From: Armatimonadota bacterium
GTDB lineage: Bacteria; Sysuimicrobiota; Sysuimicrobiia; Sysuimicrobiales; Kaftiobacteriaceae
Direction: 5' to 3'
NCBI GenBank assembly: GCA_031081675.1
Contig: JAVHLZ010000001.1
Location: 3,899-36,294, forward strand
DNA length: 32,396 nucleotides
Made by a program: the position numbers and the translations under genes. Under the pieces are notes generated by a model. The model worked only from the letters and a program-made list of their open reading frames with translations, had not been told where the DNA came from and ran no database searches. This document shows, piece by piece, positions 1 through 32,396 of the stretch. The number at the start of each line of letters is the position of its first letter. Positions within the stretch are counted from its first letter, which is position 1.

Positions 1-165
1 CAGGACGGCGACGGTGCGGGTGAGGTCGGGCTGGCCGTAGACGATGACCTCGATGACGTCTTCGGGGCCGAGGGTGTAGGGCTGGGGGGCGGGTTGGGGG
101 AGGGCGGGCGTGGCGAGTGCGGCCAGGGCGGTGGCTGTGATCAGGGTGATCAGGCGGTGGTGCAT
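1..165 (-). CDS. Polysaccharide export protein, Wza-like (5' part, cut by window edge)
   Basis: The first 55 codons of a gene that runs off the left edge of the window. The ATG at 165 opens with a signal peptide (MHHRLITLITATALAALATP, cleavage likely soon after). It is followed by YTLGPEDVIEVIVYGQPDLT, which is the start of the polysaccharide export (Poly_export/SLBB, Wza/GfcE) domain. Family members form or line the outer-membrane or periplasmic channel for capsule or exopolysaccharide. A short GAGGT lies a few bases before the ATG. It is the third gene after a LuxR-type regulator and a NusG-like antiterminator on the same strand, as at the head of exopolysaccharide operons. A 455-bp repeat-filled gap separates it from the NusG-like gene. 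Only the N-terminus is visible, so the subfamily is not certain. Confidence 0.8.
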   Translation of the reverse strand, partial: MHHRLITLITATALAALATPALPQPAPQPYTLGPEDVIEVIVYGQPDLTRTVAVL

Positions 166-620
166 GGGGGACCTCGTCGTTTGGAGTTTACCGCTCATCG
201 TCACCCCTCCCCTGCCCTCTCCCAGGCCCTCTCCCGGGCCCTCACCCCGCCCTCTCCCGGAGGGAGAGGGGAGGTGTTGTCTCTGCCGGGCCCTCACCCT
301 CGTCCTCTCCCGGAGGGAGAGGGGAGGATGTTGGCTGTGCGGGGCGGGATGGGAGGGTCGGGTTTCCGCGGCGGTTCCAAGCACTGCGGGGCACGGCTCC
401 GCCGTTCCGGGTGAACTCCGTTTTCCAAACCCGGTGGTGCGTTCTCGGTTGTCCTGTGGCCGGTACGGCAAGTTGCGTCTACCGGCTTGGGGCCCTCACC
501 CGGGCCCTCTGCCCTACCCTCACCGCACCCTCTCCCAGAGGGAGAGGGGAGGTGTTATCTCTCCCAGCCCTCACCCGCGCCCTCTCCTGGAGGGAGAGGG
601 GAGGGTTTTGGGATTTCGCA
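166..620. repeat. Intergenic C-rich palindrome arrays between wza-like and nusG-like genes
   Basis: No gene is seen in this gap. It holds two clusters of the window-wide palindromic repeat, at about 203-330 and 492-612. Each unit is a CCCTCACCC lead-in, then CCCTCTCCC, a 3-nt loop and GGGAGAGGG, then a GA-rich tail reading about GGTGTTRTCTCTCCC. The arrays lie inside what looks like one operon, so transcripts would carry several strong hairpins here. That is notable because the gene just upstream encodes a NusG-type antitermination factor. Confidence 0.85.
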
Positions 621-1214
621 TCAGAGTCGCTCCAGGTCCAGCGGGTCGATCTCCAGGGGCGTCAGGGTGCCCAGCAACTGCAGCAGCACCCTGACGCGGT
701 CCCGGCGGGAGGTCGGCCGCTCGAAGATGGCCTCCAGCCCGGCAAACGGACCGGTGCGGATCCGCACCCGCTCTCCAGGCCGGAGGTCCAGCCCGACCCG
801 CACGAAGCCCAGAGGCCGTACTCTGTCCTGGATCACCTGCACCATCTCCTCCGGCACCTCGACCGGCCGCTCGCCATCGCCCAGAATCCTGAGCGCCCCG
901 GGGGTCCACCGCACGGCGTCCCAGGTGGCCGGGGTCAGAGGCGTCCACAGGAAGAGGTAGGAGGGAAACAGCGGCTCCACCACGGTGTAGCGCCGGCCGG
1001 CGTGGCGGCGGACGACCTCGATCCGCGGCAGGAAGACCTCCACCGACGGAGCGCGCAGGTGAAGGAAGGCACTTACGCGGTCCTCCTGGCGGGGCTTCGT
1101 CTGGAGGACGTACCAGCGCGGGTCCTCACACCACCACGCCCCCGCCGAAACCGCTTGTTCGTCGGCGGTTGACATTGCCGGGAGAGGCGAGACGACAGCC
1201 TCCGGTCCGCTCAT
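621..1214 (-). CDS. NusG-family specialised antitermination factor (RfaH/LoaP-like)
   Basis: A 197-residue transcription elongation factor. A NusG N-terminal domain covers about residues 33-135 (WYVLQTKPRQE near the start, then VVEPLFPSYLFL). A KOW motif follows at about 147-165 (GERVRIRTGPFAGLEA). Housekeeping NusG genes sit beside secE and ribosomal protein genes. This copy sits between a LuxR-type regulator and a polysaccharide exporter, the usual place for operon-specific paralogues such as RfaH, LoaP or UpxY. It therefore probably helps RNA polymerase read through a long polysaccharide operon. The ATG at 1214 is chosen because a strong GGGAGGAGG lies 6-7 bases upstream; an upstream in-frame extension only overlaps the preceding gene. 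The class is well supported, the operon-specific role is inference. Confidence 0.88.
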   Translation of the reverse strand: MSGPEAVVSPLPAMSTADEQAVSAGAWWCEDPRWYVLQTKPRQEDRVSAFLHLRAPSVEVFLPRIEVVRRHAGRRYTVVEPLFPSYLFLWTPLTPATWDAVRWTPGALRILGDGERPVEVPEEMVQVIQDRVRPLGFVRVGLDLRPGERVRIRTGPFAGLEAIFERPTSRRDRVRVLLQLLGTLTPLEIDPLDLERL

Positions 1215-1231
1215 CGTGCCCTCCTCCCGAC

Positions 1232-1924
1232 CTACCTCAGGATCCCGCAGCGGAACGCCGCGGCGATGGCCGCCGTGCGGTTCCGCGACCGCGTCTTGCG
1301 CAGGATGGAGCGGACGTGCGTTTTCACCGTGGGGACCGACACCCCCAGCTGCTGCGCGATCTGCTCGTCGGTGCGGCCCTCCGCCATCTCCTGGATGACC
1401 TTCGTTTCCCTGGGGGTCAGCGCCACGACGGACCTGTCCGCAGGCTGTCCGTGGTCCAGGTGGCCCAGGCGCGCGAACAGCTCGCGGGGCAGCGCACAGT
1501 CCATTACGGCCCTGCCGGCCAGGACCAGCCGGACGGCCCGGGCCAGCTGCCGGTCGCTGATCTCCCGCGGCAGGTACCCCCACGCCCCCGCCCGCGCCGC
1601 GCCCACCAGGCCATCTATCACGTCGTCCTCGCACAGGACGATGGTCCGGGTCCGGGGAGAGGCCGCGTGGAGGGCCGCCAGGAAGTCGGGCAACCTTCCG
1701 TCCTGCAGGCGCTGGGCGTCCACCAGCACCATGTCCGGAGCGTGGCGGCGCGCGAGATCCGCGGCCTGCTCCACGGTGCCCTCACCGACCACGGTCACCT
1801 CTTCCGCCGCCTGCAGCAACTGCCGCAGGGCGATCCGCACGAGGGGGTCGGCGACGAGGACCGCCGTGACGCGCCCGGGCGGAGCAGGAAGCGCGGGATA
1901 ATGCTCCCCCGCCATGGTTCGCAT
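1232..1924 (-). CDS. LuxR/NarL-type regulator with degenerate receiver domain
   Basis: A 230-residue regulator. A receiver-like domain covers about residues 19-140 and a LuxR helix-turn-helix about 165-228 (LTPRETKVIQEMAEGRTDEQ, then VSVPTVKTHV). The receiver is atypical. The usual acidic pair is reduced to one residue (VLVADP, D26). A candidate phospho-acceptor Asp remains (VLVDAQ, D69). The conserved Lys after the fifth strand is Arg (GYLPRE, R120). It may bind DNA without classical phosphorylation. The NusG-like gene follows after 17 bp, so the two are probably co-transcribed, and this protein may control the polysaccharide operon. The ATG at 1924 has GGGAG just upstream; a GTG at 1975 and an ATG at 1915 are alternatives. 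No histidine kinase is seen nearby. Confidence 0.85.
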   Translation of the reverse strand: MRTMAGEHYPALPAPPGRVTAVLVADPLVRIALRQLLQAAEEVTVVGEGTVEQAADLARRHAPDMVLVDAQRLQDGRLPDFLAALHAASPRTRTIVLCEDDVIDGLVGAARAGAWGYLPREISDRQLARAVRLVLAGRAVMDCALPRELFARLGHLDHGQPADRSVVALTPRETKVIQEMAEGRTDEQIAQQLGVSVPTVKTHVRSILRKTRSRNRTAAIAAAFRCGILR

Positions 1925-2551
1925 GACTCCCGCCTGGTTGGTTGTGCTGGGTATTTTGGCTTCCGGGATTCTCACGGAAAAGAGAGGCGCCCTTCACTCG
2001 ATCGGGGGAAAATTGCATTTGGAGGAGATCGTGTGATTCCAGGGCCGGATGTGGCTGCGGCGAGTGATTTGGTCGGTCGGAGGGCGGTAGATACCGGCGG
2101 GGGCGAATGGTTTCCCTCGTCCGGGGGAGGGGGGAGGTCATTCGGCTGCGTTAGTCGAGTTGGGTCCCCTCCCTCGCCCTCGCCCTGTACTACTTCCTCG
2201 CCCCTGGCCCTCACCCGGGCCCTCTCCCGGGCCCTCACCCTCACCCTCTCCCAAAGGGAGAGGGGAGGATGTCATCCCTTTCAGCCCTCACCCTGACCCT
2301 CTCCCCTGCCCTCTCTCATGCCCTGACGCCCTTGACTACGTTGGAGGTCCAAGGTTGCGGGAGCCGCGCTCTTTCCCGAGGGAGGGACGTTCCTCCGGTA
2401 AAGAGTCGAGGGGGGGAGGTTGACGGGCCCCGCGGGCTCGGCCTAGACAGGGATCCGGGGTCGGGGACCGAGAACTGCACCCTCATCCGGGAGCCCTCTC
2501 CCAAAGGGGGAGGGACGTTTTTTCCGCGGAGGGTCGAGCACATACGGGAGA
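1925..2551. repeat. Gene-free region with palindrome array and repeat fragments
   Basis: No supportable gene. About 1925-2155 is unique sequence upstream of the LuxR-type gene; I see no convincing sigma-70 promoter in it. About 2158-2325 is a cluster of the C-rich palindrome (CCCTCTCCCAAAGGGAGAGG variant). A fragment of the companion block (GTTGGAGGTCCAAGGTTG) lies near 2339-2356. A further decayed palindrome copy lies at about 2482-2520. Confidence 0.8.
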
Positions 2552-2580
2552 TTGACGGACCCGCGGGGCTGGTTTATCTT
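2552..2580 (+). promoter_or_regulatory. Sigma-70-type promoter of the toxin-antitoxin operon
   Basis: The -35 box TTGACG is at 2552-2557 and the -10 box TATCTT at 2575-2580, with an ideal 17-bp spacer. A start site near 2587 gives a leader of about 25 nt before the GTG of the antitoxin. The -10 box overlaps an inverted repeat, which suggests repression by the antitoxin. Confidence 0.65.
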
Positions 2581-2593
2581 ACTAAGTAAGATA
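2575..2593. promoter_or_regulatory. Candidate operator: 9-bp perfect inverted repeat
   Basis: TATCTTACT, one central A, then AGTAAGATA form a perfect 9+9 inverted repeat over the -10 box and the presumed start site. It ends 17 bp before the antitoxin GTG. It is strikingly AT-rich against its surroundings. Ribbon-helix-helix antitoxins usually bind such palindromes in their own promoters, so autoregulation is the likely role. Confidence 0.7.
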
Positions 2594-2610
2594 GCCTAGG
2601 GAGGATCGCT

Positions 2611-2847
2611 GTGCGGACTACCAGGACGTGGACGGTTTCGCTGCCGCCGAGTCTGGTGAGGGAAGCCGAGCGTGCTGCCAGGCAGGAAAGACGGACCAAG
2701 AGCGAACTGGTCCGGGAAGCGCTGCGTTTCTACCTGGAGGAACAGCGGTGGCGGAAGCTCCAGCGGAGGACGAACCTGCAGGCTCAGGCTCTAGGGATCC
2801 GGACCGAGGAGGACGTGAACCGGATCGTCCACGAGGTCCGGCGCTAG
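2611..2847 (+). CDS. Ribbon-helix-helix (CopG-type) antitoxin
   Basis: A 78-residue protein. The N-terminal beta strand (TRTWTVSLPPSL, residues 4-15) and two helices (to about residue 46, SELVREALRFYLEEQRW) fit a ribbon-helix-helix DNA-binding fold. The rest is a charged tail of the kind that wraps the toxin in VapB-type antitoxins. The start is GTG at 2611, with AGGGAGG 8-9 bases before it. The PIN-domain gene follows after a 13-bp gap, forming a standard antitoxin-toxin pair. The promoter has a perfect inverted repeat over its -10 box, consistent with autorepression. The fold and context are clear; the exact family name is not certain. Confidence 0.87.
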   Translation: MRTTRTWTVSLPPSLVREAERAARQERRTKSELVREALRFYLEEQRWRKLQRRTNLQAQALGIRTEEDVNRIVHEVRR

Positions 2848-2860
2848 GCCAGACGGTCCG

Positions 2861-3271
2861 GTGCGGATCGTCCTGGACACCAACGTTCTCATTTCCGCCC
2901 TGGCGTTCCCGGGGAGCATCCCCGATCAGCTTCTGTCGCGGGTCCGCCGAGGCGACGCGGAACTGTTCATCTCGCCCTTCATCCTAGACGAGTTCGAGAG
3001 GGTCCTGCGGGAGAAGTTCCGCCTCAGCAGGAGGGAAGCTGCCGCCCGCGTGCGCGCCGTGCGAGCAATGGCCCGTGTCGTTCACACGACGGCGCGGGTC
3101 ACCGTGATCAGGGCCAAGGAGGATGACAACCGGATCCTCGAGTGCGCGGTGGCGGCGGAGGCAGAGTTCCTTGTGACGGGAGACAGGACTCACCTGCTGC
3201 CACTGGGGTCGTATGGGAAGACCCGAATTGTCAGCCCGGCGCAGATGCTGGACATTCTGGGGATACGTTGA
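2861..3271 (+). CDS. PIN-domain toxin (putative RNase, COG1569-like)
   Basis: A 136-residue PIN-domain protein. The acidic residues expected for Mg-dependent RNase activity are present: D6 in VLDTNVLISAL, E44 in ILDEFERVL, D88/D89 in EDDNRILECA and D108 in VTGDRTHLL. The length and the GDRTHLL ending fit the 'putative toxin component, PIN family' group. Such toxins cut RNA (often tRNA) when freed from the antitoxin. The start is GTG at 2861, 13 bp after the antitoxin stop, with no strong ribosome site of its own, so translation may be coupled. The pair is flanked on both sides by palindromic repeat arrays. Confidence 0.88.
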   Translation: MRIVLDTNVLISALAFPGSIPDQLLSRVRRGDAELFISPFILDEFERVLREKFRLSRREAAARVRAVRAMARVVHTTARVTVIRAKEDDNRILECAVAAEAEFLVTGDRTHLLPLGSYGKTRIVSPAQMLDILGIR

Positions 3272-3660
3272 AATCTTCCATCCGCCTACCCGTTGACTGC
3301 GTTGAGGGTGTATTGCACCTGCGGGACCAGCCATCGGGGATCAGGACCTCGTTGAAGGTCCAAGGTTGAAGGTGTACTACGGCTGCGGGATCGGGGATCC
3401 GGCATCCGGGATCAGGGATTTGGATCCGGGATTCGGATCAAGCCCTCACCCTCGCCCTCTCCCGGAGGGAGAGGGAAGGATGTTGCCTGTCGCGCCCTCA
3501 CCCGAACCCTCTCCCACAGGGAAAGGGGAGGTGTTGTCTCTGCCGGGCCCTCACCCTGGCCCTCTCCCGGAGGGAGAGGGGAGAATTTTGAGGGGGAGAG
3601 GGTGAGGGTGAGGGGTCGTGGGGGTGGCGGGCGGGGAGGGTGTCGAATACAGGTGCTGCG
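3272..3660. repeat. Composite repeat: GTTGAAGG block, GGGATC iterations, palindrome array
   Basis: No gene is seen. The gap shows the three repeat modules in order. A GTTGAAGGTCCAAGGTTGAA block at about 3350-3380 has a decayed partner at 3297-3325. Short GGGATC iterations occupy about 3388-3440. C-rich palindrome copies lie at about 3441-3590, followed by a reverse-oriented GAGGGTGAGGGTGAGG piece to about 3616. Confidence 0.85.
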
Positions 3661-4656
3661 ATGAGGATCATGGTGAGGGCGTACGCATCATATCGGGAGG
3701 CCATCGGGGCGCCAGCGGTCAGCGTGGAGGTGCCGGAGGGCGCCACGCCTCAGCAGGTGTGGGCGCACCTGGTCGTCAGGTTTCCCGAACTCCAGAGGCT
3801 ACCTCCCCCGCACAGGTTTGCCGTCAACGAGGAGTACGTAGCGCCGGACAGGGTGCTGGGAGAGAGGGACGAGCTGGTCCTGCTGCCGCCGGTGAGTGGG
3901 GGTCAGGACATACCCCCTCACCCCCGCCCTCTCCCCCATGGGGAGAGGGGAGTGGAGGACTCGCTTGCGGGGACAGTCCCCGGATCCGTTCGGGGACAGT
4001 CCCCGAACCCCGCTGGGGACAGTCACCCGGACCCCCTTCACCCTCGCTCTCTCCCCTCAGGGGACAGGGAAGTGGATGACTCTCCTCCAACGGGGACTGT
4101 CCCCGGGACCAGCGGGGGACAGTCCCCGAACCCCGCTGGGGACAGTCACCCGGACCCCCATGGGGACAGTCCCCCCGAGTCCCCCGGGGACAGTCCCCCT
4201 TATCCCGAACCTCTTCCCCATGGGGAGAGGGAAGGGCACGAGGCGGGGGTGTGGGTGGGGCTGGTGGAGGCGCCGGTCGACGTGGGGGGGATGCTGGAGA
4301 GGGTGCGGCATCCGCAGGCGGGGGCGGTGGTGGTCTTTCTGGGCACGGTGCGGGACAACAGCCGGGGGAGGCGGGTGCAGTTTCTGGAGTACGAGGCGTA
4401 CCGGGAGCTGGCCCTCAAGGAGATGCGGCGTGTGGCGGAGGAAGCCTGCAGGCGGTGGCCGCTGCTGGGGGTGGCCATCGTCCACCGGCTGGGGCGGCTG
4501 GACGTGGGGGAGATCAGCGTGGCCGTGGCGGTCTCCTCGGGTCACCGCACGGAGGCGTTTGAAGCCGGGCGGTTTGCCATCGACACCCTCAAGCAGACGG
4601 TGCCGATCTGGAAGAAGGAGGTGTGGGAGACGGGGGCGGAGTGGGTGGGGGCCTGA
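3661..4656 (+). CDS. MoaD-MoaE fusion (molybdopterin synthase) with repeat-derived linker
   Basis: A 331-residue fusion of both molybdopterin synthase subunits. MoaD (residues 1-81) ends in PPVSGG, the Gly-Gly (80-81) that must become a free thiocarboxylate. MoaE (197-331) keeps GTVRDNSRG, VSSGHR and the catalytic-lysine region KQTVPIWKKE (311-320). The 115-residue linker is built from non-coding repeats. Three palindrome copies read in the same phase (PHPRPLPHGER at 86-96, relatives near 127-138 and 182-191). Eight GGGGACAGTCCCC-type elements lie between, with a 45-bp segment duplicated at 3992 and 4115. The ATG at 3661 is chosen for AGGTG five bases upstream; a GTG at 3640 is less likely. 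A GTG at 4249, with GAGG five bases before it, could give free MoaE. Natural MoaD-MoaE fusions (mycobacterial MoaX) are cleaved after the Gly-Gly. Confidence 0.9.
   Translation: MRIMVRAYASYREAIGAPAVSVEVPEGATPQQVWAHLVVRFPELQRLPPPHRFAVNEEYVAPDRVLGERDELVLLPPVSGGQDIPPHPRPLPHGERGVEDSLAGTVPGSVRGQSPNPAGDSHPDPLHPRSLPSGDREVDDSPPTGTVPGTSGGQSPNPAGDSHPDPHGDSPPESPGDSPPYPEPLPHGEREGHEAGVWVGLVEAPVDVGGMLERVRHPQAGAVVVFLGTVRDNSRGRRVQFLEYEAYRELALKEMRRVAEEACRRWPLLGVAIVHRLGRLDVGEISVAVAVSSGHRTEAFEAGRFAIDTLKQTVPIWKKEVWETGAEWVGA
3909..4236. repeat. Repeat cluster inside the moaD-moaE reading frame
   Basis: C-rich palindrome copies lie at about 3909-3951, 4036-4075 and 4200-4236. The 13-bp palindrome GGGGACAGTCCCC or a one-base variant occurs at 3969, 3992, 4015, 4092, 4115, 4138, 4162 and 4186. 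The stretches 3992-4036 and 4115-4159 are identical over 45 bp, so a recent local duplication enlarged the array. The only other copy of the 13-bp element that I noticed is at 11129-11141. The frame stays open throughout. Confidence 0.92.
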
Positions 4657-4816
4657 GGATCAGGGCCACGTTGAAGGTCCAAGGTTGAAGGTGTACTGCC
4701 CCTCACCCTGACCCTCTCCCAAAGGGAGAGGGGAGGTGTTTTGGGTTGAATGACGGCAGGAAGCGCAGCGGTTACCGCTCCCTCGCCCTGGGGGGAGAGG
4801 GCGGAGGCGAGGGAGG
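4657..4816. repeat. GTTGAAGG block plus forward and reverse palindrome copies
   Basis: After the fusion-gene stop comes GTTGAAGGTCCAAGGTTGAA at about 4671-4690, then a forward palindrome copy to about 4740. A reverse-oriented copy (GTTACCGCTCCCTCGCCC, then GGGGGAGAGGGCGGAGG) lies at about 4769-4812. No gene. Confidence 0.85.
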
Positions 4817-5176
4817 TTACTCGAAGTCTTCGGTGTCGGCCTTCTCTTCGGGGGACTTGCTCTCTTCGGCCAGGGCTTCGTCAATGGCTTCCTCGAAGTC
4901 TTCGCCGAGCTCGTCGCCGAACTCCTTGCCCATGCGCTTCATCCAGCGGGCGACGCTGCGGGGGTCGTTCTCGTTCACGTCGCCCAGGTCGGCCGAGTCG
5001 GCCAGGGACTCCAGGCGGTCCTCCTCGGAGCGGACGGTGGCGAAGCGGGACATGATCCGGGTCAGGTCGGCGCTGCCGCAGTGGGGGCAGGTGTGGGTGA
5101 ACGGCTCCTTGTAAGAAAGGACGAAGACGCTGCTCTTGCGGCGGCACCTCCGGCAGCGGAATTCGTAAATCGGCAT
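4817..5176 (-). CDS. FmdB-type zinc ribbon protein
   Basis: A 119-residue protein that begins MPIYEFRCRRCRRKSSVF, the signature of the FmdB regulatory/zinc ribbon family. The metal ligands C8, C11, C30 and C33 (CRRC and CPHC) are intact. Residues about 85-119 form a very acidic, Glu/Asp-rich tail that is probably disordered. FmdB was named for a formamidase-linked regulator, but most family members have no proven function. The ATG at 5176 is chosen because AGGTGG sits 8-9 bases upstream; a GTG four codons earlier would overlap that site. It stands alone between repeat arrays, so the context gives no clear role. Confidence 0.87.
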   Translation of the reverse strand: MPIYEFRCRRCRRKSSVFVLSYKEPFTHTCPHCGSADLTRIMSRFATVRSEEDRLESLADSADLGDVNENDPRSVARWMKRMGKEFGDELGEDFEEAIDEALAEESKSPEEKADTEDFE

Positions 5177-5572
5177 CGGCACTACCACCTCTCCGGCACG
5201 CAGCCACTCCAGCGGAGTGTTCTCCGGTGCCCCGGCGGGGTCCTCGCGGTCCGACCGCGAGGTCTGATATCCGGGATCAGAACTGACAGGCTCCCGCCCT
5301 CTCCCCCACCCTCTCCCTGGCCCTCACCCTGACCCTCTCCCAGAGGGAGAGGGGAAGGTGTTGACTCTCCCAGCCCTCACCCTGGCCCTCTCCCGGAGGG
5401 ATAGGGGAAGGTGTGCCCTCACCCTCGCCCTCTCCCAGAGGGAGAAGGGAGATTTTGGGGGCGCGTGCCCGTGGTCCCGTCGCGGCTGTTGGCCCCTTCT
5501 CGGCCGTATCGAAGGTCGAAGGTGGACCGCGTTGCGAAAGGGAGCGCTTACTGCTCCCTCGCCCCTTGGAGG
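5177..5572. repeat. Palindrome array upstream of fmdB-like gene and at the IS target site
   Basis: No gene. Copies of the palindrome lie at about 5290-5457, after a short GGGATCAG piece at 5273-5280. A GTCGAAGGTGGAC fragment lies at about 5513-5525. From 5552 to 5572 there is a reverse-oriented palindrome half (CTCCCTCGCCCCTTGG), which is interrupted by the IS481-type element and resumes at 6857. Confidence 0.8.
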
Positions 5573-6856
5573 TGTACGGACTGGAGAGAAGGGTAACAGG
5601 TGTACCGGACACATGGGTAACAGGTTATCACACCCCCCGCAGGTCAATCTGGCCCACGGGGTGGTGGCCGAACAGAACCGTCAGCACGCCGTCAACCCCG
5701 GCGGGCTGCAGAGCTACCGGGTACCCGGTGAATGCTTGGCCGACCCGGAACTGCCGCCCCCGGTAAGAGATCAGGCCGCCCTGCTGAACCCGGCGGACCG
5801 GCAGGCCCACAGGGTAGTCGATCGGGGGCAATCGTTCAGGAAACGGCCGCAGGCTGGGGCGGTAGTGGGCGGCCGGGACGTCCAGCTGGAGCGCATCGTG
5901 GGGTCGCTGGAAGTTGTACAGGTCGCGCCAGCGGTTCAGGGCCGCCTGCAGGTGGGCCAGGTCCCGCCACTGGCGGCCGCGAGCAGTTCCTGCTCCAGGG
6001 TCCGGTGGAAGCGCTCCTCCTTGCCCAGCGTCTGGGGGTGGTAGGCGCGGCTGTGCCGCACGCGTATCCCCAGCCGCAGCAGCCACACCCCCAGCGGAGT
6101 GTAGACATGCTCGGCGTCGCTCCCCCAGGGGCTTCCGTTGTCCACCAGCACGCCATCAGGCAGGCCGTAACGCTGGAAGACCCCGGTGAGGGTGGCCTGA
6201 ACCAGCGGGGTCCGCTGGTGGGGCAGGGCGTGCAGGCACAGGTTGAAGCGCGAGCAGTCGTCCAAGATGGTCAGAGGGTGGGCTCGGCCGGCCAGGGTCA
6301 CGACCGGACGCTTGAAGTCCATTTGCCACAAGCTGTTGGGGACGGGGTGCGTGAAGCGCTGCCAGGTGCGCCGGCCTCCCAGGCTCCCGGTGGCGATCAG
6401 GCCCTGGCGGTGCAGGACGGCCGTGATGGTGCTCCCGGCGGGCAGAGGGCGGATACCCTGGAGCTCCAGGGCGCGGAGGATCTTTCGGGCACCCCAGGTC
6501 GGGTGGGCGGTCCGCAGGGTCACGATGGCCTCTGCGACTCCGGCAGACACCTGGGCGGGCAGGGCGTGGGGGCGACGCGAGCGGTCGGCCAGCCCGTCGA
6601 CACCCTCTTGCCGGTAGCGACCCAGCCACTTGTAGCCGGTTTTGCGGCTGATCTGAAACCGCCGGCACAGCGCGCTGACGCTCACGCCAGCCTGCCGGGC
6701 CATGGTCACGAACTCGTACCGTAGAGCCATGAGATCCACCGTCCTCCAGGGCATAGCTCCCTCCTCAGGTCAGGTGAGGGAATTATGCCAGTACTCTGGA
6801 GCCGACTGTTACCCATGTCTCCGGTACACTTGTCACCTATCTCCCCGGTCCGTACA
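5573..6856. mobile_element. IS481-family insertion sequence inserted in a repeat
   Basis: An element of about 1.28 kb with long imperfect terminal inverted repeats. The left (5573-5623) and right (6806-6856) ends match at about 44 of 51 positions by eye and give TGT...ACA termini. Within each end a GGGTAACAG-type motif recurs (5591 and 5615 on the left), probably transposase binding sites. CCCCTTGG occurs on both sides (5562-5569 and 6857-6864). It extends to 11 bp with one mismatch, so it is a likely target duplication. The repeat copy at 22530-22565 shows the same sequence uninterrupted. Confidence 0.85.
5628..6754 (-). pseudogene. IS481-type DDE transposase, frameshifted
   Basis: A transposase of about 375 codons if read through one -1 shift. 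The first frame (ATG 6754, with AGGAGGGAG before it) encodes a helix-turn-helix region (SVSALCRRFQISRKTGYKWL) and an rve core. The core has catalytic Asp in LWQMDFKRP, Asp in LVDNGSPWG and Glu in GKEERFHRTLEQELL. This frame ends shortly after residue 260. The C-terminal part (WRDLAHLQAALNRWRDLYNF and PVRRVQQGGLISYRGRQFRV) continues in the -1 frame to the TGA at 5628. The break lies near 5975-5985, in a GC-rich run without a classic slippery heptamer. This is more likely inactivation or an assembly indel than programmed frameshifting. Confidence 0.85.
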
Positions 6857-6969
6857 CCCCTTGGGGGAGAGGGTGGGGGTAGGGAAGAGGAAAGCGTGTG
6901 GGGAAAGAGGGTCTGGTTTCCGATACATGACCGTTGGTCGCCGGTTCCAAGTTCGCGGGGGTGAGAGGC
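6857..6969. repeat. Right half of the IS-interrupted palindrome, then MDR leader
   Basis: CCCCTTGGGGGAGAGGGTGG at about 6857-6876 is the remainder of the reverse-oriented repeat unit split by the IS element. The rest, to the start of the oxidoreductase gene at 6970, has no recognisable gene. Confidence 0.75.
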
Positions 6970-8001
6970 GTGCGGGCGGTGGTGTACACGGGGCACGGGG
7001 GGCCGGACGTCATCCGGGAGCAGGAGATGCCCGACCCGCCGGTGGGGCCGACCGACGTGCTCGTGCGGCTGCGGGCGGCGGCGCTCAACCACATCGACCT
7101 ATGGGTGCGGAGGGGCCTGCCGCGTCTGCGCCTCTCGTTCCCCCACGTTCCGGGCGCCGACGGGGCCGGCGTGGTCGAGCGGGCGGGCGAGGCGGTGCGC
7201 ACGGTGCAGCCCGGCCAGGAGGTCGTCCTGGCGCCGGGGATCAGCGACGGCGTGTGCCGCTTTTGCGTCGCCGGCCGGGACAACCTCTGCCCGGAGTACA
7301 CCATCCTGGGCGAGCACCGGCACGGCACCTACGCCGAGTGTGTGGTCGTGCCGGAGGTCAACGTGCTGCCCAAGCCGGTCCGTCTGTCTTTCGAGGAGGC
7401 GGCGTCGGTTCCGCTGGTTTTCCTCACGGCCTGGAACATGCTGGCCACCAACGCCCGCCTGCAGCCCGGGGAGACGGTCCTGATCTGGGGGGCGGGCAGC
7501 GGAGTGGGCAGCGCCGCGATCCAGATCGCGAAGGTGCTGGGCGCGCGGGTGATCGCCGTGGCCGGCGGGCGGTGGAAACTGGACCGGGCGCGGGAGCTGG
7601 GGGCCGACGAGGTCATCGACCACACCAGCCAGGACGTCTTCGAGGAGGTGCGCCGGCTGACGGACCGCCAGGGCGTGGACGTGGTGTTCGACCACGTGGG
7701 GCGGGCGACGTGGGAGACCAGCATCCGCTGCCTGGCGCGGGGGGGACGGCTGGCGACCTGTGGGGCCACCACCGGCGCGGAGGCGACCACCGACATCCGC
7801 TACATCTTCGGAAGGCGGCTGTCCATCTTCGGGACCTGGATGGGGACCAAGGGGGAGCTGCACCGGGTGATGGGGCTGGTGGAGTCCGGGCGGCTGCGGC
7901 CGGTGGTGCACGGGGTGTTTGCTCTGCGGGAGGCGGCGCGGGCGCAGGAGGTGATGGAGCGGAGGGAGCATTTCGGCAAGATTGTGTTGAGGGTGGAATG
8001 A
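6970..8001 (+). CDS. Zinc-type MDR oxidoreductase (alcohol dehydrogenase/quinone reductase-like)
   Basis: A 343-residue medium-chain dehydrogenase/reductase. It has a GroES-like N-terminal half (RAVVYTGHGGPDVIREQEMP) and a Rossmann half with VLIWGAGSGVGSAAIQIAK. The usual catalytic-zinc Cys region reads NHIDLWVRRG, so it probably lacks the classical catalytic Cys. The structural zinc loop reads ISDGVCRFC and later RDNLC. Asp93 stands where relatives carry the first of four Cys, leaving C96, C99 and C107. Structural zinc binding may be weakened or use Asp. The GTG at 6970 is preferred because family members begin at RAVVY and GGGGGTGAG lies upstream; a GTG at 6961 is possible. The substrate cannot be told. 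It is one of few plus-strand genes here and lies next to the IS element. Confidence 0.86.
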   Translation: MRAVVYTGHGGPDVIREQEMPDPPVGPTDVLVRLRAAALNHIDLWVRRGLPRLRLSFPHVPGADGAGVVERAGEAVRTVQPGQEVVLAPGISDGVCRFCVAGRDNLCPEYTILGEHRHGTYAECVVVPEVNVLPKPVRLSFEEAASVPLVFLTAWNMLATNARLQPGETVLIWGAGSGVGSAAIQIAKVLGARVIAVAGGRWKLDRARELGADEVIDHTSQDVFEEVRRLTDRQGVDVVFDHVGRATWETSIRCLARGGRLATCGATTGAEATTDIRYIFGRRLSIFGTWMGTKGELHRVMGLVESGRLRPVVHGVFALREAARAQEVMERREHFGKIVLRVE

Positions 8002-8153
8002 GGACGCGTTGAAGGTCCAAGGTTGAAGGTGAACTGCCCCCCCACCCTGGCCCTCTCGCGGAGGGAGAGAGGAGGATGTTGCCTCTTCCGGAGGGAGAGG
8101 GGAGGGTTTGCAGCCAGGCGAGAGGCTGTCGCGTGTCCGAGATCCGGGCCGGG
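8002..8153. repeat. GTTGAAGG block and palindrome copies
   Basis: GTTGAAGGTCCAAGGTTGAA at 8009-8028 is followed by two palindrome copies, one shortened, to about 8106. The remainder to the OstA-like gene end is unremarkable. Two convergent genes end here, so the hairpins could act as a bidirectional transcription stop. Confidence 0.8.
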
Positions 8154-9212
8154 TCAGGGTGTCTCGGGCTGTATGCGGATCGTGGTCTCTCCCTGTGCCA
8201 CGAGGCGGTGCTCGCGGTAGTAGAACGTGACCACGTCGGCGGTCAGGGTGCGGCCGGGGCGGCGGACGGTGACCTGGCCGCGGAAGACGGCGTAGCCGTC
8301 CGGAACAGACAGCGTCGCCGCCTGCGACGTGATGGTCGTGTCCTGGAAGACCCCCATGACATTGCCGGAGGCCTGCGCGGTCTGCTCCTGGACCTGCACG
8401 TCGATCCGGTCGGCCTGCAGCTCGCCATCGGGCGTCTGCATGCGGGCGCGGCCGCCGAGGGTGGCGGTGCGGGCGCCGCGGGCGACCAGCGTCTGGGCTG
8501 TCGCCGCGAGATTCCGCGTGGTGAGGGTCACCCCGCCGGTGGCGGTAAGGACGTCCTCCGCCAGACGGTAGACCATGCGGTCGGCCCGGATGGTGCGGTC
8601 GGCCCACCGGGCCACGGCGTCTTCTGACGCCTCCAGGACCTGGCCGGCCGCCACGCCGACGACCCGGCGGGCGGTCAGCTCGCGGTCTCCCCACCGTACC
8701 GTGACACCGCCGTCGGCGTCAAACGTCTTCCCCGCCTCGTAGCGCACCCGGTCCGCCTGCAGCGTCCGGTCCGCCCACCGGAGCACCACGCCGTCCGTCG
8801 CCTCCATGATGTCGGCGACCGGCCGGTAGCGTACCCGGCCGGCCTGCAGCGTCCGGTCCGCCGAGCGCACGGTCACCTCCCCCGCCGCTTCCACCGCCTC
8901 CAGGGCTCCCGCCGGCGTGAGGGTCACCACAACCTGCCGGGCGCGGAGGTCGCCCTGAGGGGTGACAGCAGCGACGTGGCCGGTCAGGCGGATGCGTCGG
9001 TCGCGGCGGGTGTACAGGAGGTGGTCGGCGCGGATGGTGATGCGGCCGTCGGTGATGGTGACGGCGCCGCGGGCCTCGATGACCTGGCCGGCCTCGCGGG
9101 CGAGGACCGTGTCGGCGGTGATGCGGACAGTGGGCGCGGAGGCGCCGGCGGCCGGGAGGGCGAGGGTCAGTATGCAGGCGAGGGTGGCGAGCGGGGCAGG
9201 TTTCACAGGCAC
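8154..9212 (-). CDS. OstA/LptA-like periplasmic protein with repeated beta units
   Basis: A 352-residue protein with an N-terminal signal peptide (APLATLACILTLALPAAGAS). The rest is a run of about seven related units of 35-45 residues, each with a 'RADRMVYRLAEDVLTATGGV'-like pattern. That is the OstA/LptA fold, a stacked beta-jellyroll that shields lipid chains between two membranes. E. coli LptA is about half this length, so this copy has extra units and may be a longer bridge. LptA-like proteins carry lipopolysaccharide to the outer membrane; here the lipid is unknown. The start is a GTG at 9212 (GAGGG just upstream), with a second GTG two codons later. No other lpt gene is in view. Confidence 0.82.
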   Translation of the reverse strand: MPVKPAPLATLACILTLALPAAGASAPTVRITADTVLAREAGQVIEARGAVTITDGRITIRADHLLYTRRDRRIRLTGHVAAVTPQGDLRARQVVVTLTPAGALEAVEAAGEVTVRSADRTLQAGRVRYRPVADIMEATDGVVLRWADRTLQADRVRYEAGKTFDADGGVTVRWGDRELTARRVVGVAAGQVLEASEDAVARWADRTIRADRMVYRLAEDVLTATGGVTLTTRNLAATAQTLVARGARTATLGGRARMQTPDGELQADRIDVQVQEQTAQASGNVMGVFQDTTITSQAATLSVPDGYAVFRGQVTVRRPGRTLTADVVTFYYREHRLVAQGETTIRIQPETP

Positions 9213-9361
9213 AGAGCCCTCATCTTCGTCCTCTTCCCCGTCCTTTCCCGGGCCCTCACCCGCGCCCTCTCCCGGGGGGAGAGGGGAAGATGTTATCTCT
9301 CCCAGCCCTCACCCGCCCTCTCCCGGGGGGAGAGGGGACTGAGGGGGGTGGAGTTGGGGCG
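9213..9361. repeat. Palindrome array
   Basis: Two forward copies of the C-rich palindrome lie at about 9250-9290 and 9301-9340, with lead-in fragments from about 9222. No gene. Confidence 0.8.
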
Positions 9362-10858
<1,497 letters not shown>

Positions 10859-11174
10859 CATCTCCACCTCCCGGCCGCTCAATTGACTGCGTTGAAGGTC
10901 CAAGGTTGAAGGCGAACTGCCTCCCTCACCCTGACCCTCTCCCCTGCCCTCACCCTGGCCCTCTCCCACAGGGAGAGGGGAAAGGTGTTGGTCTCACCCG
11001 GACTCACCCTCTCCCGGAGGGAGAGGGGAGGCGTTATCCCCTCCCAGGCCCTCACCTGACCCTCTCCCAGCAGGGAGAGGGGCTGAAGATTACCTCTCCG
11101 CGGCCCGCACCCTGGGAAGAGGAGCGTCGGGGACTGTCCCCACCTGTCTGGTCCGGTGCCGGTCCCCGGCCTCC
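10859..11174. repeat. GTTGAAGG block, palindrome array and one GGGGACTGTCCCC element
   Basis: No gene in this 316-bp gap. GTTGAAGGTCCAAGGTTGAA lies at about 10890-10909. Palindrome copies follow at about 10918-11090. A single 13-bp palindrome GGGGACTGTCCCC lies at 11129-11141, the same element that is amplified inside the moaD-moaE gene. It lies 34 bp beyond the mrp stop and could also serve as a short hairpin there. Confidence 0.82.
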
Positions 11175-12287
11175 TCAGGAAGTGCGGGCCGGGACGGGGA
11201 CGGCGTCGCGCAGGCGCTCGGCGGCCCGGCGGAACGCGGCGGCGGCCTCCGAGTCCGGGCGCGAGCGGACCACCGGGCGGCCGGCGTCCCCGCCTTCCCG
11301 CACCGCGGGGTCCAGCGGGACCTCTGCCAGCAGGGGCACCCCCAGCTGGGCCGCCAGCGCGGCTCCCCCTCCCCGGCCGAAGATGTACACCGGCTCGGCG
11401 CCGGGGGACGGGCGGAAGTACGACATGTTCTCGACGACGCCGACCACCTCCATGTTGACCTTCTCGGCCATCTTCGCGGCCCGCAGGGCCACCTTCACCG
11501 CCGCCTCCTGGGGAGTGGTGACCAGCAGCATGCAGCTAGAGGGCAGAGTCTGGGCGATGGTGATGGAGACGTCCCCGGTGCCCGGCGGCAGGTCCAGCAG
11601 CAGGTACTCGAGGTCGTCTCCCCAGTGGACCTCGTTGAGGAAGGTGGTCAGGGTCTTGTGCAGCAGCGGACCGCGCCAGATGACCGCCTGCTCCTCGTCG
11701 GGCAGCATGAAGCCGATGGAGATGACGCGGATACCGTCCCGCTCCAGCGGGATGATCATCTGGTCGATGACCGTGGGCCGCCCGCTGACCCCGAGCATCC
11801 GGGGGATGCTGAAGCCGTACACGTCGGCGTCCACCACGCCCACCCGGTGGCCCATCTCCGCCAAGGCGGCGGCCAGGTTCACGGTCACGGTGGACTTGCC
11901 GACGCCGCCTTTGCCGCTGGCCACGGCGATGACCCGGATGGGCGAGTCGGGCCCGAGGAACGACGGACGGCCCTGGGTGCCCACCTCGCCCCCCCGCAGC
12001 TTTTCGATCAAAGCCTGGCGCTGCTGGGGGGTCATCACGCCCAGGGCGACGTCCACCGCGCGGACGCCGGGCAGGGCCCGCACCCTGGCCTTGATGGACT
12101 CGACGATGGTCTCGCGCAGGGGGCAGGCGCCGATGGTCAGGACGGCGTCCACGGTGACGCGGCCGTCGCGGATGGCGATATCCCGGACCATGTCCAGGTC
12201 GACGATGCTCTTGTGGAGCTCGGGGTCCTGGACGTCGCGCAGGGCTTCCAGGATCTGATCGCGGGTCGGCGGGGGAGTGGTGGTCAC
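11175..12287 (-). CDS. Mrp/ApbC-family P-loop ATPase (Fe-S carrier type) lacking the CxxC
   Basis: A 370-residue Mrp/NBP35 ATPase. An N-terminal FSCA (DUF59/MIP18) domain covers about residues 8-85 (VQDPELHKSIVDLDMV, C55 in TIGACPL). A deviant Walker A follows (SGKGGVGKST, 124-133), then the Mrp signature LLLDLPPGTGDVSI. Family members carry Fe-S clusters to apoproteins. The CPxC pair that holds the bridging cluster in ApbC/NBP35 is absent: the segment reads ENMSYFRPSPGAEPVYIFG. Some actinobacterial Mrp proteins also lack it, so the carrier role is not assured. The GTG at 12287 has AGAGG about seven bases upstream and a good promoter at 12321-12350. The gene after the promoter on the far side encodes a DUF971 protein, a domain fused to Mrp in plant HCF101. 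Confidence 0.9.
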   Translation of the reverse strand: MTTTPPPTRDQILEALRDVQDPELHKSIVDLDMVRDIAIRDGRVTVDAVLTIGACPLRETIVESIKARVRALPGVRAVDVALGVMTPQQRQALIEKLRGGEVGTQGRPSFLGPDSPIRVIAVASGKGGVGKSTVTVNLAAALAEMGHRVGVVDADVYGFSIPRMLGVSGRPTVIDQMIIPLERDGIRVISIGFMLPDEEQAVIWRGPLLHKTLTTFLNEVHWGDDLEYLLLDLPPGTGDVSITIAQTLPSSCMLLVTTPQEAAVKVALRAAKMAEKVNMEVVGVVENMSYFRPSPGAEPVYIFGRGGGAALAAQLGVPLLAEVPLDPAVREGGDAGRPVVRSRPDSEAAAAFRRAAERLRDAVPVPARTS

Positions 12288-12320
12288 GGGATGCCTCTCG
12301 GGAAAATGGCGTCAACCTTC

Positions 12321-12350
12321 ATGCTAGCATCGGCCGTCGCGGGGTGTCAA
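12321..12350 (-). promoter_or_regulatory. Sigma-70-type promoter for mrp
   Basis: Read on the minus strand, TTGACA (12350-12345) is followed after 18 bp by TAGCAT (12326-12321). The -35 box is perfect and the -10 box matches at four of six positions. Transcription would start near 12314, giving a leader of about 27 nt before the GTG at 12287. The promoter sits just beyond the palindrome array. Confidence 0.65.
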
Positions 12351-12535
12351 AGATGCCCTCACCCTGCCCTCTCCCAAAGGGAGAGGGGAAGATGTCGACT
12401 CTCCCCCGCCCTCACCCGCACCCTCTCCCGGAGGGAGAGGGGAGTTTATCTCACCCAGCCCTCACCCGCGCCCTCTCCCGGAGGGAGAGGGGGGCGATAT
12501 CGCCAGGGGGGAGTGGTGTTGATGGGAGTGTCGGC
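12351..12535. repeat. Palindrome array between DUF971 gene and mrp promoter
   Basis: Three forward palindrome copies lie at about 12355-12397, 12408-12445 and 12455-12492. No gene. The array ends immediately upstream of the mrp -35 box. Confidence 0.85.
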
Positions 12536-12916
12536 CTATCTGGGTGGGTCTTCCGCGTCCGCGGCTCCGGGCGTCCGCGATTTTGCACGCGCGCGGGTGC
12601 AGTCGTCGCACTGGCACAACTCGAAGCGCAGCAGCGGGAAGGGATAGATGCCGGTGTCGTGGCCGTCCATCCAGACAAAGCGCAGGGCGTAAGCGCCCAC
12701 CCGCTCGACCCGCAGGGCCCGGATGGTCGGGGGAACATCCTTTGCGGTCAGTGGGCGCGGCGTGTAGCCGGGCTCTCCCCGGCAGCGGGCGCACGGGCAG
12801 TTCAGGCGGAGGCTCTGCCAGGTGTAGGTGGAGCGGTGGCCGTCGGACCAGGTGATGGTGAAGGTCGCGTCGGCGACGCTGCCGATCTGGGTGGGGACGG
12901 GCATCCGGGGGCTCAC
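12536..12916 (-). CDS. DUF971 protein with extra cysteine cluster
   Basis: A 126-residue DUF971 (GBBH-like N-terminal) protein. The core motif is ITWSDGHRSTYTWQSLRLNC, then CARCRGEPG. DUF971 occurs alone, at the start of gamma-butyrobetaine hydroxylases, and at the C-terminus of the plant Fe-S scaffold HCF101 after an Mrp ATPase. Here it is the gene before an Mrp ATPase on the same strand. Besides the usual CPCARC group it has a second group near the C-terminus (ELCQCDDCTRAR), so it may bind a metal or Fe-S cluster; that is inference. The start is uncertain: a GTG at 12916 or an ATG at 12904, neither with a clear ribosome site. Confidence 0.8.
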   Translation of the reverse strand: MSPRMPVPTQIGSVADATFTITWSDGHRSTYTWQSLRLNCPCARCRGEPGYTPRPLTAKDVPPTIRALRVERVGAYALRFVWMDGHDTGIYPFPLLRFELCQCDDCTRARAKSRTPGAADAEDPPR

Positions 12917-13130
12917 GGCGTCTGGTCAAGAGTGTACTACGGGACCGGGTCCGGAACTTACGCGTTGACCCGGAGGGACAGGGGAGGTGTTCCGAGCCCT
13001 CTTCCGGAGGGAGAGGGGAGGTGTCATCTCACCCGAGCCCTCTCCCGGAGGGAGAGGGGCGCGTATATTAACCCCCGGAGGAGAGGGGAGTTGTGGGGGG
13101 CGCGCGTTCGCGTCGCCGTGGAGAGCGGAA
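12917..13130. repeat. Decayed palindrome array
   Basis: A GTGTACTACGGGACCGGG fragment of the companion block lies at about 12932-12949. Shortened palindrome copies lie at about 12968-13022 and 13028-13060, with a broken piece to about 13092. No gene. Confidence 0.75.
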
Positions 13131-13787
13131 TTACTGCGTCGGAGGGGCGGGGCGGCGGGAGCGCCGGCGCCGCCGGCGGCGGCCGCCGGTGGTCCTGGCC
13201 TGCTGAGGCTGCGGCGAAGCCGCCGGGGCGGCGGTCTGCGGCGGAGAGGGCTGGGGTTCCGCGCGCGCGGGCCCGGCGGGAGCAGGTCCGGCGTCCGACG
13301 CCGGCTGTACGGCTTCCTCGGAAACGTTCTGCGGCTCCTGAGCCTTCCGGGTGACCCGGGGCAGGTCGCGCTCGGCCGTCAGCTTGAACTTGTCCAGACT
13401 GCGCTCCACGAAGGCGCGCAGGACGCGCCGGGCGGACTCCTCGGAGATCAGGGGGATGCCGACGTCGGCTTCCACCGTCAGGGCGAGTTCGGTGTCCCCG
13501 TCCACGGACTTCAGCGTGTACTGTCCCCGGAACGTCCGCAGGCCCCCGCGGGTCTGGCGGAACTCGATCCGCCGGTTGGGGTGCAGGACGGCGCGCTGGA
13601 CGGACTCCACCGGGATGCCGCCGAAGTAGCCGCGGTAGTAGACCGTGAGGGTGTTGGAGCGGCGCTCCAGCAGGTCGGCGGTCAGCCACAGGCCGGTGAC
13701 CCTGGGCTGGGCGTCCAGGCGGCTGACCAGCTGGAAGACCTTCTGGACGGGGGCGCGGATGATGCGGCGGCCTTCGACCTTCACCAT
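13131..13787 (-). CDS. SRPBCC (polyketide cyclase/START-like) protein with Arg-rich tail
   Basis: A 218-residue protein. Residues 1-140 form an SRPBCC ligand-binding fold of the coenzyme-Q-binding/polyketide-cyclase type: the start MVKVEGRRIIRAPVQKVFQL is typical, and a long C-terminal helix is at about 117-137. Residues about 150-218 are low-complexity Pro/Ala/Gln-rich sequence ending in a basic run (GGRRRRRRRSRRPAPPTQ). The tail is unusual for the family and could bind nucleic acid or membrane phosphates. The ATG at 13787 fits the domain start; upstream codons in the same frame come from repeat DNA. The ribosome site is weak (GGTGA). Ligand and role are unknown. Confidence 0.8.
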   Translation of the reverse strand: MVKVEGRRIIRAPVQKVFQLVSRLDAQPRVTGLWLTADLLERRSNTLTVYYRGYFGGIPVESVQRAVLHPNRRIEFRQTRGGLRTFRGQYTLKSVDGDTELALTVEADVGIPLISEESARRVLRAFVERSLDKFKLTAERDLPRVTRKAQEPQNVSEEAVQPASDAGPAPAGPARAEPQPSPPQTAAPAASPQPQQARTTGGRRRRRRRSRRPAPPTQ

Positions 13788-14067
13788 GTCACCGGCTAGT
13801 GTACACGCTGGCGGGGATGGGCGAAAGTCGGGACCGGGGACGGCAACCGTGGGGTCTGGGATCAGGGACTGCGGCACCCTCCTACTACGTCGAGGGTCCA
13901 AGGTTGAAGTGTACTACCCCTCACCCGCACCCTCTCCCGGAGGGAGAGGGGAAGGTGTCATCTCTCTCCCGGGCCCTCACCCTGGCCCTCTCCCAGAATG
14001 ACCTCTCCCGGCCCTCACCGACTCTCTTCCCCAGAGGGAGGGGAGGTAGCGGGGCGGGGTGCGGGGG
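13788..14067. repeat. GGTCCAAGG block and palindrome array
   Basis: A GGGATCAGGGACTG piece lies at about 13858-13871. GTCGAGGGTCCAAGGTTGAA lies at about 13889-13908, and palindrome copies follow at about 13918-13955 and, decayed, to about 14050. No gene. Confidence 0.8.
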
Positions 14068-15039
14068 CTACAGCTCGCTGCGGACGAGGCGGGCGGCGGC
14101 CACCATGTTGCGCAGCTTGCCGACAGTCTCCTCGATGGTGCGGGTCTTCAGCCCGCAGTCCGGGGAGATGTAGATCTGCTCGACGGGGATGACCTCCATC
14201 GCCCGGCGGATGCCGTCGGCGATCTCCTCCACCGACTCCACCCGGTGGGAGTGGGCGTCCACCACCCCCAGCCCGATGTCCTTGGTGAACGGCGCCGTCT
14301 TGAACGTCTCCAGCAGGGCGAACTCCTCGTTCTTGAGGGCCAGGTCCAGCTGGTGGACGGCCAGGGAGAGCATCGCCGGGTAGATGCGGGGCACGTCGCC
14401 GTAGCAGATGTGGGTCACCGTGTAGGCGCTCAGGCCGTCGGTGACGATCTCCATCGCCTCCCGGGCCAGGTCGAAGTCCTCCTCGGGGCGGGTGTGGATG
14501 GCCGGCTCGTCGATCTGGATGTAGCGGGCGCCGGCCCGCTCCAGGTCCAGGGCCTCCTCGTGGATGGCCCGGGCCAGCTCCAGGACCAGTTCCCGCCGGG
14601 TGGGGTAGTACTCGTTGAACGACCACTCGGCGATGGTGTACGGGCCCGTCAGCATCCCCTTCACCGGCCGCCCGGTCAGCGACTGGGCGAAGGTGAACCA
14701 CTCGACGGTCACCGGCCGGCGGCGGCCCACCGGGCCCACCACCACCGGCTTGGGGTAGTAGCGGTTGCCGTACGACCGCACCAGGCCGGCGATGGCGAAC
14801 CCCTCCATCTCGTCGGCGAAGTAGGCCACCATGTCGCCCCGGTACTGCTCGCCGTCCACCAGCAGGTCCAGGCCGACCTCCTCCTGGATGCGGATCCACT
14901 CCCGGGTCGCCCGGCGCTCCAGCTCGGTCAGTTCCTCTTTGGAAATCTGCCGGCGGGCAAACTTGCGGCGCGCCTCCAGCAGGTAGTCCGGCTTGGGGTA
15001 GCTGCCGACGGCGGTGGTGGGCAGCAGGGGCAGGCTCAT
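14068..15039 (-). CDS. Cobalamin-independent methionine synthase, catalytic core (MetE C-terminal type)
   Basis: A 323-residue single-domain MetE-like methyltransferase. It has the zinc and catalytic residues of the MetE C-terminal barrel: H210 and C212 in VTHICYGDV, C295 in ISPDCGLKTR, plus the substrate-binding IDEPA (177-181). Classical MetE is about 750 residues with two barrels; this is only the catalytic one. Core-MetE proteins in archaea and some bacteria use methyl donors other than folate polyglutamate, such as methylcorrinoid proteins. The ATG at 15039 overlaps the stop of the preceding gene (ATGA), so translation is coupled to a MetE-like partner that lacks zinc ligands. Its natural methyl donor cannot be told from sequence. 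Confidence 0.88.
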   Translation of the reverse strand: MSLPLLPTTAVGSYPKPDYLLEARRKFARRQISKEELTELERRATREWIRIQEEVGLDLLVDGEQYRGDMVAYFADEMEGFAIAGLVRSYGNRYYPKPVVVGPVGRRRPVTVEWFTFAQSLTGRPVKGMLTGPYTIAEWSFNEYYPTRRELVLELARAIHEEALDLERAGARYIQIDEPAIHTRPEEDFDLAREAMEIVTDGLSAYTVTHICYGDVPRIYPAMLSLAVHQLDLALKNEEFALLETFKTAPFTKDIGLGVVDAHSHRVESVEEIADGIRRAMEVIPVEQIYISPDCGLKTRTIEETVGKLRNMVAAARLVRSEL

Positions 15040-16022
15040 GCCCGCGCCTCCCGCAGGACGCCCTCCGCCGCGCGGGCGGCCTCCACCAGACGGGCCAGCT
15101 TGCGCCGGGCCACCCCGCGGGGCAGGAACTCCAGGCCCGCGCTGGGCGCCAGCTGCAGGCGGTCGGGCGGCACCACCTCCGCCAGCCGCCGGACGGCGGC
15201 GACCAGCTCGTCCACCGGCTCCAGGCGGGTGTTGCGGGCATCCAGCAGGCCGGCCATCAGGCCGCGGGTGAACGGCGCCCGGCGGATCACGTCCCAGTTG
15301 CGGTGCCCGGCCACGAAGTCCAGGCCGATCACCTCAAAGGGCAGGTCCAGAATCTGCGGGTACAGGCCGTTGATGTCCCCGAAGTAGGTGGCCAGGACCG
15401 TGCGGGCGGTGACGCCCTCGGTGAGGACGGCCATCGCCTCGGCGAACAGCGGGTAGTCGGCCTTGTGGGCGCACAGGGCCGGCTCGTCCACCTGGATCAC
15501 CTCGGCCCCGGCGGCCTGGAGGGCCCGCAGCTCGCTGTTCAGGGCGCGGGCCAGGGCCAGGGCGAAGTCGCGGTCGGAGGGGTAGTGGCGGTTGCGGCTG
15601 AGCCGGGCCAGGGTGAACGGCCCGGTGACCACGGGCTTGACCGGCCGGGGGCTGTGCCGGCGGGCGAACTCGAAGTCGGCCACGGTGATGGGCTCCACCC
15701 ACGCCACCTCGCCCTCGGCGACGGGCTCCCGGTAGTAGACGTTGGTGTCGAAGTAGCGCTGCAGCCCGTTGATGGAAAAGCCCCGCAGGCGGCGGGCGAA
15801 GTAGGTCTGACCGTCTTCCCACCGGATCTGGCCGTCGGTGATCAGGTCCACGCCGGCGTCCACCTGCTCGCGGATCACCTCCAGGGTGACCTCGTCCTCC
15901 ACCCGGCGCAGCTCGGCCTCGGTCGCCTGGCCCTTCTGGACCTTCTCGACGGTGGTGCGCCAGCGGCCGGGCGCCGGGGGATCGGGGATCTTGGGGTAGC
16001 TGCCGATCACGGTGGTGATCAC
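15036..16022 (-). CDS. MetE-like barrel without zinc ligands (MetE N-terminal-type partner)
   Basis: A 328-residue protein with the same fold as the next gene (start VITTVIGSYPK, QVDEPAL at 177-183). The zinc ligands are absent: Ala and Tyr (211, 213, in VLATYFGDI) replace His and Cys, and Ala295 (LAPSAGLEFLP) replaces the last Cys. TYFGDI and APS.GLE resemble the N-terminal barrel of full-length MetE, which also lacks zinc and helps bind the folate substrate. The pair may therefore be a MetE split into two subunits, coupled by an ATGA overlap. The start is GTG at 16022, with GAGGG seven bases upstream. The frame stays open further upstream only through palindrome DNA, which encodes an LSLRERARVRAGE-type peptide and is not taken as coding. 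Confidence 0.84.
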   Translation of the reverse strand: MITTVIGSYPKIPDPPAPGRWRTTVEKVQKGQATEAELRRVEDEVTLEVIREQVDAGVDLITDGQIRWEDGQTYFARRLRGFSINGLQRYFDTNVYYREPVAEGEVAWVEPITVADFEFARRHSPRPVKPVVTGPFTLARLSRNRHYPSDRDFALALARALNSELRALQAAGAEVIQVDEPALCAHKADYPLFAEAMAVLTEGVTARTVLATYFGDINGLYPQILDLPFEVIGLDFVAGHRNWDVIRRAPFTRGLMAGLLDARNTRLEPVDELVAAVRRLAEVVPPDRLQLAPSAGLEFLPRGVARRKLARLVEAARAAEGVLREARA

Positions 16023-16277
16023 TGGTCGGCCCTCACTCTGTTCCTCACCTAGCCCTCTCCCCACCCTCTCCCCTGCCCTCACCCTCGCCCTCTCCCGGAG
16101 GGAGAGGGGAAGGGGTGTCATCTCTCTCTCCCCTGCCCTCACCAGCCCTCTTCCGGAGGGAGAGGGAAAGGTGTCATCTCTCTCCCCTGCCCTCACCCCG
16201 CCCTCTCCCGGAGGGAGAGGGAGGTGTTACGTCGCTCAAAAGGAGAGGGGGGTGGTTTGTTTTGCGCTTCCGTTAGT
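16023..16277. repeat. Palindrome array within the methionine gene block
   Basis: Three palindrome copies lie at about 16076-16110, 16135-16172 and 16188-16232, with lead-in fragments from about 16030. No gene and no SAM-riboswitch-like fold is evident. The array separates two genes of the same pathway on one strand. Confidence 0.85.
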
Positions 16278-18134
16278 TTAGGGTACCGCCGCGCGGCGCG
16301 CAAGGCGGACGAGTTCCAGCACCGCATCGAAGCGGCCGAAGGACGGAATCAGGTACAGGCCGGCCACCCGGCCGCGGATCGCCTCGACGAGGGCGTGGGC
16401 GATGCGGATGCCCTCGGCCCTGGCGTCGGTGGCCAGCCGCATCCGCTCCCGGACCCAGTCGGGCACGCGGAAGCCGGGCACCTCGTTGTGCAGGAACTCG
16501 GCATGGCGGTGGCTGACCAGGGGCAGCACTCCCACCAGGGTCGGCAGGGGCAGCCCGCCGGCCACACGCAGGAAGCGGTCCAGCACCTCCGGGTCGTAGA
16601 TGGGCATGGTGCAGATGAAGTCGGCGCCGGCCCGCACCTTGCGCTCCAGGACCCGGACTTCCCGGTCCAGATCCGCCGCCGCCAGGTTGAGGGCCACCCC
16701 GACCGTGAAGGCGGTAGGCGCCCCGATGGGGTTGCCCGACTGGTCGCGGCCGCGGTTGAACTCCTTGATCAGGCGCACCAGTCCTGAGGGGGTGACGTCG
16801 GAGACGGCCGTGGCGTTGGGATAGTCGCCCATCTGGGGCGGGTCGCCCCGCAGGACCAGGACGTTGCGCACGCCCAGGGCGTGCACCGCCAGCAGGTCCG
16901 ACTGCAGCCGCACCAGGTTGCGGTCCCGGGTGGTGAAGTGCAGGACCGTCTCCAGCCCGACCTCGCTCTGGATCCGGGCGCACATGGCCCACGGGCTCAT
17001 CCGCAGCCGGGCCAGGGGGTTGTCGGCGACGTCCACGGCGTCCACCCCGGCCTCCTGCAGGCGCCGGCAGCCGTCCAGCTCCCGCCGGTCCTGCGCCCCG
17101 CGGGGAGGATCCACCTCCACCGTGATCACGAAGGTCCGGCCCAGCTTCTGGGCCAGCGGCGTGGGCTCCGGGCGCGCTGCGGGTTCCTCGGCGGGCGGCC
17201 GGGCCGGAGGAAACTCCACCACCGCCGTGGTGACGGCGGGGGCGGGGCCGGCCAGGGCCTCCCGCATGGCGGCGATGTGCTCGGGGGTGGTGCCGCAGCA
17301 CCCGCCGACGATCCGCGCGCCGAGCGCGGCCATCTGGCGGGCGTGGCCGGCCATGTAGGAAGGCGTGGAGACGTAGATGTAGCGGCCGCCCACGTAGGCG
17401 GGAAAGCCGGCGTTGGGCATCGCCGACAGGAAGACCGCGGGCGAGGCGGCGGCCATGCGCTGGATCACCTGGAGGATCCCCAGCGACCCCACGCTGCAGT
17501 TGGCCCCCACCACGTCCACCGGCAGCGCCTCCAGCGTCCGCACGATCTCCGCCGGCTCGTGGCCCAGCAGGGTCCGGCCCTCCTGGGTGAAGGTCATCTG
17601 GGCGATCAGAGGGACGTCGGTGGCATCCCGCACGCCCCGCACCGCCTCCACCAGCTCGGCGAGGTCGGTGAACGTCTCCAGGATCAGGACGTCGCACCCG
17701 CCCTCCACCAGGGCCGCCGCCTGCTCGGCGTAGGCCTGGCGGACCTCCTCCGGACTGACGGCGCCCAGGGGGGCCATGGGGCGGCCGATGGGCCCCATCG
17801 AGCCCGCCACGAACACCGGGCGGCCCGCCGCGTCGGCGGTCTCCCGGGCGAGGGCCGCGCCGGCCCGGTTGATCTCGCCCAGGCGGTGAGCCAGGGCGTG
17901 CTGGGCGAGCTTGAACCGGTTGGCGCCGAAGGTGTTGGTCTCGATCAGCTCGGCGCCGCTGTGGATGTAGTCCAGGTGGATCTGGCGGACCAGGTCGGGC
18001 CGGGTGAGGTTGAGGGCGTCAAAGCACTGGTCAAACGGCACGCCGCGGGCGTAGAGCTGGGTGCCCATGGCGCCGTCGGCCAGCAGGACGCCTTCCTGCA
18101 GGCGCTCCAGAAATGGGTGAGCTGACCGGTGCAT
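16278..18134 (-). CDS. Bifunctional homocysteine S-methyltransferase / methylenetetrahydrofolate reductase
   Basis: A 618-residue fusion like Bacillus YitJ. Residues 1-295 are a homocysteine methyltransferase barrel as in the first module of MetH. It starts LLADGAMGTQLYARG and binds zinc through C213 (GANCSVG) and C279/C280 (GGCCGTTP). Residues about 330-618 are an FAD-dependent methylenetetrahydrofolate reductase (FVITVEVDPPRG, VLRGDPPQMGDYPNA). Residues about 298-328 are a Pro/Ala/Glu linker. The reductase makes 5-methyl-THF and the first module methylates homocysteine. No cobalamin domain is present. The ATG at 18134 lacks a close ribosome site. Two MetE-like genes follow on the same strand. 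The acyl-CoA dehydrogenase gene ends 66 bp upstream, so they may share a transcript. Confidence 0.92.
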   Translation of the reverse strand: MHRSAHPFLERLQEGVLLADGAMGTQLYARGVPFDQCFDALNLTRPDLVRQIHLDYIHSGAELIETNTFGANRFKLAQHALAHRLGEINRAGAALARETADAAGRPVFVAGSMGPIGRPMAPLGAVSPEEVRQAYAEQAAALVEGGCDVLILETFTDLAELVEAVRGVRDATDVPLIAQMTFTQEGRTLLGHEPAEIVRTLEALPVDVVGANCSVGSLGILQVIQRMAAASPAVFLSAMPNAGFPAYVGGRYIYVSTPSYMAGHARQMAALGARIVGGCCGTTPEHIAAMREALAGPAPAVTTAVVEFPPARPPAEEPAARPEPTPLAQKLGRTFVITVEVDPPRGAQDRRELDGCRRLQEAGVDAVDVADNPLARLRMSPWAMCARIQSEVGLETVLHFTTRDRNLVRLQSDLLAVHALGVRNVLVLRGDPPQMGDYPNATAVSDVTPSGLVRLIKEFNRGRDQSGNPIGAPTAFTVGVALNLAAADLDREVRVLERKVRAGADFICTMPIYDPEVLDRFLRVAGGLPLPTLVGVLPLVSHRHAEFLHNEVPGFRVPDWVRERMRLATDARAEGIRIAHALVEAIRGRVAGLYLIPSFGRFDAVLELVRLARRAAVP

Positions 18135-18200
18135 CCGTGGCTCGTCCTCGCCCTTTCCCGGGCCCTCACCCTCGCCCTCTCCCGGAGGGAGAAGGGAGTG
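18135..18200. repeat. Single palindrome unit
   Basis: One forward palindrome copy at about 18163-18200, with a short CCCTTTCCCGGGCCCTCACC lead-in, between two minus-strand genes. Confidence 0.8.
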
Positions 18201-19358
18201 TTATCCCTCTCGCAGGTAGCCTTCCAGCAGGGACTTGGCAATGATGATTCGCTGGATCTCGGAGGTTCCCTCGCCGATCTCGGTGAGCTTGACGTCCCGG
18301 TAGTAGCGCTCCACGGGGTAGTCCTTGATGAAGCCGTAGCCGCCGTGGATCTGGACGGCCCGGGTGGCGGCGCGGGCGGCCGCTTCGGAGGCGAAGAGCT
18401 TGGCCATGGAGGCCTCCCGGCGGAAGGGCTGGCCCAGGTCCGCCAGCTGGGCGGCCCGCAGGACCAGCAGCCAGGCGGCGTCCAGCTCGGTGGCCATGTC
18501 GGCCAGCATGAACTGGATGGCCTGGTGCTCCACCAGGGGTTTGCCGAAGGCAGTCCTCTGGCGGGCGTAGGCCAGGCTGTCGTCCAGGGCGGCGCGGCCG
18601 ATGCCCACCGCCAGGGCGCCGATGCCGATGCGGCCGCGCTCGAGGACGCGCATCGCCTGGCGGTAGCCGTCGCCTTCCGGGCCGATCAGCGCGTCGGCGG
18701 GCACCTCGCAGTCCTCCAGCACCACCTCGGCGGTGTCGCTGGACCGCACCCCCAGCTTGTCCTCCTTCTTGCCCACCCGCAGCCCCGGGGCGTCCCGCTC
18801 GACGATGAACGCCGAGATGCCGCGCCGCCCGGCCTGGGGGTCGGTGACGGCCATGACCACGTAGACGCCGGCCACGCTGCCCTGGGTGACGAAGACCTTG
18901 GTGCCGGTGAGGACCCACCCTCGTCCGCGGCGCACCGCGCGCGTCTGGATGGCGGCCGCGTCGCTGCCGGCGACGGGCTCGGTCAGGCACCAGGCGCCCA
19001 GGGATCCGCCCCGGGCCAGCCGGGGCAGGTAGCGGCGCTTCTGCTCGGGGCTGCCGAAGTGGAGGATGTGGCCGGTGCACAGGGAGTTGTGGGACGCCAC
19101 GCTGAGACCGATGCCGGCGTCTCCCCAGGCAACGGCCTCGATCGCCAGCATGGCGCTCACCGTGTCCAGGCCGGCCCCGCCGTAGTCGGCGGGGACCATC
19201 AGACCCCACAGGCCCAGGGCGGCCATCCGGGGGACCAGGTCCAGGGGAAAGTGTCCCTCGCGGTCCCACCGGGCAGCGTGGGGGCGCAGCTCGGCGCGGG
19301 CGAACTCGCGGACGGTCTGGTGGATGAGGCGCTGCTCGTCGGTCAGCTCGATGCGCAT
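18201..19358 (-). CDS. Acyl-CoA dehydrogenase
   Basis: A 385-residue flavoprotein of the acyl-CoA dehydrogenase family. It removes two hydrogens from an acyl-CoA and passes electrons to ETF. The three family regions are present: an N-terminal helical domain from [17 protein letters not shown], the FAD/substrate strand region [17 protein letters not shown], and the C-terminal helices. The catalytic base is E363 in the [11 protein letters not shown] motif, the position used by short-, medium- and branched-chain enzymes. The closest match in style is butyryl/isovaleryl-type, but chain length cannot be fixed. The start ATG at 19358 matches the family N-terminus. The sequence before it is a run of GGGATCCGG iterations with no good ribosome site. 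Confidence 0.93.
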
Positions 19359-19580
19359 GGCGGCGATCCGGGATCCGGGATCAGGAGTCCGGGATCAGCA
19401 TACTCGCTTCCTCATACCCGTCCTCTCCCCAGCCTCTCCCCCGCCTTCTCCCGGGCCCTCACCCTAACCTCCTCCCACGCCCTCACCCTAACCCTCTCCC
19501 ACAGGGAGAGGGAAGGTATTGTCTCTGCCGGGCCCTCACCCGCGCCCTCTCCCGGAGGGAGAGGGAGTCCGTCGCAGGTG
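19359..19580. repeat. GGGATC iterations and palindrome copies
   Basis: GGGATC iterations lie at about 19366-19398, directly before the acyl-CoA dehydrogenase ATG. CCCTCACCC lead-ins and two palindrome copies lie at about 19415-19568. No gene. Confidence 0.8.
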
Positions 19581-20528
19581 TCAGTCGACGACCAAAGGGT
19601 GTTCGTCGGTGATGATGGTGGCCTGCTGCTCGATCAGCAGCCGCAGGGGCCGGGGCAGGCTCATGACCCGGCGGTGGGTGATGCCGTCGTAAAAGCGCAG
19701 CTCCACCCCGCGCTCCCGCAGGCGGCGGTCCACCTCCGCGGGGTCGTCCAGGTCCTCCCACACCGGCTCCCGCGACCCGGCCACGAAGGCCCACGGGTAG
19801 TCAAACGACATGACGTACTCGCAGTAGGAGCGGGTGTGGGGGAAGACCTCGCGCACGGTCCGGTGGATCGCCGCGTGGAGGCGGTCCCCGGCGTCGTAGT
19901 GGACGCCGATGGCCTGGGTGACGAACACGCCGCCCGGCTCCAGAACCCGGGCCACGGCCGCGTAGAACTGGCGGGTGTACAGCAGCTTGCTGGGCCCGCC
20001 CTCGATGGGGTCGGTGATGTCGTTGATCACGACATCGAAGCGGCGGTCGGTCCGCTCGACGTAGGCGCGGGCGTCGCCGTAGACCACCTCCACCCGCGGG
20101 TCGTCAAACGCCCCGGCGTGCCAGGACGGCAGGTGGCGGCGGCAGAGGTCCACCAGCTCCCGGTCGATGTCCACCATCACCACCGACTCCACCGACGGGT
20201 GGCGCAGGACCTCCCGCAGAGGCGCCCCTTCCCCGCCCCCGCACACCAGCACCCGCCGGGGATGGGGGTGGGCCAGCATGGCCGGGTGGACCAGCAGCTC
20301 GTGGTAGATGTACTCGTCCACCTCGGCGGACTGGATCTTGCCGTCCACCACCAGGCACAGGCCCAGGTGGTCACACCGCTGGATGAGCACGTCCTGGTAG
20401 GCCGTGCGGGCGCGGGCGACCACCTCCCCGCAGCGGTGGACGTGCACCTCGCTGTCGGTGTACCGGTCGTAGAACCACAGACCCTTGAGGGGGAACTCCT
20501 GGACGGCGAAGACGTCGCGCTCGGACAC
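19581..20528 (-). CDS. speE: Aminopropyltransferase (spermidine synthase-like)
   Basis: A 315-residue polyamine aminopropyltransferase. It transfers the aminopropyl group of decarboxylated SAM to an amine. The N-terminal beta region (QDVLIQRCDHLGLCLVVDGK) leads to AEVDEYIYHELL. The cofactor loop is GGGEG at 97-101 and the catalytic Asp is D170 in NDITDP. The variable loop after TDP (IEGGPSKLLYT) differs from classic spermidine synthases, so agmatine or a longer amine may be the acceptor. The GTG at 20528 is chosen because AGGAGG lies 6-7 bases upstream; a GTG seven codons earlier would swallow that site. The rtcB gene ends 140 bp upstream, with GGGATC repeats between. No speD or speA gene is in view. 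Confidence 0.88.
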   Translation of the reverse strand: MSERDVFAVQEFPLKGLWFYDRYTDSEVHVHRCGEVVARARTAYQDVLIQRCDHLGLCLVVDGKIQSAEVDEYIYHELLVHPAMLAHPHPRRVLVCGGGEGAPLREVLRHPSVESVVMVDIDRELVDLCRRHLPSWHAGAFDDPRVEVVYGDARAYVERTDRRFDVVINDITDPIEGGPSKLLYTRQFYAAVARVLEPGGVFVTQAIGVHYDAGDRLHAAIHRTVREVFPHTRSYCEYVMSFDYPWAFVAGSREPVWEDLDDPAEVDRRLRERGVELRFYDGITHRRVMSLPRPLRLLIEQQATIITDEHPLVVD

Positions 20529-20668
20529 GCCAGCCCTCCTGTTGAGCACTGCCGGACCCGGGATCAGAAATCCGGGACCGGGGATCAGGGATCGGGGACC
20601 CGGCAGGGACGGGGTCCCCTCCGATGTCGGATCCCCGATCCCGGATCACCGGTCCCGCATCCCGCAGG
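20529..20668. repeat. GGGATC iterations in opposing orientations (possible long hairpin)
   Basis: Forward iterations of GGGATC/GGGACC (about 20557-20605) face reverse-oriented ones (GGTCCCC, GGATCCCCGATCCCGGATC, about 20608-20655). The two arms can pair imperfectly and would form a GC-rich hairpin just after the rtcB stop codon. It may act as a transcription stop or RNA stabiliser. Confidence 0.65.
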
Positions 20669-22129
20669 TCATCCTTTCACCACGCCGAGAGGCCGCGTGC
20701 GGGCCACGCGGCGGCTGAGGCCGGCCGCATGGCAGACGGCCACCACGTCGGCGACGTCCTTATAGGCCGGGGAGGCCTCCTCGGCCAGGAGACTGCGATC
20801 CTGGGCGCGGACCAGGATGCCCTGGTGGCGCAGCTGCTCGGCGATGTCCACCCCGGCCAGGGTGCGCACGGCCTGCTTGCGGCCCATCACCCGCCCGGCG
20901 CCGTGGCAGGTGGAACCAAACGACAGGCGCATGGCGTCCTCGGTGCCGACGCAGACGAAAGAGTACCGTCCCATGTCCCCCGGCACCAGCACCGGCTGGC
21001 CGATCTCCCGGTAGCGGGGCGGGATCTCGGGGTGGCCCGGCGGGAAGGCCCGGGTCGCACCCTTGCGGTGCACCACCACCTGCCTGAGCTGGCCGTCCAC
21101 CGGATACTCCTCGACCTTGCCGATGTTGTGGGCGACGTCGTAGACCAATCGCAGGCCCAGGTCCTCGGGGCTGCGGCCGAAGACGCGGCTGAAGGACTCC
21201 CGGACCCAGTGGGTGATCATCTGGCGGTTGGCCCAGGCGAAGTTGGCGGCCGCGCTCATGGCGCCGAAGTAGCGCTGGCCCTCCGGCGAGCGGAAGGGCA
21301 TGCAGGCCAGCTGCCGGTCCACCAGGTGGATGCCGTGCTGGCGGGCCGAGCGCTCGGCCACCCGCAGGTAGTCGGTGCACACCTGGTGGCCCAGGCCGCG
21401 GGAGCCGCAGTGGATGAACACCACCACCTGGCCCACGTGGTCAATCCCCATGGCGCGCGCCGCGCGGGCGTCGTAGATCTCGTCCACCACCTGGACCTCC
21501 AGGAAGTGGTTGCCCGAGCCCAGGGTGCCGATCTGTCCCCGGCCGCGCTGCTTGGCGGCGTCGCTGACGGCGTCGGGGTCGGCCGCGGGCAGAGACCCTC
21601 CGGCCTCGATGACCTCCAGGTCCTCGGGCCACCCGTAGCCCTTCTGCACGGCCCACCGGGCTCCGCCCCGCAGCACGTCATCGATCTCGCCCATGCTGAC
21701 CTTGACCCGCCCGGTGGACCCCACGCCCGAGGGGACGTTGACGAACAAGGCGTCCACCAGGGGCTCCAGGCGGCGGCGCACCTCCTCTTCGGTGAGGGAG
21801 GTGCGGATCAGGCGCACGCCGCAGTTGATGTCGTACCCGATGCCGCCGGGGCTGATGATGCCGCTCTCCACGTCGAACGCCGCCACGCCGCCCACCGGGA
21901 AGCCGTACCCCCAGTGAATGTCGGGCATGGCCAGGGAGTAGCCGACGATGCCCGGCAGGGTGGCGACGTTGGCCACCTGCTCCAGAGCCTGTTCCTCGGC
22001 GATCTGGCGCAGCATGCGCTCGTCGGCGAACACCAGCCCGGGGACGCGCATGCCCGGCTTGTAGGTGGGTGGGATCTCCCACCGGTAGTCGTCGACCTTC
22101 TTGAGGATGTGCGTCCAGGGCGTCGTCAT
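20669..22129 (-). CDS. rtcB: RtcB-type RNA ligase
   Basis: A 486-residue tRNA/RNA-splicing ligase of full archaeal-type length. It joins 2',3'-cyclic phosphate ends to 5'-hydroxyl ends with GTP and Mn. The expected residues are present: D100 and C103 (YDINCGVR), H208 (GSGNHFLE), H240 (FIHCGSRGLG), H334 (DVAHNIGK) and the guanylylated His, H409, in CHGAGRVMGR. In bacteria it serves RNA repair; no archease or rtcR/rtcA gene is visible beside it. The ATG at 22129 fits the family start and has GGTGAT about six bases upstream. AT-rich bases near 22168-22177 (minus-strand TATCAT) could be a -10 box, but no good -35 box is seen. Confidence 0.95.
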   Translation of the reverse strand: MTTPWTHILKKVDDYRWEIPPTYKPGMRVPGLVFADERMLRQIAEEQALEQVANVATLPGIVGYSLAMPDIHWGYGFPVGGVAAFDVESGIISPGGIGYDINCGVRLIRTSLTEEEVRRRLEPLVDALFVNVPSGVGSTGRVKVSMGEIDDVLRGGARWAVQKGYGWPEDLEVIEAGGSLPAADPDAVSDAAKQRGRGQIGTLGSGNHFLEVQVVDEIYDARAARAMGIDHVGQVVVFIHCGSRGLGHQVCTDYLRVAERSARQHGIHLVDRQLACMPFRSPEGQRYFGAMSAAANFAWANRQMITHWVRESFSRVFGRSPEDLGLRLVYDVAHNIGKVEEYPVDGQLRQVVVHRKGATRAFPPGHPEIPPRYREIGQPVLVPGDMGRYSFVCVGTEDAMRLSFGSTCHGAGRVMGRKQAVRTLAGVDIAEQLRHQGILVRAQDRSLLAEEASPAYKDVADVVAVCHAAGLSRRVARTRPLGVVKG

Positions 22130-22589
22130 GGCAGATCACCGGCGCTCGCGCCGCGCGGGAAGCCACAGATAATGATACAGGGACCGGGGATCGGGGGCCA
22201 GGGAGGCCTCCTTGAACTGCGTTGAAGGTCGGAGGTTGAAGGTGGACTGCGACTGCGGGATCGGGGATCGGGGATCAGGTCGGCGTCCCTCACCCCAGCC
22301 CCTCTCCCGAAGGGAGAGGGGAAGAATGTTGTCCCTCCCAGCCCTCACCCGCGCCCTCTTCCCCACCCTCTCCCGGGCCCTCTCCCATGCCCTCACCCTA
22401 GCCCTCTCCCGGAGGGAGAGGGGAGAATATTAACTCTTCCAGGGGGAGAGGGGAGGTGTTTTGCGGCGCGCGGCCGCGATCTCGTCTCCGGCTGTGGTGT
22501 GGGCAATTGCCTCGCGAGGAGGATACCGCTCCCTCGCCCCTTGGGGGAGAGGGTGGGGGTGAGGGGGATGGAAGGAGAGAGAAGGACGG
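22130..22589. repeat. Complete composite repeat plus reverse palindrome (intact IS target)
   Basis: No gene in 460 bp. The modules run in order: CTGCGTTGAAGGTCGGAGG at about 22217-22235, GGGATCGGGGATC iterations at about 22257-22276, and forward palindrome copies at about 22285-22460. A reverse-oriented unit follows (CTCCCTCGCCCCTTGGGGGA, at about 22529-22565). This last unit is the uninterrupted form of the site that holds the IS481-type element at 5573-6856. Confidence 0.85.
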
Positions 22590-22853
22590 TTAGAAGGGCA
22601 TCGCCTCGACGGCCTTGACCTCGGGGACGGCCTCGCGCAGCAGGCGCTCCACCCCGGCCTGGAGGGTCATCAGGGAGTGCATGCACCCCACGCAGGCTCC
22701 CGCCAGCCGGATCTGGACGATGCCGTCCACCACGTCGATCAGCTCGATGTCGCCGCCGTCGCCCTGGATGTAGGGGCGGATGCTGTCGAGGACCTGTTCC
22801 ACCCGGGTCCGGATGTCCTGGGTGGCGGCGGAGGTCTGCAGCTGCTCGCTCAT
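22590..22853 (-). CDS. NifU C-terminal-domain Fe-S carrier (Nfu type)
   Basis: An 87-residue single-domain Nfu protein. The domain begins RVEQVLDSIRPYIQGDGGDI and has the cluster-binding motif GACVGCMHS with C54 and C57. Two such proteins hold a 4Fe-4S cluster between them and pass it to target enzymes. The ATG at 22853 has AAGGAG eight bases upstream. It follows the A-type carrier gene by 12 bp, and both probably share the promoter at 23285-23313. Pairing an A-type carrier with Nfu is a familiar arrangement for late steps of Fe-S delivery. No scaffold or desulfurase gene is in this window. Confidence 0.93.
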   Translation of the reverse strand: MSEQLQTSAATQDIRTRVEQVLDSIRPYIQGDGGDIELIDVVDGIVQIRLAGACVGCMHSLMTLQAGVERLLREAVPEVKAVEAMPF

Positions 22854-22865
22854 CGGTGGGCTCCT

Positions 22866-23246
22866 TTATGCCGGGGCCGGGCCCGGTTCTTCCCCGCACG
22901 GCTCGGGCCGGCCGGGGTCGTGGCGGGTCTTGAACGAGTGACCGCACCCGCAGGTGTTCACGGCGTTGGGATTGCGGACCATGAACCCCTCGCCGAAGTG
23001 CGACCGGGTGTAGTCGATCTGCGCGCCGCGGAGAAACTGGAGGCTGTAGGAGTCCACCAGCACCCGGACACCGCCGCGCTCGAATACCTGGTCGTCCTGG
23101 CGGCGCTCGGAGTCGAACCCCATCCCGTAGGAGAAGCCTTCGCACCCGCCCGGCTGGATGAACAGCCGCAGGTACAGGTCGGGCTCCTCCTGGGACTGCA
23201 GGAGTTCGCGCAACTTGGCGGCGGCCTGCTCGGTGATGCTGATCAT
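22866..23246 (-). CDS. erpA: A-type Fe-S carrier (ErpA/IscA/SufA family)
   Basis: A 126-residue HesB/IscA-type protein. The three cluster-binding cysteines are C35 (GGCEGFSYG) and C99 and C101 (NTCGCGHSF). Family members accept Fe-S clusters from scaffolds and deliver them to apoproteins. The core ends near residue 106; the last 20 residues (HDPGRPEPCGEEPGPAPA region) are an added Pro/Glu-rich tail with one extra Cys (C117). The ATG at 23246 has GAGGAGGG upstream at a slightly long distance. A good promoter lies about 40 bp upstream. ErpA, IscA and SufA cannot be told apart here; the symbol is a best guess. Confidence 0.92.
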   Translation of the reverse strand: MISITEQAAAKLRELLQSQEEPDLYLRLFIQPGGCEGFSYGMGFDSERRQDDQVFERGGVRVLVDSYSLQFLRGAQIDYTRSHFGEGFMVRNPNAVNTCGCGHSFKTRHDPGRPEPCGEEPGPAPA

Positions 23247-23284
23247 GGGTCGAGCGTCCCTCCTCGGCTGACCTTCTGGGGGTG

Positions 23285-23313
23285 ATTCTATACTTCCGGG
23301 GTGAGAAATTCAA
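23285..23313 (-). promoter_or_regulatory. Sigma-70-type promoter of the Fe-S carrier operon
   Basis: Read on the minus strand, TTGAAT (23313-23308), a 17-bp spacer and TAGAAT (23290-23285) make a strong promoter (four and five of six matches). Transcription would start near 23278, giving a leader of about 32 nt before the ATG at 23246. Confidence 0.7.
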
Positions 23314-23599
23314 CTGACACCCCCTCGGGGATCGGGGACCCGGGATCGGAGATCAGGGACTGACGGGCCCCTCCCCTATTCCTCTCCCAAAGGGAGAGAG
23401 GGAAATTGGCTCTCCCCGGCAGGGGGCGAGGTGGTGTGGGTCGCGTTCGGGCGATCCGGTCTCCCACTGTGGCGGGCGGTGAATGTCAACGGCGTCGGAG
23501 GGGTTACCGCTCCCTCGTCCCCTGGGGGAGAGGGCGGAGTGAGGGACGGGTTTCTGGCCCTCCCTTGAGGGGAGAGGGAGTTGGGGCGCGCGGTGGCGT
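23314..23599. repeat. GGGATC piece, forward and reverse palindrome copies
   Basis: GGGGATCGGGGACCCGGGATC lies at about 23327-23348 as a short iteration. One forward palindrome lies at about 23368-23400. A reverse-oriented unit (TTACCGCTCCCTCGTCCCCT and on) lies at about 23501-23545, and a further forward half at about 23555-23582. No gene. Confidence 0.78.
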
Positions 23600-24130
23600 C
23601 TACCGGTGCCGCAGGACCGCCCGGACGGCGGGGTCGGCGAGCAGGTCGGCCAGCTCCTCGTCGGTGAGGGGCTGGGGGGGATCGCGGTCGCTGTCCACGG
23701 GGCAGAGGAAGCCAAACGGTCCCTCCCCCGCGTTGATGAACTGGTGCGGGGTCAGCGGGGGGACGTAGACCAGGTCGAAGGGGGCCACGGCGAACACCCG
23801 GCGCCCGACGACCACCTGCCCGCGTCCCCGCAGCACGACCGCCGCGTGCACGTGACGGTGCTTCTCCAGGCTCGAGTACCCGCCGGGGGCGATCTCGAAG
23901 TACCGCAGCACGAACGCGCTCCCCGGGCCCGTGAGGGTGTGGCGGACGACGTCGCGCCACAGCATCCCCGGAGCATCGGCGGGTCCCGCCTTGTAGACCT
24001 GGGGCTCGACCCCCTCCCACGCAAAAGCCTGCGGGTCGAACCGGCGGTGCAGGCGGTCGTCCGGGGGCGTGCCGCCAGGCAGGTCGCACGAACCTGCCGC
24101 GGGCACGGCGGGCGGGATGCGGTCCCTCAC
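23600..24130 (-). CDS. Cupin-domain protein
   Basis: A 176-residue protein with one cupin barrel at about residues 75-150. The metal-site motif reads LEKHRHVHAAVVLRG (H91, H93, H95), then VPPLTPHQFINAG (H129). The usual Glu of the first cupin motif is not obvious, though three His lie close together. N-terminal residues 28-70 (FDPQAFAWEGVEPQVYKAG) resemble isomerase-like or oxalate-type cupins. The start GTG at 24130 overlaps the stop of the upstream dehydrogenase (GTGA), so translation is coupled. Co-translation with two zinc dehydrogenases suggests a role in the same small-molecule pathway, perhaps isomerisation or oxygenation. The substrate is unknown. Confidence 0.85.
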   Translation of the reverse strand: MRDRIPPAVPAAGSCDLPGGTPPDDRLHRRFDPQAFAWEGVEPQVYKAGPADAPGMLWRDVVRHTLTGPGSAFVLRYFEIAPGGYSSLEKHRHVHAAVVLRGRGQVVVGRRVFAVAPFDLVYVPPLTPHQFINAGEGPFGFLCPVDSDRDPPQPLTDEELADLLADPAVRAVLRHR

Positions 24131-25170
24131 GGCCGCACCACCACCTTCAGGGCGTCGGTGGCCTGGCGGACCAGCCGGTAGCCCTCGGCCGCCTGCTCCA
24201 GGGGCAGGCGGTGGGTGACCAGGTCCTCCACCGGCAGGCCCTCGGCCAGATACCGCAGAGCCTGCGCGGTGTCCGGCGGGCCCGCCGAGTAGCTCGGCAC
24301 GATGCGGACCTCCCGGAAGTACAGGTCGTGCACCGGCAGCGGCCAGCGGGCCTCCGGCGGCGTGGGGGTGAACACCACCACGGTCCCGCCCGGGGCCGCG
24401 CAGGACAGTCCCGATTCCAGCGCCTCCACGGTTCCGGGGCCCACCACCACCACGTCGGCGCCGTCTCCTCCCGTGCGCCCGCGCACCGCGTCCGACAGGT
24501 CCTCCCGGCCGACATCCACCACGGTGGCCCCCAGGGCGGCCGCCCGCCGCAGGCGTGAGGGAACCCGGTCGGCGCCCACGACGACCTCGGCGCCCAGGCG
24601 GCGCGCCAGCAGCACGTGCAGGAGGCCCATGACCCCGAGCCCGATGACCACCACGCGGTCTCCGGGTCCCAGGCCCGCCCGGCGGCACGCCTTGACCGCG
24701 CAGGCCAGGGGTTCGACGAAGGTGGCCGCCTCGTCGGACAGCGCGGGCGGGAGGGCGCGGACGTCGGCGCGGACGATCTCCGCCGGCACCAGCGCGTACT
24801 CGGCCAGCCCGCCGGGGACCAGACGGGTGCGGCGGAAGGTGGGGCAGTGGACGTAGTCGCCCCGCCGGCAGGCCCGGCAGGCCAGGCAGGGGGCGTGGTG
24901 GTGCACGAAGACACGGTCGCCGGGAGCGAAGGCCTCCGCGCCCGCGCCGGCCCGCACCACCTCGGCCACCACCTCGTGTCCGGGAACCAGCGGGGCCTTG
25001 CGCGCCATGTACCAGTCCATCACCTCCCCCGGGCACAGGCCGCAGGCGCGGACGCGGACCAGCAGTTCCCCGGCCTGCGGCGGCTGCAACGGCACCTCCT
25101 CCACCCGCAGGTCGGACGGACCGCGGTAGACGACGGCCCGGGTGGTGGCGGGAAGGGTCTCTACGCCCAC
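24127..25170 (-). CDS. Zinc-dependent alcohol/polyol dehydrogenase (first of two paralogues in the operon)
   Basis: A 347-residue medium-chain dehydrogenase of the threonine/sorbitol dehydrogenase type. Catalytic zinc ligands: C46 (ACGLCPGE), H65/E66 (PGHEVVAEV) and the later Glu in FVEPLAC. The structural zinc Cys C95, C98, C101 and C109 are all present (CLACRACRRGDYVHC). The nucleotide loop reads VIGLGVMGLLHVLLA. The GTG at 25170 overlaps the end of the upstream dehydrogenase by 10 bp, with GAGG about seven bases before it. Its own stop overlaps the cupin start. The substrate is likely a sugar, polyol or amino alcohol, but that rests on family knowledge only. Confidence 0.9.
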   Translation of the reverse strand: MGVETLPATTRAVVYRGPSDLRVEEVPLQPPQAGELLVRVRACGLCPGEVMDWYMARKAPLVPGHEVVAEVVRAGAGAEAFAPGDRVFVHHHAPCLACRACRRGDYVHCPTFRRTRLVPGGLAEYALVPAEIVRADVRALPPALSDEAATFVEPLACAVKACRRAGLGPGDRVVVIGLGVMGLLHVLLARRLGAEVVVGADRVPSRLRRAAALGATVVDVGREDLSDAVRGRTGGDGADVVVVGPGTVEALESGLSCAAPGGTVVVFTPTPPEARWPLPVHDLYFREVRIVPSYSAGPPDTAQALRYLAEGLPVEDLVTHRLPLEQAAEGYRLVRQATDALKVVVRP

Positions 25171-26198
25171 GGAGCGGCCTCGGGCAGGACGGCGTACTTC
25201 ACGCCGTTGCCCCGGTCCAGGGAGGCGAAGACATCCGCGATGGCGGCCAGCTCCCGGACGCCGGTGACCAGCGGCCGGACATCGACCAGGCCGCGGGCCA
25301 GCAGGTGGTAGGCCTCCTCCACGTCCCGCGGCCGGTAGTGGAAGGCGTTGACGATGTCCACCTCGTCGTAGTGCAGCCGCGTGGCGTCAAACGCCACCTG
25401 AGTGCCTCCGGCCAGACCCGCGAACAGCACCACCCGGCCGCCGGAAGCCGCCCACCGCGGCGCCTCCTCCCACATCTGGGCGTTGCCCGTGCACTCGATG
25501 ACCACGTCGGCGCCGGTCCCGCCGGTGGCCTCCCGCACCCGGGCGGTCAGGTCGCCAGCCCCGGTGTCCACCACCGCGTCGGCGCCCATGCGCAGTGCCA
25601 GGTCCAGCCGCTCCCGCCGGCGCCCCACGGCCACCACCCGGGATCCCAGCGCGCGGGCCAGGCGCACGTGCAGCAGGCCGATGGCGCCCAGCCCCACCAC
25701 CGCCACCTGCTCGGGAATCCGCGGCCGCAGCCGGTCCCAGGCGTGCACCACGCACGACAGGGGCTCCAGAAACGCCGCCTCGATGTAGGACAGGCCGGCC
25801 GGCTTGGGCAGCAGGTGCTGGCGGACCACCCGCCCCGACACCAGCAGGTAGTCGGCGTACGCCCCCAGCACGATGTCGTCGAACTGGCGCTCGCAGAGGT
25901 TCTCGCGGCCGCGGCGGCAGGGCGGGCAGGACCCGCAGGGGGCCGTGGGGGTCGGCACCACCGCGTCTCCCTCCCGCACGTGCCCGACGCCCTGTCCGAC
26001 CGCGACCACGTCGCCGGCGCATTCGTGGCCGAACGGGCCGAACGGAACCTTGGGATGCCCGCGGCGGTAGGTCTTCAGGTCGGTGCCGCAGGTCAGGGCC
26101 GCCCGCACCCGCAGGAGAACCTGTCCGGGGCCGGGCGAGGGCACCGGGCGGGTGACCAGCTCGATGCGCCGGGGCTCGCGCAGGACGGCCTGGCGCAT
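25161..26198 (-). CDS. Zinc-dependent alcohol/polyol dehydrogenase (second paralogue)
   Basis: A 345-residue medium-chain dehydrogenase. Zinc ligands: C37 (LTCGTDLKTY), H58/E59 (GHECAGDV) and the Glu in FLEPLSCVVH. The structural site is C88, C91, C94 and C102 (CGSCPPCRRGRENLC). The nucleotide loop is VVGLGAIGLLHVRLA. It differs clearly from the next gene, so the pair may act on different steps or stereoisomers. The ATG at 26198 matches the family start (MRQAVLREPRRIEL) although no ribosome site is clear; a GTG at 26288 would add 30 Pro-rich residues. It heads a three-gene operon with overlapping ends (dehydrogenase, dehydrogenase, cupin). The pathway is not identifiable from the window. Confidence 0.88.
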   Translation of the reverse strand: MRQAVLREPRRIELVTRPVPSPGPGQVLLRVRAALTCGTDLKTYRRGHPKVPFGPFGHECAGDVVAVGQGVGHVREGDAVVPTPTAPCGSCPPCRRGRENLCERQFDDIVLGAYADYLLVSGRVVRQHLLPKPAGLSYIEAAFLEPLSCVVHAWDRLRPRIPEQVAVVGLGAIGLLHVRLARALGSRVVAVGRRRERLDLALRMGADAVVDTGAGDLTARVREATGGTGADVVIECTGNAQMWEEAPRWAASGGRVVLFAGLAGGTQVAFDATRLHYDEVDIVNAFHYRPRDVEEAYHLLARGLVDVRPLVTGVRELAAIADVFASLDRGNGVKYAVLPEAAPWA

Positions 26199-26334
26199 GA
26201 CAGAGCGGGGTCCGGGGTCCGGAGCCCGCTCCGCCACCGGGGCTCGGGGTTCGGGAGTGGGAAACCGGGACGACGGCGTGGGGGTCACGGGTCACCGCCC
26301 CAACGATCCGGTACGTCTGCGCTGCGGGAAGACG

Positions 26335-27558
26335 TCACGTCGTTTTCCCCCGACCTGCGCCATCTCCCTGCCTCTCGGAGGACCAGGTCGGGCCGGCCTC
26401 CACCGGATACTGTTCGTTCATCCACGCCACGATCCCGCCAGCCAGGTTGACGGCGCGGTCGTAGCCGGCGGCCCGCAGGGTCTCGGTCACCGTGGCGCTG
26501 CGCTGGCCGGTGGCGCAGAAGACGATGGTGGTGCGGTCCCGCGGGATCTCCTCCAGCCGCCGGGGGACCTCGGCCATCGGGATGAACAGCGCGCCGGGAA
26601 TGCGGGCGGTGACCCACTCCCACTCCTCCCGCACGTCCAGCAGGACGGCCTCGCCCCGCTCGACCAGGGCCCGGGCCTCGGCCGGGCCTACCTCGGGGAT
26701 GGTCCGGGCGGCCGCCGGCTGGGGCTGGGGGTGCGGCCGCGGGACGCCGCAGAACGCCTCGTAGTCGATCAGCTGGGTGATGGTGGGGCGGTCGCCGCAG
26801 ACCGGGCAGTCGGGGTTGCGGCTCCAGCGGACGGTGCGGATCTCCGCGGCCAGCGCGTCCACGATGAGCAGGCGGTTGACCAGCGTCTCGCCCCGCCCCA
26901 GGAGGATCTTGATGGTCTCCAGCGCCTGCAGGGTGCCCATGAATCCCGCCACGGCGCCGATGATGCCGCCCTCGGCGCAGCTGGGCACCGTGCCGGGCGG
27001 CGGAGGCGTGGGGAACAGGCACCGGTAGCAGCCGCGGCCGGGCACAAAGACGGTGGCGTGGCCCTCCCACCGCAGGATGCTGGCGTCCACCAGGGGCTTG
27101 CCCAGGAACACGCAGGCGTCGTTCACCAGGTAGCGGGTGGGGAAGTTGTCGGAGCCGTTCACCACCACCTCGTAGTCGGCGATGATGTCCAGGGCGTTCT
27201 CGCTGCTGAGGACGGTCTGGTGCGGAATCACGGTCACGTCGGGGTTGATGTCTTCCAGGGTCCGCCGCGCCGACTGGGTCTTGGGGCGCCCGATGTCGTG
27301 GGTGAAGTGGAGGATCTGGCGGTGCAGGTTGGACAGGTCCACCCGGTCGCCGTCCACGATCCCCAGGGTCCCCACCCCGGCCGCCGCCAGGTACAGGGCG
27401 GCGGGGCTGCCCAGGCCGCCGGCGCCGACGATCAGGACCTTGCTGTCCAGCAGGCGGCGCTGCCCGGCCAGGCCGACCTCCTCCAGGATGGTCTGCCGCG
27501 AGTACCGCTCCATCTGCTCGGCGGTGAGCAGCGGACCAGGTCGGGTGACCAGCGTCAT
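26335..27558 (-). CDS. MoeB/ThiF-type adenylyltransferase fused to rhodanese (MoeZ-like)
   Basis: A 407-residue E1-like enzyme that adenylates the C-terminal Gly of a sulfur carrier such as MoaD, ThiS or CysO, with a rhodanese domain that supplies sulfur. E1 part: ATP loop GAGGLGSP (45-52), DLSNLHRQILH, NGSDNFPTRY, conserved Cys C194 (VPSCAEGG) and zinc Cys C177, C180, C251 and C254. Rhodanese part, about 287-385: active-site Cys C348 (IVFCATGQRS). This is the expected activator of the MoaD half of the fusion at 3661-4656. The ATG at 27558 has GAGGAGG about eight bases upstream. The promoter is probably the extended -10 at 27605-27613. The last 20 residues are a disordered tail. Confidence 0.93.
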   Translation of the reverse strand: MTLVTRPGPLLTAEQMERYSRQTILEEVGLAGQRRLLDSKVLIVGAGGLGSPAALYLAAAGVGTLGIVDGDRVDLSNLHRQILHFTHDIGRPKTQSARRTLEDINPDVTVIPHQTVLSSENALDIIADYEVVVNGSDNFPTRYLVNDACVFLGKPLVDASILRWEGHATVFVPGRGCYRCLFPTPPPPGTVPSCAEGGIIGAVAGFMGTLQALETIKILLGRGETLVNRLLIVDALAAEIRTVRWSRNPDCPVCGDRPTITQLIDYEAFCGVPRPHPQPQPAAARTIPEVGPAEARALVERGEAVLLDVREEWEWVTARIPGALFIPMAEVPRRLEEIPRDRTTIVFCATGQRSATVTETLRAAGYDRAVNLAGGIVAWMNEQYPVEAGPTWSSERQGDGAGRGKTT

Positions 27559-27604
27559 CGTCTTGCCTCCTCAGACGATTGTTGACCGCGTGGCTGCGGA
27601 ATCG

Positions 27605-27613
27605 ATTCTACCA
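27605..27613 (-). promoter_or_regulatory. Extended -10 promoter for the MoeB-rhodanese gene
   Basis: Read on the minus strand, TGGTAGAAT fits an extended -10 (TGn plus TAGAAT, five of six matches). No good -35 box is seen, which is tolerable for extended -10 promoters. Transcription would start near 27598, about 40 nt before the ATG. Confidence 0.5.
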
Positions 27614-27818
27614 CGCCGTGACGGGCGCGGGTATCTTCGGTCGTCCCGGCTTCGCCCCCTGCCCCGGCTGTGGCGGGCCGCACCGCGCGTGGCTCGGACG
27701 GGCCGATGCGGTGGTGCCCGGACCGCGGACGTCGGCCGGGTTCGGCCGGCGGGGATCGGCGGCGCGGACGGTGCCGCGCCGGTGCCGCCGGGGGTGGAGC
27801 CATCCTCCCGGGGGAATG

Positions 27819-27824
27819 TATAAT
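27819..27824 (+). promoter_or_regulatory. -10 box (TATAAT) upstream of the ferredoxin reductase gene
   Basis: A perfect TATAAT. The -35 region is weak (TGGAGC, about 18 bp upstream). Transcription would start near 27831, giving a leader of about 27 nt that includes GGGAGGAGGGG before the ATG at 27858. Confidence 0.55.
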
Positions 27825-27857
27825 GGCGCAGCGTGCGGGAGGAGGGGAACGCCGGCC

Positions 27858-28877
27858 ATGAGCGTCGACGAGCTGTACGACATGACCATCATCGGGGCGG
27901 GCCCCGCGGGGCTGTTCGCCGCCTACTACGCCGGCTTCCGGGGCCTGCGGACCAAGATCATCGACAGCCAGCCGGACCTGGGCGGACAGATCACCGCCCT
28001 GTACCCCGACAAGTACATCTACGACGTGGCGGGCTTCCCCAAGATCCTGGGCAAGGACCTCGTGCGCAACCTGGTGGAGCAGATGATGCAGTACACCCCC
28101 ACCATCCACCTCAACGAGAGCGTGCAGACCCTGGACCGACTGCCTGACGGGACCATCCGGCTGGGCACCGACCTGGGAGTGCACCTGACCCGGGTGGCTC
28201 TCATCACCGCAGGCATCGGCGCCTTCACCCCCAAGACCTTCAAGCGTCCGGAACTGGACCAGTGGATGGGCCGGGGCCTGTACTTCGCGGTGCGCAACAA
28301 GGAGGAGTTCCGGGGCAAGCGGCTGCTGGTGATCGGCGGCGGGGATTCGGCGCTGGACTGGGCGCTGGGCCTGCTGGACTGCGCGCGGGAGATCACCCTG
28401 ATCCACCGGCGGGACGGGTTCCGGGCCCACGAGGACAGCGTGCGCAGGCTGTTCGCCTCGCCCATCAAGGTGAAGCTCTTCTACGAGCTGCGGGCGCTGC
28501 GGGGCGACTCCCAGGTGCGGGAAGCGGTCATCTTCCACAACAAGACCCAGGAGGAGGAATCGCTGGAGGTGGACGCGGTCCTGGCCTTCCTGGGACTGGT
28601 CAGCAACCTGGGCCCCATCCGGGAGTGGGGGCTGCAGATCCAGGACGACTCCATCGTGGTGAACACCAGGATGGAAACCAACATCCCCGGCGTGTACGCC
28701 GCCGGGGACATCGTCACCTTTCCCGGAAAGCTCAAGCTGATCGTGACCGGGTTCGGCGAGGCGGCCACGGCCGTCAACAACGCCGTCACCTACCTCAACC
28801 CCAAGGCGTCGGCGTTCCCGGGTCACTCGTCGTCCATCATGGAGCAGAAGGAGAAGGCGGCGGCGCGGGGGCGGTGA
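27858..28877 (+). CDS. Ferredoxin-NADP reductase, thioredoxin-reductase-like (YumC type)
   Basis: A 339-residue flavoprotein. FAD motif GAGPAGLFAAYYAG begins at residue 13. The NADP motif is GGGDSALDWALGLL (160-173). A second FAD motif near the end is VYAAGDIV. The CxxC of thioredoxin reductase is missing: the region reads GIGAFTPKTFKRPE, typical of the ferredoxin/flavodoxin-NADP reductases found in Bacillus, Chlorobium and relatives. It moves electrons between NADPH and ferredoxin, serving for example Fe-S enzymes. The ATG at 27858 has GGAGGGG about seven to ten bases upstream and a TATAAT box 34 bp before it. No ferredoxin gene is visible nearby. Confidence 0.93.
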   Translation: MSVDELYDMTIIGAGPAGLFAAYYAGFRGLRTKIIDSQPDLGGQITALYPDKYIYDVAGFPKILGKDLVRNLVEQMMQYTPTIHLNESVQTLDRLPDGTIRLGTDLGVHLTRVALITAGIGAFTPKTFKRPELDQWMGRGLYFAVRNKEEFRGKRLLVIGGGDSALDWALGLLDCAREITLIHRRDGFRAHEDSVRRLFASPIKVKLFYELRALRGDSQVREAVIFHNKTQEEESLEVDAVLAFLGLVSNLGPIREWGLQIQDDSIVVNTRMETNIPGVYAAGDIVTFPGKLKLIVTGFGEAATAVNNAVTYLNPKASAFPGHSSSIMEQKEKAAARGR

Positions 28878-29064
28878 ATCCGGGGAACTGCGGTGAAGGT
28901 CCAAGGTTGAAGGTGTACTGCAACTGCGGGATCAGGGACTGCGCCCTCACCCTCGCCCTCTCCCATGGGGAGAGGGCAGAGTTATCTCTTCCAGGCCCTC
29001 ACCCCGGCCCTCTCCCGGAGGGAGAGGGGAATCGTGTGTGAGGCGCGGTCACGTGAGTCCGCGC
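28878..29064. repeat. Complete composite repeat after the ferredoxin reductase gene
   Basis: The modules are in standard order: CGGTGAAGGTCCAAGGTTGA at about 28891-28910, GGGATCAGGGACTGC at about 28928-28942, then palindrome copies at about 28943-28980 and 28996-29030. No gene. Two convergent genes end here. Confidence 0.85.
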
Positions 29065-29511
29065 CTAGAGTCCCAGGAGGTCTTTGAGGGCGTGCAGGCG
29101 GTGCTTGCTGAGGGGGACGTCGCGGCCGCCGTCCAGGGCGAGAGTGTAGGCGTTGCGGGTCCAGGGGATGACGCTGCGCACGTGGGTCAGGTTCACGAGG
29201 TAGGCGCGGTGGCAGCGGAAGAAGCGGTGCGGTTCCAGGCGGGTCGTCAGCCGGTCCAGGGACAGGCGGGTGCGCAGTTCCCCCTGGCGGGTCACGACCA
29301 TCGTGCGGTCGCCGTCGGCGTAGCAGTACAGAATGTCCCCCAGGGGCAGCAGCCGGATCTCGCCGTCCAGGTGGACCGGCAGGCGGTCGGAGGCCCCGCC
29401 GGGGGAGGCGCTCTCGGGCAGGGAGCGGCCGGCGGCGTCGGAGACCGACGCCACGGCAGCCGTACGCAGGTCCAGCGCGGGCTGCGGGCGGACAGCAGGT
29501 CGTTTTCGCAC
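29065..29511 (-). CDS. LytTR-type DNA-binding regulator without receiver domain
   Basis: A 148-residue protein. Residues about 45-147 are a LytTR DNA-binding domain: ILYCYADGDRTMVVTRQGEL, the motif FFRCHRAYLVNLTHV (97-111) and VPLSKHR near the end. Residues 1-44 are low-complexity, with no receiver or membrane segment. LytTR proteins usually act as response regulators for virulence, bacteriocin or polysaccharide genes. A stand-alone form must be controlled in some other way. The GTG at 29511 has AGGAGGGG nine bases upstream. It lies downstream of a NarL-type regulator on the same strand, with a repeat block between. The target genes are unknown. Confidence 0.87.
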   Translation of the reverse strand: MRKRPAVRPQPALDLRTAAVASVSDAAGRSLPESASPGGASDRLPVHLDGEIRLLPLGDILYCYADGDRTMVVTRQGELRTRLSLDRLTTRLEPHRFFRCHRAYLVNLTHVRSVIPWTRNAYTLALDGGRDVPLSKHRLHALKDLLGL

Positions 29512-29704
29512 GCGGGTCGCCCCTCCTCCACCATCGCGGGGATCCGGGCGCGGGGCAAGACCCGGAGGGGGCAGGCAGGGGTGGCTGGGCTGAGTGTACT
29601 GGGTTGAAGGTTGAAGGTGAACTGCAATGGCGGGATCCGGGATCGGGGATCAGGGACTGCGCCCTCACCCTCGCCCTCTCCCGAAGGGAGAGGGGAGATA
29701 GCGC
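29512..29704. repeat. Composite repeat between LytTR and NarL-type genes
   Basis: GGGTTGAAGGTTGAAGG at about 29602-29618, GGGATCCGGGATCGGGGATC iterations at about 29633-29652, then GACTGCGCCCTCACCC and one palindrome copy to about 29698. It matches the block after 28877 closely, including the junction between modules. Confidence 0.85.
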
Positions 29705-30346
29705 TCACGCCTTGACCAGGCCGCGGCGGACGGCGTAGGCAGCCGCCTCGACGCGGCCGCGGACCCCCAGCTTCCGGTACACGCCCTTGAGGTGGTTGCG
29801 GACCGTGTGGGGGCTCAGCTGAAGCTGGGCGGCCGCCTCGCCGATGGACGCCCCCTGGGAGATCATCTGCAGGACCTGCAGTTCCCGGCGGGAGAGCGCG
29901 GACGGGTCCCGCCACCGGGCCACGGCCCGGGCCACGCGCTGCAGCGCGGCCGGGCTGACCTTCGGGTAGACGATCCCCTCTCCGCGGGCCACGGCGCGGA
30001 CGGCCTCCAGCAGCTCGTCGGGCGCTGCGGTCTTCAGCAGATACCCGGCGGCCCCCGCCCGCATCGCCTCCAGGGCGTAGGCCTCCTGCTCGTGCATCGT
30101 CAGGATGAGGACCGGGATGTCGGGCAGCTGGCGGCGCAGCGTCCAGGTGGCCTCGATCCCGTCCATGCCCGGCAGGCCCACGTCCATCAGGACCAGGGAG
30201 GGGCGCAGGGAGCGGGCCAGGGTGAGGGCTTCGGGGCCTGTGGTCGCCAGTCCCACCACCTGGATGGCGGCGTCCTGCTGGAGCAGTCGGACCAGGGCTT
30301 CGGCGACCAGGCGGTGGTCATCGACCACGAGCAGGCGGATGCCCAC
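29705..30346 (-). CDS. NarL/FixJ-type response regulator
   Basis: A 213-residue two-component regulator with an intact receiver: D9/D10 (VVDDHRLV), phospho-acceptor D55 (VLMDVGLPGMDG), T83 and K105 (GYLLKT). The LuxR-type helix-turn-helix is at about 148-205 (LSRRELQVLQMISQGASIGE, then LSPHTVRNHLKGVYRKLGV). A sensor kinase is expected elsewhere, because none is visible here. The GTG at 30346 has GGAGGAG about five bases upstream. The zinc anti-sigma gene ends 91 bp upstream, so it may be co-transcribed with the sigma factor operon. Unlike the regulator at 1232-1924, it keeps all receiver residues. Confidence 0.93.
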   Translation of the reverse strand: MGIRLLVVDDHRLVAEALVRLLQQDAAIQVVGLATTGPEALTLARSLRPSLVLMDVGLPGMDGIEATWTLRRQLPDIPVLILTMHEQEAYALEAMRAGAAGYLLKTAAPDELLEAVRAVARGEGIVYPKVSPAALQRVARAVARWRDPSALSRRELQVLQMISQGASIGEAAAQLQLSPHTVRNHLKGVYRKLGVRGRVEAAAYAVRRGLVKA

Positions 30347-30437
30347 GGCGCTCCTCCGCCCTCTCCGGCCGGCATGCTAGCAGGCCGCCGGCCACCCCGG
30401 AAGTGACACAAACGGGGGACGGCGTCCGTCGGCGCCG

Positions 30438-30668
30438 TCAGGTCTCCAGCAGCCGGAACAGGCGTCGCTTGAGCTCGGGGGGCGCGGGGCCCTCGCGGCA
30501 CTTCCGCTCGATCAGCTCCCGCAGGCGGCGCTGGAACTCGTAGCGCGGGCCGCAGCCGGAGCAGGCCTGGATGTGCGACCGGATCTCCAGGTAGCGGGCT
30601 TCGTCCACCTCGCCGTCCAGGTACTGCCACACCATCTGCAGGACCTGTTCGCAATCCAGATCAGCCAT
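30438..30668 (-). CDS. RsrA-like zinc anti-sigma factor (ZAS family)
   Basis: A 76-residue soluble anti-sigma factor with no membrane segment. The zinc ligands line up with Streptomyces RsrA: C6, H32, C36 and C39 (the HIQACSGC motif), plus a further Cys, C57, where RsrA has its CC pair. In RsrA, oxidation forms a disulfide, zinc is lost and SigR is freed. The YLDGEVDEARYLEIRSHIQA segment is the ZAS signature. The ATG at 30668 overlaps the sigma gene by 8 bp, so the two are translationally coupled. The pairing with a SigR-like sigma factor and a SigR-type promoter supports a thiol-redox switch; activity in vivo is inference. Confidence 0.88.
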   Translation of the reverse strand: MADLDCEQVLQMVWQYLDGEVDEARYLEIRSHIQACSGCGPRYEFQRRLRELIERKCREGPAPPELKRRLFRLLET

Positions 30669-31281
30669 CGCCCCCACCCCCCGCCGGCCGCACGTCGGCG
30701 CGGGCGTATCGGGCCCGGCGGGCGTACTCCCACAGGGCCACCTGCAGCCGGCGGCGCGCCCGGTGCAGGCGGGACATCACGGTCCCCATGGGGATGCCCA
30801 GCATTTCGGCGATCTCCCGGTAGGAAAAACCCTCGATGTCGGCCAGGACCACCACCTCCCGGAACGTGTCCGGCAGGCTGTCCAGCGCCGCCTTGACGTC
30901 GGCGTCCATCAAGGTGGCCAGGAAGGCTTCCTCCGGGTTTCCGGCCCGGCGGAAGTCCTCACTCTCCTGCACCCGGGAGTACAGGTAGAACTCGTCGACG
31001 TCGTCCTGGTCCACCACCTCCGGCTCCCGGGACGCCTTCCGGTAGCCGTCAATGTAGGCGTTCATGAGGATGCGGTACAGCCACGCGCGGGCGTTGGTGC
31101 CGGGCTGGAAGGTGCGGAAAGACCGCCAGGCACGCAGGAAGGTCTCCTGGAGGAGGTCTTCCGCCCGCGCCCGGTTGCGGGTCAACCGCAGCGCCGTGCC
31201 GAACAGCCCGTCCAGGTACTGCTCCACCAGGGCCGTAAAGCGCTGCCGGTCCTCGGCCGTCTGAGCTGTGGACGCCGCCAT
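30661..31281 (-). CDS. ECF sigma factor, SigR/SigH-like
   Basis: A 206-residue ECF sigma factor. Region 2 covers about residues 15-82 (AEDLLQETFLRAWRSFRTFQ and GTNARAWLYRILMNAYIDGY). Region 4 covers about 125-182 (GFSYREIAEMLGIPMGTVMS). The GTNARAWLYRI block and the loop after it resemble SigR of Streptomyces and SigH of mycobacteria, which respond to thiol oxidation and heat. The ATG at 31281 is chosen for GGGAG about five bases upstream; an ATG at 31293 is possible. The anti-sigma gene overlaps its end. The promoter at 31309-31336 matches the SigR consensus, so it probably drives its own synthesis. The final 20 residues are a Gly/Arg-rich tail. Confidence 0.92.
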   Translation of the reverse strand: MAASTAQTAEDRQRFTALVEQYLDGLFGTALRLTRNRARAEDLLQETFLRAWRSFRTFQPGTNARAWLYRILMNAYIDGYRKASREPEVVDQDDVDEFYLYSRVQESEDFRRAGNPEEAFLATLMDADVKAALDSLPDTFREVVVLADIEGFSYREIAEMLGIPMGTVMSRLHRARRRLQVALWEYARRARYARADVRPAGGGGDG

Positions 31282-31308
31282 CGTCGCTCCCATGGAGGGC
31301 ACCCGGTC

Positions 31309-31336
31309 CAACGCCGCCGGGTGCCGCCGCATTCCC
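31309..31336 (-). promoter_or_regulatory. SigR-type autoregulatory promoter
   Basis: Read on the minus strand, GGGAAT (31336-31331), exactly 18 bp, then GTTG (31312-31309). This equals the published SigR/SigH promoter pattern GGAAT-N18/19-GTT. It lies about 28 bp upstream of the sigma gene ATG. I found no other copy with correct spacing when scanning the window by eye. Confidence 0.8.
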
Positions 31337-31339
31337 CTC

Positions 31340-31375
31340 AAAAACACGACCAGGCCGGGCCCCCGCCCGGCCTGG
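31340..31375 (-). terminator. Rho-independent terminator of the JAMM-rrf2 operon
   Basis: CCAGGCCGGGC (31350-31360) pairs perfectly with GCCCGGCCTGG (31365-31375) around a four-base loop. On the minus strand the stem is followed, five bases later, by TTTTT (31344-31340). The rrf2 gene ends 18 bp before the stem. The SigR-type -35 box begins three bases after the T-run. Confidence 0.75.
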
Positions 31376-31393
31376 ATGCGCGACGGCGGCGTC

Positions 31394-31819
31394 TCACAGG
31401 TGGCCGGCTGGCTGCCTGACCCGAGCGATGTCGGCCAGGGTCATCTCGGCCAGCACCCGCTCGACGGCCCGGTTGATGGCCTGCCAGACCGGGCGCAGGC
31501 CGCATCCGGGCGCGTAGACGCAGTCCGGGTCGCTGGTTTCCACGCACCACCACGGCGCCGCCGCCCCCTCCAGGACGTCGAACGCCTCGCGGAGGCTGAT
31601 GGCCTCCGGTGGCCGGGCCAGGACGTGGCCGCCGGCCGGGCCGCGCTTGCTGGTCACCAGGCCGGCGCGGCGCAGCACGGCCATCAGCTGGTTCAGGTAG
31701 GGTTCGGGCAGCCCCTGGCGGGCGGCGATGTCGTGGGTCTGGACCGGACCTTCGCCGTAGTGGCTGGCCAGGTCGATCAGCGCCCGCAGGCCGTACTCGG
31801 CACGGGTGGAGACTCTCAT
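31394..31819 (-). CDS. Rrf2-family regulator with three Fe-S-type cysteines (IscR-like)
   Basis: A 141-residue Rrf2 transcription factor. Winged helix: MRVSTRAEYGLRALIDLASH, then LPEPYLNQLMAVLRRAGLV and the wing SKRGPAGGHVLARP. Three cysteines, C92, C100 and C106 (WWCVETSDPDCVYAPGCGL), have the C-x7-C-x5-C spacing of a cluster-binding loop. IscR uses similar cysteines to sense Fe-S status, NsrR nitric oxide. CymR-type members lack them. The ATG at 31819 overlaps the JAMM peptidase stop (ATGA), so the two are coupled. The gene could regulate Fe-S genes such as those at 22590-23246; no binding site was identified. Confidence 0.9.
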   Translation of the reverse strand: MRVSTRAEYGLRALIDLASHYGEGPVQTHDIAARQGLPEPYLNQLMAVLRRAGLVTSKRGPAGGHVLARPPEAISLREAFDVLEGAAAPWWCVETSDPDCVYAPGCGLRPVWQAINRAVERVLAEMTLADIARVRQPAGHL

Positions 31820-32223
31820 CGGATGATCACGCTCGCTTCCGCGATCTGCCCGTCGGCCAGCCGGAACGCCCGGATCACGGGGGCCGACCGGTCGGCCAGG
31901 GAGATGATCACGTACAGCGCCTCCGGGTAGTAGGCCCGGGCCACGTCAGTGGTGGACGGATACGCCGGGGTATGGGTGTGCGAGTGATAAATCCCCACCA
32001 GATCCAGCCCCGCCGCCTCCATGTCCTTGAAGGCCGCCAGCTGCTGGGCGGGATCCATCAGGTACGTGTAGGGGCTGCGGTCGACGTTGGTCCCCCGGTA
32101 GATCCGCTCGACCCGGCCGTCGCGCCCGGCCAGCAGGCCGCAACACTCGTTCGGGTACTCTTCCTCGGCGTGCCGGATCAGTTCCGCCGCCTGCTCCCGG
32201 GTCAGCTCCAGCACCGTCGTCAC
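31816..32223 (-). CDS. JAMM/MPN+ (M67) metallopeptidase
   Basis: A 135-residue JAB/JAMM domain protein. The zinc motif is complete: E26 (YPNECCGLLAG) and H80, H82, S90 and D93 (HSHTHTPAYPSTTD). Eukaryotic relatives remove ubiquitin. Bacterial ones cut after the Gly-Gly of ubiquitin-like sulfur carriers (ThiS, MoaD, CysO) or remove cysteine from CysO, as mycobacterial Mec+ does. The start is a GTG at 32223 with a possible -10 box only seven bases before it, so the transcript may be nearly leaderless. It is coupled to an Rrf2 regulator by ATGA overlap. It is a candidate processing enzyme for the MoaD-MoaE fusion in this window; that link is inference. Confidence 0.92.
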   Translation of the reverse strand: MTTVLELTREQAAELIRHAEEEYPNECCGLLAGRDGRVERIYRGTNVDRSPYTYLMDPAQQLAAFKDMEAAGLDLVGIYHSHTHTPAYPSTTDVARAYYPEALYVIISLADRSAPVIRAFRLADGQIAEASVIIR

Positions 32224-32230
32224 TCCCCAC

Positions 32231-32260
32231 TATATACCAGACCGGGGATGTCCGGAACAA
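32231..32260 (-). promoter_or_regulatory. Possible promoter for a near-leaderless JAMM transcript
   Basis: Read on the minus strand, TTGTTC (32260-32255), 18 bp and TATATA (32236-32231); TATAGT two bases further on is an alternative -10. The start site would fall at about 32224, right at the GTG. GGGGAG touches the start codon, too close for a normal ribosome site, which favours leaderless translation. Confidence 0.4.
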
Positions 32261-32321
32261 GGAGACGGGGGTCCTCCGCCGGCGGCCGTGGGCGCCGGGC
32301 CGTGGGCGTCGGAGGTCCCGG

Positions 32322-32396
32322 TCAGAACGCGTAGGGGGCGGTGGCGGGGTTGGCCCGCAGGGCCTCCCACTCGGCGTCCGAGACCGGCTGCGGGGG
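32322..32396 (-). CDS. 3' end of an unidentified gene (cut by window edge)
   Basis: The last 24 codons and stop of a minus-strand gene that enters from the right edge. The visible C-terminus reads PPQPVSDAEWEALRANPATA then PYAF. The composition looks like a real protein end and the TGA at 32322 is followed by a normal gap, but the fragment is too short to name. It is not excluded that this frame is chance. Confidence 0.4.
   Translation of the reverse strand, partial: PPQPVSDAEWEALRANPATAPYAF

Follow-up and report, generated by a model that had tools for sequence, protein, structure and literature searches.

Repeat families of intergenic type in the linker of a fused MoaD–MoaE molybdopterin synthase, placed at its presumed cleavage junction

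How can a conserved enzyme carry, inside its own reading frame, a block of repeats that elsewhere lie between genes? The question is raised by moaDE, a gene in the 32,396-nt stretch of DNA analysed here (the window), in which MoaD is followed by MoaE in a single ORF, with Gly-Gly ending MoaD, as in MoaX-type fusions (Table 1). An initial annotation had described a 115-residue link between the two domains, holding three C-rich palindromes and eight elements of the GGGGACAGTCCCC type and made of DNA that is non-coding elsewhere in the window. These counts and coordinates match ours, and the same repeat types are indeed intergenic at their other positions in the window.

Table 1. Features of the moaDE locus and of two related genes in the window (window positions).
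Feature	Positions	Strand	Basis or remark
moaDE, fused MoaD–MoaE (MoaX-type) molybdopterin synthase, 331 aa	3661..4656	+	ORF, domain search
MoaD domain, residues 1–81, PVSGG end	3661..3903	+	domain search, alignment
Repeat-built linker, 345 nt/115 aa, P/G/S/D-rich, predicted disordered	3904..4248	+	
Tandem unit 1, boxC plus three 13-mers	3913..4032	+	self-comparison
boxC/TM copy 1, CCCCTCACCCCCGCCCTCTCCCCCATGGGGAGAGGG, read as PPHPRPLPHGER	3914..3949	+	exact in blocks
13-mer array A, GGGGACAGTCCCC at 3969 and 3992, GGGGACAGTCACC at 4015; 23-nt period	3969..4027	+	
Tandem unit 2, diverged copy of unit 1, one 3-nt indel	4033..4155	+	self-comparison
boxC/TM copy 2, degenerate, read as PLHPRSLPSGDR	4034..4069	+	
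13-mer array B, at 4092 (T form), 4115, 4138 (CACC variant), 4162, and 4186; 23–24-nt period	4092..4198	+	
boxC/TM copy 3, degenerate, third-strand arm partly lost, read as PPYPEPLPHGER	4196..4231	+	
MoaE domain, residues 197–331	4249..4653	+	domain search, alignment, AF2
MoeB/MoeZ-type adenylyltransferase with rhodanese domain, expected charger of the MoaD C-terminus	26335..27558	-	
JAMM (Prok-JAB) metalloprotease, candidate fusion cutter, full E...HSHTHTPAYPSTTD motif	31816..32223	-	

A domain search of the 331-aa ORF matched Pfam ThiS/MoaD at residues 8–81 (E = 8e-13) and MoaE at residues 202–312 (E = 1e-40). In an alignment with 29 homologues, every invariant column is kept in both domains of moaDE—including G80, G81, R231, H295, R296, K311, K318, and K319—with Gly80-Gly81, encoded at 3898–3903, invariant in the 30 sequences. 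The earlier impression that both enzyme domains keep their key residues and that the gene does not look dead was thus borne out. The two domains, for which a check of purifying selection had been proposed, gave pN/pS values of 0.24–0.57 against relatives; these are averages that also span the time before the insert, with synonymous sites near saturation against the closest relative. A single MoaD/MoaE locus was found in the genome assembly, alongside one MoaC and six molybdoenzyme genes, and moaDE is therefore probably needed by the cell. The reading of moaDE as a pseudogene was rejected on the grounds of its retained invariant residues, its single copy, and the presence of molybdoenzymes.

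The first codon of the linker directly follows Gly81 of MoaD, and the lengths of the insert and of its two tandem units (120 and 123 nt) are all multiples of three. The two units are about 80% alike; 3′ of unit 2 lie two further 13-mers and then the third palindrome. Six of the eight 13-mers are exact and two have one mismatch, while palindromes 2 and 3 each have two mismatches in their arms.

The linker palindrome is boxC, for which the names PIT and TM are also in use; it is a G/C-rich motif of the intrastrand triplex type, present in more than 260 genomes (PMC4666352). The core CCCTCACCC-N3-CCCTCTCCC-loop-GGGAGAGGG is common to the E. coli motif and the linker palindromes; when CCCTCACCC, CCCTCTCCC, and GGGAGAGGG with short loops were sought, copy 1 was exact and copies 2 and 3 were degenerate. 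Of 5426 E. coli genomes, 5378 contain sites that match a 36-nt copy from elsewhere in the window (19478–19513); identity is 97% across 97% of this copy. Among the matches listed, no annotated feature lay under the E. coli boxC sites, and the boxC peptide, searched against plasmids at the protein level, had weak matches only, none over an annotated feature. In E. coli, boxC is reported to be always intergenic (PMC4666352), whereas here three copies lie within an ORF, placing the motif inside a coding frame. No RPE model was present among the NCBIfam hits; the palindrome is boxC, and does not belong to the Rickettsia palindromic element (RPE) family. The boxC core is common in the window and rare in the rest of the genome: 30 of its 36 exact genome matches fall within about 2% of the genome (G000:C1:604–48406; window 1–32396), and 28 of these 30 are on the + strand regardless of gene direction. 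The boxC cluster in the window is a local, one-directional expansion.

The second family is spread genome-wide. The exact 13-mer GGGGACWGTCCCC was found at 42 sites, against about 0.4 expected in 2.29 Mb at 70% GC, and these sites make up ten arrays, mostly with a 23–24-nt period, and two single sites. Six of the 42 are in the moaDE linker, and one, at 11129, is elsewhere in the window. The 13-mer was not found printed in the literature searched. It can be compared with GGGGWSAS, the repeat motif of TIR-associated tyrosine transposases (TIRYT) (PMC3733652): GGGGACAG fits this motif, the repeats form arrays and dimers, and they adjoin a Y1_Tnp gene (G000:C39). The differences are the 13-bp self-complementary unit and 23–24-nt period found here, and a pairing of terminal inverted repeats around the transposase that is only putative. 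With the palindrome recognised as boxC and the 13-mer similar to the GGGGWSAS repeats linked to Y1 transposases, the view that the repeats are of unknown sequence can be set aside.

Four Y1_Tnp genes were found in the genome; this 13-mer lies just upstream of one, and related palindromes accompany the others. At the first (G000:C39, 9730–10056), 13-mers lie at 10216 and 10263, together with variants, on one side of the gene only; at the gene on C34, a related repeat lies on both sides. The Y1 transposases may have moved the repeats. Each Y1_Tnp gene (L073, L074, L075, and L076) has its own version of a GG..CC palindrome nearby, as if it were a private repeat. In another genome of the same family (G008), 13-mers occur in pairs 77 nt apart (e.g., C56:6732 and C56:6809), unlike the 23-nt arrays here. 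On the minus strand of the window, at 5628–6754, translation suggests a transposase-like ORF split into two overlapping frames. A general habit of 13-mer insertion into genes was considered and rejected: in a scan of 20 open frames that cross the other ten 13-mer sites, none had Pfam domains flanking the array (0 of 20). One single 13-mer lies within an AMP-binding gene, which is within chance expectation.

The history of the gene was approached through 61 relatives and then through the class of 43 genomes. Repeat-free forms, which the initial annotation had proposed to look for, were found: fused genes with a PVSGG or PISGG junction occur throughout these relatives, with linkers of about zero to about 30 residues. 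The lineage itself lies near MAGs that carry the label Armatimonadota. In the closest relative (G005), with domain identities of 67% and 74%, a single residue separates Gly-Gly from MoaE. Since class relatives share both fusion and junction, with short repeat-free linkers, the fusion is old and the insert secondary. As far as sampled, the comparison of sequences indicates that the fusion is ancestral and that the repeats are a lineage-specific insert; creation of the fusion by the repeats was rejected accordingly. The longest linker among more distant fusions from Chloroflexi, Ardenticatenia, and Paenibacillaceae has 32 residues. This linker (L098, at about 3166–3270, from a Bacillota MAG) resembles a short tandem repeat (SAEAN), and is perhaps a second repeat-built linker.

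A same-family genome, G006, carries both repeat types; in its moaDE gene (L066, on G006:C84), Ns replace the sequence between roughly residue 55 of MoaD and residue 234 of MoaE, which leaves the linker unscorable. That these Ns cover the same junction would be in keeping with an assembly artefact, in which the linker would be misjoined or wrongly sized and the real gene would have a short or different one; so would the source, one fragmented assembly of 50 contigs, as short reads can misassemble GC-rich repeats. Such an artefact is nevertheless very improbable: the contig is 163 kb long, none of the other repeat sites has a sequence identical to that of the linker, roughly one position in five differs between its two tandem units, and the reading frame is unbroken to either side.

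Whether the intact frame itself carries information depends on how often such repeats are open by chance. The initial annotation had held that all three palindromes are read in one phase although all phases are open. Three of six frames are in fact open across the linker: a stop at 4077 closes the third forward frame, and stops within the linker close all but one of the reverse frames. The palindromes, spaced by 120 and 162 nt, do share a phase; since copies 1 and 2 stem from one tandem duplication, this amounts to roughly one independent coincidence and is weak evidence. The 13-mers of the linker are read in all three phases. Among comparable 345-nt frames, 12–16% are open, and at every one of the other ten 13-mer sites at least two of the six frames run through without a stop. 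Combining this open fraction with a length divisible by three (0.12–0.16 × 1/3) gives an intact in-phase frame by composition and length alone in about 4–5% of cases, which is suggestive, not proof.

The readiness with which GC-rich, stop-poor repeats stay open also lends something to an alternative in which the domains are made separately: MoaE would start at an internal GTG near 4249, with most of the linker unneeded and its open frame incidental. Candidate signals are present, with a purine-rich, Shine–Dalgarno (SD)-like GGGGAGAGGG at 4222–4231 (part of boxC copy 3), GAGG at 4240, and then GTG at 4249. We consider this alternative unlikely, as the frame survived an insert of 345 nt as well as a duplication that includes a 3-nt indel—the outcome put above at about 4–5% without constraint—and as class relatives encode both domains in one chain.

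Constraint on the frame differs from selection on the sequence that it encodes. Comparison of units 1 and 2 in the moaDE frame gave a pN/pS of 1.02, or 0.84 once the four leading codons, of uncertain homology, were removed; the bootstrap interval is wide (0.35–2.27) and leaves room for weak constraint on the linker. In the other frames the ratio is about 1.2. GC content by codon position is 0.79/0.62/0.70 in the linker versus 0.74/0.46/0.93 in MoaE, so that the coding pattern is absent from the linker. In the AlphaFold2 model, pLDDT reaches at least 90 for 192 residues, which comprise nearly all of both domains, and is below 50 for most of the linker. Change in the linker appears about neutral, with only the frame kept and no sign of a selected new sequence; a tolerated spacer fits. 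The proposal that non-coding repeats are making new protein sequence therefore holds in part: the repeats are probably translated as a disordered spacer, and a selected sequence is not what a pN/pS of about 1 suggests. A gained and selected function—as spacer, in regulation of cutting, or through an effect of its RNA or DNA structure on the gene—would agree with the kept frame and length and with the stable triplex DNA that the E. coli boxC motif forms in vitro (PMC4666352). The internal-copy ratio near 1, the missing codon-position signature, the low predicted order, and the fact that relatives manage without the insert all speak against it and make it a very unlikely reading.

Active MoaD requires a free C-terminal Gly-Gly, which gives the position of the insert its significance. 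In Mycobacterium tuberculosis, cleavage of the fusion MoaX takes place behind Gly82 and is required for function (PMC4326299); the Deinococcus radiodurans fusion is cut by the JAMM protease DRJAMM (PMC8832034). That the insert lies right after Gly-Gly, where related fusions are cut, is the main mechanistic point, and was missing from the initial annotation. We think it probable that the whole history ran as follows. The short junction of an ancestral MoaX-type fusion would have been enlarged by boxC and 13-bp palindromic repeats, and by a tandem duplication, with the frame kept. By analogy with the related fusions, a protease—most likely the JAMM enzyme of the window—would cut after Gly81, and the freed MoaD C-terminus would be charged by MoeB. 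Because the insert starts directly after Gly81, such a cut would leave a normal MoaD, and the 115 repeat-encoded residues would be retained at the N-terminus of MoaE as a disordered tail, which would make the junction a forgiving place. The insert would be tolerated, not selected for its sequence. A JAMM gene is present in 41 of the 43 class genomes, this one included; against its role as the cutter, the single JAMM enzyme in the window is encoded 27 kb from moaDE, and JAMM proteins act on other sulfur carriers too.

More generally, a MoaX-type junction cut after Gly-Gly may serve as an insulated landing site, at which repeats become coding without harm to either enzyme, and moaDE may hold the first boxC described as read into protein; we give this broader proposal even chances. 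If true, it would offer an early, neutral stage of repeat-to-protein conversion that can be tested in a conserved enzyme, and would illustrate how a sizeable stretch of non-coding repeats could be accommodated by such an enzyme at a presumed proteolytic site. Selection can be measured, and the neutral-first idea tested, with the repeat-free relatives for comparison and the two duplicated units of the linker.

Small repeats in genes are already known: in-frame palindromic inserts have been described for Rickettsia palindromic elements and GTAG/CGTC REPs (PMC2229807, PMC3733652) and also for ERIC-like units, and flexible linkers have been proposed as repeat-tolerant sites (PMC3733652). The novelty of moaDE lies in the repeat families involved, in a boxC that forms part of a coding frame, and in an insertion point where cleavage is expected. 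The parallel with Rickettsia elements of a different sequence, drawn at the outset, is apt: moaDE, too, carries repeats that are inserted in frame and absent from its relatives. Like these elements and the intragenic REPs, its repeats are small palindromes in frame in a conserved gene, tolerated and probably in a flexible place; they differ in belonging to other families, in mixing boxC with 13-mer arrays, and in occupying a junction expected to be cleaved. With MoaX of M. tuberculosis and DR2607 of D. radiodurans, moaDE shares the domain order, the junction Gly-Gly, and the presence of rhodanese-MoeB and JAMM in the genome. In those fusions the cut has been shown and the linker is short, whereas here the cut is predicted and 115 repeat-encoded residues follow it.

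Follow-up and report, generated by a model that had tools for sequence, protein, structure and literature searches.

A MoaD–MoaE fusion with an internal Gly-Gly and a repeat-built linker, and a candidate JAMM protease for its maturation

The fusion of MoaD to MoaE, and the cutting of that fusion, are already known in principle. In M. tuberculosis the fused protein MoaX is cleaved at the Gly82–Ser83 bond and requires this cut; the protease responsible was still unnamed in 2015 (PMC4326299). In D. radiodurans, according to PMC8832034 (citing Yang 2018), the JAMM protease DR0402 cuts the MoaD–MoaE fusion DR2607 and is needed for the use of cPMP, which accumulates in its mutant. The Haloferax enzyme HvJAMM1 releases SAMP1 and MoaE (PMC4443979), and the class 4c gene clusters of Iyer 2006 combine ThiS/MoaD, JAB, E1/rhodanese and cysteine synthase, with MoaD–MoaE and ThiS–ThiG fusions also reported (PMC1779556). 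In Thermus, loss of a JAMM by mutation leads to aberrant conjugates of TtuB and halves the amount of thiouridine. In the QbsE/QbsD system a JAMM removes the residues past the Gly-Gly of a sulfur carrier, residues that there make up a short tail and are not fused to a partner enzyme.

The stretch of DNA analysed here (the window: 32,396 nt, G000:C1:3899-36294) belongs to a 2.29-Mb MAG that is 97.8% complete and whose nearest named relatives are MAGs labelled Armatimonadetes and Bacterium HR32; it probably belongs to the candidate phylum Sysuimicrobiota. It carries a moaD–moaE fusion gene at 3661-4656 (plus strand), a single open reading frame of 331 residues plus stop, recognised by Pfam and by an alignment of 33 fusions. 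The frame begins at an ATG (3661) that corresponds to the start position in relatives, so that the first GTG, at 3640, appears the less likely start. Pfam matches the one frame to both MoaE (E=1e-40) and ThiS/MoaD (E=8.5e-13). The MoaD (ThiS-fold) domain occupies residues 1-81 (3661-3903, plus strand); it passes the Pfam ThiS cut-off, and scores 51.5 bits against the TIGR01682 MoaD equivalog, below that model's cut-off of 66.15, with profile positions 2-80 of 80 matched. The MoaE domain occupies residues from about 196 to 331 (4246-4653, plus strand; Pfam, alignment and AlphaFold2) and retains the active-site residues K311, K318, R231, H295 and R296, which are invariant in the 33 aligned fusions and are equivalent to K119, K126, R39, H103 and R104 of E. 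coli (assigned via the ungapped PDB alignment range). In the AlphaFold2 model both domains are confident (pLDDT mostly >90), and confidence is low from residue 84 to about 192.

The initial annotation of this DNA had claimed that the Gly-Gly of MoaD is buried within the fusion, and this is the case: PPVSGG (residues 76-81) ends the MoaD domain, and positions 3898-3909, in frame with the ATG, read GGG GGT CAG GAC, placing Gln82 and Asp83 directly after Gly80-Gly81 (3898-3903, plus strand) in the same reading frame as MoaE. Both glycines are invariant in the 33 aligned fusions, and MoaD–MoaE fusions are the rule throughout the order; judged by this conservation, the internal Gly-Gly is not a matter of chance. 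MoaD and MoaE in one frame, a Gly-Gly at the end of MoaD and an intact MoaE active site are the features of a MoaX-type (fused) MPT synthase. Nor does translation offer a way out. There is no stop before MoaE in frame 0 or +1, and one in frame +2 only after 57 codons; given that no frame stops early, MoaD would be freed neither by termination, as the annotation had said of stops, nor by ribosomal slippage. Slippage at the G run was considered and rejected on the same ground, neither of the other frames having an early stop.

That activation should need cleavage, a further claim of the annotation, gains support by analogy from MoaX (PMC4326299), where the cut falls after the equivalent Gly just as the annotation had stated, and from DR0402/DR2607 as described in PMC8832034. 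The likeness to MoaX extends to the fusion itself and to the required cut after the second Gly; M. tuberculosis, however, has further moaD and moaE genes (PMC4326299), unlike the present genome, in which the fusion carries the only MoaE. As with DR2607 and DR0402, MoaD and MoaE form one chain with an internal Gly-Gly and a JAMM is encoded elsewhere in the genome; the window protein differs from DR2607 in having a linker some 115 residues longer than that of its relatives, in the palindromic repeats of this linker, and in that its cutting is a prediction. The candidate JAMM described below would, like HvJAMM1, release a Ub-like carrier and MoaE (PMC4443979). The natural link between SAMP1 and MoaE in Haloferax is an isopeptide bond, whereas that in the window is an encoded linear fusion. 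The linear SAMP1–MoaE fusion of Haloferax is reportedly a construct made for an experiment.

The candidate processing enzyme is a JAMM/MPN+ protease encoded at 31816-32223 (minus strand; Prok-JAB E=8e-28), in which E26, H80, H82, S90 and D93 make the metal-binding motif E...H-x-H-x7-S-x2-D complete. It is the only strong JAMM in the genome, a second match (E=8.5e-5) lying under the family cut-off. Its nearest PDB entry is 2kks (E=4e-29), followed by 2kcq and then by the archaeal JAMM1 structures 5ld9/5lda, and it scores 98.9 bits against the Haloferax-type desampylase model NF041370, short of the equivalog cut-off of 130. The window also encodes a MoeB-type E1 (26335-27558, minus strand); nothing else in the genome matches the ThiF family. 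The E1 joins a ThiF domain to a C-terminal rhodanese domain, the arrangement of the MoeZ/MoeB-R type, and among the listed NCBIfam models the MoeB subfamily NF004281 alone passes its cut-off. The genes around the JAMM form a cysteine cluster (CysM, CBS, SerK-like, CysO-type carrier, MetB-type and rhodanese), of which CysM, CBS, the SerK/SbnI-like protein, a rhodanese and the SAMP1/CysO-like carrier are found past the window edge. JAMM, E1-rhodanese, CysO-type carrier and cysteine synthases lie near each other as in class 4c of Iyer 2006; unlike class 4c, the parts are spread here over some 12-17 kb, and are accompanied by a TtuB–TtuA fusion in this genome and by CysO–cysteine synthase fusions in relatives. 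An SbnI/SerK-like serine kinase adjoins CysM and CBS (L154:5587-6441), and such a neighbourhood suggests an O-phosphoserine route to cysteine. Elsewhere in the window, at 5936-6754 (minus strand), an open reading frame resembles, by eye, an integrase/transposase, with a helix-turn-helix followed by integrase-core-like motifs.

Family searches of the genome found four ThiS-fold carriers: the fused MoaD, a TtuB fused to TtuA, and two SAMP1/CysO-like proteins that continue for 13 and 20 residues past AMAGG. None of the four ends in Gly-Gly, and these searches revealed no second MoaD or free carrier. A separate MoaD with a free Gly-Gly, which the initial annotation had named as the finding that would count against its reading, was therefore not encountered in this 97.8% complete genome. 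The TtuB–TtuA protein (G000:C7:16514-17608) is an in-frame fusion with an internal Gly-Gly, TtuA being the enzyme of tRNA 2-thiolation; 20 relatives encode TtuB as an open reading frame of its own, with residues after the Gly-Gly in 18. Across the order 81 further carriers were compared (24 MoaD, 20 TtuB and 37 others): Gly-Gly forms the end of nine, and the remaining 72 are fused to MoaE, cysteine synthase/CBS or ThiG, or bear tails of 1 to 65 residues. Among these relatives, six have fusions of a CysO-like carrier to cysteine synthase/CBS and one has a ThiS–ThiG fusion, with the Gly-Gly inside. Tail length varies even within one carrier family (the L001 type: 0, 0, 0, 0, 1, 2, 8, 11, 12 and 13 residues past Gly-Gly), which is to be expected if the sequence is discarded. 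Cleavage appears to serve each of the four sulfur carriers of the organism. Two details are new within the literature examined: the joining of TtuB to TtuA, and a lineage with a JAMM in which the Gly-Gly of carriers is generally buried.

Of 80 named loci chosen by similarity to the window fusion, 41 have a Gly-Gly fusion, and every one of those 41 genomes has a JAMM, compared with 18 of 39 for the loci without such a fusion (E of 1e-9 or better); within Bacilli the figures are 21/21 and 0/17. When stand-alone MoaD proteins are included, 72 MoaE-bearing loci from many phyla comprise 52 with a buried Gly-Gly and a JAMM (window included), one with a buried Gly-Gly and no JAMM, three with a free end and a JAMM, and 16 with a free end and no JAMM. 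A JAMM thus accompanies a fusion or tail in 52/53 cases and a free end in 3/19 (Fisher P=4e-12, for loci that share ancestry). The trait switches 6-7 times on a tree of MoaE, with 2-3 independent pairs on well-supported branches; all pairs that differ in JAMM agree with the association and none opposes it, and with so few pairs a sign test cannot reach significance. In the Paenibacillus terrae/brasilensis group, seven genomes without a JAMM encode a separate MoaD ending in PPVSGG together with a fusion in which SAPGM or a similar sequence replaces the Gly-Gly: where the protease is absent, the buried Gly-Gly is absent too. At these seven loci the two stand in tandem, a MoaD with a free Gly-Gly and a Gly-Gly-less MoaD-like domain fused to MoaE. 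Two cases run counter to the association, namely a 97% complete genome (G017) with a fusion and no JAMM match, and a tailed MoaD (L083) whose genome lacks a strong JAMM.

The initial annotation did not extend to the make-up of the linker, the short linkers of relatives, the candidate protease and the E1 that the window also encodes, or the age of the fusion. The linker (residues 82-196, about 115 residues; 3904-4248, plus strand) is predicted to be disordered by AlphaFold2 and is absent from relatives: 139 residues separate the Gly-Gly from the MoaE core GAVVVF in the window, versus 23-47 in 16 relatives. The extra stretch consists of two families of palindromic repeats, R1 and R2, all on the plus strand. 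An R1 copy, CCCCTCACCC..CCTCTCCC..GGGAGAGG, at 3914-3957 is followed by R2 repeats (GGGGACAGTCCCC) at 3969, 3992 and 4015, with a spacing of 23 (3969-4027), by a second, degenerate R1 copy at 4026-4079, by R2 repeats at 4092, 4115, 4138, 4162 and 4186 (4092-4198), and by a third R1 copy at 4188-4241, directly before the MoaE domain. The R2-R2-R2 block recurs 123 nt downstream at 90% identity, and as 123 nt equals 41 codons a duplication of such a size would preserve the frame. The R1 pattern CCTCACCC..CCTCTCCC..GGGAGAGG has 28 copies in the window and 51 in the genome, and none in the shuffled window. R1 palindromes are thereby crowded at window positions 251-29693, the 32-kb window holding 28 of the 51 genome copies. 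The paired R2 pattern (GGGGACAGTCCCC at 23-nt spacing) is present solely in this genome among the 44 searched, where arrays with a 23-nt spacing followed by one of about 100 nt occur at several sites, including 3969-4198 of the window. By eye, the other arrays appear intergenic or at gene ends and none joins two domains, and the idea that R2 arrays are a general protein linker was set aside. The linker frame stays open in 27% of dinucleotide shuffles; openness is for this reason weak evidence, and was dropped as a sign of coding selection. An Rfam search of the window gave no match. A linker built from such repeats is new as far as the literature examined goes.

The fusion with an internal Gly-Gly is present in every one of the 24 same-order relatives whose sequence was examined. 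Taken with the short linkers of relatives, this distribution indicates that the fusion is an ancestral trait inherited within the order and that the long linker is newer.

We propose that the gene yields molybdopterin synthase as a single inactive MoaD–linker–MoaE precursor. The JAMM encoded 27 kb away in the window would cut after Gly81, before Gln82, releasing MoaD with a Gly-Gly end and MoaE with a disordered N-terminal tail; the MoeB-rhodanese of the window would adenylate and thiocarboxylate the freed MoaD, which would then assemble with MoaE into a normal MPT synthase. Interspersed palindromic repeats would have entered the linker of the inherited fusion, and part of them would have been duplicated over a length divisible by three, lengthening the linker by about 115 residues, and the long linker would be tolerated because it becomes a disposable tail once cut. 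By analogy with the described systems, the reading with the best support is that the precursor is cleaved after Gly-Gly, and the window JAMM is most likely the enzyme that makes the cut; to the explanation as a whole we assign a probability of about 0.8.

Three other explanations deserve consideration. A different protease may cut after the Gly-Gly, the JAMM serving only a CysO-type cysteine pathway in the manner of Mec+. The position of the JAMM among cysteine genes, the lack of a name for the MoaX protease as of 2015 and the fusion-bearing genome G017 speak for this. Yet a JAMM does cut the D. radiodurans fusion and its loss leads to cPMP accumulation (PMC8832034), JAMM presence tracks fusions and tails across loci, and the genome offers just one strong JAMM; we consider such a division of labour unlikely. 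It is slightly less probable still that the length of the linker reflects an error of assembly or a recent insertion that disables the gene, so that the true linker is short or the gene is dying. The genome is a MAG, repeats may be wrongly assembled, the R2 block recurs within the linker at high identity, and the paired R2 pattern is peculiar to this genome. Against this stand the two intact domains, the 72% identity of aligned residues with the nearest fusion, the reading frame preserved through the repeats, and the fact that no other MoaE exists in the genome, which has one MoaA.

Finally, the repeats may have split the gene, with MoaE made from an internal start, with MoaD arising through read-through or from a shortened transcript, and with no proteolysis involved. 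The initial annotation had pointed to a GTG at 4249, five bases downstream of a GAGG, and both are indeed present; use of this GTG as a separate MoaE start finds no support, since a comparable purine motif accompanies 9 of the 22 GTGs within 4200-4650, as is common in so G-rich a stretch, and the internal start was rejected. As relatives without repeats are still fused and no early stop frees MoaD in any frame, a split gene is very improbable. The reading we prefer remains cleavage of the precursor after Gly81 by the window JAMM.

A broader proposal is more tentative, and we put it somewhat short of an even chance: one JAMM would mature all four Gly-Gly carriers (MoaD, TtuB and the two SAMP1/CysO-like proteins), partner proteins and palindromic repeats would enter right after the Gly-Gly, sequence past that point being free to vary when a single JAMM matures every carrier, and a buried Gly-Gly would be a marker of JAMM-dependent maturation across bacteria. 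To the known fusion and its cutting, this locus adds a genome in which, judged by sequence, every sulfur carrier needs proteolysis before it can work, an association of JAMM possession with a buried Gly-Gly that spans many phyla, and a case of interspersed palindromic repeats building a 115-residue protein linker. If the proposal is true, the molybdenum cofactor, the thiolation of tRNA and the synthesis of cysteine would all be gated by one protease, in a way similar to the maturation of ubiquitin precursors by deubiquitinases.

Follow-up and report, generated by a model that had tools for sequence, protein, structure and literature searches.

Do two small neighbouring genes of an Armatimonadota bacterium, each encoding a single barrel of the methionine synthase superfamily, together specify one cobalamin-independent methionine synthase (MetE), the one-chain form of which contains both barrels? 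A first-pass annotation, made from the letters alone, had proposed a two-subunit methionine synthase. Our analysis of the window (the whole stretch of 32,396 nucleotides), of its 98% complete source genome and of homologues elsewhere supports this proposal by the tree, the overlap of the genes, their order, their co-occurrence and the retained methyl-folate and homocysteine positions. We conclude that the two proteins, the partner P0002 and the core P0001, are very probably the two subunits of a split MetE, and we infer that they form an active complex.

The gene pair and its surroundings

Both genes lie on the minus strand, where the partner P0002 (15036..16022; 328 aa from a GTG start chosen by homology), a zinc-less protein resembling the MetE N-barrel, precedes the core P0001 (14068..15039; 323 aa from an ATG start), which is the MetE catalytic zinc/homocysteine barrel. 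The two adjacent barrels with an ATGA overlap that had been described are found in place, with the start of P0001 overlapping the stop of P0002 at 15036..15039 (minus strand). Upstream of both, on the same strand, stands a gene for a bifunctional homocysteine S-methyltransferase/methylenetetrahydrofolate reductase (16278..18134; 618 aa; NCBIfam PRK08645, 718 bits), hereafter the MTHFR fusion. Regulation by a known RNA found no support, as neither the window nor any of five relatives had an Rfam match that reached the gathering score.

Several further features of the window were noted. A palindromic element of about 44 bases with the core CCCTCTCCCGGAGGGAGAGGG occurs in at least 35 copies between positions 237 and 29723, many of them intergenic, and flanks the pair on both sides (e.g., 13917-13960 and 16075-16231). 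Another cluster of short repeats (3968-4198) comprises a GGGGACAGTCCCC palindrome with three 69-base and four 27-base copies. Finally, a ThiS-MoaE fusion and a ThiF-rhodanese protein (3640-4656 and 26335-27558) suggest sulphur-carrier or molybdopterin genes nearby.

Family and fold of the two proteins

The assignment of P0001 is straightforward: it matches the Pfam model Meth_synt_2 (PF01717) with 285 bits and the NCBIfam model PRK04326 ("methionine synthase") with 419 bits, above the cut-off of 406, and its predicted single-chain model (pLDDT 92.6) superimposes on residues 399-732 of T. maritima MetE with Z 41.7 and rmsd 1.8 over 323 residues at 40% identity. As a separate Meth_synt_2 protein of 323 aa, within the limit of 400 aa, it has the form of a split-MetE catalytic subunit, and P0002, a separate protein with a Meth_synt_1 match (PF08267, 102.6 bits, cut-off 27), has that of the partner.

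The first-pass annotation had further likened P0002 to the MetE N-barrel, which holds for the diagnostic columns (an aromatic residue before F/Y-D/N, Tyr for Cys, and the N of D-A-R-N) and for the tree described below, but not for the overall score, which lies nearer the catalytic Pfam model (135.2 bits for PF01717); no NCBIfam model reaches its cut-off. The predicted single-chain model (pLDDT 89.7) shows the long beta-2 hairpin and fits both MetE barrels at Z about 30-36, the fold alone not being decisive between N- and C-barrel. Price et al. require the Meth_synt_1 score of a partner to exceed its Meth_synt_2 score and name one pair as excluded (PMC7857596); with 102.6 versus 135.2 bits, P0002 would be passed over as well. 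This is, however, a search rule and not a property of the enzyme.

Substrate sites and probable methyl donor

Ser13, Glu64, and Asp177 of P0001, corresponding to S433, E484, and D599 of the E. coli homocysteine site, are invariant in a 20-row alignment (A2). The pterin-stacking Trp139 (T. maritima W539) is present in 50/50 split or fused catalytic rows and in none of four stand-alone homologues, and Arg93 is kept in the core while being absent from haloarchaeal cores. Of the partner residues, Arg89 takes the pterin-contacting Lys position in 45/45 split partners, whereas 7/7 fused MetEs have Lys, and the position of Arg22 is basic in 39 of 45 split partners, the exceptions being six partners of a diverged type (family f5). 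Both were equated with T. maritima Lys104 and Lys18, respectively, by motif and offset, the T. maritima N half being only partly aligned. The pterin-anchoring Glu (T. maritima E583) is T183 in P0001; it is absent from every one of the 41 split catalytic rows that have letters at this column, haloarchaeal ones included, but present in 7/7 fused MetEs, so that folate binding is not identical to that of the fused enzyme.

The same Glu is also missing from the four stand-alone homologues, which, together with the overall resemblance of P0002 to catalytic barrels, could point to a corrinoid-dependent core synthase of the MesA/MesB kind, with P0002 docking a methyl-corrinoid protein. We regard this as unlikely, because the source genome has no match to B12-binding_2 (the MetH signature) or to CdhD/CoFeSP (PF03599), its one B12-binding domain adjoins a gene that we take to encode a methylmalonyl-CoA mutase, the pterin Trp is kept, and an MTHFR lies upstream. 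As this fusion adjoining the pair is the one MTHFR of the genome, and as B12-binding_2 and CdhD are lacking, methyl-folate is the likely donor of the split pair. Elsewhere in the phylum, strong CdhD and B12-binding_2 matches occur in four genomes without the pair (G013, G026, G032, G034), the pair together with CdhD in three (G014, G017, G038), and the pair with a weaker B12-binding_2 match in six (G016, G019, G020, G022, G023, G031). MesX (DUF1852) was matched neither in the source genome nor in any control genome.

The pair accounts for the only two PF01717 genes of the source genome. Three S-methyl_trans domains, which could be further methylators of homocysteine, are also encoded, one of them within the upstream fusion; the others belong to two adjacent genes (L084, 1474-3355) that score below every NCBIfam cut-off. 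Because of these two further genes, the pair cannot be called the sole methionine synthase.

The zinc site

P0001 had been credited with all zinc ligands. This is borne out for His210 and Cys212 (within H-I-C, codons at 14404..14412) and for Cys295 (14155..14157), whereas the fourth ligand of MetE, a Glu (E. coli E665), is replaced by Ala234 (14338..14340; all minus strand). The alignment has no gap here, the position lying 24 residues past the zinc His in P0001, E. coli MetE and 29 readable loci alike, and neither Glu nor Asp stands in this column; an aspartate, Asp232, is located two residues before. For P0002, the reported lack of the three ligands is correct: the positions read A211, Y213, and A295, and Tyr213 (15384..15386, minus strand) is the Tyr that the MetE N-barrel has in place of Cys, seen as Tyr232 in T. 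maritima (PMC539065).

These patterns extend well beyond the present locus. Leaving out two cut rows, the zinc His, Cys, and Cys are kept in 52/52 rows of the catalytic side that have letters there. At the first Cys position, 51 of the 52 zinc-less rows carry Tyr, Trp, or Phe and a single f5 row carries Cys, while the His is kept in 4 of these rows and the second Cys in 20; all 52 partner or N-half rows have Asp at the E665 column. On the catalytic side, this column reads Ala in all 25 main-type cores of the phylum with letters but Glu in the 27 other rows, and in a second extraction (30 loci, one cut and 29 readable) 26 main-type cores had Ala and 3 f5 cores had Glu. The Ala-for-Glu change across the main-type cores of the phylum is new here, and searches of the open-licence PMC literature yielded no report either of this change or of the bacterial split-MetE branch.

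Such a uniform loss (26 of 26 main-type cores examined have Ala at the position of Ala234) might indicate that the Glu-less pair carries out some other zinc-thiol methyl transfer, with methionine made by the S-methyl_trans half of the fusion or by the paralogues; the genome has three S-methyl_trans domains, and the fusion keeps ANCS and GGCC motifs, which presumably form its zinc site. We nevertheless consider this quite improbable, given that the homocysteine-binding residues are invariant in A2, that the genome has no MetH signature and no PF01717 match other than the pair, and that the core shows a mean identity of 76% across 25 phylum rows. As regards the split MetE itself, the Glu ligand of MetE leaves the zinc upon homocysteine binding (PMC539065); its loss is therefore compatible with catalysis and, judging from sequence, need not stop it in the main-type clade. 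Points that speak against the split-MetE reading are this Ala, the missing pterin Glu, the higher score of P0002 on the catalytic Pfam model, the unlinked genes of G012 and G051, and the three S-methyl_trans domains of the genome. Present throughout a whole clade, the Ala-for-Glu change offers a natural variant for probing what the fourth zinc ligand does.

Phylogeny of partner and core

For phylogenetic analysis, we extracted 106 homologous rows, which came from the phylum itself, from other phyla, from plasmids of haloarchaea and bacteria, and from fused MetEs. The main tree used 71 of them, after near copies had been thinned and two cores cut by contig ends (L018_C and L039_C) left out. All 36 catalytic-side rows fall on one side of a branch with 100/100 support and all 35 zinc-less rows on the other; the zinc-less side takes in the partners found here together with three partners from haloarchaea and the N halves of seven fused MetEs. 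A tree in which the partners and cores of the phylum form a clade was 314 log units worse (p-AU 1e-64). In a second tree of 46 rows, from which the haloarchaeal, f5, L060, and L031 partners were left out, the fused N halves and the bacterial partners remain united with 100/100 support, and a duplication arising independently in bacteria was rejected (p 1.3e-4). Some rows were flagged for long branches and skewed composition. The mirror-tree correlation of partner and core (r 0.957 over 47 pairs) is inflated by shared ancestry and carries no weight as evidence.

The first-pass annotation had named a recent tandem duplication of the core as the outcome that would overturn its reading; this test was run, and lineage-specific duplication is rejected, under the model used, by the 100/100 branch between N and C sides and both tree tests. 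That P0002 might be such a duplicate, having lost its zinc and now being regulatory or decaying, is accordingly very hard to credit in spite of its 36% identity to P0001 and its 135 bits on the catalytic Pfam model, as it also shares the N-barrel columns and as a mean identity of 64% across 25 phylum partners argues against decay.

Distribution and gene linkage

Of the 43 genomes of the phylum, 34 carry a split pair (28 of the main type and 6 of the diverged f5 type) and 9 have neither. In one genome without the pair (G001, 77% complete), a fragment of the core at the end of a contig is all that is present; contig ends also truncate the core in G002 and G014. The two genes are neighbours in each of the 6 f5-type genomes and in 27 of the 28 main-type ones, G012 being the unlinked case. 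The 18 other bacteria examined include one with an adjacent pair (G060) and one with an unlinked pair (G051). An additional set of 11 loci comprised 6 outside the phylum, the other 5 coming from genomes already counted. In all 42 adjacent pairs examined the partner comes first, and 38 show the 4-base overlap (37 ATG/GTG and one TTG, L030); the remainder have a 1-base overlap (L039, L060) or short gaps (L053, L055).

The MTHFR fusion lies upstream of the pair in 8/8 genomes of family f1 that have the partner, in G014, and in two of the six loci outside the phylum (L038, L039); the flanks examined in the remaining 19 main-type genomes showed none. A methylenetetrahydromethanopterin reductase adjoins the Halobellus pair.

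Two side observations concern relatives of the pair. The f5 loci (L052-L057) represent a second, diverged pair type, the catalytic subunit of which mostly lacks the N-terminal TT-x-GS and keeps the Glu ligand. Moreover, distant proteins of the MetE superfamily (L079, L080, L081) occur outside the pair in several genomes of the phylum.

Proposed mechanism

In the proposed split MetE, translational coupling via the overlap would yield equal amounts of P0002 and P0001, the barrels of which may pack against each other face to face, as they do in one-chain MetE. The 5-methyl-THF would be made by the MTHFR fusion from the upstream gene; the folate could then sit in the cleft, where Trp139 and Arg93 on the P0001 side and Arg22 and Arg89 on the P0002 side would hold it, and pass its methyl group straight to the zinc-bound homocysteine. 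Asp232 or water might fill the ligand place left vacant by Glu at Ala234.

Evolution and significance

According to Deobald et al., fused MetE derived from a duplicated core (PMC7005905). Among 14 pairs of halves listed, P0001 and P0002 are 36% identical, as compared to 15-19% in four fused MetEs and 21 and 29% in two haloarchaeal pairs. The greater similarity relative to fused MetE is a new observation and hints, at the level of sequence, that two genes preceded the fusion. Split pairs occur in haloarchaea, in f5, and in the bacterial branch, and one fusion is simpler than three fissions; this argument is one of parsimony only, because, although the C halves of fused MetEs cluster with the split cores of the bacterial branch in the 71-row tree (100/98), the split cores exclusive of fused MetE are supported at 63/86, too low to fix whether fused MetE nests inside them. 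We therefore offer only tentatively, and as somewhat less than an even chance, the scenario in which the bacterial split pair is the unfused sister of one-chain MetE: two overlapping genes would be the original state in bacteria and archaea, a single later fusion would have created the one-chain enzyme, and the pair of the phylum would then have dropped the Glu, performing MetE chemistry on a three-residue His/Cys/Cys zinc site. If true, the Glu-less pair would be a natural test of the need for a Glu zinc ligand.

A bacterial split-MetE branch that would be missed by the Pfam rule of Price et al. is likewise new here; with it, split MetE reaches beyond archaea into bacteria, where the branch is widespread. 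Since a rule based on Pfam scores would overlook it, uncultured bacteria may be predicted too often to be methionine auxotrophs. The bacterial pairs also provide slowly diverging sequences for tracing the origin of the double-barrel MetE.

Comparison with known systems

The portion of the CSP1-3 paper that was available mentions methionine once, in a different context (PMC11604079). The closest known system is the split MetE defined by Price et al. in 2021, mainly archaeal, with examples in Halobacteria, Thermoprotei, and Sulfobacillus sp. hq2 as well as PF1268/PF1269 of Pyrococcus furiosus, a pair that forms a complex (PMC7857596). It likewise consists of separate zinc-less and catalytic subunits, usually encoded side by side, and pairs on haloarchaeal plasmids (L044, L045, L072) have the same gene order and 4-base overlap as P0002/P0001. 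The present pair differs in belonging to a bacterial branch and in having a partner that does not follow the Meth_synt_1 over Meth_synt_2 rule; moreover, three haloarchaeal cores keep the Glu zinc ligand that the main-type bacterial core lacks.

A second comparison is offered by the core methionine synthases MesA-MesD, which work without an N-barrel partner (PMC7857596). Like P0001, they are single zinc barrels of the same superfamily; unlike it, MesD and three other stand-alone homologues lack the pterin Trp (the alignment left out MesA, MesB, and MesC). One-chain MetE of E. coli and T. maritima (1xdj/1t7l), the structure and residues of which were described by Pejchal and Ludwig (PMC539065), shares both barrels and the same N- and C-barrel signatures with the split pair, whereas the pair has no linker, no pterin Glu (E583), Ala in place of the Glu zinc ligand and, by alignment, a core that lacks the six-residue beta-4 loop insert.
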